Positions 1 to 64,000 of a DNA stretch of 64,000 bases are shown here, piece after piece (the stretch's first letter is position 1; each line of letters opens with the position of its first letter). Source of the DNA: Stenotrophomonas bentonitica (GTDB taxonomy: Bacteria > Pseudomonadota > Gammaproteobacteria > Xanthomonadales > Xanthomonadaceae); contig NZ_PKQP01000002.1 in NCBI RefSeq assembly GCF_002887735.1, forward strand, positions 62,001 through 126,000. Direction: 5' to 3'. Both the position numbers and the translations under genes were made by a program. A model generated the notes under the pieces. The model saw only the letters and a program-made list of their open reading frames with translations, did not search any database and was not told the DNA's origin.

Positions 1-134
1 GGGCAGGGATGCAATCAGGGTCGTTCAGGCAGGGCCGTGGGAGCGTGAAGATGACAGGGAGTACCCGGATTGGACATCAAACCGTCATAATTCCGCCCGG
101 TGCCGTCCTTCCTCGACGGCGAATAGGTTTCTCA

Positions 135-761
135 ATGTTCTCTCTGCAGACCATTTTTGGCTCCGGCAAACAGTTCTACACCCTGCTGGACGAGGCTGCC
201 CAGGCCGCCCAGGATAGCGCCAAGGCGCTGCACGCGATGCTGCGCGAAGCGGACCGCCAGCCGGCGCTGGACGCCTTCAAGCTGGCCCGCCTGCGCGAGC
301 GCGCCGCCTCGGACAAGATCAGCCAGGCGCTGGTCGACAGCTTCATGACCCCGATCGAGCGCGAAGACATCGAAGCGCTGGGCTCGGCGCTGTACAAGAT
401 TCCCAAGCAGATCGAGAAGTTCGCCGATCGCTATTCGCTGGCCACCCAGCACCTGGAACACATCGATTTCGCGCCCCGCGCGGCGATGCTGGAGCAGGCC
501 GCCAGCGTGGTGGTGGAAATGGTGGGCGACCTGCGCCACATGAATCTGGACCGGATGACCGCGCTCAACGAGAAGCTGCGCTCGCTGGAGAACGAAGCCG
601 ACCGCCTGATGCTCGAGCTGTACCGCGACATCTATTCCGGCCGCCTGGACAGCCTGCAGATGTTCCTGCTCAAGGAGTTCTTCGAGATCCTGGAAAAGGC
701 CATCGATCGTTGCCGCGAGGCCGGCGTGGTCGCCTACCAGATCGTCTTGAAGAACAGCTGA
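135..761 (+). CDS. DUF47 (PhoU-like) protein, partner of Pit phosphate transporter
   Basis: This encodes a 208-residue, all-helical protein of the DUF47/TIGR00153 family, which is related to PhoU and usually sits next to PiT-type phosphate transporters. It probably modulates phosphate uptake. The frame is open upstream to base 9, but family similarity begins at the ATG at 135 (MFSLQTIFGSGKQFY), so that start was chosen. The pit gene begins 13 bases after the stop, indicating one transcription unit. No catalytic motif is expected or seen. Family assignment is confident; the regulatory role is inferred from gene context. Confidence 0.88.
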   Translation: MFSLQTIFGSGKQFYTLLDEAAQAAQDSAKALHAMLREADRQPALDAFKLARLRERAASDKISQALVDSFMTPIEREDIEALGSALYKIPKQIEKFADRYSLATQHLEHIDFAPRAAMLEQAASVVVEMVGDLRHMNLDRMTALNEKLRSLENEADRLMLELYRDIYSGRLDSLQMFLLKEFFEILEKAIDRCREAGVVAYQIVLKNS

Positions 762-774
762 CGGACGCCACAGC

Positions 775-1896
775 ATGCTGACCCTTGTTCTGGTGGTGAT
801 CCTGGCCGCGCTCGTCTTCGAGTTCATCAACGGCTTCCACGATACCGCCAACTCCATCGCCACCGTGGTGGCGACCAAAGTGCTCTCGCCCGGCTGGGCG
901 GTGATGCTGGCGGCCTTCATGAACCTCATCGGTGCCCTGACCGGCACCGCCGTCGCGCTGACCATCGCCTCGGGCCTGCTCAACACCAACGTGGTCGATG
1001 TGACCCCGCAGGTGATCCTATGCGCGCTGCTGGGCGGCATCATCTGGAACCTGATCACGTGGTGGAAGGGGCTGCCGTCCTCGTCCTCGCACGCCCTGAT
1101 CGGCGGCCTGTGCGGCGCCGGCCTGGCCGCTGCCCATAACAACTGGGACGCGCTGATCTGGTCCGAGCGCATCGGCACCTGGGCCCAGAACAAGGGCCTG
1201 CTGTGGAAGGTGTTCCTGCCGATGATCACCTCGCCGATCGCCGGCTTCCTGCTCGGCATCGCGGTGATGCTGCTGCTGTGGGCGATCATCGCGGGCATGG
1301 CCAAGGTGGGCGGGTTCATCGGCCGGCTGGCGCGCCCGCGCATCGTCAATGCGTTCTTCGGCAAGGCCCAGATCGCCTCGGCGGCCTACATGGGCTTCGC
1401 GCACGGCCACAACGATGCGCAGAAGACCATGGGCATCATCGCCATGACGCTGATCGGTGCCGAAGCCACCGGTGCCCTGAACGACCTGCCGTCCTGGCTG
1501 GCCTTCATGCACCCGGACGCGAGCGCCGGCGACGGCATCGCCATGTGGATCGTGCTGACCTGCGCCGTGGTGATGGCCGCCGGTACCGCCTCGGGCGGCT
1601 GGAAGATCATCAAGACCCTGGGCCACAAGATGGTCAAGCTGCACCCGATCCACGGCTTCGCCGCGGAAACCAGCTCGGCCACCATCCTGACCCTGGCCGC
1701 GCACTTCGGTATGCCGGTCTCGACCACCCACAGCATCTCCACCGCGATCATGGGCGTGGGCTTTGCCAAGAACCCGCGTTCGCTGCGCTTCGGCGTGATC
1801 GAGCGCATCGTGTGGGCGTGGATCCTGACGATCCCGGCCGCCGGCGGCTGTGCGTACCTGATCCTGCGCCTGTTCGAACTGTTCGGCTGGGCCTGA
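775..1896 (+). CDS. pit: Low-affinity inorganic phosphate transporter, PiT family
   Basis: This is a 373-residue inner-membrane symporter of the PHO4/PiT family that imports phosphate as a proton- or metal-coupled species. The duplicated family signature is visible: GFHDTANS near residues 20-27 and GFAHGHNDAQKT near 206-217. Each half is followed by a serine-rich loop (SSSHALIGG near 104, STTHSIST near 317). About ten hydrophobic segments span the protein, and the length suits the compact bacterial Pit subtype. It follows the DUF47 gene in one operon, and a strong hairpin terminator lies about 25 bases after its stop. Confidence 0.93.
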   Translation: MLTLVLVVILAALVFEFINGFHDTANSIATVVATKVLSPGWAVMLAAFMNLIGALTGTAVALTIASGLLNTNVVDVTPQVILCALLGGIIWNLITWWKGLPSSSSHALIGGLCGAGLAAAHNNWDALIWSERIGTWAQNKGLLWKVFLPMITSPIAGFLLGIAVMLLLWAIIAGMAKVGGFIGRLARPRIVNAFFGKAQIASAAYMGFAHGHNDAQKTMGIIAMTLIGAEATGALNDLPSWLAFMHPDASAGDGIAMWIVLTCAVVMAAGTASGGWKIIKTLGHKMVKLHPIHGFAAETSSATILTLAAHFGMPVSTTHSISTAIMGVGFAKNPRSLRFGVIERIVWAWILTIPAAGGCAYLILRLFELFGWA

Positions 1897-1920
1897 CCGG
1901 TCCGCACGGTTGAACATCGA

Positions 1921-1946
1921 AAAGCCCGCCGCAAGGCGGGCTTTTT
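1921..1946 (+). terminator. Rho-independent terminator after pit
   Basis: A GC-rich hairpin (AAAGCCCGCC, loop GCAA, GGCGGGCTTT) is followed by a T tract. It lies just downstream of the pit stop codon and closes the phosphate operon. Confidence 0.85.
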
Positions 1947-2012
1947 CGTGGAGGGAGCGTGCCGGACGGGGCGGGGCGAGGCCGGTATACGCAGGATGGC
2001 GCCGCGCCCGTT

Positions 2013-2585
2013 CTAACGCGGCGCCGGGTCGGCCCGATCCTGCCACTCGCGTGCCAGCAGGCCGTAGACGGCTGAATCGGAGACCTCGCCGGCAACCCGC
2101 CAGCGCTCCCGCAGCAGTCCTTCGCGCTGGAACCCGATCCGCTCCAGCACCTTGGCCGACGAGACGTTGCGCGGATCGATCTCCGCTTCCAGCCGACGCA
2201 TGCGCAGTTCATCGAACAGGTAGGCCGCGAACCGTGACAGCGCCTCGTGCATGTAGCCCTTGCCCTGTGCCGCCGGCGCCAGGTGATACCCGATCTCCGC
2301 GCGCCTGGACGTCTCGTCGATCGCGAACACGACCACGATGCCCAGCAGCGGTCCGTCCACGTGCTCACGGATCGCCAGTTTCAGTTGCGTGCCTGCCTCC
2401 AGCGCGGAGAGATCGTCGAGGATCTGTACGTAGGCCTGCTTGAGGTCGGTCCACGCCGGATGGTTCCAGTAGCGCATGCCCGGACGGTCGGACTGGATCG
2501 CGAACAACGCCTGCGCGTCCGTGGCGCGGATCGGTGTCAGCACCAGGCGCGTGGTTTCCAGCATCAGGGTCGGGTCGAACGGCAT
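2013..2585 (-). CDS. GNAT family N-acetyltransferase (RimJ/RimL type)
   Basis: This encodes a 190-residue acetyltransferase of the GNAT fold that would transfer acetyl from acetyl-CoA to an amine. The N-terminal pattern LETTRLVLTPIRATDAQALF is characteristic of the RimJ/RimL subgroup acting on protein N-termini. The acetyl-CoA loop is seen around APAAQGKGYMHEAL, and a conserved ENVASAKVLERIGF-like segment (here RNVSSAKVLERIGF) follows. The ATG at 2585 was chosen because the open frame further upstream lacks family similarity. The gene stands alone between pit and parE, so the substrate cannot be told. Confidence 0.82.
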   Translation of the reverse strand: MPFDPTLMLETTRLVLTPIRATDAQALFAIQSDRPGMRYWNHPAWTDLKQAYVQILDDLSALEAGTQLKLAIREHVDGPLLGIVVVFAIDETSRRAEIGYHLAPAAQGKGYMHEALSRFAAYLFDELRMRRLEAEIDPRNVSSAKVLERIGFQREGLLRERWRVAGEVSDSAVYGLLAREWQDRADPAPR

Positions 2586-2661
2586 GCGGGTTCCTGCGAA
2601 TGCGGTGACGCCACGGTAATCCTTCCCGCTGCATGCATCCATGCCTGGTGGCACAGGCAAG

Positions 2662-2689
2662 AAAAAACCCGCCGGAAGGCGGGTTTTTT
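2662..2689 (-). terminator. Rho-independent terminator downstream of parE
   Basis: A perfect hairpin with A6 on one side and T6 on the other (AAACCCGCC, loop GGAA, GGCGGGTTT) lies 20 bases past the parE stop on the minus strand. It should work best on the parE transcript, separating it from the acetyltransferase gene. Confidence 0.85.
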
Positions 2690-2708
2690 CAGTGCCACTC
2701 GAGGCGGA

Positions 2709-4598
2709 TCAGACCTCCAGCGAAGCCAGGTCGCCCTTCTTTTCCAGCCAGCCCTTGCGGTCGCTGGCGCGCTTCTTGGCCAGCAGCATGTCCATCAGCG
2801 AATGGGTCTGCTCGCCGTCATCGATGGTCAGCTGTACCAGACGGCGGGTATCGGGATGGATGGTGGACTCGCGCAGCTGCTGCGGGTTCATTTCACCCAG
2901 GCCCTTGAAGCGGGTCACGCTGATCTGGCCCTTGATCTTCTCGCGCTCGATCTTGTCCAGCATCGTGCGCTTCTCTTCCTCGTCCAGGGCGTAGAACACC
3001 TGCTTGCCCACGTCGACACGGAACAGCGGCGGCATCGCCACGAACACGTGGCCGGCATCGACCAGTGCCGGGAAGTGCTTGAGGAACAGCGCGGTCAGCA
3101 GGGTCGCGATGTGCAGGCCGTCCGAGTCGGCGTCGGCCAGGATGACGACCTTGCCGTAGCGCAGGCCGGCGATGTCTTCCTTGCCCGGGTCGCAGCCGAT
3201 CGCGATGGCCAGGTTGTGCACTTCCTCGGAGGCCAGCACGCTGCCCGAGGACACTTCCCAGGTGTTGAGGATCTTGCCGCGCAGCGGCAGGATCGCCTGG
3301 AAGTCCTTGTCGCGGGCCTGCTTGGCACTGCCGCCGGCGGAGTCGCCTTCGACCAGGAACAGCTCGGTGCGCGACAGGTCCTGGCTGATGCAGTCGGCCA
3401 GCTTGCCGGGCAGGGCGGGGCCCTGGGTGACCTTCTTGCGGGTCACCAGCTTCTCGGTCTTCAAACGCGCACTGGCGCGCTCGATCGCCAGCTGCGCGAT
3501 CTGCTCGCCCAATGCGACGTTCTGGTTGAGCAGCAGGCTGAAGGCATCGTGCGCGGCGCCTTCGACAAACCCGGCCGCCTGGCGCGAGGACAGGCGTTCC
3601 TTGGTCTGGCCGCTGAACTGCGGGTCGGTCATCTTCAGCGACAGCACGAACGACACGCGGTCCCAGACATCTTCCGGGGCCAGCTTGACGCCACGCGGCA
3701 GCAGGTTGCGGAAGTCGCAGAACTCGCGCAGCGCCTCGGTCAGGCCGGTACGCAGGCCGTTGGCGTGGGTGCCGTGCTGCGCGGTCGGGATCAGGTTGAC
3801 GTAGCTTTCCTGGACCAGCTCGCCCTCGGGGATCCAGGCCAGGGCCCAGTCCACGATCTCGTTTTCTTTTTTCAGGTGACCCACGAACAGGTCGGCCGGC
3901 AGCATCTCGCGCTCGCCGAGCTCGGCCTTGAGGTAATCGCTCAGGCCATCTTCGTAGTACCAGGTGTCCTGCTCGCCGGTGGCTTCATCGAGAAGCTTGA
4001 CGGTCAGGCCCGGGCACAGCACGGCCTTGGCGCGCAGCAGGTGGCGCAGCCCCCGCAGGTTGTACTTGGGCGTGTCGAAGTACTTCGGGTCGGCCCAGAA
4101 GCGCACGCGGGTACCGGTGTTCTTCTTGCCGACGCTGCCGACCACTTCCAGCGGGGTGGCACGGTCGCCATTGCGGAAGGTGATGCGGTGTTCGCTGCCG
4201 TCGCGCTTGATATGCACTTCGACCAGGGTGGACAACGCGTTGACCACGCTGACGCCAACGCCATGCAGGCCGCCGGAGAAGGTGTAGTTCTTGTTGTTGA
4301 ACTTGCCGCCCGCGTGCAGGCGGGTCAGGATCAGTTCGACGCCGGGGATCTTCTCCTCGGGGTGGATGTCCACGGGCATGCCACGGCCGTCATCGCTGAC
4401 TTCGCAGCTGCCGTCCTTGAACAGCGTGACTTCGACCGTGTGGGCGTGTCCGGCCAAGGCTTCGTCGACGGCATTGTCGATGACTTCCTGCGCCAGATGG
4501 TTCGGGCGCGCGGTGTCGGTGTACATGCCAGGGCGGCGCTTGACCGGGTCCAGGCCGGACAGGACTTCAATATCGGCGGCGTTATAGCGGGCGTTCAT
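2709..4598 (-). CDS. parE: DNA topoisomerase IV subunit B
   Basis: ParE is the ATPase subunit of topoisomerase IV, which with ParC decatenates daughter chromosomes. The 629-residue protein has an N-terminal GHKL ATPase domain with the Asn-bearing motif EVIDNAVDEALAG at residues 38-50 and glycine loops DDGRGMPVD and GGLHGVGVSVVNAL. A transducer domain follows, then a Toprim domain with EGDSAGGSAKQ near residue 416 and DADSDG near 493. It lacks the roughly 170-residue insert typical of gamma-proteobacterial GyrB, which supports ParE. The gene is transcribed alone on the minus strand and ends at a strong terminator. Confidence 0.96.
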   Translation of the reverse strand: MNARYNAADIEVLSGLDPVKRRPGMYTDTARPNHLAQEVIDNAVDEALAGHAHTVEVTLFKDGSCEVSDDGRGMPVDIHPEEKIPGVELILTRLHAGGKFNNKNYTFSGGLHGVGVSVVNALSTLVEVHIKRDGSEHRITFRNGDRATPLEVVGSVGKKNTGTRVRFWADPKYFDTPKYNLRGLRHLLRAKAVLCPGLTVKLLDEATGEQDTWYYEDGLSDYLKAELGEREMLPADLFVGHLKKENEIVDWALAWIPEGELVQESYVNLIPTAQHGTHANGLRTGLTEALREFCDFRNLLPRGVKLAPEDVWDRVSFVLSLKMTDPQFSGQTKERLSSRQAAGFVEGAAHDAFSLLLNQNVALGEQIAQLAIERASARLKTEKLVTRKKVTQGPALPGKLADCISQDLSRTELFLVEGDSAGGSAKQARDKDFQAILPLRGKILNTWEVSSGSVLASEEVHNLAIAIGCDPGKEDIAGLRYGKVVILADADSDGLHIATLLTALFLKHFPALVDAGHVFVAMPPLFRVDVGKQVFYALDEEEKRTMLDKIEREKIKGQISVTRFKGLGEMNPQQLRESTIHPDTRRLVQLTIDDGEQTHSLMDMLLAKKRASDRKGWLEKKGDLASLEV

Positions 4599-4761
4599 CT
4601 GTCTTCATAAAGCGCAATGCGACGGCGAAGTTTGCGGTCTGGACGGCTTTTTTGCACGCCACACGTTCAGGGGGCGGCCGACCGGGGCGCGATAGACTGT
4701 CTGCGATGGGAAACCGGACCCTCCGGCGCCCCATTCCATGCCATACCGCGAGGAGCACCCC

Positions 4762-5001
4762 ATGAAGAAGTTGCTGACCATCGTTGCCATCGCCGCCGCC
4801 GTGGTGGCCGTGCCCATGGCACTGGCCCAGAACGCCGGACAGGGCCAGCCCACGCCGCAGCAGGGCGAACAGGCCGACAGGGCGCAGGCCGAGGCGGACG
4901 CCAAGGCTAAGCGCCGCGCGGCCGCCACGGCCGAAATGAAGGCCAGGGGCGAGCAGGCCCCGCAGAAGGAGGAAGAGGAAGAAGCGCGGAAGAAGCGATA
5001 A
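4762..5001 (+). CDS. Small exported Ala/Glu/Lys/Gln-rich hypothetical protein
   Basis: This is a 79-residue protein with a clean Sec signal peptide (MKKLLTIVAIAAAVVAVPMALA, cleavage expected near residue 22). The mature part is low in complexity, charged and probably disordered or helical, ending EEEEEARKKR. A GAGGAG-type ribosome site lies 6-10 bases before the ATG at 4762; an in-frame ATG 24 bases upstream has none. I recognise no family. It is divergent from parE and is followed by a structured non-coding stretch. The signal peptide and ribosome site make it a real, probably periplasmic, protein of unknown function. Confidence 0.7.
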   Translation: MKKLLTIVAIAAAVVAVPMALAQNAGQGQPTPQQGEQADRAQAEADAKAKRRAAATAEMKARGEQAPQKEEEEEARKKR

Positions 5002-5021
5002 GCGCTTCGCGCTGACGCTTC

Positions 5022-5048
5022 CCCACGGTTTGCGCGGCAAACCGTGGG
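5022..5048. repeat. Perfect inverted repeat (10-bp stems, 7-base loop)
   Basis: CCCACGGTTT and AAACCGTGGG flank the loop GCGCGGC, 20 bases after the small exported protein gene. There is no T tract, so it may stabilise the mRNA 3' end rather than terminate transcription. Confidence 0.6.
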
Positions 5049-5049
5049 C

Positions 5050-5190
5050 CCCGCTCACCCTCTCTTCCACATCCCCGCGCCTGTCGGCGCGCCCCCTTGA
5101 ACTCCAAGGGGGCTCTCCACCAGAGAGACCTGGGGATCTGAAAAAGTAGTCAACATGAGCCCCGGTATCGCGCCGGGGCTCTTCTTTTTA
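5050..5190 (+). ncRNA. Candidate structured RNA, multi-branch fold ending in a terminator
   Basis: By eye, TCCCC at 5072-5076 pairs with GGGGA at 5132-5136 and encloses three consecutive hairpins: GCGC/GCGC (5077-5090), CCCCCTT/AAGGGGG (5092-5112) and CTCTC/GAGAG (5113-5127). A purine-rich single strand then leads into the terminator hairpin at 5157. This would be a four-way junction about 140 nt long. It could be a small RNA, a processed 3' UTR of the upstream gene, or a cis element. No clear promoter is visible directly in front, and I do not recognise an Rfam family. Confidence 0.35.
5157..5190 (+). terminator. Rho-independent terminator in the pyrG upstream region
   Basis: GAGCCCCGG and CCGGGGCTC flank the loop TATCGCG and are followed by CTTCTTTTTA. 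It lies more than 150 bases after the nearest upstream coding sequence, so it terminates either a long 3' UTR or an independent small RNA. Confidence 0.75.
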
Positions 5191-5212
5191 TGTGAAGACC
5201 GTCATCCGCCCC

Positions 5213-5241
5213 TTGGGCTGGGGGCCGTCAATCTGTAAACT
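5213..5241 (+). promoter_or_regulatory. Predicted sigma-70 promoter for leader ORF-pyrG
   Basis: TTGGGC (5213-5218) and TAAACT (5236-5241) are separated by exactly 17 bases. Transcription would begin near 5248, leaving about 270 nt before the pyrG ATG. The upstream terminator insulates it. Confidence 0.5.
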
Positions 5242-5262
5242 ATGGCTTTCCGGGAGTAGTGC

Positions 5263-7184
<1,922 letters not shown>

Positions 7185-7289
7185 TCGGCACGCCGCACTT
7201 GCGGTGGGGGCCACGTGCCCCCATTGCAGAGCGCTAATCACCCACGGCGGCTGGCCTGGCCAGTGTTCGCCGGACAACAAGGAAACGCC

Positions 7290-8120
7290 ATGAAACTGTG
7301 TGGATTCGACGTCGGGCTGGACCAGCCCCTGTTCCTGATCGCCGGCCCGTGTGTGATCGAGTCGATGCAGCTGCAGCTGGACGTGGCTGGCAAGTTGAAG
7401 GAAATCACCGATCGCCTCGGCATCAACTTCATCTTCAAGTCGAGCTTCGACAAGGCCAACCGCACCTCGGGTACCGCCTTCCGCGGCCCGGGCATGGAAG
7501 AGGGCCTGAAGGTCCTGGCTGAGGTGAAGAAGCAGATCGGCGTGCCGGTGCTGACCGACGTGCACGAATACACCCCGATGGACGAAGTGGCCTCGGTGGT
7601 GGACGTGCTGCAGACGCCGGCGTTCCTCGTGCGTCAGACCGATTTCATCACCAAGGTGTGTGCGGCCGGCAAGCCGGTCAACATCAAGAAGGGTCAGTTC
7701 CTGTCGCCGTGGGACATGAAGCCGGTCGTCGAGAAGGCCAAGGCCACCGGCAACCAGGACATCATGGTCTGCGAGCGCGGTGCCAGCTTCGGCTACAACA
7801 ACCTGGTCAGCGACATGCGTTCGCTGTCGGTGATGCGCGATACCGGTTGCCCGGTCGTGTTCGATGCCACCCATTCGGTGCAGCTGCCGGGCGGGCAGGG
7901 CAACAGCTCCGGCGGCCAGCGCGAGTTCGTGCCGGTGCTGGCGCGCGCGGCAGTGGCGGTCGGTGTCTCGGGCCTGTTCGCCGAGACCCATCCGGATCCG
8001 TCCAAGGCGCTGTCCGATGGCCCCAATGCGTGGCCGCTGGATCGCATGGAAGAACTGCTTGAAACCCTGATGGAACTCGACGCGGTCACCAAGAAGCACG
8101 GGTTCTCGCGCTTCGCATGA
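7290..8120 (+). CDS. kdsA: 3-deoxy-8-phosphooctulonate synthase (KDO-8-P synthase)
   Basis: KdsA condenses phosphoenolpyruvate with arabinose 5-phosphate to give KDO 8-phosphate for lipopolysaccharide inner core. The 276-residue protein shows the family pattern [10 protein letters not shown] near residues 14-23, [12 protein letters not shown], the region VLTDVHE and [12 protein letters not shown]. The ATG at 7290 follows an AAGGA ribosome site; an open frame further upstream has no similarity. The stop overlaps the start of the next small membrane protein gene by ATGA, implying translational coupling. Confidence 0.96.
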
Positions 8121-8533
8121 TGGCCGACGTGCCGGCGTCACCCGCGGTGCGCCGCGGCTGGCGCGGTTGGGCCTGGGGCTGGATCGCGCTGGGTGCGGCG
8201 ATGACCGCCTGGGGCGGTGTGTTCGTGCTGGTGCTGCTGGTATTCGCCAGCGTCGGCTCGCCGGGCGATGGCGACAACGCGCTGCGCTCGGTGCGCCCGC
8301 TGCTGCTGGTGACGCTGTCGCTGACCGGGACCGTCGCGCTGGTCTGTGTCACTGCCAGCGTGCTCGCATTCCGGCTGCGCCGGCAGGCGGCTGGCGGCGG
8401 TGGCGCACTGCTCCTGCTGGCGCTGTTGATGCTGGTGTTGTTGATCCCATCGCTGGTCTCGCGCCAGGCCACCGTGGCCGGGGTGCTGCCGTCGGCCACG
8501 CCGATTTGGCAAGTGACGGGTGTGCAGGGATAA
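8117..8533 (+). CDS. Small integral membrane protein, unknown function
   Basis: This 138-residue protein has three clear hydrophobic segments: about residues 19-45 ([20 protein letters not shown]), 62-86 and 96-112. It overlaps the kdsA stop by four bases; a second in-frame ATG lies one codon downstream. No family is recognised. Its position between kdsA and eno is probably a feature of the Xanthomonadaceae gene order, and third-position GC supports real coding. It may be a DUF4190-like small membrane protein, but that is a guess. Confidence 0.7.
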
Positions 8534-9889
<1,356 letters not shown>

Positions 9890-9893
9890 TCGC

Positions 9894-10244
9894 ATGCGCA
9901 ACTGGCGCTGGCTGCTGCTGGTGCTCGCGCTGCTGCTCGCGTGGCTGCAGTACCGCTTCTGGTTTGGACCGGGCAACTCGGGCGAGGTGATGATGCTCGA
10001 AGCCCAGGTCGAGAACCAGAAGCGGGACAACGCCGGCCTGCAGCAGCGCAATGACGCGCTGGCTGCCGAGGTCAAGGACCTCAAGGAAGGCGAGGCGGCC
10101 ATCGAAGAACGCGCGCGCAGCGAGCTGGGCATGATCAAGCCCGGCGAGAAGTTCTACCGCGTGGTCGAAGACGCGCCGGTGCCGCCGCCGCGTGCACCGA
10201 CGGCCGTTCCCGATCCGGACGCGCCGCACCAGGACGTGCCCTGA
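9894..10244 (+). CDS. ftsB: Cell division protein FtsB
   Basis: FtsB is a bitopic septal protein that forms the FtsQLB complex and helps activate septal peptidoglycan synthesis. The 116-residue protein has a short cytoplasmic N-terminus, one membrane helix (about residues 5-22), a leucine-heptad coiled coil (about 33-65) and the conserved segment [18 protein letters not shown] proline-rich periplasmic tail extends to the end and is longer than in E. coli FtsB. The last base of its stop is the first base of the ispD ATG. Confidence 0.93.
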
Positions 10245-10939
10245 TGGCCGGCATCTGGGCGGTGGTGCCCGCCGCTGGACGTGGCACCCGCTTCGGCGGG
10301 CCCACGCCCAAGCAGTATCTGCTGGCCGGCGACCGCGTGTTGCTGGCCCATACCCTCCAGGCGCTGCTCTCGCACCCGGTCGTGGCCGGGGTGATGGTGG
10401 TGGTCGCCGAGGATGACGCCGATTGGCCGGGCTGGCAGTCGCTGGCGGACAAACCCATCCTGACCTGCATCGGCGGGGCGACCCGTGCCGGCTCGGTACT
10501 GGCCGGCCTGCATGCCTTGCCCGATGACGTGCGGGCCGATGATTTCGTGCTGGTCCACGATGCCGCCCGCCCCAACCTGGCCGCTGCCGATCTGGGCCGC
10601 CTGCTGGAAGTGGGGCGTGCCGACCCTGTCGGCGCGATCCTCGCCGCCCCCGTCCGCGACACCCTCAAGCGTGCCGGCGACGACGGCGGCATCGATGCCA
10701 CCGAGCCGCGTGAGCGCCTGTGGCGCGCGCTGACCCCGCAGCTGTTCCGCCGCCACCAGCTGGCGCGCGCGCTGCAGGAGGCGGCCGATGCCGGCGTGGA
10801 GGTCACCGACGAGGCCATGGCCATGGAGCGCCAGGGGCTGCGCCCGCTGCTGGTGGAAGGCAGCGAAGACAACTTCAAGGTCACCACCCCGGCTGATCTG
10901 TCCCGTTTTGAATTCGTGTTGTCGCGTCGCGAACCCTGA
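10244..10939 (+). CDS. ispD: 2-C-methyl-D-erythritol 4-phosphate cytidylyltransferase
   Basis: IspD couples CTP to methylerythritol phosphate, the third step of the non-mevalonate isoprenoid pathway. The 231-residue protein has the nucleotidyltransferase signature [20 protein letters not shown] near residues 5-24, the conserved [11 protein letters not shown], and a C-terminal [11 protein letters not shown] segment matching the family. It overlaps ftsB by one base and is followed 37 bases later by ispF, which acts two steps later in the same pathway. Confidence 0.95.
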
Positions 10940-10976
10940 CGTCCGCACGCGCCACACCCAACCGCAGGTTCTTGCA

Positions 10977-11474
10977 ATGACCACGCCACAGTTCCCTCCC
11001 TTCCGCATCGGACAGGGCTACGACGTCCATGCCTTCGGCGAGGGCGACCACATCATGCTCGGTGGCATCCGGGTCGAACACAGCTGTGGCGTGCTCGCGC
11101 ACAGCGATGGCGATGTGATCCTGCACGCCCTGTGTGATGCGATGCTCGGCGCGCTGGCGCTGGGTGACATCGGCGTGCATTTCCCGCCGACGGACATGCG
11201 CTGGAAGGGCGCGGACAGCGCGCACCTGCTTGCGCATTGCAACGGCCTGCTGCGCGAGCGCGGCTGGCAGGTCGGCAACACCGACATCACCGTGATCTGC
11301 GAGCGGCCCAAGGTCGGCCCGCATGCGTTGGCCATGCGCGAGCGCATCGCCACCGTGCTGGGCATCGCGCTGGACTGCGTGAGCGTCAAGGCGACCACGT
11401 CGGAAAAGCTGGGCTTCACCGGCCGCAGCGAGGGCATCGCCGCCCAGGCCAGCGTACTGCTGGTGGCGCTGTGA
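10977..11474 (+). CDS. ispF: 2-C-methyl-D-erythritol 2,4-cyclodiphosphate synthase
   Basis: IspF cyclises CDP-methylerythritol 2-phosphate to the 2,4-cyclodiphosphate in the MEP isoprenoid pathway. The 165-residue protein has the metal-binding signature [11 protein letters not shown] and LGGIRV near the N-terminus, [18 protein letters not shown], and the C-terminal [17 protein letters not shown]. The ATG at 10977 gives a protein of family length; the frame is open far upstream but without similarity. The stop overlaps the GTG start of truD. Confidence 0.95.
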
Positions 11475-12505
11475 TCCCGTTGCCGCTGGCGTTCGGCGCG
11501 CCGTTGCTCACCGCGAAGATCCGCACCACGCCCGAGGATTTCCAGGTCGACGAACTGCCGGCATTCGAGCCGAGCGGCGAGGGCGAGCACCTGCTGCTGA
11601 CGATCCGCAAGCGTGGCGCGAACACCGTGCACGTCGCCAAGGTGCTGGCCAAATGGGCCGGGCTGCCGGACATGGCGGTCAGCTACGCCGGCATGAAAGA
11701 CCGCCATGCGGTCACCACGCAGCGCTTCAGCGTGCACCTGCCCAAGCGCGTGGCGCCGGATCCGGCGCTGCTGGCTTCCGATGAGATCGAGGTGGTCGAG
11801 TCGACCTGGCACAACCGCAAGCTGCAGCGCGGTGCTTTGGCCGGCAACCGCTTCAAGCTGGTCCTGCGCGATGTGCAGGGGGATGCTGCGGCCATCGAAG
11901 AGCGACTTTCCCATATCGCCTCGCGCGGCCTGCCGAACTGGTTCGGTGAGCAGCGTTTCGGTCGCGATGGCGGCAATGTGCCGGCGGCGCTGGCGATGTT
12001 CGGTGGCCGCCGCATGCGTCCGGACCAGCGCTCGCTGCTGCTCTCGGCCGCCCGTTCGGCGCTGTTCAACCAGGTGTTGGCGGCGCGCGTGGAGCAGGGC
12101 AACTGGGACGCGCCGCTGGACGGCGAAGTCTGGATGCTCGATGGCAGCCGCAGCGTGTTCGGCCCGGAGCCGTGGACGGATCTGCTGGCTGATCGTCTCG
12201 GCCGCTTCGACATTCATCCCAGCGGCCCATTGTGGGGAGAGGGGGAACTGCGCAGCACCGGTGCCGCTGCCGAGCTGGAGCTGGGCGCGGTTGCCGATGC
12301 GCAATCGCTTGCACTGCGCGCCGGCCTGGAGAGCGCCCGCCTGAAGCAGGAGCGCCGCGCGCTGCGCCTGCGCCCGGCGATGCTGCAGCACCGGTGGCTG
12401 GCTCCCGACGTGCTGGAACTGAGCTTCGCGTTGCCGCCCGGCTGCTACGCCACCGCGGTGCTGCATGAGCTGGGGCCGGTAGAAGACGCCAGCCAGTCCG
12501 CGTAG
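11471..12505 (+). CDS. truD: tRNA pseudouridine(13) synthase
   Basis: TruD converts U13 of certain tRNAs to pseudouridine. The 344-residue protein shows the catalytic motif [13 protein letters not shown] with the nucleophile Asp77, an N-terminal [11 protein letters not shown]-type segment ([15 protein letters not shown]) and [16 protein letters not shown] at 11471, overlapping the ispF stop by four bases, gives the family N-terminus; longer open sequence upstream is the ispF shadow. The TAG stop codon is supplied by the GTAG end of a SMAG repeat, so the last residues may have been reshaped by that element. Confidence 0.94.
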
Positions 12506-12556
12506 AGCCGACCGTTGGTCGGCTGCCTTCCTCAGCCGACCAACGGTCGGCTCTAC
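12502..12556. repeat. SMAG-type palindromic element, inverted dimer
   Basis: Two copies of a GTAG-ended imperfect palindrome (core AGCCGACCGTTGGTCGGCT) face each other around a 7-base spacer, forming a 55-base perfect inverted repeat. This matches the SMAG class of REP-like elements known from Stenotrophomonas maltophilia. The left GTAG overlaps the truD stop codon. The hairpin could protect or terminate the truD transcript. Confidence 0.85.
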
Positions 12557-12582
12557 CCCGAGCGTGGGGGCCAGGGCCGGCG

Positions 12583-13122
12583 TTACCGGTTGCTCAGCAG
12601 CACCAGCACTGCACCGGTGCCGCCCTGGCCGGCGGGCGCGGAATGAAACGCGAGCACGTCGTTGCGCAGGCGCAGCAGACGATCGACCAGATTCTTCAGC
12701 ACCGGTGCGCCGCCATCGGATTGCAGTCCCTTGCCGTGGATGATGCGCACGCAGCCGTACTCATGGGCATGCGCTTCCACCAGGAACTGGCGCACCAGTG
12801 TCTCGGCCTGGGCCACCGTCGCGCCATGCAGGTCCAGTTCGTCCTGCACGGAGTACTGCCCGCGCTTTAGCCGCTGGAACATCCGCGGCGGCAGATTCTC
12901 GCGCCGGTAGCTGGCGGTATCGCCGGCCTCCAGTGGGCTGCTGTCGCGCAGCAGCCGGGCGAATTCCCCGCGGGCCTCCTGTTCATCCTGTTCGGCCATG
13001 CGCGCACGCGGCTTGGGCCGCGGCGTGGCCGGCGGCGGGGTGACCACCTTGCGCAGCGGCTTGACCTCGCCGATGGCGGCCCGGAACAGGGCCGCGGGAT
13101 CTTCGTCTTCAGAATGTGACAT
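12583..13122 (-). CDS. Smr domain protein (SmrA/SmrB-like nuclease)
   Basis: This 179-residue protein has a disordered, proline-rich N-terminus (about residues 1-60) and a C-terminal Smr domain (about 92-178) with the signatures ELDLHGATVAQA and IIHGKGLQSDGG. E. coli relatives are endonucleases; SmrB cleaves mRNA at collided ribosomes. Which subtype this is cannot be decided by eye. It is divergent from surE and convergent with truD. The ATG at 13122 is the only start giving a family-like N-terminus. Confidence 0.88.
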   Translation of the reverse strand: MSHSEDEDPAALFRAAIGEVKPLRKVVTPPPATPRPKPRARMAEQDEQEARGEFARLLRDSSPLEAGDTASYRRENLPPRMFQRLKRGQYSVQDELDLHGATVAQAETLVRQFLVEAHAHEYGCVRIIHGKGLQSDGGAPVLKNLVDRLLRLRNDVLAFHSAPAGQGGTGAVLVLLSNR

Positions 13123-13308
13123 GCGTACAGCCTAATGGGCGGGAGGGGCGATGCCTACCGTTATCGGGGTAGGACGATCTGTCCGCTTGCGGCACAATAG
13201 CTGACGCACTTGCGCGGTCGTCGCGCTCCGGAAGGGGCAGGGCCACCGCCGCCAACGGTGGGAAGTGATGGAATCGAAGTCTTGAAAAATCAAGCGGTTA
13301 AATCGCAG

Positions 13309-14088
13309 ATGCGGATTCTGGTCAGCAACGACGACGGTGTCGATGCGCCGGGCATCAAGATGCTCGCCACGGTATTGCGTGACGCAGGTCATGAAGTGAC
13401 CGTGGTCGCCCCCGATCGCGATCGCTCAGGCGCCAGCAATTCGCTGACCCTGGACCTGCCGATCCGCATGAAGCGCATCGACCACTACACCTGCTCGGTG
13501 GCCGGCACGCCGACCGACTGCGTGCATCTGGCCCTCACCGGCATGCTCGAGTACGAGCCGGATATCGTCGTCTCGGGCATCAACAACGCGGCCAACCTCG
13601 GCGACGACGTGATCTATTCCGGCACCGTCTCGGCGGCGATGGAAGGGCGCTTCCTGGGTCTGCCCGCCGTGGCGATGTCGCTGGTCACGCACAACCACGA
13701 GCCACGCAACTTCGAAACGGCCGCCCGCGCTGCGGTGGAGATCGTCACCCGGCTCAAGGCCGATCCACTGCCCGCCGACACCATCCTCAACGTCAACGTG
13801 CCGGACCTGCCGTGGAGCGAAGTACGCGGCTTCGAAGTGACCCGCCTGGGCAACCGTCACCGCGCCGAAGGCTGCATTGCCCAGCGCGACCCGCGCGGCA
13901 ACCAGGTGTACTGGATCGGCCCGGCCGGGCGCGAACAGGACTCCGGCCCGGGCACGGATTTCCACGCGGTGCGCAACGGCTATGTCTCGATCACCCCGAT
14001 CCAGGTCGACCTCACCCGCTACCAGGCGCTGGAGAAGGTGGCCAGCTGGGTCGGCGGGCTGACCGCCGCGCTGGATCGGCCGGCATGA
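13309..14088 (+). CDS. surE: 5'/3'-nucleotidase SurE
   Basis: SurE is a metal-dependent nucleoside monophosphatase, also acting on polyphosphate, linked to stationary-phase survival. The 259-residue protein begins [16 protein letters not shown] with metal ligands Asp8 and Asp9, followed by [15 protein letters not shown], the [25 protein letters not shown] signature split over residues near 85-110, and a C-terminal swapped hairpin region. The ATG at 13309 fits the family length; upstream sequence in frame is unconserved. It overlaps pcm by ATGA, as in many proteobacteria. Confidence 0.95.
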
Positions 14089-14762
14089 GCCCACGCCTGC
14101 GCCTGCAGCCCGAAGCGGTCGGCATCGGCATGACCTCCCAGCGCGTCCGCGACCGCCTGGTCGACCGCCTGCGCGATGCCGGCATCGCCGACGAAGCCAC
14201 CCTCAATGCCATCCGCGTGGTGCCGCGCCATCTGTTCATCGATGAAGCACTGGCCTCGCGTGCCTACGAAGACACCGCCCTGCCGATCGGCCACGGCCAG
14301 ACCATTTCGCAACCCTGGGTGGTTGCGCGCATGACCGAAGCGGTGCTGCAGTCGGCGCCGACGAAGGTGCTGGAAGTCGGCACCGGCTCGGGTTACCAGG
14401 CCGCCGTGCTGGGGGCGATCGGGCTGGAGGTCTACACGGTCGAGCGCATCGGAGATCTGCTGCGCCAGGCGCGCAAGCGCTTCCGCGCGCTGGGCATGAA
14501 CATCCGCAGCAAGCATGACGACGGGCGCGTCGGCTGGGCCGAGCACGGCCCTTACGATGCAATCGTGGTGACGGCGGCGGCACCGGCGCTGGTCGATGCG
14601 CTGGTCGAGCAGCTGGCCGTGGGTGGGCGCCTGGTGGCGCCGGTCGGCGGCCCGGGCGCGCAGTCGCTGATCCAGTTGACCCGTCGCGATGACGGCAGTG
14701 TCGAACAGCAGGTACTGGCACCGGTCACGTTCGTACCGCTGCTGTCTGGCATGCTGGACTGA
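14085..14762 (+). CDS. pcm: Protein-L-isoaspartate O-methyltransferase
   Basis: Pcm methylates isoaspartyl residues so that aged proteins can be repaired, using S-adenosylmethionine. The 225-residue protein has the N-terminal [17 protein letters not shown], the active-site region [21 protein letters not shown] split at residues near 66-86, and the SAM-binding glycine loop [15 protein letters not shown] near 96-110. It follows surE with a four-base overlap and precedes a DedA-like gene by 19 bases, part of the surE-pcm-nlpD survival cluster. Confidence 0.95.
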
Positions 14763-14781
14763 TTCCAAGGAGCGTTGCGTC

Positions 14782-15396
14782 ATGAAGATTTTTGGTCCGC
14801 TGTACGAGCGGGCAATGAAGTGGGCCGCGCACGAGCGCGCCCCGACCTATCTGACGGTGTTGAGCTTCATCGAAGCGATCATCTTCCCGGTGATGCCCGA
14901 GGTGATGCTGGCGCCGATGTGCGTGGCCCAGCCCAAGCGCGGCTGGTGGTTCGCCACGCTCAGTCTGGCCGGCTCGATGGCCGGTGCGCTGGTCGGCTAT
15001 GCGCTGGGCCACTTCGCCTTTGAAGCGCTCAAGCCGGTGTTCGCCGCGCTGGGCATGCTGGGCAGCATCGAGGGCGGTATCGCCATCGTGCAGGCCAAGA
15101 TGGCCGAGTCGCCGTGGGCAGTGTTCACCTTCCTGGTGCTGGGCGGCTTCATGCCGATCCCGATGAAGGTCTTCACATGGGCATCGGGTATCGTCGGCGT
15201 GCCGTTGCCGCAGTATTTCCTGAGCATGTTGATCGGCCGTGGCAAGCGCGTGTACGTGCTGGCGGCGGTCATTCGTATTGGCGGGCCGCGCGCGGAAGCT
15301 GCGCTGCGCCGTTGGATTGAACCGCTGGGCTGGATCGCGACCGCGCTGGTGGTCGTGCTGGTCGCCTGGCTTGTATGGAGGTCGAAGTTCGCATGA
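14782..15396 (+). CDS. YqaA family (SNARE-associated/VTT) membrane protein
   Basis: This is a 204-residue inner-membrane protein of the DedA-like YqaA family. It shows the re-entrant loop pattern IEAIIFPVMPEVMLAPM near residues 28-44, the glycine-rich GSMAGALVGYALGHFAFE near 67-84, FMPIPMKVFTWASG, and a C-terminal membrane anchor. Relatives are thought to be lipid transporters or scramblases. An AAGGAG ribosome site precedes the ATG at 14782. The stop overlaps the nlpD start by ATGA, placing it inside the surE-pcm-nlpD operon, where Xanthomonadaceae usually carry it. Confidence 0.85.
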   Translation: MKIFGPLYERAMKWAAHERAPTYLTVLSFIEAIIFPVMPEVMLAPMCVAQPKRGWWFATLSLAGSMAGALVGYALGHFAFEALKPVFAALGMLGSIEGGIAIVQAKMAESPWAVFTFLVLGGFMPIPMKVFTWASGIVGVPLPQYFLSMLIGRGKRVYVLAAVIRIGGPRAEAALRRWIEPLGWIATALVVVLVAWLVWRSKFA

Positions 15397-16172
15397 GTGC
15401 TGATCGTTTGAGCAAGGGAGTGCGCAGCGGCGCGCTGCTGTTGGTGGTGTCGGCGCTGAGCGCCTGCGGCACTGCCACCGTGGTGCGGCCCTCGGGCTCG
15501 GGCGGCGGCGTGGCCCACAGCACGCCGCAGACCTCGGTGGCCAAGCCCGGCCAGACTGCGGTCGTCCGTCGTGGCGACACGCTGTATGCACTGGCCCGCA
15601 TCCACAACATCACCCCGCGTGATCTGGCTGCCTGGAACGGGCTGGCCGAGCCGTACACGATCTATCCCGGCCAGTCGCTGCGCCTGTACCCGGGCGGCAG
15701 TGGCAGCCCCGGTCGCGCCCCGACCACCGTGGTCACCGCGCCGCGTCCGGGCAGTACGGCGCCGGCGGCCACCCCGGCCCCGACCACCGCCATCAAGAGC
15801 AACATCAGCTGGCGCTGGCCGGCCGATGGCGCGATCGTTGGCCGCTTCGTCGCCGGCGAGGCGACCAAGCAGGGCGTGGACATCGCCGGCACCAGCGGCC
15901 AGCCGGTCCGCGCGACCGCCGCCGGCGTGGTGGTGTATTCCGGTGCGGGCCTGGTCGGTTTCGGTGAGCTGATCATCATCAAGCACAGCGACCAGTGGCT
16001 GTCGGCGTATGGCCACAACCGCAAGCGCCTGGTCAGCGAAGGGCAGAGCGTGAAGGCCGGCGAGCAGATCGCCGAAATGGGCCGCACCGGCGCTGCGCGC
16101 GACATGCTGCACTTCGAGATCCGCTACAACGGCAAGCCGGTCGATCCGCTGCTGTATCTGCCGCCGCGGTAA
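15393..16172 (+). CDS. nlpD: NlpD-like lipoprotein with LysM and degenerate LytM (M23) domain
   Basis: This 259-residue outer-membrane lipoprotein has a lipobox LSAC at Cys25. A LysM domain follows at about residues 52-98 (VRRGDTLYALARIHNITPRD), then a proline/threonine linker and a LytM domain at about 140-256. The zinc ligands are missing: the first His is replaced in KQGVDIAG and the HxH is reduced to YGHN. As in E. coli NlpD, it probably activates the amidase AmiC during cell separation rather than cutting peptidoglycan itself. It is the last gene of the surE operon; no rpoS follows. Confidence 0.88.
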   Translation: MSADRLSKGVRSGALLLVVSALSACGTATVVRPSGSGGGVAHSTPQTSVAKPGQTAVVRRGDTLYALARIHNITPRDLAAWNGLAEPYTIYPGQSLRLYPGGSGSPGRAPTTVVTAPRPGSTAPAATPAPTTAIKSNISWRWPADGAIVGRFVAGEATKQGVDIAGTSGQPVRATAAGVVVYSGAGLVGFGELIIIKHSDQWLSAYGHNRKRLVSEGQSVKAGEQIAEMGRTGAARDMLHFEIRYNGKPVDPLLYLPPR

Positions 16173-16178
16173 TCAATG

Positions 16179-16202
16179 CAGCCGACCAACCGTCGGCTCT
16201 AC
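16179..16202 (-). repeat. SMAG-type palindromic element, single unit
   Basis: The minus strand reads GTAGAGCCGACGGTTGGTCGG and then CTG, a GTAG-ended imperfect palindrome nearly identical to the truD copies. It lies six bases after the nlpD stop. Confidence 0.75.
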
Positions 16203-16225
16203 CCCGCACAGCCCGTAACCGGGTG

Positions 16226-16249
16226 GTAGAGCGACGCCAAGCGTCGCTG
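16226..16249 (+). repeat. SMAG-type palindromic element, variant core
   Basis: GTAG is followed by the palindrome AGCGACGCCAAGCGTCGCT, which keeps the GTAG end and geometry of the neighbouring SMAG but has a different stem sequence. Together with the unit at 16179 it forms a head-to-head pair between nlpD and its terminator. Confidence 0.7.
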
Positions 16250-16270
16250 TCGAGGCCGGGACGCAGGCAC

Positions 16271-16296
16271 AAAAAAGGCCGCTCGCGGCGGCCTTT
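16271..16296. terminator. Bidirectional rho-independent terminator
   Basis: AAAAGGCCGC, loop TCGC, and GGCGGCCTTTT form a hairpin with A and T tracts on the two sides. It lies between the convergent nlpD and Mth938-like genes. Confidence 0.8.
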
Positions 16297-16316
16297 TCTG
16301 AACGGAAAGCCCGGTC

Positions 16317-16691
16317 TCACCCCTTCAGGATGAACGCCGCCGCCACCTTGCGACCCTCGCTGGCGAGGATGTTGAAGGTCCGTGCGGCCGCCGGGTTGTT
16401 CATCACTTCCAGGCCGATCCCCCGGGTCAGGCATGCGGCCATGACCGCAGCGGGCGGGAACACCTGGGTATCGCCGGTGCCCAGCACCACCAGTGCGGGG
16501 TTCAGCGCCAGCACCGGCGCCAGGTCTTCCGGGGTCAGGCGGGCGATATCGGCCACCGGCCAGGCTTCGATCAGCGTGTCCGGGGCCAGGATGAAACTGG
16601 CGGCCAGGGTCCGGTCATTCACCTTCGCGCTGCGGCCATCGGCGGCACGCAGGGCGTAGGCGTAATCGGGGATTTCGTGGCTCAGCTGCAT
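16317..16691 (-). CDS. Mth938-like domain protein (DUF498)
   Basis: This 124-residue protein belongs to the Mth938/NDUFAF3 superfamily, a small alpha/beta fold whose human relative assists respiratory complex I assembly; the bacterial function is unproven. Visible family features are VNDRTLAASFILAPDTLIEAWPV, LVVLGTGDTQVFPPAAVMAACLTRGIGLEVMN split over residues 60-100, and TFNILASEGRKVAAAFI at the C-terminus. The ATG at 16691 (MQLSHEIPDYAY) is the family start. It follows yhbY by 13 bases and is probably cotranscribed with it. Confidence 0.85.
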   Translation of the reverse strand: MQLSHEIPDYAYALRAADGRSAKVNDRTLAASFILAPDTLIEAWPVADIARLTPEDLAPVLALNPALVVLGTGDTQVFPPAAVMAACLTRGIGLEVMNNPAAARTFNILASEGRKVAAAFILKG

Positions 16692-16704
16692 GGGCGTTCC
16701 GGGA

Positions 16705-17010
16705 TCAGCCGCGCGGCAGGACGATCTGGCGCTGTTCCTTGCTCGGGCGGTACAGCACGGCCACGTGGCCGATGCGCTGCACCAGCGCGCTTTCACTGGC
16801 ACTGACCAGCTCGGCGATGAGGGCGTCGCGGGCCTCGCGGTCTTCGGCGGCGACCTTCACCTTGATCAGCTCGTGGCGTTCCAGCACCTCTTCCAGTTCA
16901 GCCAGGAAGGCCGGTGTCACCCCCTTGCCGCCGATCTGGAGCAGGGCTTTCAGATCATGCGCGTGACCGCGGAGGAAACGGGTTTGGGAAGACGTCAGGG
17001 CGATAGCCAT
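16705..17010 (-). CDS. yhbY: Ribosome assembly RNA-binding protein YhbY (CRM domain)
   Basis: YhbY binds pre-50S ribosomal particles. The 101-residue protein is a single CRM domain with the RNA-binding GxxG loop GGKG at residues 27-30 and the following VTPAFLAELEEVLERHELIKVKV. It is divergent from rlmE, a 50S rRNA methyltransferase, with about 65 bases between their starts. The yhbY/rlmE-ftsH divergence is conserved in gamma-proteobacteria and links two ribosome-assembly factors. Confidence 0.93.
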   Translation of the reverse strand: MAIALTSSQTRFLRGHAHDLKALLQIGGKGVTPAFLAELEEVLERHELIKVKVAAEDREARDALIAELVSASESALVQRIGHVAVLYRPSKEQRQIVLPRG

Positions 17011-17075
17011 TCAGGAACAAGCGGTTAACTGGGGCGATCAGGGTATCATGACCTCCCCATCGGACCCGCATCTCA

Positions 17076-17708
17076 ATGGCAACCCGCAGCAAAAGCAGTC
17101 AACGTTGGTTGAAAGAGCACTTCGCCGACCCCTTCGTGAAGAAGGCCCAGGCCGAGGGCATGCGCTCGCGCGCGGCCTACAAACTGGAGGAGCTGCTGGA
17201 GCGGGATCGGCTGCTGAAGCCGCACATGGTCGTGGTCGACCTGGGTGCCGCCCCGGGCGGCTGGTCCCAGCAGGTCCGCCGTCAGATCGGCGACACCGGC
17301 CGGGTCCTGGCGCTGGACATCCTGGAGATGCCGCCGCTGGCAGGCGTGGAGTTCCTTCACGGTGACTTCAGGGAACAGGCCGTCCTATCGGAGTTCGAAG
17401 CCATGCTGGGGGATCAGCCGGTAGACCTTGTGCTCTCGGATATGGCCCCCAATAAGAGTGGAATGGACGCGGTGGACCAACCGCGGATGATGCACCTGGC
17501 AGAGTTGGCGTTGGAGTTTGCCGACAACCATCTCAAGCCCGGTGGCGCGTTCCTGATCAAGCTGTTCCAGGGCGTGGGCTTTGACGACTACGTGCGCGAA
17601 ATGCGCCGCCGGTACGACAAAGTGGTGATCCGCAAGCCTGAAGCGTCCCGTAAGCGCTCGCCCGAGGTGTACGCCTTGGGGCAGGGAAAACGCGCGCAGA
17701 TCAAGTAA
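17076..17708 (+). CDS. rlmE: 23S rRNA (uridine(2552)-2'-O)-methyltransferase
   Basis: RlmE (FtsJ/RrmJ) methylates the ribose of U2552 in the A loop of 23S rRNA using SAM. The 210-residue protein shows the K-D-K-E catalytic set: Lys36 in RAAYKLEEL, Asp in [10 protein letters not shown], Lys in FLIKLFQG, and a C-terminal Glu in SPEVYALG. The SAM loop [15 protein letters not shown] lies near residues 55-69. It precedes ftsH by about 50 bases, the classic rlmE-ftsH heat-shock pairing. Confidence 0.96.
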
Positions 17709-17761
17709 GCTCAACCATACGAATCGCGTCAGGAATTAGAGGAACACCGGAGCCAATGAGG

Positions 17762-19702
<1,941 letters not shown>

Positions 19703-19720
19703 GTGTTGCCCACGTAAGTG

Positions 19721-19753
19721 ACGAAGGCCGGGGAAACCCGGCCTTCGTCGTTT
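19721..19753 (+). terminator. Rho-independent terminator after ftsH
   Basis: ACGAAGGCCGGG, loop GAAA, and CCCGGCCTTCGT form a 12-bp hairpin followed by CGTTT. It closes the rlmE-ftsH unit. Confidence 0.75.
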
Positions 19754-19801
19754 CCGGCGGGTCATAATGTGGCTCTGTTTTCGTTCCCGTTCTGGAGTCC
19801 C

Positions 19802-19987
19802 ATGTCCGCACCCCCACCGCAGCCGATCTCGCACACCACTGAAATGGTGATCGCCACGATCATTGGCGTGGCCATCGGCCTGACCCGCGACAACTTCCTG
19901 CTCGGCGCCGGCATCGGCATCGCCGTCGGCGTGCTGATGAGCATCGCCAAGACGGTCTACGTGGAGCGCAAGCGCCGCCAGCGCTGA
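19802..19987 (+). CDS. Small hydrophobic membrane protein, unknown function
   Basis: This 61-residue protein has a short polar N-terminus, a hydrophobic stretch of glycine and isoleucine from about residue 14 to 48 (two short helices or one hairpin), and a basic tail KTVYVERKRRQR. The ATG at 19802 follows a TGGAG-type site. Coding is supported by codon bias and by the terminators and promoters that isolate it. No family is recognised. It precedes folP by about 80 bases. Confidence 0.6.
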   Translation: MSAPPPQPISHTTEMVIATIIGVAIGLTRDNFLLGAGIGIAVGVLMSIAKTVYVERKRRQR

Positions 19988-20069
19988 GGGCAGGCTTCGT
20001 CAGCGCGACCGGCAGGCGGTCGCGTGGTCCGGCGTAAACTACGCGCTGGCGTACTTCGTGGATCTGCCC

Positions 20070-20969
20070 ATGTTCGACATTTCTCCCCAGCTCGATTGCG
20101 GCGGCCGCTTGCTGCGGCTGGATCGCCCGCGGGTCATGGGCATCGTCAATGTCACCCCGGATTCGTTCTCCGACGGCGGTGAGCACGGCAGCGTCGAGGC
20201 CGCGGTCGCACACGGCCTGCAGCTGGTCGCCGAAGGTGCCGACCTGCTCGACATCGGCGGCGAGTCGACCCGGCCTGGCAGTGCGCCGGTGCCGCTGGAC
20301 GAAGAACTGCGCCGGGTCATCCCGGTGATCGAGCGCCTGGCGCGCGAAACTTCCGTGCCGATCAGCATCGACACTTTCAAGCCCGAGGTGATGCGTGCCG
20401 CCGTTGCCGCCGGTGCCGGCCTGATCAATGACATTCATGCGCTGCGCCAGCCCGGTGCGCTGGAGGCTGCCGCCGAGCTCGGCGTGCCGGTGGTGTTGAT
20501 GCACATGCAGGGCGAGCCGGGCAGCATGCAGGACACCCCGCACTACGACGATGTCGTCGCCGAGGTGCATCGTTTCCTGACCGAGCGCATGTTCCAGGCC
20601 GAGATGGCCGGCGTCGTCAAGAAGCACCTGATCATCGATCTGGGCTTCGGCTTCGGCAAGACCACCGAACACAACATGATCCTGCTGGCGCGCTCGGACC
20701 GTTTCCTTGAGCTCGGTGTCCCGATGCTGGCTGGCCTGTCGCGCAAGCGCAGCATCGGTGAGCTGACCGGTCGTGAACAGCCGCGTGACCGCGTGGCCGG
20801 TTCGGTCGCCGCGCACCTGATCGCTGCCCAGCGCGGCGCAATGCTGCTGCGCGTGCACGATGTCGCGGCCACGGTCGATGCCCTGAAGGTGTGGGCGGCG
20901 GTGGATGCCGTGCCGATGCCGCGGGTCTCGGCCGCACCGGCGATGCCGCGCTGGCCGGACGAGGACTGA
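20070..20969 (+). CDS. folP: Dihydropteroate synthase
   Basis: FolP joins p-aminobenzoate to the pterin diphosphate in folate synthesis and is the sulfonamide target. The 299-residue TIM-barrel protein carries both signatures: [16 protein letters not shown] near residues 26-41 and [14 protein letters not shown] near 65-78. The phosphate-binding C-terminal segment [12 protein letters not shown] is also present. ATG 20070 was chosen over an in-frame GTG 12 bases upstream. The stop overlaps the miaA start. Linkage to ftsH upstream is conserved in E. coli (ftsH-folP). Confidence 0.95.
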
Positions 20970-21922
20970 TGGCCGTCGACCAACGCCCGCTTGCGATCGC
21001 GGTGATGGGGCCGACCGCGTCGGGCAAGACCGCCACCGCGATTGCGCTGGCCCAGCAGTTGGACGGTGAGATCGTCAGCGTCGATTCGGCCCTGGTCTAC
21101 CGCGGTCTGGATATCGGTTCGGCCAAACCCGACGCCGCCGAGCGCGCCCAGGCCCCGCATCATCTCCTCGATGTGCGCGACCCGTGGCAGACCTATTCGG
21201 CGGCAGAGTTCGCCGGCGACGCTGCCCGGGCCGTGCGCGACATCATTGCGCGCGGCCGCATGCCGATTCTGGCCGGTGGTACCGGGCTGTACTTTCGTGC
21301 CCTGCTGCAGGGCCTGTCGCCGATGCCTGAAGCCGATCCGGCGGTGCGCGCGCAGATCGCGGCCGAGGCGGCCGGGCAGGGCTGGGCGGCGATGCACGCC
21401 CAACTGGCCGATATCGATCCGGCAGCGGCAAAGCGCATTCATGCGACCGATCCACAGCGCATCCAGCGGGCGCTGGAAGTCCATCGCCTGACCGGCACCC
21501 CGATCAGCGAATGGCAGAAGCTGCCTGGTGTGGACCGGCTGCCGGTGCGGGCGCTCAAGCTGGTATTGGCCCCCCGCGAGCGCAAGGTGCTGCACCAGCG
21601 CATCGAAACCCGGTTCGACGCGATGCTGGATCACGGTTTCCTGGATGAAGTCCGCGCGCTACGCGCCCTGCCGGCCATGGCCGGGGTGGCCGCGCCGCTG
21701 GATCTGCCGGCCGTACGCGCGGTCGGCTACCGGCAGGCATGGGAATACCTGGGCGGGCAGGGGACGGCCGCCGAGTTCCGTGAGCGGGGTATCCAGGCCA
21801 CCCGGCAGCTGGCCAAGCGGCAGCTGACCTGGTTGCGCGGGGAGCTTGATGCGCGCTGGTTCGATCCCCATTTAGAGAAGGCTTCCCTGGCGGATGCGGT
21901 GTCGACCTTCGTCGCACGCTGA
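20969..21922 (+). CDS. miaA: tRNA dimethylallyltransferase
   Basis: MiaA prenylates A37 of tRNAs reading UNN codons, using dimethylallyl diphosphate. The 317-residue protein has the P-loop [16 protein letters not shown] near residues 13-28, the conserved [19 protein letters not shown], the [14 protein letters not shown] segment and [12 protein letters not shown] near the C-terminus. It overlaps folP by one base and is followed by hfq and hflX, the conserved miaA-hfq-hflX block. Confidence 0.96.
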
Positions 21923-22029
21923 GTCCACGCCGCCACCCACCCGCCCCGTGTACCATCAAGGGTTCCGGCGGGCGGCGGGGGCCGTGGCAACTGCCGGAAG
22001 ACCATAAAAACAATAATCAGGAGTGTGCA

Positions 22030-22311
22030 ATGTCCAAGGGGCAATCGCTGCAGGATCCGTTTCTGAATGCACTTCGGCGCGAACGTGTGCCGGTGTCGGT
22101 GTATCTGGTCAATGGCATCAAGCTGCAGGGGACGATTGAATCGTTCGACCAGTTCGTGGTGCTGCTGCGTAACACGGTGAGCCAGATGGTGTACAAGCAC
22201 GCCATTTCGACCGTGGTACCGGCGCGCAATGTGAAGGTCGGGCCCGGTGGTGGCTATGTGCAGTCCAACGATGGCGCCGAAGGCGTCCAAGGTGATGACG
22301 ACGTTGAGTGA
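22030..22311 (+). CDS. hfq: RNA chaperone Hfq
   Basis: Hfq is the hexameric Sm-like chaperone that matches small RNAs to target mRNAs. The 93-residue protein has Sm1 ([20 protein letters not shown] and the following NGIKLQG) and Sm2 ([11 protein letters not shown]) in the first 68 residues, with the proximal-face QDPF and YKHAIS residues intact. A short acidic and glycine-rich tail ends the protein. A strong AGGAG site lies before the ATG. It sits between miaA and hflX. Confidence 0.97.
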
Positions 22312-22337
22312 CAGTGTGAAAAATTCTGGAGAACTGC

Positions 22338-23648
22338 GTGTTTGACCGTTCCAAGCGAGGCGAACACGCACTCCTGATCCAGCCGCACGCCGGCCGGCTC
22401 GAAGATGACGTGCTTGAAGAGTTCACCGATCTGGCCCGCTCCGCCGGGGCCAGCATCGCGGCCACGTTGACCGCGCGCATCGATCGGCCCAATCCGTCGA
22501 TCCTGATCGGCAGCGGCAAGCTGGACGAGGTCAAGGCCGCGGCCGAGGCCACCGGCGCTGACCTGATTCTGGTCAACCACGCCCTGTCGCCGGGGCAGGA
22601 GCGCAACCTGGAGCGGTTCCTGGAGCGGCGCGTGATCGACCGCACCGGGCTGATCCTGGATATCTTCGCCCAGCGTGCGCGCAGCCATGAAGGCAAGCTG
22701 CAGGTGGAACTGGCGCAGTTGCGCCACATGTCCACGCGGCTGGTCCGCGGCTGGACCCATCTGGAGCGCCAGCGCGGTGGTTCCATCGGCCTGCGTGGCC
22801 CGGGTGAGACCCAGCTGGAAACCGATCGCCGCCTGCTGCAGAAGCGGGTGGAGCAGCTGCAGAAGAAACTGGAAAAGGTGGAAGTGCAGCGCACCCAGAT
22901 GCGCCGTGCCCGCCTGCGCAGCGAACTGCCGCGCGTCGCCTTGGTGGGTTACACCAACGCCGGCAAGTCGACCCTGTTCAACGCGTTGACTGGCGCCGAG
23001 GCCTACGCGGCGGACCAGCTGTTCGCGACGCTGGACCCGACGGTGCGCCGCATCGCACTGCCCGGTGGCAGCGTCGTGCTTGCCGATACCGTCGGTTTCG
23101 TCCGCGACCTGCCGCATGACCTGGTGGCTGCGTTCCGCTCGACCTTGTCTGAAGCCCGCGAAGCGGACTTCCTGCTGCACCTGGTCGACGCCGCCGATCC
23201 GCACCGTGAGGAGCGCATCGCGCAGGTCGATGAGGTGCTGACTGCCATCGGCGCGGGCGATCTGCCGCAGCTGCTGGTGTTCAACAAGATCGACCGCATC
23301 GACGGGGCCGAGGTGCGCCACGATGGCCAGGACGGCATCCCCGACAGCGCCCGTCGCGAACGGGTCTGGATTTCCGCCCGCGACAACGTGGGCCTGCCGC
23401 TGCTGCAGTCCGTGCTGGGCAAGCGTCTGGGCCTGCAGCACGTCAGTGGCGAGCTGCGGCTGCCGCCAAGTGCCGGTCGCCTGCGGTCGCGTCTGCACCA
23501 GCTGGAGGTCGTGCGCAGCGAAGCAACCGATGAAGACGGTTGGCTGCTCCAGGTTGAGATTCCGATCGCCGAGGCCGAGAAGCTGGCGGCCGGCGAGGAC
23601 GGCGCACCGATCCGCGCCATGCTCCCGGAAAAACTTCCGGAGTGGTGA
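22338..23648 (+). CDS. hflX: GTPase HflX
   Basis: HflX is a GTPase that splits stalled or hibernating 70S ribosomes. The 436-residue protein has an N-terminal glycine-rich domain (GSGKLDEVKAAAE), a long coiled coil near 165-195, and a G domain with G1 GYTNAGKST near residues 203-211, G3 DTVGF and G4 NKID. The start is GTG at 22338, five bases after a CTGGAG site. It follows hfq by 26 bases. No hflKC genes follow, unlike E. coli; a GC-rich hairpin lies just past the stop. Confidence 0.95.
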   Translation: MFDRSKRGEHALLIQPHAGRLEDDVLEEFTDLARSAGASIAATLTARIDRPNPSILIGSGKLDEVKAAAEATGADLILVNHALSPGQERNLERFLERRVIDRTGLILDIFAQRARSHEGKLQVELAQLRHMSTRLVRGWTHLERQRGGSIGLRGPGETQLETDRRLLQKRVEQLQKKLEKVEVQRTQMRRARLRSELPRVALVGYTNAGKSTLFNALTGAEAYAADQLFATLDPTVRRIALPGGSVVLADTVGFVRDLPHDLVAAFRSTLSEAREADFLLHLVDAADPHREERIAQVDEVLTAIGAGDLPQLLVFNKIDRIDGAEVRHDGQDGIPDSARRERVWISARDNVGLPLLQSVLGKRLGLQHVSGELRLPPSAGRLRSRLHQLEVVRSEATDEDGWLLQVEIPIAEAEKLAAGEDGAPIRAMLPEKLPEW

Positions 23649-23654
23649 GGGGTG

Positions 23655-23673
23655 TGCCGGCCGCTGGCCGGCA
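23655..23673. repeat. Short perfect hairpin after hflX
   Basis: TGCCGGCC and GGCCGGCA flank a three-base loop, seven bases past the hflX stop. There is no T tract, so it may be an mRNA-stabilising structure or an imperfect terminator. Confidence 0.5.
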
Positions 23674-23786
23674 TCCCATGATCCTGAGGGTACGCGACCC
23701 TCCGTCGCACCCGGCGACACACGACATCACCCACGATTTCGGCTAAAACTGGGGGCGTTCGTTCCCCCGTTGATCCAGGATTCCCC

Positions 23787-24281
23787 ATGACCGTTCCTTC
23801 CGACGCCGAGCTCGGCGCCCTCGCCAGTGACGTGGGCCAGCGGCTGCAGCAGGCCTCGCTGCAACTGGTGACCGCCGAGAGCTGTAGTGGCGGCTGGATC
23901 GCCAAGGCGATGACGGATATCGCCGGTTCCTCGGCGTTCTTCGACTGCGGCATGGTGGTGTACAGCTACGAAGCCAAGCAGCGTCTGCTTGGCGTGCGTG
24001 CGCAGACGCTGGAGCAGTTCGGCGCGGTCAGCCGCGAGACCGTGCTGGAGATGGTCTCCGGCGCGTTGATCAATTCCGGGGCGGGCATTGCCGTGGCGGT
24101 GACCGGGATCGCCGGGCCGGGCGGCGGAAGCGAGGACAAGCCGGTCGGCAGCGTCTGGATCGGCTGGAAGGGCCGGGGCGGCTACGCCCGTGCGCAGTTG
24201 TTCCAGTTCGACGGCGACCGCGAAGCCATACGGCGGCAGACCGTACAGCAGGCGCTGACGGGAATCTTCCCCCTGTTGTGA
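23787..24281 (+). CDS. pncC: Nicotinamide-nucleotide amidohydrolase PncC (CinA C-terminal family)
   Basis: PncC deamidates nicotinamide mononucleotide to nicotinate mononucleotide in NAD recycling. The 164-residue protein is the stand-alone CinA C-terminal domain with VTAESCSGGWIAKAMTD near residues 29-45, the FDCGMVVYSYEAKQRLLGV region, and the glycine-rich AVTGIAGPGGGSEDKPVG. The gene often sits beside recA in other bacteria; here lexA-recA lies about 2 kb downstream with ubiB in between. Confidence 0.92.
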   Translation: MTVPSDAELGALASDVGQRLQQASLQLVTAESCSGGWIAKAMTDIAGSSAFFDCGMVVYSYEAKQRLLGVRAQTLEQFGAVSRETVLEMVSGALINSGAGIAVAVTGIAGPGGGSEDKPVGSVWIGWKGRGGYARAQLFQFDGDREAIRRQTVQQALTGIFPLL

Positions 24282-24317
24282 CATCCTGACCGCGTGTGCT
24301 GACAGGAGAGTGGGCCG

Positions 24318-25997
24318 ATGTGGGAAACGCTGGGTACCGTGCGTGACCTGGGGCGATTGCAGGAAATCGCGTCGGTCCTGATCCGCTATGGCTTCGGCGA
24401 TCTGGTGCGCCGGATCGGCTTGGCCGATGTGCTTGAGCGTGCCGGCCGCCTGCTGCACTGGAACGACACCCAGCAGATGCTGCGGATGACCGCGCCGGTG
24501 CGCGTGCGCCGCGCGATGGAGGATCTGGGTCCGACCTTCGTCAAACTCGGCCAGGTGCTGGCCACCCGCGTGGACCTGTTCCCGCCGGACTGGATCGCTG
24601 AATTTTCCGAACTCCAGAACGCGGTACCGGCGCTGCCGTACGCGCAGGTGCGCGACCAGCTGGAGCGCGACCTGGGCGCGCCGGCGACGGAGGTGTTCGC
24701 GTGGCTGGATGAAACCCCGATGGCCGCCGCCTCGCTGGCACAGGCCCATCGCGCGACCCTGCATGACGGCACTGCCGTGGTGCTGAAGATCCGCCGCCCC
24801 GGCATCCGCGACGTGATTGAAGCCGACCTGCGCCTGCTGGCGCGGCTGGCCGAGATCGTGGAGGCGCGGCTGCCCGATCTGCAGCGCTACCGCCCGGCCG
24901 AGGTGGTGCAGCAGTTCCAGGTGTCACTGCGCCGCGAGCTGGATTTTGCCGCCGAATGCCGCAATGCCGAACGCATCGCGCGCAACTTCCAGGGCCGCAA
25001 TGACATCCTGATTCCCAATGTGCACTGGCAGTGGACCTGCGAAAGCCTCAACGTGCAGGACTTCGTTGATGGTATTCCGGGCCGCGACCTGGCCGGTGTC
25101 GATGCAGCCGGCCTGGACCGCGTGCAGCTGGCCCGGACCGGGGCGCGCATCGTGCTCAAGATGGTGCTCGAGGATGGCTGTTTCCACGCCGACCCGCACC
25201 CGGGCAACATCATCTACCTGCGCGACGGCCGGATCGGCGTGATCGATTTCGGCATGGTCGGCGCGATTTCCGAACAGCGCCGCTTCCAGGTCGCCCAGCT
25301 CCTGCACGGCCTGGTCACGCAGGAGCCCGAGCAGGTGGCCGACGTCCTGCTGGACTGGGCCGGTGGCGTGGAGGTGGACGAATCGCGGCTGCAGCAGGAC
25401 ATCAGCACCTTCGTCGACCAGTACCGCGGGGTGCCGCTCAAGGACCTGCACATGGGCCTGATGCTGGGCAACATCACCCAGCTGCTGCGCCAGTACGCGC
25501 TGACCCTGCCGGCCGATCTGGCCCTGATGATCAAGACCTTCCTGACCCTGGAAGGGATGGGCCGCCAGCTTGACCCGCAGTTCGACATGGCCAGTGCCGC
25601 GCGTCCGTACCTGGAACGGGTGATGTGGCAGCGTTACTCGCCCGGCGCCATGCTCAAGCGCGGCAAGCGCAGCCTGGTGGGAGTGATGGACCTGGTCAGC
25701 GACCTGCCGCGCGATGTCCGCCGACTGCTGCAGATGGCGCGCCGCGGGCGGCTCCAGCTCAAGGTCGAGACCACCGCACTGCAGGGCTTCGGCGACCAGG
25801 TCAACCGCGCCGCCAATCGGCTGGTGATGGGCATCGTGACCGCTGCGCTGATCATCGGCTCCTCCATCGTCATGCACAGCGTCGGCGGCGTCTCCAGCCG
25901 CTGGCTGCTGGCGCTGGGCGTGGCCGGCTTCATCGGCGCCGGGTTCTGTGGCGTGTGGATCCTGTTTTCGATCTGGCGCAGCGGCAAGAACCCATAG
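24318..25997 (+). CDS. ubiB: ABC1/UbiB family atypical kinase
   Basis: This 559-residue protein belongs to the ADCK/UbiB family of atypical kinase-like ATPases needed for aerobic ubiquinone synthesis. Family features are the KxGQ motif in GPTFVKLGQVLATR near residues 72-85, the alanine-rich nucleotide loop AAASLAQAHRA near 137-147, HADPHPGNI, and VIDFGMVG. Two C-terminal membrane helices (about 508-528 and 533-556) match UbiB. It stands apart from ubiE or ubiJ here, so a paralogous AarF-like role is possible. A 36-base gap separates it from pncC. Confidence 0.88.
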   Translation: MWETLGTVRDLGRLQEIASVLIRYGFGDLVRRIGLADVLERAGRLLHWNDTQQMLRMTAPVRVRRAMEDLGPTFVKLGQVLATRVDLFPPDWIAEFSELQNAVPALPYAQVRDQLERDLGAPATEVFAWLDETPMAAASLAQAHRATLHDGTAVVLKIRRPGIRDVIEADLRLLARLAEIVEARLPDLQRYRPAEVVQQFQVSLRRELDFAAECRNAERIARNFQGRNDILIPNVHWQWTCESLNVQDFVDGIPGRDLAGVDAAGLDRVQLARTGARIVLKMVLEDGCFHADPHPGNIIYLRDGRIGVIDFGMVGAISEQRRFQVAQLLHGLVTQEPEQVADVLLDWAGGVEVDESRLQQDISTFVDQYRGVPLKDLHMGLMLGNITQLLRQYALTLPADLALMIKTFLTLEGMGRQLDPQFDMASAARPYLERVMWQRYSPGAMLKRGKRSLVGVMDLVSDLPRDVRRLLQMARRGRLQLKVETTALQGFGDQVNRAANRLVMGIVTAALIIGSSIVMHSVGGVSSRWLLALGVAGFIGAGFCGVWILFSIWRSGKNP

Positions 25998-26007
25998 GGT
26001 TCCTGCC

Positions 26008-26030
26008 GCTGGGATCCGAAGGATCCCAGC
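26008..26030 (+). terminator. Hairpin downstream of ubiB, possible terminator
   Basis: GCTGGGATCC and GGATCCCAGC pair perfectly around the loop GAA, 11 bases after the ubiB stop. No T tract follows, so transcription termination is uncertain. Confidence 0.4.
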
Positions 26031-26058
26031 AACGTGCCGCCGACGCCGCACGTCGCGC

Positions 26059-26082
26059 GTAGAGCCGACCGTTGGTCGGCTG
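26059..26082 (+). repeat. SMAG-type palindromic element
   Basis: GTAG followed by the palindromic core AGCCGACCGTTGGTCGGCT, identical in sequence to the left copy after truD. Confidence 0.8.
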
Positions 26083-26118
26083 CTCTTGGCTGACCGGGCC
26101 GGTCATCGTATTCCCCAG

Positions 26119-26142
26119 GTAGCGCCACGCCCTGCGTGGCTG
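26119..26142 (+). repeat. SMAG-type palindromic element, variant core
   Basis: GTAG followed by the palindrome CGCCACGCCCTGCGTGGC, then TGCTC as in the unit at 26059. The stem sequence differs but the end and geometry are kept. Confidence 0.7.
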
Positions 26143-26258
26143 CTCCCCATCCCGCGCCAGGAATGCCTGACCCAGGAAATGGCAGAGGCTCAACGCCGGA
26201 GGGATGGCCGCATGCGGCACGCGCCCGCAGCGCCAGGCATTGCCGTGCTGCGCGCGGT

Positions 26259-26282
26259 CACCGACCAACGGTCGGTGGCTAC
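26259..26282 (-). repeat. SMAG-type palindromic element, inverted
   Basis: The minus strand reads GTAGCCACCGACCGTTGGTC and then GGTG, a GTAG-ended palindrome in inverted orientation to the two units upstream. Confidence 0.72.
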
Positions 26283-26351
26283 AGGCGTTGCTGGCGTCTT
26301 CGGCCGGGGCCCGGACCACCGTCCTTGTAATGGCTCTTGCTCTGCGGGCAC

Positions 26352-26380
26352 TTGCGTGCCCGCATCGTTAGTAGTAATAC
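26352..26380 (+). promoter_or_regulatory. Predicted sigma-70 promoter of lexA
   Basis: TTGCGT (26352-26357) and TAATAC (26375-26380) are separated by 17 bases. The -10 lies inside the LexA operator. Transcription would begin about 26386-26389, at or within two bases of the lexA start codon. Confidence 0.55.
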
Positions 26381-26386
26381 TACTAA
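26368..26386. promoter_or_regulatory. LexA operator (SOS box) of lexA
   Basis: TTAGTAGTA-A-TACTACTAA is a perfect 19-base dyad that matches the LexA site reported for Xanthomonas, unlike the E. coli CTGT-N8-ACAG box. It ends two bases before the lexA ATG and covers the predicted -10, which fits autorepression. Confidence 0.92.
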
Positions 26387-26388
26387 CC

Positions 26389-27039
26389 ATGGACCTGACC
26401 GATACCCAGCAGGCGATCCTGCAGTTGATCGCCGAGCGTATAGAGACCGATGGCGCACCGCCGTCGCAGACCGAAATCGCCCGCGCGTTCGGCTTCAAGG
26501 GCGTCCGCGCGGCCCAGTACCATCTGGAAGCGCTGGAGCAGGCCGGGGCGATCCGCCGCATTCCGGGCCAGGCCCGCGGCATCCGCCTGGTCCAGGGACC
26601 GGCGCTGCAGAGCGGCCTGCCCGAATCGCTGCCCGCCTCGGCGCTGCCGGACCACGTCCTGCGCCTGCCGGTGCTGGGCCGGGTCGCGGCCGGTCTGCCG
26701 ATCGGTGCGGACATCGGCTCGGATGACTTCGTGGTCCTGGACCGGGTGTTCTTCTCGCCCGCGCCGGACTACCTGCTGAAAGTGCAGGGCGATTCGATGA
26801 TCGACGAGGGCATCTTCGACGGCGACCTGATCGGCGTGCACCGCACCCGTGACGCGCGCTCCGGCCAGATCGTGGTGGCCCGCATCGATGACGAGATCAC
26901 GGTCAAGCTGCTGAAGATGGGCAAGGACCGGATCCGCCTGCTGCCACGCAATCCCGATTACAAACCGATCGAAGTGCTGCCGGACCAGGACTTCGCGATC
27001 GAAGGCCTCTATTGCGGGTTGCTGCGGCCCAACCGCTGA
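26389..27039 (+). CDS. lexA: SOS transcriptional repressor LexA
   Basis: LexA represses SOS genes until RecA filaments trigger its self-cleavage. The 216-residue protein has an N-terminal winged helix with the recognition region PPSQTEIARAFGFKGVRAAQYHL, the cleavage bond Ala101-Gly102, and a serine-lysine dyad Ser136 (QGDSMIDEG) and Lys173, spaced 37 residues apart as in E. coli. Compared with E. coli LexA it has a longer linker and an altered recognition helix, in line with the different operator. It is followed by recA and recX. Confidence 0.96.
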   Translation: MDLTDTQQAILQLIAERIETDGAPPSQTEIARAFGFKGVRAAQYHLEALEQAGAIRRIPGQARGIRLVQGPALQSGLPESLPASALPDHVLRLPVLGRVAAGLPIGADIGSDDFVVLDRVFFSPAPDYLLKVQGDSMIDEGIFDGDLIGVHRTRDARSGQIVVARIDDEITVKLLKMGKDRIRLLPRNPDYKPIEVLPDQDFAIEGLYCGLLRPNR

Positions 27040-27088
27040 CCCTGTTCCCCCTGAATCACGCGCGGTCTTTTGTGGCACATCTCTGGTT

Positions 27089-27118
27089 TTGCTGAGGTTG
27101 GTACGGATGTCCGATAAT
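27089..27118 (+). promoter_or_regulatory. Predicted sigma-70 promoter of recA
   Basis: TTGCTG (27089-27094) and GATAAT (27113-27118) are separated by 18 bases. I see no TTAG-N11-CTAA dyad near it, so SOS control of recA may depend on a diverged site or on read-through from lexA. Confidence 0.4.
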
Positions 27119-27242
27119 TTTTTTCCGAACGCCGGGCAGAATCTCAGCCCGTGCGATACGCCAGCCTTAAAGTGAACCCATGGCCAAGAAGACTTCCAAA
27201 GACAGCACCTCCACCGATACGACCTCTGCAAGGACCACTCCG

Positions 27243-28283
27243 ATGGACGAAAACAAAAAGCGCGCCCTCACCGCCGCGCTGAGCCAGATCGAAAAGCAGT
27301 TCGGCAAGGGCGCCGTGATGCGCATGGGCGACCGTGTCGTCGAGGCGGTCGAGGTCATCCCTACCGGTTCGCTGATGCTGGATATCGCACTCGGCATCGG
27401 CGGCCTGCCAAAGGGCCGTGTGGTGGAGATCTACGGTCCGGAATCGTCGGGCAAGACCACCCTGACCCTGCAGGCGATCGCCGAATGCCAGAAGAAGGGC
27501 GGTACCGCCGCCTTCATCGATGCCGAGCACGCGCTGGACCCGATCTACGCCGCCAAGCTGGGCGTCAACGTGGACGACCTGCTGCTGTCGCAGCCGGATA
27601 CCGGTGAGCAGGCGCTGGAAATCGCCGACATGCTGGTGCGCTCCAGCTCGGTGGACATCGTGGTGGTCGACTCGGTCGCCGCGCTGACCCCGAAGGCTGA
27701 AATCGAAGGCGAAATGGGCGACCAGCTGCCGGGCCTGCAGGCCCGCCTGATGAGCCAGGCGCTGCGCAAGCTGACCGGCAACATCAAGCGCTCCAACACC
27801 CTGGTGGTCTTCATCAACCAGCTGCGCATGAAGATCGGCGTGATGATGCCGGGCCAGAGCCCGGAAGTGACCACCGGCGGCAACGCGCTGAAGTTCTACG
27901 CCTCGGTCCGCCTGGACATCCGCCGTATCGGCGCGATCAAGAAGGGCGACGAGATCATCGGCAACCAGACCAAGATCAAGGTGGTCAAGAACAAGCTGGC
28001 GCCGCCGTTCAAGCAGGTGATCACCGAAATTCTGTACGGCGAAGGCATCAGCCGCGAAGGCGAGCTGATCGACATGGGCGTGGAAGCCAAGCTCGTCGAA
28101 AAGGCAGGCGCCTGGTACAGCTACGGCGAAGAGCGCATCGGCCAGGGCAAGGACAACGCCCGCGGCTATCTGCGCGACAACCCGCAGGTTGCCCAGCGTC
28201 TGGAAGCCGAGCTGCGCGAGAAGTTCCAGCCGGAAGAAGCCGTGCGTGAAGGCGGCGACGACGCCGAAGACGACGCCGAGTGA
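27243..28283 (+). CDS. recA: Recombinase RecA
   Basis: RecA forms filaments on single-stranded DNA for homologous recombination and promotes LexA cleavage. The 346-residue protein shows Walker [10 protein letters not shown] near residues 66-74, the [20 protein letters not shown] region, and loops L1 and L2 including [16 protein letters not shown]. It ends in an acidic tail. ATG 27243 ([13 protein letters not shown]) follows an AAGGA site by eight bases and matches family starts. An in-frame ATG at 27180 would add 21 Ser/Thr-rich residues but has a weaker ribosome site. Confidence 0.96.
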
Positions 28284-28393
28284 GTTTCCTGCGGGGCAGG
28301 GCGGCGCCGTCAGTGACGCCTGCCCTGGCCCGCAGTTCCACCAATCCCCGACGGGATGGCGCCAAGGATGGCGCACTGTAATGATAGGCGGCC

Positions 28394-28885
28394 ATGCACG
28401 ATTCCGATCCCCCCGCACCCCGGCGCAAGCGCCGTGTCCAGGAACAGACGCCGGTCCAGCGGGCGTTGGGGTTGCTGGTGCGCCGCGAGCATTCGCGCAA
28501 AGAGCTGACCCGCAAGCTGCAGGCCCGGGGCATCGAGAACGAGGCCGCCGAAGCGGCCGTCAGCAAGCTGGCCGAGGCCGGCTGGCAGGACGACACCCGC
28601 TTTGCCGAGAATCTGGTCCGGATCCGGGCCAATACCGGCTATGGGCCGATCCACATCCGCGCCGAACTGGGCACGCATGGCCTGGATAGTGATCAGATCG
28701 CTGCCGCCATGGATACTTTCGAAGGCGACTGGACCGAGAACGCCCGCGACCTGGTCTGCCGCCGTTTCGGCGAGGCCGGCCCGCAGGAACTGCCACAGCG
28801 GCGCAAAGCGGCCGATCTGCTGGCCCGCCGCGGCTTCCCCGGCGACAGTATCCGCCAGGCCACCCGTTACGACCCTGAGGACTGA
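28394..28885 (+). CDS. recX: RecA regulatory protein RecX
   Basis: RecX binds RecA filaments and limits their extension. The 163-residue protein has an Arg-rich N-terminus and three repeated helical modules: [44 protein letters not shown] split near 60-84, and the C-terminal [19 protein letters not shown]. It lies 110 bases after recA, the usual recA-recX order, and before alaS. The ATG at 28394 is the first in frame. Confidence 0.92.
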
Positions 28886-28992
28886 GCGGCCCGGGCCTGA
28901 TACCCTTTGTGGTTTCGGCGGTCCTGCAGTTGACACCCGGCCATTGGGGCTGCGTGCCAGGGACTGACCGGCCCGCACAAAGCCAGCCCCCC

Positions 28993-31641
28993 ATGAACGC
29001 ATCCGTCAAATTCACTACCTCCCAGATCCGCAGCGATTTCCTTGAGTTCTTCAAGGGCAAGGGTCATACGATCGTGCCGTCGGCGCCGTTGGTGCCGGGC
29101 AATGATCCGACCCTGCTGTTCACCAATTCCGGCATGGTGCAGTTCAAGGACGTGTTCCTTGGCGCCGAGAAGCGCAGCTACGTGCGCGCGGCCGACGTCC
29201 AGCGCTGCCTGCGCGCCGGTGGCAAGCACAACGACCTGGACCAGGTCGGTTACACCGCGCGCCATCACACCTTCTTTGAAATGCTGGGCAACTGGTCCTT
29301 CGGCGATTACTTCAAGAAGGATGCCATCGCCTGGGCATGGGAGCTGCTGACCCAGGTCTGGAAGCTGCCGGCCGAGCGCCTGCTGGTCACCGTCTACCAG
29401 ACCGATGACGAGGCCTACGCGCTGTGGCGCGACATGGTCGGCATTCCGGAATCGCGCATCGTGCGCATCGGCGACAACAAGGGTGCGCCGTTCGCCTCGG
29501 ACAACTTCTGGCAGATGGCCGAGACCGGCCCGTGCGGTCCGTGCACCGAGATCTTCTATGACCACGGCGACCACATCGCCGGCGGCCCCCCGGGCTCGCC
29601 CGACGAAGACGGCGATCGCTTCATCGAGATCTGGAACCTGGTCTTCATGCAGTTCGACCGCCAGCCCGACGGCACCCTGGTGCCGCTGCCGGCGCCGTGC
29701 GTGGATACCGGCATGGGCCTGGAGCGCCTGGCCGCGATCCTGCAGCACGTCCATACCAATTATGAAATCGACCTGTTCCAGGCGCTGATCCGCAAGGCCA
29801 GCGAGCTGACCGGCATGGCCGATCTGGAGAACAAGTCGCTGCGCGTGATCGCCGATCACATCCGCGCGTGTTCGTTCCTGATCGTCGATGGCGTGCTGCC
29901 GTCCAACGAAGGCCGCGGCTACGTGCTGCGCCGTATCATCCGCCGCGCGCTGCGCCATGGCTGGATGCTCGGCGTGCGCCAGCCGTTCTTCAGCAAGCTG
30001 GTGCCGACCCTGGTCGAGCAGATGGGCGTGGCCTATCCGGAACTGCCGGCCCAGGTCGACACCGTCGTGCGCGCCCTGCAGGCCGAGGAAGAGCGTTTTG
30101 CTGAAACGCTGGATTCGGGCATGAAGATCTTCGACGACGTCGCGGCCAAGGTCAGCAACGGCGTGATCCCCGGCGTGGATGCGTTCCGCCTGTACGACAC
30201 CTACGGTTTCCCGCTCGATCTCACCCAGGACATCGCGCGCGAGCGTGACCTGACCGTGGACATCGACGGCTTCAACGCCGCGATGGAGACCCAGCGCGAG
30301 ACCGCGCGCGCGGCCGGCAAGTTCGGCGGCGGCGTGACCCTGTCGGCCGATCTGGTCGCCACGCTCAAGCCGACCGTGTTCCTTGGGTACGACCGCCTGC
30401 AGGCCGACGACCTCACCGTGGTCGCCATCCTCAAGGACGGCCGCCCGGCGGAGACCGCCCAGGCCGGTGACGACGTCATCGTGCTGACCAACCAGACCCC
30501 GTTCTACGCCGAATCCGGCGGCCAGGTCGGCGACAACGGCACCCTGACCGGCGCGGGCGTGCAGGTGGACATCCGCGACACGCAGAAGTTTGCCGGCCAG
30601 TTCCATGGCCATGTGGGCAGGCTCACCCAGGGCAGCCTGAAGGTCGGCGACGTGCTGTCCGGCCAGGTCGATGGCAAGCGCCGCGGCGCCACCATCCTCA
30701 ACCACTCGGCCACCCACCTGCTGCATGCCGCCCTGCGCGAAGTGCTGGGCACCCACGTGCAGCAGAAGGGCTCGCTGGTTGCGCCTGATCGCCTGCGCTT
30801 CGACTTCTCGCACTTCGCGCCGATCAGCGCCGAGGACCTGGCGATCATCGAGCGCAAGGTCAACGAGCAGGTGCGTGCCAACAACGCGGCCGAAGTCCAC
30901 AACATGGGCATGCAGGAAGCGCTCGACTTCGGCGCGATGGCACTGTTCGGCGAGAAGTACGGCGAACACGTGCGCGTGCTGAAGATGGGCGACTACTCCA
31001 CCGAACTGTGTGGCGGTACGCATGTCTCGCGCACCGGCGACATCGGTCTGTTCAAGATCACCGCCGAAGGTGGCGTGTCCTCCGGCGTGCGCCGTATCGA
31101 AGCGGTGACCGGGCAGGGCGCCCTGGATTACGTGGCCCATGAAGAAGCCCAGCTGAGTGAAGCGGCCGCACTGCTCGGCGGTAACGCCGGTGACGTGGTC
31201 GACAAGATCCGCCAGCTCGGCGAGCGCCAGAAGAAGCTCGAGCGCCAACTCGACGCACTCAAGGCCAAACAGGCTGCGGGCGCGACCGCCGATCTTGGCG
31301 CCGGCGCAGTGGAGGTCAAGGGCGTCAAGATCCTGGCCGCGCGCCTGGAAGGCTTCGACGCCAAGGCCCTGCGCGATGCCATCGACCGCCTCAAGCAGCA
31401 GCTCGGTGATGCGGTGATCGTGCTGGCCGGCACCCAGGACGGCAAGGCCGCCTTGGTCGCGGGCGTGAACGGCAGCGCAATGGGCAAGGTCAAGGCCGGG
31501 GAACTGTTGGCCCATATCGCCAGTCAGATCGGGGGCAAGGGCGGCGGCCGCCCGGACCTCGCCCAGGGTGGTGGTGAGGACGGGCCCGCCCTTGCTTCTG
31601 CACTGGCCGCCGTCGTCGACTGGGTCACCCCCCGTATCTGA
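28993..31641 (+). CDS. alaS: Alanyl-tRNA synthetase
   Basis: AlaS charges tRNA-Ala and edits mischarged serine and glycine. The 882-residue protein has the class II catalytic core (motif 2 around [31 protein letters not shown], residues near 77-106), the editing domain with zinc ligands [12 protein letters not shown] and the Cys-His cluster [12 protein letters not shown], and the C-terminal oligomerisation and DHHA1 region with a coiled coil. ATG 28993 gives [20 protein letters not shown], the family start. Order recA-recX-alaS-csrA is conserved. Confidence 0.97.
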
Positions 31642-31663
31642 ACAACCTGACGGTTCCTGCTCC

Positions 31664-31693
31664 TTGAAGGGGCGGGAGGCCTGACGGTACTAT
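31664..31693 (+). promoter_or_regulatory. Predicted sigma-70 promoter of csrA
   Basis: TTGAAG (31664-31669) and TACTAT (31688-31693) are separated by 18 bases, 92 bases before the csrA ATG. It gives csrA its own promoter beyond read-through from alaS. Confidence 0.5.
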
Positions 31694-31785
31694 GGCGAAT
31701 CTTTTCCCGTTGTCGTGGGGCGCTCTTGCCGGGGCGCCAAGCCGGTGGGGAAATGCCACCACCGGTTCCCTGGAGACTTGAACAA

Positions 31786-31989
31786 ATGTTGATCCTGACT
31801 CGCCGCGTAGGCGAAACCCTGATGATCGGTGACTCGGTCAGCGTGACCGTGCTCGGCGTCAAGGGCAACCAGGTGCGTATCGGTATCACCGCTCCGAAGG
31901 ACGTGGCCGTGCACCGCGAAGAGATTTACCAGCGCATCCAGCGCGGTGATGAGCCGAATGCATCCGGAAGTGAAAATTCTTCGGATTAA
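31786..31989 (+). CDS. csrA: Carbon storage regulator CsrA (RsmA)
   Basis: CsrA is a dimeric RNA-binding protein that blocks or stabilises mRNAs by binding GGA motifs near ribosome sites. The 67-residue protein begins [16 protein letters not shown], has the RNA-contact Arg in the [12 protein letters not shown] segment, and ends in a short Ser/Asn-rich tail. The ATG follows TGGAGAC by nine bases; that GGA and others in the leader (GGGA near 31674) could allow autoregulation. It lies between alaS and tRNA-Ser as in other gamma-proteobacteria. Confidence 0.97.
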
Positions 31990-31992
31990 GGC

Positions 31993-32022
31993 TTTACCTG
32001 AGGGCGCGGAAAACGTTATTAT
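31993..32022 (+). promoter_or_regulatory. Predicted promoter of tRNA-Ser
   Basis: TTTACC (31993-31998) and TATTAT (32017-32022) are separated by 18 bases and followed by a GC-rich discriminator, as is typical of stable-RNA promoters. Confidence 0.5.
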
Positions 32023-32070
32023 TCGCGCCCCCGCTGAGATGATTCATCGCAGTGGCGGACCAAGAACACT

Positions 32071-32163
32071 GGAGCGGTGCCCGAGTGGCTGAAGGGGCTC
32101 CCCTGCTAAGGGAGTATAGGGCTTAAAACTCTATCGAGGGTTCGAATCCCTCCCGCTCCGCCA
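32071..32163 (+). tRNA. tRNA-Ser(GCU)
   Basis: This is a 93-base class II tRNA with acceptor stem GGAGCGG/CCGCTCC, discriminator G and encoded CCA. The anticodon loop CTGCTAA gives GCT, reading AGC and AGU. A long variable arm (TATAGGGCTTAAAACTCTA) and the T loop TTCGAAT are present. Confidence 0.97.
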
Positions 32164-32170
32164 GTTGTAG

Positions 32171-32207
32171 AAAAGGCCTTCGTACGCAAGTACGGAGGCC
32201 TTTTTCT
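32171..32207 (+). terminator. Rho-independent terminator after tRNA-Ser
   Basis: AAAAGGCCTTCGTAC, loop GCAA, and GTACGGAGGCCTTTTT form a long hairpin with one internal mismatch and a T tract, eight bases after the tRNA. Confidence 0.85.
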
Positions 32208-32221
32208 TTATGCGATCCGGC

Positions 32222-32326
32222 TCAGGCGACCGATGTGCAGGCCGCCTCGATCCGATACCCAACCGGATCGATAAGGAAGGCGGCGTAATAGTGATCGCCA
32301 TACGCATGAAACCGGCGGAACGCGCG
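32222..32326 (-). pseudogene. Remnant of a VOC/glyoxalase family gene (C-terminal end only)
   Basis: Reading the minus strand to the TGA at 32224-32222 gives a tail ending YGDHYYAAFLIDPVGYRIEA and then ACTSVA. This is the unmistakable C-terminus of a vicinal-oxygen-chelate (glyoxalase/bleomycin resistance-like) protein, with the metal-ligand Glu in RIEAAC. Upstream the frame keeps only a short FHA-like piece and then loses similarity; about 15 codons of the usual loop are missing, and no start or N-terminal half exists. It is a decayed gene fragment beside tRNA-Ser. Confidence 0.55.
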
Positions 32327-32451
32327 TCGGCCGACGCATTCGGATGGCGAATGCAGTCGATCCCCAATCTTCATTGGTGCCGGCGCGGCGGCTCGGCTAC
32401 GGTCGTTCTCCAGCGGCGCCCACCGGGCGCCCCCGTGGAAGGAGCAGGAAC

Positions 32452-33132
32452 ATGTCGATGGGAAGGAGGTCGCTACGCGGCTGGGTGGTCATGAGCCTGC
32501 TGATGGGCATGGTCATGCCGGCCGGTGCCGCTTCGTTGGATGAGCGGCTGCATCGGGCAGCGGAGAAGGGCGATGCCACTGCAGTGCGTACGCTGCTGGG
32601 GCAGGGCGCCAGGGTGGATGCGCGCGGCGTGGCGAAGGCGACACCGTTGCTGGTTGCGACCCACCACAATCACGTGGAGGCCGCGCTTGCGCTGATCCAG
32701 GCGGGTGCCGACGTCAATGCCAAGGATGCGATCCAGGACAGCCCCTATCTCTACGCCGGTGCCCGCGGGCATCTCGAGATCCTGCGCGCGACCCTGGCGG
32801 CCGGTGCGGACTTGAAGAGCACCAATCGCTACGGTGGCACTGCACTCATTCCGGCGGCCGAACGCGGGCACGTGGAGACCGTGGCGACGCTGATCGCTGC
32901 CGGCGTCGAGGTGGATCATGTCAACAACCTGCAGTGGACCGCGCTGCTGGAGGCGATCATCCTCGCCGATGGCGGCCCGCGGCATGTCGAGATCGTCCGT
33001 CAGCTCATCGCGGCGGGCGCGGATGTGAACCTGCCCGACGGTGACGGCGTTAGCCCGCTGCAGCATGCACGCCAGCGCGGGTACCGCGCGATCGAGACGC
33101 TGCTTCTCGCCGCCGGCGCTGCCCAGGGCTGA
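32452..33132 (+). CDS. Exported ankyrin-repeat protein
   Basis: This 226-residue protein has a Sec signal peptide (cleavage expected after PAGAA near residue 23) and about six ankyrin repeats over residues 25-226. Each shows the pattern TPLLVATHHNHVEAALALIQ-AGADVNAKD. Ankyrin repeats mediate protein binding; a periplasmic location suggests binding to a secreted or periplasmic partner, as for AnkB-type proteins that support catalases. AAGGAGCAGGAAC precedes the ATG at 32452, and MSM gives a second start two codons on. The next gene is a Tat-type aldo/keto reductase on the same strand. Confidence 0.85.
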   Translation: MSMGRRSLRGWVVMSLLMGMVMPAGAASLDERLHRAAEKGDATAVRTLLGQGARVDARGVAKATPLLVATHHNHVEAALALIQAGADVNAKDAIQDSPYLYAGARGHLEILRATLAAGADLKSTNRYGGTALIPAAERGHVETVATLIAAGVEVDHVNNLQWTALLEAIILADGGPRHVEIVRQLIAAGADVNLPDGDGVSPLQHARQRGYRAIETLLLAAGAAQG

Positions 33133-33247
33133 GCATCCGCACGGCGGCGGGGGGAGCAATGTTGCCGCTGCCTTGACGCGGCAACGGCATGCTCTGCACC
33201 ACCGTTCTGCGACGCTGTGCGCTTCCCCCGCAGAATCAGGAGTCGCC

Positions 33248-34396
33248 GTGAACGCACGTCGCCACTTCCTCTCCGTTGCAGCCGCCGGCACCGCAGCCTT
33301 CGCCGCTTCACCGTTGATGGCGCAGTCGTCCGGCCCGGGCAGCGTCCTGCCCACCCGCGGCCAGGCCTCGACGAAACCCTTGCCCGGCAATCCGGCGCAG
33401 CAGGGCAGGCGCTATCGTCCGCAGACCCGCCTGGGCCTGGGCGGTGTCGCGATCGGCAATGGCTTCGCGGCCGCCAGCGACGCACAGAGTGAAGCCACGC
33501 TGGCAGCGGCCTATGCGGCAGGCGTGCGCTATTACGACACGTCACCCTGGTACGGGCTCGGCCTGAGCGAGCGCCGCTACGGCCATCACCTGCACAACCA
33601 CCCGGCGCGCGAGTACACGCTGTCGACCAAGGTCGGCCGGCTGCTGACCGCGACCGCCGGTGAACTGCAGGAGGTGATGTGGAAGGATCCCTCGCCGTTC
33701 CATTACCGCTACGACTACTCCGCCGACGGCACGCGGCGTTCGGTGGAGGACAGCCTCAACCGGCTTGGTGTGTCGCAGCTGGATGTGGTCTTCATCCATG
33801 ACCTCTCGCCGGACAACGAGAAAGACCTGGGCATGCCGTGGGAGCAGCGCTTCGCGGAAGCGGCGAAGGGCGCCATGCCAGCACTGACCCGCATGCGCGA
33901 GGAGGGCTTGATCAAGGCGTGGGGCTTCGGTGTGAACCGTCCCGAGCCCGCCCTGCGTGCGGTGGCCGAGGCGGATCCGGACATCTTCCTGCTCGCCTGC
34001 CAGTACTCGCTGCTCGACCACGAGCAGGCCCTGCACGACACCTTCCCCAAGATCGCCGCACACGGAGCATCGGTAGTGGTCGGCTCGCCGCTGCTGGCTG
34101 GCTACCTGGCTGGGCGCGATCGCTATCTGTATGACGGCAAGGTGCCGTCGTGGGCGCCGGAAAAGCGTGCCAGGGTGCAGGCCATCTGTGATCGCCATGG
34201 CGTGGACCTGCGCACCGCGGCGCTGCAGTTCGCCGATGCGCCGGAGGTGGTCTCGGCGGTCATTCCGGGCGCGCGCACGCCCGAACAGGTGCTGGCCAAC
34301 GTCGCTTCCATGTCCGTGGCGGTGCCGGGCGCCTTCTGGGCAGAGCTCAAGCAGGAAAAGCTGATTGCCTCCGATGCGCCGGTGCCGCGCGGCTGA
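33248..34396 (+). CDS. Aldo/keto reductase with twin-arginine signal (D-threo-aldose dehydrogenase-like)
   Basis: This 382-residue protein has an N-terminal twin-arginine-like signal (NARRHFLSVAAAGTAAFAA) and an AKR barrel. The catalytic tetrad is visible: Asp97 and Tyr102 in RYYDTSPWYGLG, Lys128 in LSTKVG, His184 in VFIHDLS. Sequence type resembles D-threo-aldose 1-dehydrogenase/L-fucose dehydrogenases. The start is GTG at 33248, five bases after GGAG. Export is unusual for an NAD(P)-dependent enzyme; it would need to fold with cofactor in the cytoplasm, which suits Tat. The substrate is unknown. Confidence 0.82.
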   Translation: MNARRHFLSVAAAGTAAFAASPLMAQSSGPGSVLPTRGQASTKPLPGNPAQQGRRYRPQTRLGLGGVAIGNGFAAASDAQSEATLAAAYAAGVRYYDTSPWYGLGLSERRYGHHLHNHPAREYTLSTKVGRLLTATAGELQEVMWKDPSPFHYRYDYSADGTRRSVEDSLNRLGVSQLDVVFIHDLSPDNEKDLGMPWEQRFAEAAKGAMPALTRMREEGLIKAWGFGVNRPEPALRAVAEADPDIFLLACQYSLLDHEQALHDTFPKIAAHGASVVVGSPLLAGYLAGRDRYLYDGKVPSWAPEKRARVQAICDRHGVDLRTAALQFADAPEVVSAVIPGARTPEQVLANVASMSVAVPGAFWAELKQEKLIASDAPVPRG

Positions 34397-34603
34397 CCAG
34401 GCCGAAGCGCCGGCAGATCGCTTGAGCTGAGCGGCGCGCCAACCCGACCCATCACGCCCCGCGCCCAGTGGGGCGTGGCCGGGCGCCGTCCGCGTCCCTG
34501 GGCGGGCTGGCCTTCCGCTGGCCCGCCGGATGCGGCATCATGCCGCCCAATCGTTCCCTCCAGCCGCCGCCAGAGGAATCCCTTCCTGCCTGGAGGCATT
34601 GCC

Positions 34604-36817
34604 GTGTCCGTCGTTCCGTTCCGTGTTGCCCCGATCCATTCGGGTCGTCGTCGTGCTGTTCCCTCGATCTCCCCGCTGATGCAGGCGATGGGCTGCGTGC
34701 TGGGCCTGGCCCTGTCCGCGTCTGCCGTGCAGGCCGAAGAGGCGCCGGCGGGCGAGGCACCTGCCAAGGACGGCGCACAGACCCTGCAGACCGTGCAGGT
34801 CACCGCCAACCAGCTCGGCACCGTCACCGAGGGCAGTGATTCGTACACGCCCGGCACGATCGCCACCGCCACCCGCCTGGTGCTCAGTCCGCGCCAGACG
34901 CCGCAGTCGATCAGCGTGATCACCCGGCAGGAAATGAACGACTTCGGGCTCAACGGCATCGATGACGTCATGAAGGTCACGCCCGGCGTGAGCATCGTCA
35001 CCTATGACAGCGAGCGCACCGAGTACTACGCGCGTGGCTTTGCGGTGCAGAACTTCCAGTACGACGGCATCCCGATGGCGCGCGATTCGGCCTACTCGGC
35101 CGGCAACACGCTCAGCGACATGGCCATCTATGACCGCATCGAAGTGCTCAAGGGCGCCACCGGCCTGCTGACCGGCATGGGCGATCCGGGCGCGACCATC
35201 AACCTGGTGCGCAAGAAGCCGACCCGCGAACTGGCTGGCAGCGCCACGCTGGGCGTGGGCTCGTGGGACAGCTATCGCGCCGAGGTCGATGTCGGCGGGC
35301 CGCTCACTGAAAGTGGCCGCGTGCGCGGCCGCGTCGTGGGCGCCTACCAGGACAAGCATTCCAATGCCGACCACTACCAGCGCAGCAATGAAGTCTTCTA
35401 CGGCATTCTCGAGGCCGACGTCGGCGAGAGCACCCTGCTGACTGTCGGTGCCGATTACCAGGACAGCGATCCGGAAGGGTCCAGCTGGGGTGGCATTCCG
35501 CTGCTGGACAGCGAGGGCAACTTCAACAGGATGCCGCGCTCGTTCAACAACGGCGCACGCTGGAGCCGCTGGGGCCAGTACGCCCGTACCGGCTTCGCCA
35601 CGCTGGAGCACACCTTCGCCAATGACTGGGTCGCCAAGTTGCAGCTCAATCACCAGGTCAACGGGTATGACGCCTCGCTGGGCGCGGCGGCCGGTGGCAA
35701 TCCCGATCCGGTCACCGGTGAGGGCGTGAGCATGTGGCTGGGCCAGTACATCGGCAAGACGACCAGCAATGCGGCCGATCTGTACGTCAGCGGCAAGTTC
35801 GAGTGGTTCGGCCGGCAGCATGAGCTGGTGGTCGGTGGCAGCGTGTCGCGCAAGCGCTGGGTCAACAACGGCTACTCGCCGCAGCCGGGCTATGTCAGCA
35901 GCGTTGCCGACTACTACGCCTGGACCGGCGATGTGCCCGAGCCGGATTGGCAGTGGGGCTACGGTGACAACCAGGTCACCCGCGAAAGCGGTGCCTACGT
36001 GGTGGGCCGTTTCGACCTGGCCGATCCGCTCAAGCTGATCCTCGGCAGCCGCATCGCCAACTACAAGTCTCCGGATACCGACGAGAGCGGCGTGGTCGTG
36101 CCGTATGCCGGCCTGGTGTACGACCTCAATCGCAACGTCTCGGTGTTCGCCAGCTACAGCACCATCTTCAAGCCGCAGGGCAACCAGGACGAGCAGGGCC
36201 GGGTGCTCGATCCGCTGGAAGGGCGCAGCTACGAAGCCGGCCTGAAAGCGGAGTTCTACGATGGCCGCCTCAATGCCAGTGCGGCGGTGTTCCAGCTGGA
36301 ACAGGACAACTACGCGCAGCCGACCGGCGGCAGGACGCCGAGTGGCGGCATCGCCTATGAAGGCCTGATGGGCGTACGCACCAAGGGATATGAGCTGGAG
36401 GTGTCCGGTCAGCTGGCGCCGGGCTGGCAGGTGCAGGGCGGCTACGCGCACAAGATCGCGCGCCAGCAGTCCGCCAAGGTCTCCACGCTGGAGCCGGAAG
36501 ACCAGTTCAGCGTGCACACCAGCTACCGGCTCACCGGTGTGGCTGATGGCTGGAGCCTCGGCGGTGGCGCGCGCTGGCAGGGCAGCACCTTCGGCACCAT
36601 CACCAACCCGGCCACCGGCGGAAGCCAGGTCCATCGCACCGAGCCCTATTGGCTGCTCGATGCGATGGCGCGTTACCAGTTCAATGACCAGCTCTCGGCG
36701 ACGCTCAACGTCAACAACCTGCTGGACAAGCACTACTACACGATCTTCAGCTGGTACAGCACCTACACCTGGGGTGAGCCTCGCAACGTCCGGCTGACGC
36801 TGAACTACAGATTCTGA
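34604..36817 (+). CDS. TonB-dependent siderophore receptor (FpvA/FhuE type)
   Basis: This 737-residue outer-membrane receptor has a signal peptide (cleavage after AVQA, residue 44), a TonB-box-like TLQTVQVTAN, a plug domain (about 75-190) with RQTPQSISVITRQEMND and DRIEVLKGATGLLTGMGDPG split near residues 105-205, and a 22-strand barrel ending in Phe. The plug pattern is that of ferric siderophore receptors. The start is GTG at 34604, seven bases after TGGAGG. No AT-rich Fur box is visible in the GC-rich upstream 200 bases. Ligand unknown. Confidence 0.88.
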   Translation: MSVVPFRVAPIHSGRRRAVPSISPLMQAMGCVLGLALSASAVQAEEAPAGEAPAKDGAQTLQTVQVTANQLGTVTEGSDSYTPGTIATATRLVLSPRQTPQSISVITRQEMNDFGLNGIDDVMKVTPGVSIVTYDSERTEYYARGFAVQNFQYDGIPMARDSAYSAGNTLSDMAIYDRIEVLKGATGLLTGMGDPGATINLVRKKPTRELAGSATLGVGSWDSYRAEVDVGGPLTESGRVRGRVVGAYQDKHSNADHYQRSNEVFYGILEADVGESTLLTVGADYQDSDPEGSSWGGIPLLDSEGNFNRMPRSFNNGARWSRWGQYARTGFATLEHTFANDWVAKLQLNHQVNGYDASLGAAAGGNPDPVTGEGVSMWLGQYIGKTTSNAADLYVSGKFEWFGRQHELVVGGSVSRKRWVNNGYSPQPGYVSSVADYYAWTGDVPEPDWQWGYGDNQVTRESGAYVVGRFDLADPLKLILGSRIANYKSPDTDESGVVVPYAGLVYDLNRNVSVFASYSTIFKPQGNQDEQGRVLDPLEGRSYEAGLKAEFYDGRLNASAAVFQLEQDNYAQPTGGRTPSGGIAYEGLMGVRTKGYELEVSGQLAPGWQVQGGYAHKIARQQSAKVSTLEPEDQFSVHTSYRLTGVADGWSLGGGARWQGSTFGTITNPATGGSQVHRTEPYWLLDAMARYQFNDQLSATLNVNNLLDKHYYTIFSWYSTYTWGEPRNVRLTLNYRF

Positions 36818-36831
36818 TCCACGCAACGAAC

Positions 36832-36863
36832 GACACCCCGGGCAACCGGGGTGTCTGCGTTTC
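36832..36863. terminator. Terminator between convergent receptor and pirin genes
   Basis: GACACCCCGG, loop GCAA, and CCGGGGTGTC form a 10-bp hairpin followed by TGCGTTT on the plus strand. It lies 14 bases after the receptor stop. Confidence 0.7.
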
Positions 36864-36875
36864 CGCGCCTGGTGA

Positions 36876-37577
36876 TTACAGCGCGACGTCGAACACGATG
36901 ACTTCCGCATCATTGGCGTTCTCCAGCGTCAGCTGCGCCTCGTCGCTGACCTGCAGCGCATCGCCGGTTTCCAGGGTGATGCCGTTGACCTGCAGCTGCC
37001 CGCGGGCCACCTGTACATAGGCGCCGCGGCCCGGGGCCAGCGGCAGGTGGACGCGCTCGTCACCGTCCAGGATCGTGGCGTAGAGGTTGGCATCCTGGTG
37101 GATCAGCAGCGAACCCTCACGGCCATCGCGCGAAGCGATCAGGCGCAGCTGGCCGCGCTTGGTCTCCGGCGCGAAGTGGGTCTCCTGGTAGCTCGGGGTG
37201 ATGTTTTCCTGATCGGGGAACAGCCAGATCTGCAGGAAGTGCACCGCCTCGTCGGCCGAGTGGTTGAACTCGCTGTGGCTGACGCCGCTGCCGGCGCTCA
37301 TGCGCTGCACATCGCCGTAGCGCAGCACCGAACCGGTGCCCATCGAGTCCTTGTGCTCCAGCGCGCCGCCGAGCACGTAGGAGACGATCTCCATGTTGCT
37401 GTGGCTGTGGGTGCCGAAACCCTGGCCGCCCTGCACGCGGTCTTCGTTGATCACCCGCAGCGGCCCGAAGCTGACGTAGCGCGGGTCGTAGTAATTGGCG
37501 AAGGAGAAGGTGTGCATGGAGTTCAGCCAGCCATGGTCGGCCTTGCCACGGGTGTTGCTCTTGCGGATCTGCAGCAT
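36876..37577 (-). CDS. Pirin family bicupin protein
   Basis: This 233-residue pirin has an N-terminal cupin with the metal-binding set GFGTHSHSNMEIVSYVLGG and ALEHKDSMG at about residues 54-82, and a second, degenerate cupin in the C-terminal half. Relatives such as YhhW are quercetinases or redox-sensing proteins. The ATG at 37577 (MLQIRKSNTRGKADHGW) is the family start and follows a GGAG site; longer frame upstream is unconserved. It is divergent from a LysR regulator 140 bases away, which probably controls it. Confidence 0.9.
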   Translation of the reverse strand: MLQIRKSNTRGKADHGWLNSMHTFSFANYYDPRYVSFGPLRVINEDRVQGGQGFGTHSHSNMEIVSYVLGGALEHKDSMGTGSVLRYGDVQRMSAGSGVSHSEFNHSADEAVHFLQIWLFPDQENITPSYQETHFAPETKRGQLRLIASRDGREGSLLIHQDANLYATILDGDERVHLPLAPGRGAYVQVARGQLQVNGITLETGDALQVSDEAQLTLENANDAEVIVFDVAL

Positions 37578-37717
37578 GGGAATCTCCTGGGTGTTCGATG
37601 GTTTCGATGGCGGTCCGGGGTGGTCGCTGCCGTTCCCTTTCCTGTTGCGGCCAGTATCCGCTTGCTCCGACCGCTTGAAAAACGGATAGTTTCGCAAGCC
37701 ATCATCGAAAATTTCGA

Positions 37718-38644
37718 ATGCTCAAGCTCAGCCTCGACGCCCTGCAGATCCTGGACGCCATCGACCGCCGTGGCTCGTTCGCCTCGGCCGGCAAGGCCCT
37801 GCACAAGGTGCCCTCGACCATCTCCTACACAGTCGCCAAGCTGGAAGAAGACCTGGGCGTGCAGCTGTTCGACCGGGTCGGGCCGCGCGCGCACCTGACC
37901 CCGGCCGGGGAGGCGCTGCTGGAAGAGGGGCGCCATCTGCTGCGGGCCGCCCGCGAGCTGGAGATGCGGGTGCGGCGCGTGGCCTCCGGCTGGGAAGCCG
38001 AGCTGACCGTGGCGGTCGATTCGATGTTCGTACCGGCGCTGCTGGCCGAGGACGTACGAGCCTTCAACGCGGTGGCCGAACAGACCCGGATGCGGCTGAT
38101 CACTGAATCGCTCTCGGGCACGTGGGAGGCATTGCTGGACCGGCGCGCGGACCTGCTGGTCGGCGCGCCGGGTGAGGGGCCCAGTGGCGGCGGCTACGTA
38201 GTCGAGCCGATGGGCGTGGTGCGCTTCGTGTTCGCCGTGTCGCCCTCACATCCATTGGCGGCCGCGCCCGAACCGTTGGGCCGTGAGCAGCTGGCCACCC
38301 ACTGCGCGATCGCCGTGGCCGATTCGGCACGGCGGCTGCTGCCGCGTACGGTGGGCCTGCTGATGGGACAGGAAACGGTCACCGTGCCGGACATGGTCAG
38401 CAAGTTCCGCCTGCAGTGCGCCGGGCTCGGTTTCGGTTTCCTGCCCGAGCCGTATGTGCAGCAGGCGGTGCGGGACGGCCGGCTGGTGATCAAACAGGTC
38501 GAGGAACCCAAACCGGACGAGACGTTCTGGCTGGCCTGGCGCACCGGCGAGGAGGGGGCCGCATTGCGCTGGTGGCGGGAGCGGCTGCAGCGCCCGGAGG
38601 TGCTGGCGGGCTGGTGGCCCACCATGGAAGGCTGGCTGGGCTGA
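37718..38644 (+). CDS. LysR-type transcriptional regulator, divergent from pirin
   Basis: This 308-residue regulator has an N-terminal winged helix-turn-helix (residues 1-65, with FASAGKALHKVPSTISYTVAKLEEDLGVQLFDR spread over 21-53) and a LysR effector-binding domain (about 90-300). The arrangement, divergent from a pirin gene, is common and suggests control of pirin by a redox or small-molecule signal. The intergenic space of 140 bases holds AT-rich sequence (CATCGAAAATTTCGAATG near 37700), including a TCGAAA/TTTCGA dyad that could be its operator. Confidence 0.88.
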   Translation: MLKLSLDALQILDAIDRRGSFASAGKALHKVPSTISYTVAKLEEDLGVQLFDRVGPRAHLTPAGEALLEEGRHLLRAARELEMRVRRVASGWEAELTVAVDSMFVPALLAEDVRAFNAVAEQTRMRLITESLSGTWEALLDRRADLLVGAPGEGPSGGGYVVEPMGVVRFVFAVSPSHPLAAAPEPLGREQLATHCAIAVADSARRLLPRTVGLLMGQETVTVPDMVSKFRLQCAGLGFGFLPEPYVQQAVRDGRLVIKQVEEPKPDETFWLAWRTGEEGAALRWWRERLQRPEVLAGWWPTMEGWLG

Positions 38645-38799
38645 TCGCAGGCCGGGCAGGGGCCTGCGGCGATGCCGCTGCCCGTCCGTTCAAGCTGAAT
38701 GTTGGCTTGGCTGTCATCGGATGGTCATCTGGATGCGATAGAGCGGCGCCTGCGTGATCGGTACCCTGCGCGACTCGTCTGGTTTTTCCGATTCTGCCC

Positions 38800-39948
38800 A
38801 TGAAGCGCTTGCTGCTGTTGCTGCTGGCCGGGGCTGGCCTGTGGCTGGCTGCCTGCTCTTCCTTGACCTCCACCGCTGCCTCGACCTCGTTGAGTGATCG
38901 CCTGATCGCGCCCGGCGGCGTATCCACGCTGCTGGACATGCCGCGCATCGCCGAAGCGGTGGAGAGCGTGCCCAACCGGCATGGCCGGGTGACCGGGCGC
39001 GCGGGCGTGCCGATCTTCTGGCGTGCGTTCGACCCCGGTCAGTACGGGCTGCATTACCAGTACCTGGCCCAGCAGCACGACAACGGCGAGCCGCTGCGCA
39101 CCGGCATGGCGCTGGACCTGCCGCACCCGTTCCGGGCGCAGGCACCGCGCGGCACGGTGGTGCTGCTGCACGGCTGGATGATGAACGGTGATGCGATGCT
39201 GCCGTGGTCGCTGCAGCTGGCGCAGTCCGGCTACCGCGTGGTCACCATCGACCTGCGCAACCACGGCCATTCGGGTGCGGGACCGTCGGGCTACGGCACC
39301 TTCGAATCGGACGACGTGGTCGATGTCATCGCGGCGCTGAAGGCGCGTGGTGAAGTGGTCGGGCCGTTGTACCTGTTCGGGGTGTCCTATGGCGCTGCCA
39401 CTGCGCTGTTCACCGCCGACAAGCTCGGCGACCAGGTCACCGGCGTGGTGGCGATGGAGTCTTTCGCCAATGCCGGCGATGCCATCCGCAGCATGATCCC
39501 GCACCTGATGTCACTGCAACCGACGGCATGGAAAGCGCAGGCGATGGCCGCCTACGGACGTTGGCGCTATGGCGGTCAGGATATCGACCAGGTGATCGCC
39601 GCCGCCAGCCAGCGGCTGGACCTGGATCTGGACCGCGTCGATGTCACCCGCGCGCTGGCCGACAGCCGCGCCTGCGTGCTGCTGTTGCATGGCCAGGACG
39701 ATCAGCATGTACCGGTCGGGCAGGGGCGCCGCCTGGCGGCCGCCAGCCCGCGCGTGCACTACATCGAGCTGCGTGGCGAAGACCACATCACGCTGCCACT
39801 GCGCGTGGATCTGCTGGGCAGTGTGGTGGATGACTGGCTGGCGCATGACGACCACGCCGGTGGTGCGTGCCCCGCGCCGGAACTGCCGGGTGAAGCCGAC
39901 CTGATGGCGATGCAGGCGGCACAGGCGCACGCCCCGCCGCAGGGGTGA
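38800..39948 (+). CDS. Alpha/beta hydrolase lipoprotein
   Basis: This 382-residue hydrolase has a lipoprotein signal with lipobox LAAC at Cys19. Its alpha/beta-hydrolase fold has the oxyanion segment VLLHGWMMNGDAM, the nucleophile Ser196 in FGVSYGAAT, an acid in LLHGQDDQHVP, and a catalytic His in GEDHITL. It is probably an outer- or inner-membrane-anchored esterase facing the periplasm. The substrate is unknown. It stands alone and converges on the tRNA-Arg cluster, whose terminator separates them. Confidence 0.82.
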   Translation: MKRLLLLLLAGAGLWLAACSSLTSTAASTSLSDRLIAPGGVSTLLDMPRIAEAVESVPNRHGRVTGRAGVPIFWRAFDPGQYGLHYQYLAQQHDNGEPLRTGMALDLPHPFRAQAPRGTVVLLHGWMMNGDAMLPWSLQLAQSGYRVVTIDLRNHGHSGAGPSGYGTFESDDVVDVIAALKARGEVVGPLYLFGVSYGAATALFTADKLGDQVTGVVAMESFANAGDAIRSMIPHLMSLQPTAWKAQAMAAYGRWRYGGQDIDQVIAAASQRLDLDLDRVDVTRALADSRACVLLLHGQDDQHVPVGQGRRLAAASPRVHYIELRGEDHITLPLRVDLLGSVVDDWLAHDDHAGGACPAPELPGEADLMAMQAAQAHAPPQG

Positions 39949-39964
39949 CAGTTGGGGACAACGC

Positions 39965-39993
39965 AAAAAAAAACAGCAACCGATGGCTGCTGT
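39965..39993 (-). terminator. Rho-independent terminator of the tRNA-Arg cluster
   Basis: On the minus strand, ACAGCA and TGCTGT pair around a partly paired 9-base loop and are followed by nine T residues, 15 bases after the last tRNA-Arg. Confidence 0.7.
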
Positions 39994-40007
39994 CTTCGTC
40001 GATGCAA

Positions 40008-40084
40008 TGGTGCGCCCGGAGAGATTCGAACTCCCGACCGCCTGGTTCGTAGCCAGGTACTCTATCCAACTGAGCTACGGGCGC
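40008..40084 (-). tRNA. tRNA-Arg(ACG), copy 4 in transcription order
   Basis: This 77-base tRNA has acceptor stem GCGCCCG/CGGGCGC, anticodon loop CTACGAA (anticodon ACG, wobble A normally edited to inosine by TadA), T loop TTCGAAT and encoded CCA. It is the copy nearest the terminator. Confidence 0.97.
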
Positions 40085-40166
40085 ATTTGCATTGTCTGGT
40101 TGTGTGTCCTGCCGCGCGTGTTGCCACGTTCGACGGGAAGGCAAGCAAGCCTGCCATTCGATGTAA

Positions 40167-40243
40167 TGGTGCGCCCGGAGAGATTCGAACTCCCGACCGC
40201 CTGGTTCGTAGCCAGGTATTCTATCCAACTGAGCTACGGGCGC
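40167..40243 (-). tRNA. tRNA-Arg(ACG), copy 3, one base variant
   Basis: This has the same sequence as the other copies except one base near position 26, between the D and anticodon stems (AGAATACC instead of AGAGTACC). CCA is encoded. Confidence 0.96.
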
Positions 40244-40297
40244 ATTTCCATCGAATTTTCATTACTGATACCGACGGCGACATCGATACCCTGTTGA

Positions 40298-40374
40298 TGG
40301 TGCGCCCGGAGAGATTCGAACTCCCGACCGCCTGGTTCGTAGCCAGGTACTCTATCCAACTGAGCTACGGGCGC
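40298..40374 (-). tRNA. tRNA-Arg(ACG), copy 2
   Basis: Identical to copy 4 in the tRNA body, with encoded CCA. The spacer on its upstream side is a near-copy of the spacer on its downstream side. Confidence 0.97.
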
Positions 40375-40428
40375 ATTTACATCGAATTTTCATTACTGAT
40401 ACCGACGGCGAAATCGATACCCTGTTGA

Positions 40429-40505
40429 TGGTGCGCCCGGAGAGATTCGAACTCCCGACCGCCTGGTTCGTAGCCAGGTACTCTATCCAACTGAGCTACG
40501 GGCGC
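40429..40505 (-). tRNA. tRNA-Arg(ACG), copy 1 (promoter-proximal)
   Basis: This has the same tRNA body as copies 2 and 4 with encoded CCA. It lies 15 bases from the -10 of a near-consensus promoter. Confidence 0.97.
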
Positions 40506-40520
40506 GTCAACAGGAGCGGA

Positions 40521-40549
40521 ATTATGCGGATCGGCGTCGCATTCGTCAA
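40521..40549 (-). promoter_or_regulatory. Strong sigma-70 promoter of the tRNA-Arg cluster
   Basis: On the minus strand TTGACG and CATAAT are separated by exactly 17 bases, close to consensus, and are followed by TCCGCTCCTG just before the first tRNA-Arg. Confidence 0.8.
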
Positions 40550-40567
40550 CGGTTTTTGTGAAGGTCT

Positions 40568-41407
40568 TCATTCAAATGAATGAAAAAGGCGCTCCACCAC
40601 GGCTTCCGGCGTTTTCATCCAGGCGAAGTGATCGGCACGCGTGCCCAGCGCCTGCGCACTCAACACGCTGAGCTGCGCACGCATGCCGGGCATCTTGGCC
40701 AGCAGGGCCTGCATCGAGGAAGGCGGTGCCAGCCAGTCGTGATCCATCACCACGGCAGTGGCCTGGCCCTGCAGGGTGCGCATGCCGGCCTCCAGATCGG
40801 TCGCCATGCCCGCCGCCGCATAGTGGTTGTTGAGGCCTACGCGTGACCAGTCGCGGATCAGGCCGCGCGCTTCCGTGCCGCCGAAGCCGAGCTTCTTGCC
40901 GTGCAGGACCCCTTGGCGCTGTGCCAGCCAGGGCAGGAAGCGGTACACCAGCGGCAGCGCCCAGCCGCGCGGGGCGGGGAAGGTGCGCCAGTACGGCGTG
41001 CCGCTGGCGACCAGCCACACCCGTGCGAAGCGCTGCGGGTGCAACCCGCCGAAGCAGCAGGCCAGCTGACCGCCGAGGCTGTGGCCGCCGATGATCAGGG
41101 GCGTTACCGCGTCTTCGGGCATCTGGGCCAGGCTGGCCGGCAGGTCGTGTTCGAGGATCTCGCGATACCCCCAATCCTGCGTGCGCGACGGCCGCAGGCT
41201 GCTGCTGCCGTTGCCGCGCCACTCATGCAGGTACACCGCGATGCCACGCGCCGCGAGCGCATCGGCGAAGGGCAGGTAGTGGCGCGCGGCGACGCCCAGC
41301 GCCGGCAACCACAGCAGGCGTGCGCGTGGCTGCGTCGGCACGCGTGCCAGCAGTTCGAAGCGATGGCCATCGCCGGTCTGCACGGGAAGGGGAGAGGCGT
41401 CGATCAT
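40568..41407 (-). CDS. Alpha/beta hydrolase (YqiA/serine aminopeptidase-like)
   Basis: This 279-residue cytoplasmic protein has an alpha/beta-hydrolase fold. It shows LLWLPALGVAARHYLPFADAL with the HEWRGNGSS segment, the nucleophile Ser110 in IIGGHSLGGQ, and Asp and His candidates in MDHDWLAPPSS and RADHFAWM. It overlaps the thiD stop by ATGA and is therefore cotranscribed with thiD. Homologues are annotated as serine aminopeptidase S33-type hydrolases; the substrate is unknown, and a thiamine-related role would be a guess from context only. Confidence 0.82.
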   Translation of the reverse strand: MIDASPLPVQTGDGHRFELLARVPTQPRARLLWLPALGVAARHYLPFADALAARGIAVYLHEWRGNGSSSLRPSRTQDWGYREILEHDLPASLAQMPEDAVTPLIIGGHSLGGQLACCFGGLHPQRFARVWLVASGTPYWRTFPAPRGWALPLVYRFLPWLAQRQGVLHGKKLGFGGTEARGLIRDWSRVGLNNHYAAAGMATDLEAGMRTLQGQATAVVMDHDWLAPPSSMQALLAKMPGMRAQLSVLSAQALGTRADHFAWMKTPEAVVERLFHSFE

Positions 41408-42213
41408 GCCGGGCGTGCCGCGCCGAAGTGGTCGATCACCAGCACCTCGCTGCGGCCCGGGTAGTAACCGCTCTGCAGGCCCCGCGCGACGTAGTCGATG
41501 GCCGCTTCGCAGGCGTTCGGCAACGACAACCCCTGGCACAGCTGCGCGGCGATCGCCGAGGCCAACGTGCAGCCGGTGCCGTGCGCATCCACCGGCAACC
41601 GGGCGTGGATGAACTCGTCGCGGGTGACGCCGTCGAAGTAGCGATCGATCACGCGGCTGCCTTCATCCAGATGGCCGCCCTTGAGCAGTACCGCGCCGGC
41701 ACCCAGCTCGAGCAGCGCGTCGGCGGCATCTTCAGCGTCTTCGGCGGTGACGATGCGGCGGCCGAGCAGCAGCTCGGCTTCCGGCGTGTTGGGCGTGAGC
41801 AGCGTGGCCAGTGGAACCAGGCGCGTGCGCATGGCCTTCAGGGCGGCGTCTTCAAGCAGTTTGGCACCGCTGGTGGCGACCATGACCGGATCCAGCACGA
41901 CATGCGGCGGGCGGTGCTTTTCCAGCGCGTCGGCCACCAGGCCGATCACCTCGGCATTGGCGAGCATGCCCAGCTTCACCGCATGGATATCGAAATCGGC
42001 GAAGCAGGCGTCGATCTGCGCCTGCAGGAACTCCAGTGGCGGCACGTGCACGGCGGTGACGCCGCGGGTGTTCTGTGCGGTCAGCGCGGCAATCGCCGAA
42101 AGGCCATGTACGCGATGGGCGGCGAAGGCCTTCAGGTCGGCCTGGATGCCTGCGCCACCGCCGGAATCGGAGCCGGCGATGGTCAGGGCGGAAACGGGGC
42201 TGGAAGGCGTCAT
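41404..42213 (-). CDS. thiD: Hydroxymethylpyrimidine/phosphomethylpyrimidine kinase
   Basis: ThiD phosphorylates hydroxymethylpyrimidine and its monophosphate to give the pyrimidine diphosphate for thiamine synthesis. The 269-residue ribokinase-fold protein has [20 protein letters not shown] near residues 9-28, [29 protein letters not shown], and the catalytic anion hole [18 protein letters not shown] 42213 was chosen over a start five codons upstream. No other thi genes lie nearby and no TPP riboswitch is visible. Confidence 0.94.
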
Positions 42214-42256
42214 GCCTCGATTGTGCAATGTTTGCCGCCGTATTGCTGCCGCGCCG

Positions 42257-42928
42257 TCAGCGCGCCCGCAGCAGCGCCCACTGCCGGTACAGCACGTAGC
42301 CCAGACCGGTGCCGCCGGTCAGCAGGGCAGGCGCCAGCAGCGCGTCGTAACCGAAGCGCAGGAACAACCCGGCGCCGATCACGCCGCCAGCCAGGAAACC
42401 GCTGACGATCAGGCCGCTCAGGGTCAGCCGCCGGATCGGCAGTGGCAGGCCGCGCAACAGGTGACCCAGGCCGATGCCCAGGTCGGTGAACATGCCGCTG
42501 AGATGGGTGGTGCGCACCACCGCCCCGCTGAACGTGGTCGCCATCGCGTTCTGCAGGCCGCAGGCCATCGCCGCCGCGAGCGCGCCCCAGATCTGCTGCT
42601 GTTTGAACAAGGGGATCGCGATCAGCAGCAACAGCGATTCGAGCGCCAGCACCACGCCATAGCGGCGGCCCAGCTGCAGGCCGCTGTCCTGGATGATCAC
42701 GCCGCTGAGTGTGGCACCCACGCAGAAGGCGATCAGCAGTCCCCACAGATGCCCGACCACGCGCCAGTCGCGCTGGGCCAGCGCCATGCCGAGCTGGCTG
42801 GTGGTGCCGGTCATGTGGCTGACCGCCTGGTGCTCGAAGCCGAGGAAGCCGACCACGTTGACCATTCCGGCCACGCAGGACAGCGCGATCGCGCCGATCC
42901 AGACCCAGGTGGGCAGCCGGATGCTCAT
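42257..42928 (-). CDS. DUF1275 (YoaK family) membrane protein
   Basis: This 223-residue integral membrane protein of the DUF1275/YoaK family has six hydrophobic segments and the family pattern [24 protein letters not shown] spread over residues 23-46. [28 protein letters not shown] appears near 128-155. The function of the family is unknown. It lies 30 bases after a lipoprotein gene on the same strand and may belong to the phoH operon. The ATG at 42928 is the first in frame. Confidence 0.87.
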
Positions 42929-42958
42929 CCGGCGCGTGTGGTGGGGGTCACGGCACGA

Positions 42959-43465
42959 TCAACGGCCCGCAGGCGGGCCGTTGAACTGCACATCGGAGAA
43001 ACTGCCGCTGGCCGGATCGAATACCGCGCCCCAGAACTGCGCGCCGCCATCGCAGACCCGGATCGCATCGCGCGCCGGGTCGATATCGGCATCGTCGGGC
43101 AGATGGAAGGCGTTGAGATAGATCAGCTGGCGGCCGTCCATTTCGATGCCCACGTATTGGCGATCGAAATCGGCCGCCTTGGGCACCTGCGCCTCCAGCG
43201 ACGGCAACTGGGCTTCCAGCTGTTCGACCTGTTGGCGGCTGGGGGCCCAGTAGCCGGTGACGCGCCCCGGCTCGCGGCCGGGGCTGGAGCGTGAGCAGGT
43301 ATCCAGGACCTGGGCGGCGACGACCGGTCGCGTCACCACCCAGGACTGGCCGGTCTTGACCGCGGTCGGGACGCTGGCGCCCGGCCGTGTATTGGCAGGC
43401 GTGCAGGCGGCCGCCAGCGCAGCAAGCGCCAGCGGCAGGACCGCACGGGACAGGAAACGGCTCAC
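42959..43465 (-). CDS. Hypothetical lipoprotein downstream of phoH
   Basis: This 168-residue protein has a lipoprotein signal peptide with lipobox AAAC at Cys21 ([10 protein letters not shown]). The mature part contains a heptad-like [18 protein letters not shown] segment and ends in [12 protein letters not shown] recognise no family. The start is GTG at 43465, overlapping the phoH stop as GTGA and preceded by GGAG, so translation is coupled to phoH. It probably faces the periplasm. Confidence 0.72.
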
Positions 43466-44859
43466 AACACCTCCGAAGCGTAATCGGCCAGGCGCGAACG
43501 CTCGCCACGGCGCAGCGTGATGTGCGCGCTGTGCGGCCAGTTCTTGAAGCGGTCCACCGCGTAGGTCAGGCCCGAGGTGGTCTCGGTCAGGTACGGGGTA
43601 TCGATCTGTTCCACGTTGCCCAGGCACACGATCTTGGTGCCGGGGCCGGCACGGGTGATCAGGGTCTTCATCTGCTTGGGAGTGAGGTTCTGCGCTTCAT
43701 CCAGGATCAGGTAGCGCGACAGGAACGTGCGGCCACGCATGAAGTTCAGCGAGCGGATCTTGATCCGGCTGGCGATCAGGTCGTTGGTCGCCGCACGGCC
43801 CCACGCGCCGCCTTCCTGGGTATGCGTGAGCACTTCCAGGTTGTCGGTCAGCGCGCCCATCCACGGCGTCATCTTTTCTTCCTCGGTACCGGGCAGGAAG
43901 CCGATGTCCTCGCCGACGCTGACCGTGGCGCGGGTCATGATGATCTCGCGGTAGCGTTGCTGGTCCATGGTCTGGGCCAGGCCGGCGGCCAGCGCCAGCA
44001 GCGTCTTGCCGGTACCGGCAGTGCCGAGCAGGGTGACGAAATCGATCTCCGGGTCCATCAGCGCGTTGAGGGCGAAGTTCTGCTCGCGGTTGCGCGCGCT
44101 GATGCCCCACACCGCGTGGCTGCCATGGCGGAAATCGTTGACCAGCGACAGCGTGATCTTCTCACCGTCCACCTTGGCCACGCGCAGTTCGACTTCATCG
44201 TCGCCCGGCAGGTAGGCGTACTGGTTGGGATGCCAGTTCTCGTCTTCGCTGGCGATGATTTCGTAACTGGTGCGTCCCTTGTCGCTCCAGCTGCGCAGGT
44301 TGTCGGTGTGCTTCTTCCAGAAGTCTTCCGGCAGCTCGGTGGCGCCGGTGTAGAGCAGGCTGAAATCGTCGAGCGCGCGGTCGTTTTCGTAATCCTCGGA
44401 CACGATGCCGGCGATCGCCGCCTTGATCCGCAGGTTGATGTCCTTGGAGACGAACACCACAGGGATCTCGGGCACCTGCTCCTTCAGGGCCAGGATCGCC
44501 CCGAGGATGGCATTGTCCGGAATCACCGCGCCGAAGCTCTTGCCGGCCTCGAAGTGGCTGGTCTGGAAACGCAGCAGGCCCACGCTCTGCTTGCCGCGCA
44601 GCTGCAGCCCGTTCGGCCGCTGCAGCGGAATGCCATCGGCCAGGTTGTCCAGGCCCGAGGCCTGCACCAGCTCATTGAGGAAACGGCTGACCTGGCGCGC
44701 GTTGCGGCTCGCCTCGGTGGTGCCCTTCTTGCCGTTGTCCAGCTCTTCGATCACCTGCATCGGCAGGTAGACATCATGCTCCTCGAACTTGAACAGCGCG
44801 GTCGGATCGTGCATGAGCACGTTGGTATCCAGTACGTAGATGCGCTTGCCTCGGGTCAT
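43462..44859 (-). CDS. PhoH family ATPase with N-terminal PIN domain
   Basis: This 465-residue protein fuses a PIN-type ribonuclease domain (about residues 1-140, RIYVLDTNVLMHDPTALF with Asp ligands, and FVSKDINLRIKA) to a PhoH ATPase domain (about 225-455). The ATPase domain has Walker [17 protein letters not shown] and Walker B YLILDEAQNLTPKQMK. PhoH2-type proteins are reported to be RNA helicase-nucleases. ATG 44859 gives MTRGKRIYVLD, the family start. The stop overlaps a lipoprotein start by four bases. Confidence 0.92.
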   Translation of the reverse strand: MTRGKRIYVLDTNVLMHDPTALFKFEEHDVYLPMQVIEELDNGKKGTTEASRNARQVSRFLNELVQASGLDNLADGIPLQRPNGLQLRGKQSVGLLRFQTSHFEAGKSFGAVIPDNAILGAILALKEQVPEIPVVFVSKDINLRIKAAIAGIVSEDYENDRALDDFSLLYTGATELPEDFWKKHTDNLRSWSDKGRTSYEIIASEDENWHPNQYAYLPGDDEVELRVAKVDGEKITLSLVNDFRHGSHAVWGISARNREQNFALNALMDPEIDFVTLLGTAGTGKTLLALAAGLAQTMDQQRYREIIMTRATVSVGEDIGFLPGTEEEKMTPWMGALTDNLEVLTHTQEGGAWGRAATNDLIASRIKIRSLNFMRGRTFLSRYLILDEAQNLTPKQMKTLITRAGPGTKIVCLGNVEQIDTPYLTETTSGLTYAVDRFKNWPHSAHITLRRGERSRLADYASEVL

Positions 44860-44940
44860 CGTCAATTCCTGGTGGCAGAACAGGGACAAGCCATCACGAC
44901 CTGCGGGGCAGGGTGATGGCCATTGGGGGTGCCGGGGTGA

Positions 44941-45420
44941 TCACTGGGTTTTCGCGGTCTTCAGGGCTTCAAGGACGGTGTCTGCGTGGCCGGCCACTTT
45001 GACCTTGCGCCACGCCTGCACGATACGACTGTCCGGCGAAATGAGGAAGGTGCTGCGCTCGATGCCGCGCACCTGCTTGCCGTACATGTTCTTCAGCTTG
45101 ATCACGTCGAACGCGGTGCACAGCGCTTCATCGCCATCGCTGATCAGCGGGAAGGCGAAGCCCTGCTTGGCGCAGAAGTTGTCGTGGGATTTGACCGAAT
45201 CGCGGGAAACGCCGAAAACGCGGGCGCCGGCGTTGGTGAACTGCGGGAGCAGTGCGTTGAAATCGATGCCCTCGGTGGTGCAGCCCGGGGTGCTGTCCTT
45301 GGGGTAGAAGTACAGCACCAGCCACTGGCCGGCCAGATCGCCGAGGGTGGTGGTCTCGCCGCCGGACAAGGCCAGCGGCAGTGCGAGGGTGGTGCTGTCC
45401 AGGGTGTCGCCGTCGTTCAT
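44941..45420 (-). CDS. bcp: Thioredoxin-dependent peroxiredoxin Bcp/PrxQ
   Basis: This 159-residue peroxiredoxin reduces hydrogen peroxide and organic peroxides. The peroxidatic Cys47 lies in YPKDSTPGCTTEG. The nearby resolving Cys of E. coli Bcp (five residues on) is absent, but Cys83 in HDNFCAKQG fits the Cys48-Cys84 pairing described for Xanthomonas campestris PrxQ. The gene follows gcvR (upstream on the minus strand) by 78 bases, a common gcvR-bcp pairing. Confidence 0.93.
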   Translation of the reverse strand: MNDGDTLDSTTLALPLALSGGETTTLGDLAGQWLVLYFYPKDSTPGCTTEGIDFNALLPQFTNAGARVFGVSRDSVKSHDNFCAKQGFAFPLISDGDEALCTAFDVIKLKNMYGKQVRGIERSTFLISPDSRIVQAWRKVKVAGHADTVLEALKTAKTQ

Positions 45421-45498
45421 GGGTTCCTTTCCGGATCCTGGGGTAGATCTACTACAACTGCATGAAACCCCGCGCGCCCGTGACGAGCGCGCGAAACA

Positions 45499-46059
45499 TC
45501 AGAACTTCATCGGGTCCATGATCGCATCGAGGTTGAGGTGATCGCAGAACTCGAGGAAATCATCGCGCAGCGCGGCGATGTGCATGTTGGCCGGCACACC
45601 GATCGTGACCTGCGCGGAGAACATTTCCGCACCGGTCTGCATCGCGCGGTAACGCGTGCTCTGCAGGTTTTCGATGGTGATGCCCTGGCGGTCGAAGAAA
45701 TCGGCCAGCTGGAACAGGATTCCCGGCTTGTCGGCGGCGATCACTTCCACGATGTAGGGCAGCAGGTTGGACTGCGCCTGCTTGGCCCCGGTGCGGTACC
45801 AGACCAGCTTCAGGCCTTCCTCACGCTCCAGCCGGGTCAGCATCGCCTCCAGCTTGGCCACCGAGTCCCACGAGCCGGTGGCCAGGGCGGTGACGGACAC
45901 GTCGCGCCCGACCGTGGCCAGGCGGGCGTCGACCAGATTGCAGCCACTGTCGGCGATACGCCGGGTCACAGGCAGCAGGGGGGACTCCGGATGCGTCGTA
46001 TAGGCGTTGATCAGGAGGTGGTTTTCGGTCGGCGCAGGCCGCGGCGTGGTGTCGGTCAA
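45499..46059 (-). CDS. gcvR: Glycine cleavage system regulator GcvR-like, two ACT domains
   Basis: This 186-residue protein has two ACT domains (about 14-90 and 102-182). The second carries [31 protein letters not shown]. In E. coli GcvR represses the glycine cleavage operon by binding GcvA. No ATG fits: the open frame reaches 46170 but similarity begins near residue 15, and a TTG at 46059 preceded by GGAA is the best start. It is divergent from dapA and precedes bcp. Confidence 0.85.
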
Positions 46060-46217
46060 GATGGTTCCGGGTGATGCAAGGTGAGTCTGAACGGCCGGAC
46101 GACGGCACGTTCGCCGGAGTCCAGCATACTTGCCCGCGCTTTCGACCCGCAAGTAACATGCAACGTACATCTGGCCGGCGTTTACGCAGGCACGGTGCCC
46201 CCTTTCTTCCGAGCACG

Positions 46218-47117
46218 ATGTCCTTGTCCCTTTCCGGTCTCATCACCGCGCTGGCGACGCCCTTCCAGGCGAACGGCGCATTGGATCCCGACGGTTGGCA
46301 GCGCTTGCTGCATCTGCAACTGGAGGGTGGTGTTCACGGGGTGGTGGTGGCCGGTTCGACCGGTGAAGCCGCGGCCCTGTCCGATGACGAATACGACCAG
46401 CTGCTGCGCAGTGCGGTCAAAACCGTCGCCGGGCGCATCCCGGTATTGGCCGGCACCGGCCTGTCCGGGACGGCCAAAACGATCGAGCAGACCCGCCGGG
46501 CGGCCGCCAATGGCGCCACGCACGCGCTGGTGGTGACCCCGCCGTACGTGCGCCCCACCCAGGAAGGCCTGATCGCGCATTACCGCGCGGTGGCCGACCA
46601 GGGCGGCCTGCCGGTCATCCTGTACAACGTGCCCGGCCGCACCGGCTGCGACATGCTGCCCGCGACCGTGGCCGAGCTGGCCAGCCACCCGAACATCGTC
46701 GGCATCAAGGAAGCGGTGGGCGATATCGGCCGCGTGCATGCCCTGCTGGCCCTGCGTTCGCCGGATTTCGCCATCCTCAGTGGTGACGACGGCACGGCCG
46801 CGCGCTCGATCCTGTCCGGCGTGGACGGCCTGATCTCGGTCGGTTCCAACGCCTTGCCGGGTGCCTACCGGCGGATGTGCGACCTGGCAGCGGCCGGTGA
46901 GCGCGAGGCGACCGAGTCGTGGGATGCCCGTCTGGAGCCCTTCCATGAATTCTGCGGCGTGGAGTCCAACCCGATCCCGGTGAAGGACCTGCTGCGCCGG
47001 ATCGGCATTGGTGACGGCCTGCGCCTGCCGCTGCTGCCCCTGTCCGCGGCCCACCACGCCGCTGCCGAACACCTGGCCACCGATATCGGTGCGCTGGAAG
47101 CACTATCCAACCACTGA
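46218..47117 (+). CDS. dapA: 4-hydroxy-tetrahydrodipicolinate synthase
   Basis: DapA condenses pyruvate and aspartate semialdehyde in the lysine/diaminopimelate pathway. The 299-residue TIM-barrel protein has [17 protein letters not shown] near residues 38-54, Tyr136 in [10 protein letters not shown], and the Schiff-base Lys164 in [12 protein letters not shown] 46218 gives the family start [16 protein letters not shown]. It is followed 26 bases later by a lipoprotein gene in the position of bamC, as in E. coli dapA-bamC. Confidence 0.95.
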
Positions 47118-47143
47118 TCACAGTGGTCACCCAGGAGATTCCC

Positions 47144-47668
47144 ATGCGTCAATCCGTTTCCGCCATCCGCGTGCTGTCCTTCGCGATCCTGGCTACCGCC
47201 ACCCTCGTCGGCACCACCGGTTGCTTCAAGCGCGGTGCCAAGGGCGACTACGCCCTGGCCCCGGAAGTGCGTCCGCTGGAAGTGCCGCCGGATCTGAACG
47301 TCCCGGCCGGCCAGGCCGCCGCCACCGCCGCCACCAGCTCCACGCTGGCCTCGCAGTCTGCGCGTCCGGCGCCGTCCTCGACCCAGGCACCGGCCAACAA
47401 TGCCGGGTTCACCGTGCCGGGCACCAAGGAAGAGGTGTTCGCCAAGGTCGGCACCGCGCTGGAGTCCGTTGAAGGCGTGAAGATCGCCAGCAAGGCACAG
47501 CTGCTGGGTTCCTATGACGTGGCCTTCGAAGGCAGCGACTTCCTGGTCCGCGTGGTGGCCGTCGATGCCGGCGCCTATGTGTCGGCCGTGGATCCGCGTG
47601 GCCTGCCGGCGACCGCCGCCGCCCCGACCAAGCTGCTGGGTGAGCTGAAGGCGAAGCTGGCTCCGTAA
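47144..47668 (+). CDS. bamC: BamC-like lipoprotein
   Basis: This 174-residue lipoprotein has a signal peptide with Cys27 at the lipobox (VGTTGC). The N-terminal mature segment YALAPEVRPLEVPPDLNVPA resembles the disordered lasso of BamC that binds BamD. A linker rich in Ala, Ser and Thr leads to one helix-grip domain (about 95-172), so it is shorter than E. coli BamC, which has two. The dapA-bamC order supports a role in the outer-membrane protein assembly complex. ATG 47144 follows CCAGGAG. Confidence 0.75.
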   Translation: MRQSVSAIRVLSFAILATATLVGTTGCFKRGAKGDYALAPEVRPLEVPPDLNVPAGQAAATAATSSTLASQSARPAPSSTQAPANNAGFTVPGTKEEVFAKVGTALESVEGVKIASKAQLLGSYDVAFEGSDFLVRVVAVDAGAYVSAVDPRGLPATAAAPTKLLGELKAKLAP

Positions 47669-47712
47669 AAGCGCCAGCGGCCGGCACTACCGAAGCTGCG
47701 GGTCAGAGAAGC

Positions 47713-47739
47713 AAAAAGGGCGCCCTCGGCGCCCTTTTT
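47713..47739. terminator. Bidirectional terminator between bamC-like gene and ferredoxin
   Basis: AAAAAGGGCGCC, loop CTC, and GGCGCCCTTTTT form a symmetric hairpin with A and T tracts between convergent genes. Confidence 0.88.
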
Positions 47740-47761
47740 GTTGCTGCCAGCGCCGGAAGGC

Positions 47762-48085
47762 TCAGCGTTCCAGCAGCTTCAGCTTGTCCGGCTTGCCGTC
47801 CCATTCGCCGGCATCGGCAGGCGGGTCCTTGCGCACGGTAAGCACCGGCCAGGCCTGGGCCAGTTCGGCGTTCAGGGCGACGAACACTTCCTGCCCGGCG
47901 GGCACGTCGTCTTCAGGGAAGATCGCGTTGACCGGGCACTCCGGTTCGCACAGGGTGCAGTCGATGCACTCATCCGGGTCGATCACCAGGAAGTTGGGGC
48001 CTTCGTGGAAGCAATCCACGGGGCACACTTCCACGCAATCGGTGTGTTTGCACTTGATGCAGTTTTCAGTGACGACGAAAGGCAT
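47762..48085 (-). CDS. fdxA: 7Fe ferredoxin FdxA
   Basis: This 107-residue electron carrier has one 3Fe-4S and one 4Fe-4S cluster. The cysteines at 9, 12, 17, 21, 25, 40, 43, 46 and 50 follow the spacing of Azotobacter ferredoxin I, and the C-terminal extension (about 60-107) is also typical. ATG 48085 gives [20 protein letters not shown] as the start; an earlier in-frame ATG has no similarity. It is separated from the dgo operon by 66 bases. Confidence 0.94.
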
Positions 48086-48151
48086 GGGGAAATCCGGCGT
48101 TAAGCCGACCAATTCTAGAACAGGTTGTGCCTGAATGCTGGGGCCGTGCGC

Positions 48152-49030
48152 TCAGCCGAGCAGGCCGCGCTGCCGCGCAAGACGGTACAGGCCCCGCGCC
48201 GCAAGGCTTTCAGGCGCATCGACGGGGGTCCTGTCGAGCACCTTCAGCGCGTGGGCATAGCGCGTGGTCAGCGTGGTATTGCCCACCAGGTGCACCTCGG
48301 CCCCGGGCGCGGCCAGGTCGCGGATTTCATGGCCGAGCAACAGGCCGGAGAGATAGGAGGGGGCGGCCGAAGGCGCGAGACGCTCGAACAGGCCCAACGC
48401 ACGCACGCCGAACAGGTGGTGCAGCAGGCCACCGGCATCGCCGCTGCGCTGCACGCCTTGGGCGAAGGCGATGGCATCGAAACCATCGCCGTCGTCCATC
48501 AGGCGGCCGAGCAGGCTGTGCTGGCGCAGCAGCGCGAACACCTCGCCGGTCATGGCGGTCGCAAAACCGGTGATCGCCCCATCGTGCAGCGTTGCCCACT
48601 TGCTGTGCGTACCAGGCAGGCAGACATGGGCGTGGCCTGCGCGGGTGTCCAGGCCGAATAATTGCGTTTCTTCGCCGCGCATCACATCCGGCGTCCCGCC
48701 CGCGCCCTGGACGGCCACGCCAGGCACGAACCAGAGATCACGGCCAGGCAGCCGTGCATCGTGATGCAACTGCAGCGCTGCGGCGAGATCGGCCAGCCCG
48801 GCCGGGCAGGGCAGGTAGGCCTGCTCGATCCAGCCATTGCGGCTGCCGATCATCCCGCTGAGCAGGATCGTGCTGTCCGGCCAGCCATCGACCAGCCCGG
48901 CCAGCACGTCGGCGTAGTTGCCATCGCAGTGCAGTATTCCGCGCGCACTGGAGCGCTGCTCAAGGGTGGCACCGTGCTGGTCCAGCCGGTAGCCGCGCAG
49001 GCTGCTGCTGCCCCAGTCAACGGCGATCAT
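48152..49030 (-). CDS. dgoK: 2-dehydro-3-deoxygalactonokinase
   Basis: DgoK phosphorylates 2-dehydro-3-deoxygalactonate at C6 with ATP. The 292-residue protein has the DgoK N-terminus IAVDWGSSSLRGYRLD, ILLSGMIGSRNGWIEQAYLPCP near residues 55-76, and the nucleotide-binding VCLPGTHSKWATL. It overlaps the SMP-30 stop by four bases and is the last gene of the five-gene galactose operon on the minus strand. The order of enzymes here covers galactose to pyruvate plus glyceraldehyde 3-phosphate. Confidence 0.93.
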   Translation of the reverse strand: MIAVDWGSSSLRGYRLDQHGATLEQRSSARGILHCDGNYADVLAGLVDGWPDSTILLSGMIGSRNGWIEQAYLPCPAGLADLAAALQLHHDARLPGRDLWFVPGVAVQGAGGTPDVMRGEETQLFGLDTRAGHAHVCLPGTHSKWATLHDGAITGFATAMTGEVFALLRQHSLLGRLMDDGDGFDAIAFAQGVQRSGDAGGLLHHLFGVRALGLFERLAPSAAPSYLSGLLLGHEIRDLAAPGAEVHLVGNTTLTTRYAHALKVLDRTPVDAPESLAARGLYRLARQRGLLG

Positions 49031-49932
49031 CCGCGGATCCGGCTCTCGGGCAGGCCAGGCTGCGCCTGGCGCGCGCTGAACAGGCTGCCGGCGTGCGTGC
49101 TTGCGGCCAATTCCTCCGGCGTGTGGTCCAGCCGCGAGCTGATCACGTACAAGGTACGCAGGTCATTGCCGCCGAAAGCCACGCAGGTGGGGTGTTTGAC
49201 CGGCACCGGCTGGACCTGCAGCAGGGTGCCATCGGGTGCATAGCAGCTGACCTGGCGCGCGCGCCATTGCGCGTTCCATACCCGTCCGGCCGCATCGACG
49301 GCCGAGCCATCCGGTTCGGCCGCCGTATCGGCCAGGGCGGTGAATTCGCGCACGTTGCGGGTGCTGGCCTGCTCGGGGTCGTAATCGCAGGCCATGATCC
49401 GCGGCGATACCGAGTCGCACCAGTACATCGTGCGGCCATCCAGGCTGAAGCTGATCGCATTGGAAATCACGATGCCCGGCAGCGGCAGCTCGCGCAGGCC
49501 GTGGCGGGTGGAGTACTGGTAGAAGCGGCCATCGGCAGCGCGCTCGGGGTGCTCGTTCATGGTGCCGAACACGAAATTGCCGTGACGATCGGCGCGGCCA
49601 TCATTGCTGCGGGTATAGGGCTTGTAGGGCTCCACATCGGCAAGCCACTGCAGGGGCAGGGTGTCGTCGGTGGCGCTGGCAAGATCTGCGCGGTGCAGCG
49701 AGCTGACCAACGCCACCAGCAAGGTGCCGTCGTCGAACAGGCCGATGCAGCCGGGGCGGTCAGGCAGCACCCAGTAGCGGCGGGTGCCGCGCGCGGGGTG
49801 GTGCTCCCACAGCCGGCGCTCGGCGATGTCGATCCAAAGCACGCTCTGCCGCTGTTCGCACCAGAGCACGCCTTCGCCATGGGTGCAGCGGCTGTCCACC
49901 ACCAACGTGGCCGGGGCCAGCTCAACGCTCAT
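49027..49932 (-). CDS. SMP-30/gluconolactonase family lactonase, probable galactonolactonase
   Basis: This 301-residue six-bladed propeller of the SMP-30 family has the metal-ligand Glu in CTHGEGVLWCEQ, Asn in VISNAISFSLDG, and Asp in GSAVDAAGRVWNAQW. The enzymes hydrolyse sugar lactones using a divalent metal. In this operon the natural substrate should be D-galactono-lactone from the SDR dehydrogenase. ATG 49932, five bases after GGTGAG, is preferred to a GTG two codons upstream. It is coupled to dgoK by overlap. Confidence 0.87.
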   Translation of the reverse strand: MSVELAPATLVVDSRCTHGEGVLWCEQRQSVLWIDIAERRLWEHHPARGTRRYWVLPDRPGCIGLFDDGTLLVALVSSLHRADLASATDDTLPLQWLADVEPYKPYTRSNDGRADRHGNFVFGTMNEHPERAADGRFYQYSTRHGLRELPLPGIVISNAISFSLDGRTMYWCDSVSPRIMACDYDPEQASTRNVREFTALADTAAEPDGSAVDAAGRVWNAQWRARQVSCYAPDGTLLQVQPVPVKHPTCVAFGGNDLRTLYVISSRLDHTPEELAASTHAGSLFSARQAQPGLPESRIRG

Positions 49933-49938
49933 CGCCAC

Positions 49939-51087
49939 TCACCATTCGGCAACGGAGCCGTCGCTGTGGCGCCAGATCGGGTTGCGCCAGTCAGGCGGGT
50001 TTTCATGGGCATGGCGCAGGCGCTCCTCATCGATTTCCACGCCCAGCCCGGGTTTGGGCAGGGCGGCGATGCTGCCATGGTCGCAGTGGAAGTCGTCCTT
50101 GTTCAACACGTAATCGAGCAGATCGGCGCCCTGGTTGTAGTGGATGCCGATGCTCTGTTCCTGCAGCACCGCGTTGTGCGAGACGAAATCCAACTGCAGG
50201 CAGGCCGCGAGCGCGACCGGGCCCAGCGGGCAGTGCGGCGCGAGCGCGACATCGTAGGCTTCGGCCATCGCCGCGATCTTCAGGCACTCGGTGAGGCCAC
50301 CGGCATGCGAGAGATCCGGTTGCAGCAACGACAGACCGCCGTTGGCGAGGACCTGCTTGAATTCGAAGCGCGAGTACATGCGCTCACCGGCCGCCAGTGG
50401 AATCGAGGTGGCCGCAGCCAGGCGCGGGTAATACTCGGCCTGCTCCGGAAGGACCGGCTCTTCAACGAACAGTGGCCGGTATGGCTCCAGTTCCTTGAGC
50501 AGGACCCGGGCCATCGGTGCGCCCACCCGGCCATGGAAATCCACGCCGAAATCGATGCTGTCGCCGAATGCATCGCGCAGCGCGGCGACCTTGGCGATGG
50601 CGGCATCCACGCGGCGGGGGCTGTCCAGCAGCTGCATCTCTTCAGTGCCGTTGAACTTGAACGTATCAAAGCCGAGCGCGCGGTACCGATGTACCTGCTC
50701 GACCAGATCGGCCGGCCGGTCGCCGCCCACCCAGCGGTAGGTCTTCATGCGATCGCGCACCAGGCCCCCCAGCAACTGGTAGACCGGCACGCCGAGCGCC
50801 TTGCCCTTGATGTCCCACAGCGCCTGGTCGATGCCGGCGATGGCGCTCATCAAAATCGCGCCGCCGCGGTAGAAGCCGCCGCGGTACATCGTCTGCCACA
50901 GGTCGTTGATCCGGGCCGGGTCCTTGCCGATCAGATACGCCGACAGCTCATGCACGGCGGCGTCCACCGTGCGTGCGCGGCCTTCGATCACCGGTTCGCC
51001 CCAGCCGACGATGCCCTCGTCGGTCTCGATCTTCAGGAACAGCCAACGCGGTGCGGCGTGATAGGTAACCAGTCGGGTGATCTTCAT
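49939..51087 (-). CDS. dgoD: D-galactonate dehydratase
   Basis: DgoD dehydrates D-galactonate to 2-dehydro-3-deoxygalactonate. The 382-residue enolase-superfamily protein has the family length and motifs: [29 protein letters not shown] near residues 67-95, metal and catalytic residues in [21 protein letters not shown] and [12 protein letters not shown], and the catalytic His in APHCPLGP. The closely related substrate classes are hard to separate by eye, but neighbours dgoK and dgoA fix the call. It overlaps dgoA by four bases. Confidence 0.94.
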
Positions 51088-51704
51088 CCGTGCGTAGTCC
51101 GGTAGGCCTGGAGGAACGCCTGGGCCTGCTCGCGGGTACGCTGCAGCGGCTGGGCGGGTTGATAGAGATCGCCCCCGATCCCGGCACCGACCGCACCGGC
51201 GGCGAGGTAGCTGGCGAGGGAGTCCGGGGTCACGCCGCCGACCACGTACAACGGCAGCTCGCGCGGCAATACCGAGCGCAGGGCGCGCACGTGGCCGGGG
51301 CCATAGGTGGCCGCAGGGAACAGCTTGAGCATCTGCGCACCGGCATCGATCGCATCGAATGCCTCGCTGGCGGTGGCGAACCCGGCCATCACCTGCAGGC
51401 CCTGATCCACCGCGTGGCGGATCAGCGCCGGCCGCGTGTTGGGGGTGACGATGAAGCGTGCGCCGATCTCCACCAATGCGTCCACCTGCTGTTCGCGCAG
51501 CACGGTGCCGCCCCCGATCCAGGCCTGTGCACCGAACGCGCGCTGCGCGCCGGCGATGCTGTCTTCCCAGCGTGGCGAGTTCAGCGGGACTTCGATCGCA
51601 TCGAAGCCGGCATCCACCAGTGCGCGGACGTGAGCGAGGGTGTCTTCGGGGGGGATGCCGCGCAGGATCGCGACAAGCGGCAGATGGAAGGTCGGTGCGG
51701 TCAT
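51084..51704 (-). CDS. dgoA: 2-dehydro-3-deoxy-6-phosphogalactonate aldolase
   Basis: DgoA splits 2-dehydro-3-deoxy-6-phosphogalactonate into pyruvate and glyceraldehyde 3-phosphate. The 206-residue class I aldolase of the KDPG/KDPGal family has Glu38 in [10 protein letters not shown], the phosphate loop WIGGGTVLR, and Schiff-base Lys127 in [13 protein letters not shown]. The LNSP after the Glu and TPNTRPALI are typical of the KDPGal rather than KDPG branch. It begins two bases after the SDR stop and overlaps dgoD. Confidence 0.93.
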
Positions 51705-51706
51705 GA

Positions 51707-52456
51707 TTACTCGTGGTAAAGCTGGGAACGGCCACCGTCGATCAGGATGTCGGTGGCATTGATGAAGCGGGCTTCGTCACTGGCCAGGAACAGCGCGGTA
51801 TGCGCCACCTCGCCGGGCTCGCCGATGCGCTTGCAGGGCAGCAGCTGCTCCTGTGCGTGGCGCGTGGCGGCCGGGTCGGCGCTGTTGGCGAACCAGGCTT
51901 CGATCCGCGGCACCAGGATCAGCCCCGGCGAAATCGAGTTCACCCGGATGCCCTGCGCCGCATACTCGATGCCCAGCGCTTTGCTCAGCCCGATCAGCCC
52001 ATGCTTGGCGACCGGGTAGGGGAAGGCGTGCGGGATGATGCGGTGGCCATGCACCGAGGCGATGTTGACGATGGAACCGGCCTGCTGCGCCACCATCGCC
52101 GGCAGCACTGCGCGGCACACGTTCCAGGCGCCTTTGAGGTTGAGGTCCAGGCAGCGTTCCCACTGTGCGTCTTCCAGCTGCAGTGGGTCGGCGAAGACAT
52201 CGGCCCCGGCATTGTTGACCAGCACGTCCACGCGCCCATGCTCGGCGCGGATGGCCTCCACCAGGGCACGCACGGCGGCGGCATCGGTGATGTCGGCCAG
52301 GCGATGGTCGATCCGGGCATCCACGGCATGCGGTGGATTGAGATCCAGTCCGATCACCCGGGCGCCGTGCACGGCGAACAGCGCGGCGGTGGCCGCACCG
52401 ATGCCGCTGGCCGTGCCGGTCACCAGCGCGATCTTGTCCTGCAGTCGTTTACTCAT
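51707..52456 (-). CDS. SDR family oxidoreductase, probable galactose 1-dehydrogenase
   Basis: This 249-residue short-chain dehydrogenase has the Rossmann motif TGTASGIG at residues 13-20, NNAG near 81-84 and the catalytic set Ser134, Tyr147 and Lys151 (SVHGHRI, YPVAK). As the first gene of an operon with SMP-30 lactonase, dgoD, dgoK and dgoA, it most likely oxidises D-galactose to the lactone. An L-arabinose or fucose activity cannot be excluded from sequence. ATG 52456 ([14 protein letters not shown]) is the family start. Confidence 0.85.
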
Positions 52457-52637
52457 CGAACAGTGTGTCCAGGGGAGCCAACGGCAGACGGTACGACAAA
52501 GCGGGGACGGACAAAGCAGGCTCCAGGAATCGGCGGGCGCGGGGGGCGCTGGCGGGCTGGCAGCCGGGGGCGGCGCAACCATACGATCAGGGTTGCGTGC
52601 GAAGGTATTCTTATCAAATGAAATTTTTCGGAATATC

Positions 52638-52656
52638 TATTCCCCCGTCGAATACC
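52638..52656. promoter_or_regulatory. Candidate LysR-type operator in dgo/lysR intergenic region
   Basis: TATTC-N7-GAATA (52638-52654) extends to GGTATTC on the minus strand. It contains the LysR T-N11-A core as TTC-N7-GAA and lies between the divergent SDR and lysR genes. An overlapping GGAATA-TC-TATTCC dyad (52630-52643) and a further GGTATTC at 52604 give extra half-sites. Confidence 0.5.
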
Positions 52657-52694
52657 GTGATTCAATGCGGCGATCAACGCAGAACGGATGTGTG

Positions 52695-53657
52695 ATGACC
52701 ACCGCGCCTGGCCCCTGGACAAATGCCTCCCGGCTCAAGACCCGGCATTTGATGTTGTTGCTGCACCTGCATGAACATGGTTCGGTCCTGCGCGCGGCCG
52801 AGGCCGCCGCCATGACCCAGCCGGCCGCGTCCAAGCTGCTGGCGGAGATGGAAGACATGCTCGGGGTGAAACTGTTCGAGCGCCATGCCCGCGGCGTGGA
52901 GCCGACCTGGTACGGCCACGTGCTGATCCGGCGCGCACGCTCGGCAATGTCCGAGATCGGGCGGGCCACGGAGGAGATCGCCGCGCTGCGCAGCGGGCAT
53001 CGGGGCCAGGTGTCGATCGGCACCGTGGTCAACCCGGGCACCAACCTGGTGCCACAGGCGATCGCCGAGGTGAAGCGCGAGTTCCCGGACATCCTGATCC
53101 GGGTCGAGATGGACTACAGCCGGCCCCTGGTGGCCCGTCTGCTGGACGGCCAGCTGGACCTGGTGATCGGCCGGATCCTCGGGCCGGAGGGTGCGGCGGA
53201 CCTGGCCTTCGAAGCGCTGGCCGATGAACCGCATTCGGTGATCGCCCGTGCCGGCCATCCGCTGGCCAACCGCGATGATCTGCACCATGCCGATCTGGCC
53301 CGGCATGGCTGGATCCTGCCCCCGGCCGACAGCGTGCTGCGCGCGCGGCTGGACGCGCTGTTCCTGGAACAGGGCCTGCCGATCCCGCAGAACATCATCG
53401 AGACCAGTTCATTGCCGGTGATGACCAGCCTGCTGCGCGGCAGCGATCTGCTCGCCGCGCTGCCGGTGGAATCGGTGGCGCCCTACATCCAGGCCAAGCT
53501 GCTGACCGTGCTGCCGATCGATGTGGGCGTCCGCATGGAATCGTTCGGGATCATCTACCGGCGCGGCCACGTGCTGCCGCCCGCCGCCGAACGCATGCTG
53601 TTGGCCCTGCGTACCACCGCGCGCTGGCTGTATCCGGGGCTCCGCGGGAGCGGCTGA
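52695..53657 (+). CDS. LysR-type regulator, probable controller of galactose/xyloglucan genes
   Basis: This 320-residue regulator has an N-terminal winged helix (residues 14-75: RLKTRHLMLLLHLHEHGSVL, then AAAMTQPAASKLLAEMEDMLGVKLF) and a LysR effector domain (about 100-310). It resembles the GbpR subgroup, which in Agrobacterium and relatives responds to sugars such as galactose. It is divergent from the dgo operon and directly precedes the xyloglucan cluster. An ATG at 52695 is preferred; a GTG one codon upstream is possible. The effector is inferred to be galactose or a catabolite. Confidence 0.87.
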   Translation: MTTAPGPWTNASRLKTRHLMLLLHLHEHGSVLRAAEAAAMTQPAASKLLAEMEDMLGVKLFERHARGVEPTWYGHVLIRRARSAMSEIGRATEEIAALRSGHRGQVSIGTVVNPGTNLVPQAIAEVKREFPDILIRVEMDYSRPLVARLLDGQLDLVIGRILGPEGAADLAFEALADEPHSVIARAGHPLANRDDLHHADLARHGWILPPADSVLRARLDALFLEQGLPIPQNIIETSSLPVMTSLLRGSDLLAALPVESVAPYIQAKLLTVLPIDVGVRMESFGIIYRRGHVLPPAAERMLLALRTTARWLYPGLRGSG

Positions 53658-53694
53658 CACGGGCCGGACCCCTGCTGGTATAGGCACAGTGAAT

Positions 53695-53714
53695 GGTATT
53701 CTCCGAAGGAATAC
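53695..53714. promoter_or_regulatory. Candidate LysR-type operator before the xyloglucan TonB receptor
   Basis: GTATTC-TCCGAAG-GAATAC is a perfect 6-bp-arm dyad with the same core and spacing (TATTC-N7-GAATA) as the site at 52638. It lies about 200 bases before the receptor gene and 38 bases after the lysR stop. Confidence 0.5.
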
Positions 53715-53917
53715 ATCCGGCCCAATATTTTATTGGCATGGAATGGCTCCCGCTGCCTAAGCTGCCCGCCAGCTACCACCCCTCACGAGGGTGGCCGCGA
53801 TGATCCCCGGGTCGGTTCCACCGGTGTCGGGGTCACCTTAAAACCTGATTGTTACAGGCAGCGCCGCCTTCGCAGCGCTGTCCACCGTCAGCACATGTGT
53901 CCTGGGAGGGAAACATC

Positions 53918-56620
53918 ATGTCAGTACGTTGTTGCCGTGGGGCGACAGGCGCATCCGTGCCTGCACGCACCCCCACCGCTGTGCGCCGCCGCGCGCTGGC
54001 GGTCTGCGTTTCGATGCTGGTTGCCGGCCAGGCCATGGCGCAACAGAGTGATATCCAGGACGCCACCGCGGCGACCCAGCTGGACACCGTCCAGGTGACC
54101 GGCACCCGCAGCAGCGTGACCCGTGCCCAGCAGATCAAACAGAATGCCGAGCAGATCGTGGATTCGATCGTGGCCGAGGACATCGGCAAGCTGCCAGACA
54201 ACAACGTCGCCGAGGCACTGCAGCGCATCTCCGGCATCCAGATCACCCGCAACTACGGCGAGGGCAGCACGATCGCCATCCGTGGCCTGACCCAGGTGCG
54301 CACCGAGCTCAACGGGCGTGACATCTTCACCGCCAATGACGGTCGCGGCCTGAGCTTCGAGGATGTGTCGGCCGAGCTGCTCGGTGGCGTCAATGTCTAC
54401 AAGAATCCGTCGGCGGAAATGATCGAAGGTGGCCTCGGTGGCACCGTCGACCTGCGTACGCGGCTGCCCTTCGATTACGAGGGCCGCAAAATCGCCGGCA
54501 GCCTGCAGTACAACCATTACGATCTGGCCGATGACAGCAAGCCCGCGTTCTCGGGCATGTTCAGCGACCGCTGGCAGACCGGCATCGGCGAAGTCGGCCT
54601 GCTGGTGAACTACTCGCAGCAGACCAGCCCGTTCCGCCAGGACACGATCTCGCTGGAGCCCTGGTATTCGCAGACGGACCTGCCCGGCTTCGAAGGGACC
54701 GAGGTATTCGTCCCGCATGGTGCCGGCGTCAACACCACCGTGGGTGAGCGCAAGCGCCGCACCGGCGCGGTGGCGCTGCAGTGGCGCCCGCGCGATGACA
54801 TCGAGGTGCAGGCGCAGGTGCTGCGCTCGGACTACGATTTCCGCTGGCAGGACTATTCCTTCTTCGCCTACAGCGGCGGCGATGCCATGCAGGGCGCGCG
54901 CGATATCGTGGTCAACGACCGCAACGAACTGGTCAGTGGCGTATTCCAGAATACCCCGGCCGATTCCAACACCAGCCTGACCCAGCGCAAGTCGATCACC
55001 ACCGACTACTCGCTCGGCGCGAAGTGGACGGTGAGCCCGAGCCTGACCCTGAGCACCGATGTCCAGTACGTCGATGCCACCACCAAGGGGACGCGCTACA
55101 TCGTGGGCACCGGCATGAACGCCACGCCGTTCTACACGATCGACCTCAGTGGCGACCTGCCGTACCTGGCGGTGACCGATGCAGTCGGCAACCAGGGATA
55201 CCTCACCGATCCGGCCAACTACGTCGGCTGGAAGTTCCACCTGGACAACAAGGACGACAACAAGGGCACCGAGTTCGCGTGGCGCTCGGACATGGACCTG
55301 GCGTTCGAGGATGGCTTCGCCCGCAGCTTCAAGGCCGGCGTGCGCTACACCGACCGCAAGGCCGAGAACCAGGGCAATGTCTGGCGCTTCATGTGGCTGG
55401 GCGCGCCGTTCGCCGATTTCCCGAACGTGGGCCTGGTGCCGAACCCGATCACCGACTTCTTCCGCGGCAAAAGCTACACCTTCGGGCCGACCCTGAGTGC
55501 CTCCGATGCCGCGGTGGAGAATTACGAGCAGACCCTGGCCGCGTTCGGTGCCGATCCGCTGGAATTCTCGCCGAACAACATCAACAACCAGCGCGAAAAG
55601 ACCTACGCCGCGTACGGCGTCCTTCGCTTCGGTGCGGATGACTGGGGCGTCCCGTTCGATGGCAACATCGGCGTGCGCGTGGTGCGGACCGAGGTGACCT
55701 CCGACGGCGTGCGTACCGGGACCGACATCGAAGGCGGTGGCCTGCTGCCGGTCAATGTCGAGCAGTCCTACACCGATGTGCTGCCCAGCCTCAACCTGCG
55801 CTGGATGTTCACCGACCAGCTGCAGCTGCGCTTTGCCGCCTCCAAGGGCATTTCGCGCCCGGGCTTCGACAAGCTCAACCCGAACCTGAGCCTGAGCGCG
55901 GCCGATGCCGGGGGTGGCGTGACCCGGCGCACCGGTTCGGCCGGCAATCCCAACCTCAAGCCGATGGAGGCCACCCAGTTCGATACGTCGCTGGAGTGGT
56001 ACTTCGGCCAAGGCTCGATGATGTACGGCACCGCCTTCTACAAGAAGGTCGATGGGTTCATCGCCAACGCCGTGTTCAACGAGGTCTACGCCGGCGAGAA
56101 CTGGGAGATCACCCGCCCGGTGAATGGCGATGACGGCAAGATCAAGGGCGTGGAGGTGGGCTACACCCAGTTCTTCGACTTCCTGCCGGGCTGGATGAGC
56201 CATTTCGGCCTGCAGACCAACTACACCTATGTCGACTCCAAGGCGCCCAGCCCGAATGCCACCGATACCAATGGCAGCCAGTTGGTGGTGCCGCTGGAGG
56301 GGCTCTCCAAGAACAGCTACAACGTCATCCTCAGCTATGAAGTCCCGCGCTTCCAGGCGCGCGTGGCCTACAACTGGCGCAGCGACTGGCTGATCACCAC
56401 GGCCGGCAACGGCACCGGCAACCTGCCTGTCTACAACAAGGGCTTTGGCCAGCTGGACGCCTCGCTGCGGTTCAACATCAACGAGGTGTGGTCGGTGTCG
56501 CTGGACGGCATGAACCTGCTCGATACCCGCAACGAAAGCTACCTGGGCTACACCACGCGCTACCGCGACTTCGTGATCAACGATCGTCGCTACGGCATCA
56601 CCCTGCGCGCCAGCCTGTAA
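53918..56620 (+). CDS. TonB-dependent outer-membrane transporter of the xyloglucan cluster
   Basis: This 900-residue receptor has a signal peptide (cleavage after AMA, residue 41), a TonB box in LDTVQVTGTRSS, a plug domain (about 60-180: EDIGKLPDNNVAEALQRISG, IAIRGLTQVRTELNGRDIF) and a large barrel ending ITLRASL. The LPDNNVAEALQR plug type belongs to the Xanthomonas/Caulobacter carbohydrate transporters, not siderophore receptors. It heads a set of xyloglucan enzymes, so it probably imports xyloglucan oligosaccharides to the periplasm. ATG 53918 follows GGGAGGG. The upstream 260 bases hold a LysR-type dyad. Confidence 0.9.
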   Translation: MSVRCCRGATGASVPARTPTAVRRRALAVCVSMLVAGQAMAQQSDIQDATAATQLDTVQVTGTRSSVTRAQQIKQNAEQIVDSIVAEDIGKLPDNNVAEALQRISGIQITRNYGEGSTIAIRGLTQVRTELNGRDIFTANDGRGLSFEDVSAELLGGVNVYKNPSAEMIEGGLGGTVDLRTRLPFDYEGRKIAGSLQYNHYDLADDSKPAFSGMFSDRWQTGIGEVGLLVNYSQQTSPFRQDTISLEPWYSQTDLPGFEGTEVFVPHGAGVNTTVGERKRRTGAVALQWRPRDDIEVQAQVLRSDYDFRWQDYSFFAYSGGDAMQGARDIVVNDRNELVSGVFQNTPADSNTSLTQRKSITTDYSLGAKWTVSPSLTLSTDVQYVDATTKGTRYIVGTGMNATPFYTIDLSGDLPYLAVTDAVGNQGYLTDPANYVGWKFHLDNKDDNKGTEFAWRSDMDLAFEDGFARSFKAGVRYTDRKAENQGNVWRFMWLGAPFADFPNVGLVPNPITDFFRGKSYTFGPTLSASDAAVENYEQTLAAFGADPLEFSPNNINNQREKTYAAYGVLRFGADDWGVPFDGNIGVRVVRTEVTSDGVRTGTDIEGGGLLPVNVEQSYTDVLPSLNLRWMFTDQLQLRFAASKGISRPGFDKLNPNLSLSAADAGGGVTRRTGSAGNPNLKPMEATQFDTSLEWYFGQGSMMYGTAFYKKVDGFIANAVFNEVYAGENWEITRPVNGDDGKIKGVEVGYTQFFDFLPGWMSHFGLQTNYTYVDSKAPSPNATDTNGSQLVVPLEGLSKNSYNVILSYEVPRFQARVAYNWRSDWLITTAGNGTGNLPVYNKGFGQLDASLRFNINEVWSVSLDGMNLLDTRNESYLGYTTRYRDFVINDRRYGITLRASL

Positions 56621-56745
56621 CGCGTGACCGTCTGCGGGCCTTCCTGCTTCGTGGCACCTCCCCAGCACGAAGCAGGGAGGACCGCAGCTTCTGTTCCAGG
56701 CGTGTGGACATTGGGCCGCATGCCGCTCCACCGGGAGGCCCGTGC

Positions 56746-58983
56746 ATGACCCCCGCCGATTGGCTGATCTGGACCGTGCGCGCATCGGTCCGCCCGCGTC
56801 ACTGCCGGGCAGGGTGGCTGGTGCTGCTGCTGGCCGTGTTTCCGGTTCTCGCCACCGCGGCGCCCTACCAGTGGCGCAACGTGGCCATCGGTGGCGGTGG
56901 CTTCGTGACCGGGCTGGTCTTCCATCCGGCCGAACCGGACCTGCTGTACGCGCGCACCGATGTCGGCGGTGCCTACCGTTGGGATCAGGCCAGCGGCCGC
57001 TGGAGCGCGTTGACCGACTGGCTCGGTCGTGACGATGCCAATCTCACCGGTATCGAAAGCCTGGCCGTGGACCCGCGCGACCCGCAGCGTGTCTATCTGG
57101 CCGCAGGCACCTATACCCACCCCCGCGTGGGCAATGGCGCGATCCTGCGTTCGTCCGATCGGGGGGCCACGTTCGCGCGCACCGATCTTCCCTTCAAACT
57201 CGGTGGCAACGAGCTTTCGCGCGGCAATGGCGAGCGACTGGCCGTGGACCCCCATCAAGGCGGCATTCTCCTGCTCGGCTCACGCAGCAATGGCCTGTGG
57301 CGCAGTGACGACCATGGTGCGCACTGGCAGGAAGTGACGACCTTCCCGGCGATCGCGCGCAGCGCGCAGGCCAGCGCGCCGGCCTGGAACGGCACGCAGC
57401 AGATCGGCATCGTGTTCGTGCAGTTCGATGCGCGCAGTGGCCGCGCTGGCAGCCCTACACCGGTGATCTACGCGGGCGTATCGACGACGACGGGCCCGGC
57501 GATTCTCCGCTCCACGGATGGTGGGCGCGCCTGGCAGCCGCTGCCCGGGCAACCGACCGGTCTGCGTCCCACCCGCATGGCGCAGGGCAGCGACGGTCGC
57601 CTCTACATCGCCTATGCGGATCTGCCCGGCCCGGACCGCATGGGCAACGGGGCGCTGTGGCGTTTCGACATCAAGCAGGCTCGGTGGCAGGACATCAGCC
57701 CGGTGCCGCAGTCCAGCGACACCCAGGGCGATGGCTTCGGCTGGGGCGCGGTCGCGGTGGAGGCCGGCAACCCGGACGTGGTGATGGCCAGCACCTTCAA
57801 CCGTTTCGGACCGCACGACGACATCTTCCGCAGTACCGATGGCGGTCGCAGCTGGACACCGGTCATCGCGGGCGCGAGGTTCGACCACGGCAACGCGCCA
57901 TGGACCGCACACGCCTCGCCGCACTGGATGGCCGACGTGCAGATCGATCCGTTCGATCCGCGCCGGGTGCTGTTCGTCACCGGCTACGGCCTGTGGGCGA
58001 GCCGCGATGTCCGCGCGGCCGATCACGGCCAGCCCGTGCAGTGGTGGTTCCAGAATGATGGGTTGGAAGAAACGGTCCCGCTGGACCTGGTCAGCCCGGG
58101 GCAGGGCGCGCACCTGCTGAGCGCGCTGGGCGACATCGATGGCTTCCGCCACGATGACCTGACCGTGTCGCCATTGCAGTACGCCGGTCCGCGCCTGACC
58201 AACAGCGAGAGCATCGACGCTGCCGCGCAGTCACCTTCCCACGTGGTGCGCAGCGGCACCGTGCGCCATCGCCTGCATGACGAGGTCCGTGCGGCCTGGT
58301 CGAACGATGGTGGGCGTACGTGGCAGGCGTTCGTCAGCGAACCGCCGGACGGCGAGGGCGCGGGCCGCATCCGCCTCGGCAGCGATGGCGGCCGGGTGCT
58401 GTGGCACACGTTGCGCGGCAGCCATTGGTATACCGATGACCACGGCCGGCATTGGCAGGCCGTGCGCGGCCTGCCCAACACTGCCGTGGTGGTCGCGGAC
58501 ACCCGCTCGCCTGCGCACTGGTATGGGTACGACGCCGCCAGCGGCGCGTTGCTGCGCAGCGACGATGGTGGCGCCTCGTTCGTCGCCGACCGCGTACGCC
58601 TGGCGCCGGCCCCGGTGCTGACGGCCGAGCTGCGCGCCGATCCACAGCAGGGTGGGCTGGTGTATGTCGGTGCCGGTCCGCAGGGGCTGCTGCGCTGGCG
58701 CGCTGGTGATCTGCAGCGCGTGGCGGGGGTGGATGCGGTTCACAGCCTCGGCGTCGGCAAGGGTGCCCCGGGTCGTGACGTTGCCAGCGTGTTCGTTGCG
58801 GGCACCGTCGAGGGCGTCCATGGGCTCTTCCGTTCCGATGACGGCGGTGCCCGGTGGCTGCGCATCGATGACGCCGCGCACCAGTTCGGTCAGATTCAAC
58901 GCGTCACCGGGGATCCGCGCCTGCATGGGCGCGTCTACTTCGCCACCGGTGGGCGCGGCATCGTCTATGGAGATCCACAATGA
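56746..58983 (+). CDS. GH74 family xyloglucanase
   Basis: This 745-residue secreted enzyme has a signal peptide (about 1-38) and two tandem beta-propellers of the GH74 fold. The start PYQWRNVAIGGGGFVTGLVF, the YARTDVGGAYRWD segment with the conserved Asp72, GAILRSSDRGATF, LPFKLGGNELSRGNGERLAVDP and repeated Asp-box-like motifs (RSTDGGRAW, RSDDGGASF) are characteristic. It would cut the xyloglucan backbone. The general-acid Asp of the second propeller could not be assigned by eye. GGGAGG precedes ATG 56746; the stop overlaps the next gene by ATGA. Confidence 0.88.
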   Translation: MTPADWLIWTVRASVRPRHCRAGWLVLLLAVFPVLATAAPYQWRNVAIGGGGFVTGLVFHPAEPDLLYARTDVGGAYRWDQASGRWSALTDWLGRDDANLTGIESLAVDPRDPQRVYLAAGTYTHPRVGNGAILRSSDRGATFARTDLPFKLGGNELSRGNGERLAVDPHQGGILLLGSRSNGLWRSDDHGAHWQEVTTFPAIARSAQASAPAWNGTQQIGIVFVQFDARSGRAGSPTPVIYAGVSTTTGPAILRSTDGGRAWQPLPGQPTGLRPTRMAQGSDGRLYIAYADLPGPDRMGNGALWRFDIKQARWQDISPVPQSSDTQGDGFGWGAVAVEAGNPDVVMASTFNRFGPHDDIFRSTDGGRSWTPVIAGARFDHGNAPWTAHASPHWMADVQIDPFDPRRVLFVTGYGLWASRDVRAADHGQPVQWWFQNDGLEETVPLDLVSPGQGAHLLSALGDIDGFRHDDLTVSPLQYAGPRLTNSESIDAAAQSPSHVVRSGTVRHRLHDEVRAAWSNDGGRTWQAFVSEPPDGEGAGRIRLGSDGGRVLWHTLRGSHWYTDDHGRHWQAVRGLPNTAVVVADTRSPAHWYGYDAASGALLRSDDGGASFVADRVRLAPAPVLTAELRADPQQGGLVYVGAGPQGLLRWRAGDLQRVAGVDAVHSLGVGKGAPGRDVASVFVAGTVEGVHGLFRSDDGGARWLRIDDAAHQFGQIQRVTGDPRLHGRVYFATGGRGIVYGDPQ

Positions 58984-60887
58984 AACGAGCGTGTGCGCTG
59001 GTGGTATCGCTGTGGATGGTCACCGCCGCCGTGCAGGCCGAGCCGGTCCTGCCCCGGCTGTTTGCCGACGGCATGGTGCTGCAGCGTGACCAGCCGCTGC
59101 CGGTGTGGGGTACGGCCACGCCCGGCGCACGCCTGCAGGTCGGCATCGACGGCGAACGTGCCAGTACCACGGTCGGTACGGACGGTAGCTGGAAGGTCGT
59201 GCTGCCGCCGCACGCGGTCGGTGGCCCATTCCAGCTGGAGATCACGGGCGACGGGCGCGCGCTGCAGGTGCGCGATGTCCTGTTCGGCGATGTCTGGCTG
59301 GCCAGCGGTCAGTCCAACATGGAATGGCCGCTGCACGATACGCAGGACGCGGCGGCGGCCGTCGCCGCTGCGAGCGACGCGCAGCTGCGTCATTTCAAGA
59401 TTCCCAAATCCTGGTCCGGGCAGCCGGAAACCACACTGGCCGGTGGCCGCTGGCTGCCGGCGTCCCCCGCCAACGCGGGGAGCTTCTCCGCGGTCGCGTA
59501 CTACTTCGCGCGCGAGCTGCGGCAGCACGCCGGGGTGCCGATCGGCATCATCGACAGCACCTGGGGCGGCAGCACCATCGAAGCCTGGATGGCCGCCGCG
59601 CTGCAGGACATTGATGCAGGCGCGCTGGCCACGCGCATGCAGGCGCAACGCGAGACGGATGCACGCACCCTGGCCAAGGTGCGCCAACGCCTTGCGCAGT
59701 GGCACACCTTTGACGAGCAGCCGCAGTGGGCCGCAGCCCGGTTCGACGACCGCGATTGGGAAGCCGCCACGCTCCCGGGGCTATGGGAAACCGGCGGCTA
59801 TGCCGGCATGGACGGGATCGGCTGGTACCGTGCCGAGTTCACCTTGAGCGCGGCACAGGCTGCGCAGGCCGGCACCCTTGGAGTCGGACGGATCGATGAC
59901 GCGGACCGCACCTTCGTCAATGGCGTGCAGGTCGGCGCGACGACGATGGCCTGGAACACACCGCGTGTGTATCCGCTGCCCGCCGGCCAACTGCAGGCCG
60001 GCCGCAACGTGGTCGCGGTGCGAGTGGAGGACCTGGGCGGTGGTGGTGGCATCCACGGTGAGCCGTCCGAACTGTTCGTGCGCCTGGCCGATGGCAGCCA
60101 GGTGCAGCTGCAAGGCTGGCGTTTCCGTCCCGGCAAGGTGACGGTCGCCCTGGACGATGACAAGAACCAGATCCCGACGCTGCTGTACAACCGCATGATC
60201 CACCCGTTGCCGCCATTCCCGATCAAGGGGGTGATCTGGTACCAGGGCGAGAGCAATGCCACCGATGCCGGAGCGCTGGCCTATCGGGATCAGTTCAAGG
60301 CCTTGATCCAGCAGTGGCGGCAGGACTGGAACGCACCGGCGCTGCCGTTTGTCTGGGTGCAGCTGGCCAGCTTCGGCGCGGGCGCCGATCACGGTGAGCA
60401 GAGCCCGTGGGCGTTGCTGCGCGAGTCGCAGTCGGCGGCGCTGTCGCTGCCGCATACCGCGCAGGCGGTGAGCATCGACCTGGGCAATGCGACGGATATC
60501 CATCCGCGCAACAAGCGCGATGTCGGCGCACGCCTGGCGCTGGCCGCCCGGCACGCGGCGTATGGCGAAACGCTGACGTACAGCGGTCCGGTGCAGCGCG
60601 ACGTCCGCTTCGATCGCGGCCAGGCCGTCATCACCTTCGATCCGATGGGCAGTGTGCTGGCGGTGCGCGGCGGTGGGATGCAGGTACAGGGCTTCACCGT
60701 GGCCGGTGCCGACCGCCGGTTCCACGCTGCACAGGCGCGAATCGATGGTGACCGCGTGATTGTCCACAGCGAGGCGGTCGCCACGCCGGTGGCAGTGCGC
60801 TATGCCTGGCGGGAGAACCCCGCCGACGCCAACCTGATCAATTCGCAACAGCTGCCGGCGTCGCCGTTCCGCAGCGATACCTGGTGA
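58980..60887 (+). CDS. CE20-type SGNH acetylesterase (sialate O-acetylesterase-like)
   Basis: This 635-residue exported esterase has a signal peptide (cleavage near residue 20), an N-terminal beta-sandwich, and an SGNH hydrolase domain split by an insert. Ser112 lies in ASGQSNMEW, the Gly block in [15 protein letters not shown], Asn in [10 protein letters not shown], and Asp506/His508 in DIHPRNK. The insert (about 210-395, ending [16 protein letters not shown]) is a jelly-roll-like module. This layout fits the xyloglucan acetylesterase that founded family CE20 in Xanthomonas citri, so it should deacetylate galactosyl side chains. Coupled to GH74 by overlap. Confidence 0.85.
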
Positions 60888-60904
60888 CCACAAGGACCCC
60901 GTGC

Positions 60905-62614
60905 ATGTCTCCGACCACATACCCGCTTCCGCTGTTCCCGCGCCGCCTGCTGCTGCCGGCCGCCTTGTTCTGTCTGCTGGCCGCCTGTGAGCAGGAACCG
61001 ACGCCGACACCGGCCGATGGCGCCACGGCTGCACAGCCTTCCGCGACAGGCAAACCGGCGACGACCGATGACGCCAGGCAGGCGCCGATCCCACAGTTCA
61101 CCAGCAAGGATGGCAGGCATGCGCTGCTGGTGGATGGCGAGCCCTTCCTGGTGCTGGGCGCGCAAGTCAACAACTCCAGCAACTACGCCGCAGCGCTGGA
61201 GGCAGTGTGGCCGGCGGTGAAGATCATCGGTGCCAATACGGTGCAGGTGCCGATCGCCTGGGAGCAGATCGAGCCGGAGGAAGGCAAGTTCGATTTCACC
61301 TTCGTCGATACGCTGCTGCAGCAGGCGCGTGAACACCACGTGCGCTTGGTGCTGCTGTGGTTTGCCACCTGGAAGAACAACGGCCCGGCCTACGCGCCGC
61401 GCTGGGTGAAGACCGATAACACCCGCTTCCCCCGCGTGATCACCCGCGACGGGCGCAGCATCGGTTCGCTGTCGCCGCACGCCCCGGCCACGCTGGAGGC
61501 GGATCGCAGGGCCTTCGTTGCCTTCATGCAGCATCTCAAGGCGGCCGATCCACAGCGCACGGTGATCATGGTGCAGCCGGAGAACGAGCCGGGCACCTAT
61601 GGCAGCGTCCGCGATTTCTCGCCGATGGCGCAGCAACTGTTCGACGGCCCGGTGCCGGCCGAACTGCTGCAGAAGCTCGGCAAGTCACCCGGCACCTGGG
61701 CACAGGTGTTCGGTGCCGATGCCGATGAGTTCTTCCATGCCTGGTCGATCGGGCGCTTCATCGATCAGGTCACTGAAGCAGGCAAGGCGGTGTACCCGCT
61801 GCCGATGTACGTCAACGGCGCGCTGCGCGGGCCGTTCAACCCCGGCCAGCCGGGCCAGTACGCCAGCGGCGGCCCGACCGACAACGTGCTCGATGTGTGG
61901 AAGGCCGCCGGGCCCCATATCGATTTCCTGGCCCCGGACATCTACATGCCCGAGTACCGCATGTACACCACGGTGCTGGCGCGCTATGCGCGGCCGGACA
62001 ATGCGCTGTTCGTCGCCGAGACCGGCAACGCGCCACCGTATGCACGCTACCTGTTCCCGACGCTGGGCCATGACGGCATCGGCTGGTCCACGTTCGGCAT
62101 CGATTTCAGCCACTACAGCAACTATCCGCTGGGCGCGAAGAAGGTGGACGAGGCAACACTGGCGCCGTTCGCCACGGGCTTCCAGCTGGTCAGCCTGGGC
62201 ATGCGCCAGTTCGCCAAGGCCTCGGCCGAAGGCAAGCTGCATGGCGTGGCCGAAGAAGCCGGCCAGGCCGTGCAGGACGTGCCGCTCAATGCGCGCTGGC
62301 GCGCCACCGTCACCTATGGCGTGTCGCAGTTCTGGTTCCAGGGCCAGCCGCCGGGCAATCCCGAGCCGATCGGCAGTGCGCTGATCGCCGAACTTGGCCC
62401 GGACGAATTCCTGATCACCGCCCAGCACGCGCGGGTCACCCTGCACCCGGCCGGAGAGGCCACCGCGAACATGGTGCTCGATCGTGTCGAGGAAGGGTTC
62501 TACAAGGATGGCCAGTGGCAGTTCCAGCGCAACTGGAACGGCGACCAGACCGATTACGGCTTGAACTTCACCACTGCGCCGCAGCTGCTCAAGGTCACGC
62601 TGGCGACGTATTGA
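60905..62614 (+). CDS. GH35-like beta-galactosidase lipoprotein (DUF5597 type)
   Basis: This 569-residue protein has a lipoprotein signal (lipobox LAAC, Cys28), a TIM-barrel glycosidase domain (about 65-395) and a C-terminal beta domain of the DUF5597 type. The acid/base Glu228 lies in [11 protein letters not shown] and the nucleophile Glu372 in FVAETGN. Relatives in Xanthomonas and Caulobacter are GH35 beta-galactosidases; here it would remove galactose from xyloglucan side chains in the periplasm. ATG 60905 follows AAGGA by eight bases; a GTG at 60884 overlapping the esterase stop is an alternative. Confidence 0.88.
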
Positions 62615-62660
62615 ACCGGGGGTGCCCGCACCCGCGCAACGAATGAGAAGGGAGCACTGA

Positions 62661-64000
62661 ATGCGTTACATGAGCGTACTGAGCGTGCCGCTGCTGGCAT
62701 TGCTGGCGTCACCGGCGATGGCCCAGAGCCATCGCGTGCTGGACAACGGTGTGGTGGTGGTGCCGGCCCAGGCCGGCGCGGCCCAGGTCCGGCTGGAACT
62801 GGTGGACGACAACATCGTGCGGGTCAGCGCCGATCCGGACGGCGACTTCAAGCGCACCCCCAGCCTGATGCGTGTCCCCGTGCAGGGGAAGCCGCGCTTC
62901 ACGGTGGAGCAGGGCGGCGGCAACGTGCGCCTGGTTGCCGCCGGCATCAGCGCGGAGATCTCCGAAGCCGATGGCCATGTCAGCTTCCGCGATGCCGAAG
63001 GCAAGCCGCTGCTGGCCGAGCGCGCCGGTGGCCGCAGCTTCAGCCCGCTCAGCGTGGAAGGCAAGGCGTACTACAGCGTGCGCCAGCGCTTCGAGTCGCC
63101 CAGCGATGAGGCGATCTACGGGTTCGGCCAGCACCAGCAGGGCTGGATGAACCAGAAGGGGCGCGACGTCGAGCTGCTCCAGGGCAACATCGACATGGCG
63201 GTGCCGTTCATCGTCTCCAGCCGCAATTACGGTCTGCTCTGGGACAACAATGCGATCACCCGGCTGGGTGACCCGCGTGGGCTGCAGCCGCTGCAGTCTT
63301 CCCTTCAGGTGTTCGATGCCAAGGGCAAGGCCGGCGCCTTGACCGCCCGCTACATCGTCGATGGCAAGACCCGCGTCGAGCGTCGCGAGCCGGAGGTGAA
63401 CTACCAGTACATCAAGGACCTCACCGCGTTCCCGGCCAAGGGCAGGAACGCGGCTGCGGGTGGGCGCTCGCAGGTGGTCTGGGACGGCGCGATCGAGGCG
63501 AAGACCGCCGGTCGCCATACCTTCTCCCTGTACGGCAGCGAATACATCAAGCTGTATGTGGACGGCAAGCTGGTGATCGATCGCTGGCGCCAGAACTGGA
63601 ACCCGTGGCATCACGAGTTCGCGCTCGAACTCACGCCCGGCACCCGCCACCAGATCAAGGTCGAGTGGGACCTGATCGACCCCAGCTACATCGCGCTGCT
63701 GCACCGTGATCCGCTGCCGCAGGCCGAAGCGGCCGATCTCTCGCTGTGGTCCGAAGCCGGGCAGATGGTCGACTACTACGTGGTCGCCGGCGGCAACGCC
63801 GATCAGGTGATCGCCGGCTATCGCGAACTCACCGGCAAGGCCGTGATGCTGCCCAAGTGGGCGTACGGCTTCTGGCAGAGCCGCGAGCGTTACAAGAGCC
63901 AGGATGAACTCCTCGGCGTGCTGGACGAGTACCGCCGCCGCAAGCTGCCGATCGACAACATCGTACTGGACTGGTCGTACTGGCCGGAGGATGCCTGGGG
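62661..64000 (+). CDS. GH31 alpha-xylosidase with PA14 insert, 3' end outside the window
   Basis: The first 446 codons are present. They encode a signal peptide (cleavage near LLASPAMA, residue 21), an N-terminal beta-sandwich (about 25-240, with YGFGQHQQGWMNQKGRDVEL), and a PA14 domain (about 245-350, HTFSLYGSEYIKLYVDGKLVIDRW). The start of the GH31 barrel follows (MLPKWAYGFWQSRERYKS, then NIVLDWSYWPEDAWG). The PA14 insert is typical of Cellvibrio and Xanthomonas xyloglucan alpha-xylosidases. The catalytic aspartates lie beyond base 64000. AAGGGAG precedes ATG 62661. Confidence 0.88.
   Translation, partial: MRYMSVLSVPLLALLASPAMAQSHRVLDNGVVVVPAQAGAAQVRLELVDDNIVRVSADPDGDFKRTPSLMRVPVQGKPRFTVEQGGGNVRLVAAGISAEISEADGHVSFRDAEGKPLLAERAGGRSFSPLSVEGKAYYSVRQRFESPSDEAIYGFGQHQQGWMNQKGRDVELLQGNIDMAVPFIVSSRNYGLLWDNNAITRLGDPRGLQPLQSSLQVFDAKGKAGALTARYIVDGKTRVERREPEVNYQYIKDLTAFPAKGRNAAAGGRSQVVWDGAIEAKTAGRHTFSLYGSEYIKLYVDGKLVIDRWRQNWNPWHHEFALELTPGTRHQIKVEWDLIDPSYIALLHRDPLPQAEAADLSLWSEAGQMVDYYVVAGGNADQVIAGYRELTGKAVMLPKWAYGFWQSRERYKSQDELLGVLDEYRRRKLPIDNIVLDWSYWPEDAW

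Follow-up and report, generated by a model that had tools for sequence, protein, structure and literature searches.

A xyloglucan utilization locus of Stenotrophomonas bentonitica predicted to share a GamR-type regulator and its operators with an oxidative galactose operon

Why does an operon for the oxidative breakdown of galactose lie beside xyloglucan degradation genes in Stenotrophomonas bentonitica, and are the two gene sets controlled together? We addressed this in a 64 kb stretch (C12:62001-126000; the window) of the 4.36 Mb genome, whose source strain has Stenotrophomonas rhizophila, a plant-associated species not known as a pathogen, as its closest named relative. From the genes, their order and its conservation, and the operators, all read directly from the DNA, we estimate a probability of about 80% that the Xanthomonadaceae xyloglucan utilization locus (XyGUL) and the oxidative galactose operon of the cell are connected through a LysR regulator of the GamR type and operators common to both. 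The ten genes named in a sequence-only reading of the window were all recovered as open frames, about where that reading had placed them and fitting the families it gave. The polysaccharide half, together with the sugar porter further along the strand, comprises:

53918-56620, plus strand: TonB-dependent receptor (TIGR01782, 812 bits)
56746-58983, plus strand: GH74 endo-xyloglucanase (best solved chain 7kn8, XccXeg74, 912 bits)
58980-60887, plus strand: CE20 xyloglucan acetylesterase (best solved chain 7kmm, XacXaeA, 845.6 bits)
60884-62614, plus strand: GH35 beta-galactosidase (8fa4, 1016.6 bits; 7kmn, XacGalD, 992.3 bits)
62661-64000, running past the window, plus strand: GH31 alpha-xylosidase with a PA14 domain (7kmp, XacXyl31, 1713 bits)
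L001:8877-10307, beyond the window, same strand as GH31: sugar-porter MFS gene

The GH74 assignment rests on solved GH74 enzymes, as its single NCBIfam match fell below the cut-off; the GH35 product scored 496.2 bits against NF051902, slightly below the cut-off of 500, and its nearest solved chains are GH35 enzymes. Downstream of the window, the same strand carries the rest of the GH31 gene, followed by GH95 (solved match 7kmq, XacAfc95, 1380 bits), xylB, xylA, and the MFS gene. An earlier remark noted no inner-membrane sugar transporter in the window; the sugar porter gene begins about 7 kb beyond its edge. By eye, the CE20, GH95, GH35, and GH31 products have export-type N-termini, that of GH35 being lipoprotein-like.

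With GH74, CE20, GH35, GH31, and GH95 clustered with a TonB receptor, a xyloglucan locus akin to that of Xanthomonas, as previously proposed, was borne out. In the part of the source available, the polysaccharide half is the already known Xanthomonas XyGUL (Vieira et al. 2021, PMC8245568), to which the plus-strand genes are orthologous: the X. citri locus (XAC1768-XAC1777) likewise combines GH74, CE20, GH35, GH31, GH95, xylulokinase, xylose isomerase, and MFS genes, and the best solved match of each enzyme (second best for GH35) is a structure from that study. X. citri has two TonB receptors, whereas the Stenotrophomonas locus has one, which is ~75-77% identical to the second receptor of most Xanthomonas loci and 39-41% to the first, and is hence the orthologue of the second. 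According to the same partial text, XAC1768-XAC1777 are induced by xyloglucan oligosaccharides, and growth for XAC1769 alone was akin to that of the wild type. The portion available describes neither a GamR operator nor a dgo operon ("galactonate" occurs 0 times).

The minus strand carries the galactose operon:

48152-49030, minus strand: dgoK, 2-keto-3-deoxygalactonokinase (Pfam DGOK, 301 bits, cut-off 25)
49027-49938, minus strand: SMP-30/SGL-type lactonase (Pfam SGL, 235.8 bits)
49939-51087, minus strand: dgoD, D-galactonate dehydratase (NF010624 equivalog, 664.5 bits, cut-off 311)
51084-51704, minus strand: dgoA, 2-dehydro-3-deoxy-6-phosphogalactonate aldolase (NF006600, 284.2 bits, cut-off 207)
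51707-52456, minus strand: SDR, presumed galactose 1-dehydrogenase by position (NF005469 SDR, 355.5 bits)

Profile matches place DgoD, DgoK, and DgoA together with a lactonase in one operon, in agreement with the De Ley-Doudoroff pathway recognized earlier. The nearest solved chains of the lactonase are of the SMP-30/regucalcin type, and its position suggests a galactonolactonase. Loci described in the accessible part of PMC5507952 share the dehydratase, kinase, and aldolase, with a Halomonas SGL-type lactonase named DgoL (one such locus lacks both dehydrogenase and lactonase), but they occur with alpha-galactosidase or galactonate uptake and with other regulators rather than beside a xyloglucan locus. 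The description of the pathway as complete is unproven, since the galactose dehydrogenase role of the SDR is assigned by position and its gene is missing from 27/27 Xanthomonas loci and from other lineages. The SDR is the first gene of the operon, with its start placed by eye at MSKRLQDK.

The two halves had been described as standing head to head. A divergent pair does exist, but it is formed by the SDR gene and a LysR gene that had been missed:

52695-53657, plus strand: gamR orthologue, LysR-type regulator (Pfam HTH_1 and LysR_substrate; orthology by synteny)

The encoded protein is 81-84% identical to the LysR regulator adjoining the XyGUL in Xanthomonas, and its LysR domains, orthology, and position beside the XyGUL all fit membership in GamR. 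In X. citri, GamR is XAC1767, which PMC8245568, in the part available, discusses in connection with hrp genes and not the XyGUL. X. oryzae GamR is a LysR-type regulator of galactose metabolism (Rashid et al. 2016, as far as the source was accessible). The present protein resembles it in being of LysR type and is taken as its orthologue from where XAC1767 stands in X. citri rather than from the X. oryzae sequence; X. oryzae GamR is described there with hrp gene targets, while the targets predicted here are the dgo operon and the XyGUL receptor.

That prediction comes from a 40-bp composite operator, CAAATGAAATTTT-N10-TATTC-N7-GAATA, present in two copies:

52615-52654, plus strand: composite operator 1, with its AT-rich half facing dgo and its palindrome beside gamR (matrix score 53.3, the highest in the window)
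53697-53736, minus strand: composite operator 2, with its AT-rich half facing the TonB receptor gene (matrix score 35.0, the second highest in the window)

The copies lie upstream of gamR/dgo and of the TonB receptor, respectively, with equal spacing and the same orientation relative to their target, the palindromic TATTC-N7-GAATA distal and AATGAAAWTTT proximal to the target gene. A search of the full 4.36-Mb genome gave exactly two copies of the palindrome, one at each of these promoters, and none of the reversed pattern; 12 related genomes together have it 19 times, 17 of them at this locus (reversed pattern, 2). This uniqueness is partly a selection effect, as the palindrome was first spotted by eye in both intergenic regions. 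A model consisting of the palindrome only was replaced by the composite once alignments were made. By eye, two one-mismatch sites of a longer palindrome lie within a keto-acid dehydrogenase gene (C12:297459) and near an alpha-glucosidase gene (C42:155523). Consensus searches for sigma-70 promoters and terminators in 52300-54000 returned none.

To avoid selection by eye, we trained a matrix without receptor sites, on 23 different gamR-upstream sites; the S. rhizophila group (the window with L003, L004, L047, and L051) was excluded from training, as was L099, from another family and with 7 mismatches; the seed that placed these sites was derived from the same alignments that gave the composite model. 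All 23 scored positions of operator 1 were matched in 47/54 loci, two duplicate loci counted. Over the 64-kb window, the receptor promoter scored 35.0, whereas the next site reached -2.5 and the top score among 10 shuffles was 0.7. Across 53 distinct loci (1.008 Mb; duplicates L051 of L003 and L106 of L031 removed), the matrix found 79 further sites scoring ≥10, all in one orientation, and the reversed control found 0. Seventy-seven of these preceded a TonB receptor by ≤500 bp (80/82 with the two duplicates included), and one in L104 was at 638 bp; counting it, 78/79 off-gamR sites precede a receptor, and the operator stands before the locus TonB receptors in 52 of the 53 distinct loci, L029 having no receptor site because of a contig end. 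The receptor site adjoining gamR scored just 10-14 in nine loci (L023, L031, L032, L034, L048-L050, L102, and L111) and <0 in four (L033, L103, L109, and L112), where the good site was found only at a later receptor. Four matches of 0-10 lay outside the gamR upstream region (L009, L033, L102, and L109).

The gene order itself is conserved. The dgoK, lactonase, dgoD, and dgoA genes are located on one side of gamR in 32/34 named loci and a TonB receptor on the other side in 33/34, the exceptions (L004 and L023 for dgo, L029 for the receptor) being cut by contig ends. Five out of five genus relatives taken have the same order. Of 15 regions from other genera, 14 combined gamR with dgo, receptor, and XyGUL genes, although these regions were picked non-randomly among GamR matches and many loci belong to close relatives. 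The comparison with Xanthomonas and other Stenotrophomonas proposed at the outset therefore supports linkage, and synteny across named species and several genera leads us to reject the idea of a chance adjacency in a single strain, which no observation favored and the probability of which we consider negligible.

The same conserved operator at both gene sets, beside one regulator gene, strongly predicts that dgo and the XyGUL are co-regulated and jointly induced. We infer that GamR binds the composite operator with galactose as the signal, and that the plus-strand set would be transcribed from the TonB receptor promoter. In the proposed mechanism, GH74 would cut xyloglucan and the receptor would import oligosaccharides, from which the exported CE20, GH95, GH35, and GH31 enzymes would remove acetyl, fucose, galactose, and xylose, respectively. 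Free galactose would cross the inner membrane, probably via the MFS porter. Inside, the SDR would oxidize it and the lactonase would open the ring; dehydration by DgoD, phosphorylation by DgoK, and cleavage by DgoA would then yield pyruvate and glyceraldehyde 3-phosphate. Once galactose or a compound derived from it has activated GamR, the regulator would bind in front of the dgo operon and also of the TonB receptor gene, and a side-chain sugar may in this way turn on its own catabolism as well as uptake of the polymer carrying it. More broadly, it is likely that one galactose-responsive LysR regulator governs polysaccharide import and side-chain sugar catabolism through a 40-bp operator whose spacing and orientation are constant across eight or more Xanthomonadaceae genera, a minor terminal sugar inducing the whole xyloglucan system in Stenotrophomonas and Xanthomonas.

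For the published Xanthomonas system, induction by xyloglucan oligosaccharides is known, but the part of the source available gives no account of what turns the locus on. The operator shared by both gene sets offers concrete wiring, in which GamR is the predicted switch and the predicted signal is galactose or a compound derived from it. Such wiring may be an ancient metabolic circuit in the family, Stenotrophomonas included, and would account for the galactose operon having remained next to the polysaccharide genes. Among the literature listed (titles and abstract openings, supplements being outside this scope), there was no report of an operator common to dgo and the XyGUL; as judged from sequence, the element shared by gamR/dgo and the receptor appears to be new here. 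The Zobellia carrageenan regulon (PMC5698469, available in part) similarly equips a polysaccharide system with a dedicated oxidative route, there for an anhydrogalactose, whose final intermediates are those of the present pathway, but uses an AraC-family regulator, anhydrogalactose enzymes, and SusD-like uptake proteins.

The operon had also been interpreted as a dedicated module for side-chain disposal, which the genomes do not support. A model search of the whole genome found no galactokinase (in 14 control genomes, the model gave matches in 12, above cut-off in 8), and on this ground we reject the Leloir route as the principal way of using galactose; the dgo operon is thus probably a general route serving all galactose, not that of xyloglucan alone. 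In addition, galactonate dehydratase occurs without GH74 in 13/20 dgoD-bearing genomes of the genus, although 10 of these 13 copies are only ~60% identical. The dgoD counts also speak for a narrower explanation in which dgo, as a general galactose route, merely lies beside the XyGUL and GamR controls dgo only, while a different regulator governs the XyGUL in response to products containing glucose or xylose. X. oryzae fits this explanation as well, given that it lacks most XyGUL genes (PMC8245568, in the part available), yet its GamR is termed a regulator of galactose metabolism. Against it stand the receptor operators: they are in the same orientation to their target in 52/53 loci, and 78/79 off-gamR sites precede a receptor. 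We regard this explanation as improbable and favor joint control by GamR.

A separate doubt concerns the SDR, inferred from its position to act as the galactose dehydrogenase. Solved structures were of no help with its identity, as galactose dehydrogenase was named in none of the best 60 of 343 PDB matches. The SDR may instead act on another substrate (e.g., L-arabinose or L-fucose), with galactose oxidized by a PQQ-dependent or other unlinked enzyme. Consistent with this, the gene is absent from the locus in 12 of the 23 sampled tips of the GamR tree, the best homologue outside the locus in eight Xanthomonas genomes searched is 39-41% identical, and the present genome has, elsewhere, a gene for a membrane PQQ-type sugar dehydrogenase (1005 bits) that could perform the first oxidation; a pqqC search matched 0 control genomes and so says nothing on PQQ synthesis. 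Conversely, where present, the SDR is always the first gene of the operon, and across 45 pairs its identities track those of GamR with a correlation of 0.82, the pattern expected of a long-established gene. On this evidence, a different substrate is conceivable but rather unlikely, and the patchy distribution raises the separate question of which enzyme oxidizes galactose in Xanthomonas. At E 1e-80 or better, the SDR was matched in at least 1 of 369 other genomes of the class (G373/L044, 59%), where 1.5 kb on either side held no other genes of the locus; more matches may exist, as at most seven candidates were scored per genome. A separate survey, with five candidates scored per genome, gave at least 45/398.

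All ten genes named in the sequence-only reading are present in the window (C12:62001-126000 of a 4.36-Mb draft source genome in 45 contigs), and all are consistent with the families assigned to them. One further gene, overlooked in that reading, encodes a LysR-type regulator that we take, by synteny, as the orthologue of Xanthomonas GamR:

52695-53657, plus strand, LysR-type regulator gene (gamR), between the galactose (dgo) operon and the xyloglucan utilisation locus (XyGUL)

Its protein is 98% identical to the counterpart in Stenotrophomonas rhizophila BIGb0145. Past the window end, the plus-strand set goes on with the remainder of GH31, followed by GH95 and genes for xylulokinase, xylose isomerase and a sugar-porter MFS protein. 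Hence, a gene for an inner-membrane sugar transporter, reported as not seen in the window, begins approximately 7 kb beyond its edge.

The polysaccharide half represents a known system, orthologous to the one published for Xanthomonas. The best solved matches of GH74, CE20, GH31 and GH95 were 7kn8, 7kmm, 7kmp and 7kmq, respectively, and those of GH35 were 8fa4 followed by 7kmn; structures 7KN8, 7KMM, 7KMN, 7KMP and 7KMQ are given as Xanthomonas xyloglucan enzymes in PMC8245568. In the locus description of that paper, XAC1768-XAC1777 comprise two TonB receptors, GH74, an esterase, GH35, GH31, GH95, xylose genes and an MFS gene, with xyloglucan oligosaccharides as inducers, and XAC1767 is given as GamR. 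Because two receptors are described there and the window has one, the window locus is a variant of the Xanthomonas locus. On sequence identity, the window receptor is the orthologue of the second Xanthomonas receptor (approximately 75-77% in most loci) rather than of the first (39-41%).

Gene order in relatives bears out the proposed linkage, with dgo genes lying beside gamR and the XyGUL in Xanthomonas, Stenotrophomonas relatives and further genera. Among 34 named loci identified via the LysR protein, dgoK, lactonase, dgoD and dgoA were upstream of gamR in unchanged order in 32 (the other two, L004 and L023, are cut by contig ends), and a TonB receptor was downstream in 33 (the exception, L029, is likewise cut). 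GH74 was visible in 27/34; L009 and L030 seemingly lack the gene, while L018, L023, L024, L029 and L034 end too early. Of the 91 genomes of the genus, seven carry GH74 and 20 carry dgoD, including all seven with GH74. Six of these carry both on one contig, approximately 6 kb apart (the seventh, G067, is fragmented), and each of the five GH74-bearing relatives drawn has the entire gene order, including the SDR gene. To call the galactose operon "dedicated" to xyloglucan side chains is too strong. The same dapA-like and PhoH-like frames (assigned by eye) lie beyond dgoK in the window and in Xanthomonas locus L007; thus, the locus seems to have been inherited in place.

GamR was detected in at least 45 of 398 genomes of the order (44 of them in Xanthomonadaceae; 11 of 98 genera), counts that are lower bounds, as few candidates were scored per genome. 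Fifteen regions were hand-picked from the GamR hits; they cover seven further Xanthomonadaceae genera and one genus from a different family. Dgo genes, gamR, receptor and XyGUL genes occurred together in 14, among which L111 lacked matches for dgoD and GH74, and L100 for GH74 and CE20. The fifteenth (L099, genome G764, another family of the order) has only gamR, a 71% GamR relative, and a downstream receptor gene preceded by an operator-like site (20.8); dgo and xyloglucan genes were not found in the 19 kb taken. The gamR frame stops early in L035 (X. phaseoli), and one stop lies inside gamR of genome G752.

Both intergenic regions flanking gamR share the palindrome TATTC-N7-GAATA, which occurs exactly twice genome-wide (window 52638-52654 and 53697-53713; reversed control 0). 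Across 12 related genomes there were 19 copies, 17 at the XyGUL/dgo locus (reversed pattern 2). The two off-locus copies, both at position 1501, are in L059 (from G096, which also holds the X. euvesicatoria locus) and L063 (from G095, which also holds the X. phaseoli locus). Each precedes an apparent pectate lyase gene, identified by eye, which is perhaps a further operator target in these lineages. Alignments revealed a second conserved half at constant spacing, CAAATGAAATTTT-N10-TATTC-N7-GAATA. Upstream of gamR, all 23 scored positions matched in 47 of 54 loci, with at most one mismatch in 51 and at most three in 53, the 54 including two duplicate loci and many close relatives. This layout agrees with that usual for LysR regulators, in which the recognition palindrome is distal and the activation half proximal.

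To avoid circularity, an operator matrix was trained on 23 different gamR-upstream sites only, with the S. rhizophila group excluded. In the 64-kb window the gamR/dgo site had the highest score (53.3), followed by the receptor promoter (35.0); ten shuffled windows reached 0.7 at best. The third-best hit (32337-32376; -2.5) lies approximately 3 kb away from a further TonB receptor barrel and is probably due to chance. In 53 distinct loci (1.008 Mb), 79 further sites scored ≥10 (reversed control none), all with the AT-rich half toward the receptor. Before two duplicate loci were removed, 80 of 82 further sites lay ≤500 bp upstream of a TonB receptor; of the other two, one was 638 bp before a receptor (L104), and one stood in front of an open frame of 840 residues that occupies the GH74 position (L102). 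Two-receptor loci often have one site before each receptor. Against this, the receptor site adjoining gamR scored only 10-14 in L023, L031, L032, L034, L048-L050, L102 and L111, and <0 in L033, L103, L109 and L112, where a good site occurred only at a later receptor; L029 has no receptor-side operator because its contig ends. In L018 (X. nasturtii), gamR is followed by approximately 4.5 kb of extra DNA before the first receptor site is reached; a second short LysR match also occurs there, and the operator is still beside the receptor. The predicted co-regulation of the dgo operon and the XyGUL through GamR is well supported at the sequence level. What is new here is the galactose-operon link across the family, together with a shared operator that predicts GamR control of both halves.

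In the galactose half, DgoD, DgoA and DgoK assignments were far over curated cut-offs, and the lactonase is an SMP-30-type protein, the type to which the predicted lactonase of Halomonas dgo loci belongs in PMC5507952. The first gene of the operon encodes the SDR, the presumed galactose dehydrogenase, although no galactose dehydrogenase was named among its best 60 of 343 solved-structure matches. The SDR gene was absent from the slot between dgoA and gamR in 27/27 Xanthomonas loci, and the best homologue anywhere in eight Xanthomonas genomes searched was 39-41% identical. On a GamR tree of 23 hand-chosen rows, 11 have the SDR and its presence label requires seven changes; SDR and GamR identities correlate (r = 0.82, 45 pairs). 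An old operon gene, repeatedly lost, is the simplest reading, though transfer may have played a part. One of the 11 rows, L105, has just approximately 43% of the SDR in matches within that slot, apparently a gene in decay. The lactonase is retained in SDR-less lineages, suggesting that its substrate comes from a different dehydrogenase there. A galactokinase model found no match in the source genome (the same model gave matches in 12 of 14 controls, over cut-off in 8), and the oxidative route is therefore probably the main galactose route of the cell. Elsewhere in the genome, a gene for a membrane-bound PQQ-type dehydrogenase (G000:C1:69954-72389; 1005 bits) encodes a possible alternative galactose-oxidising enzyme.
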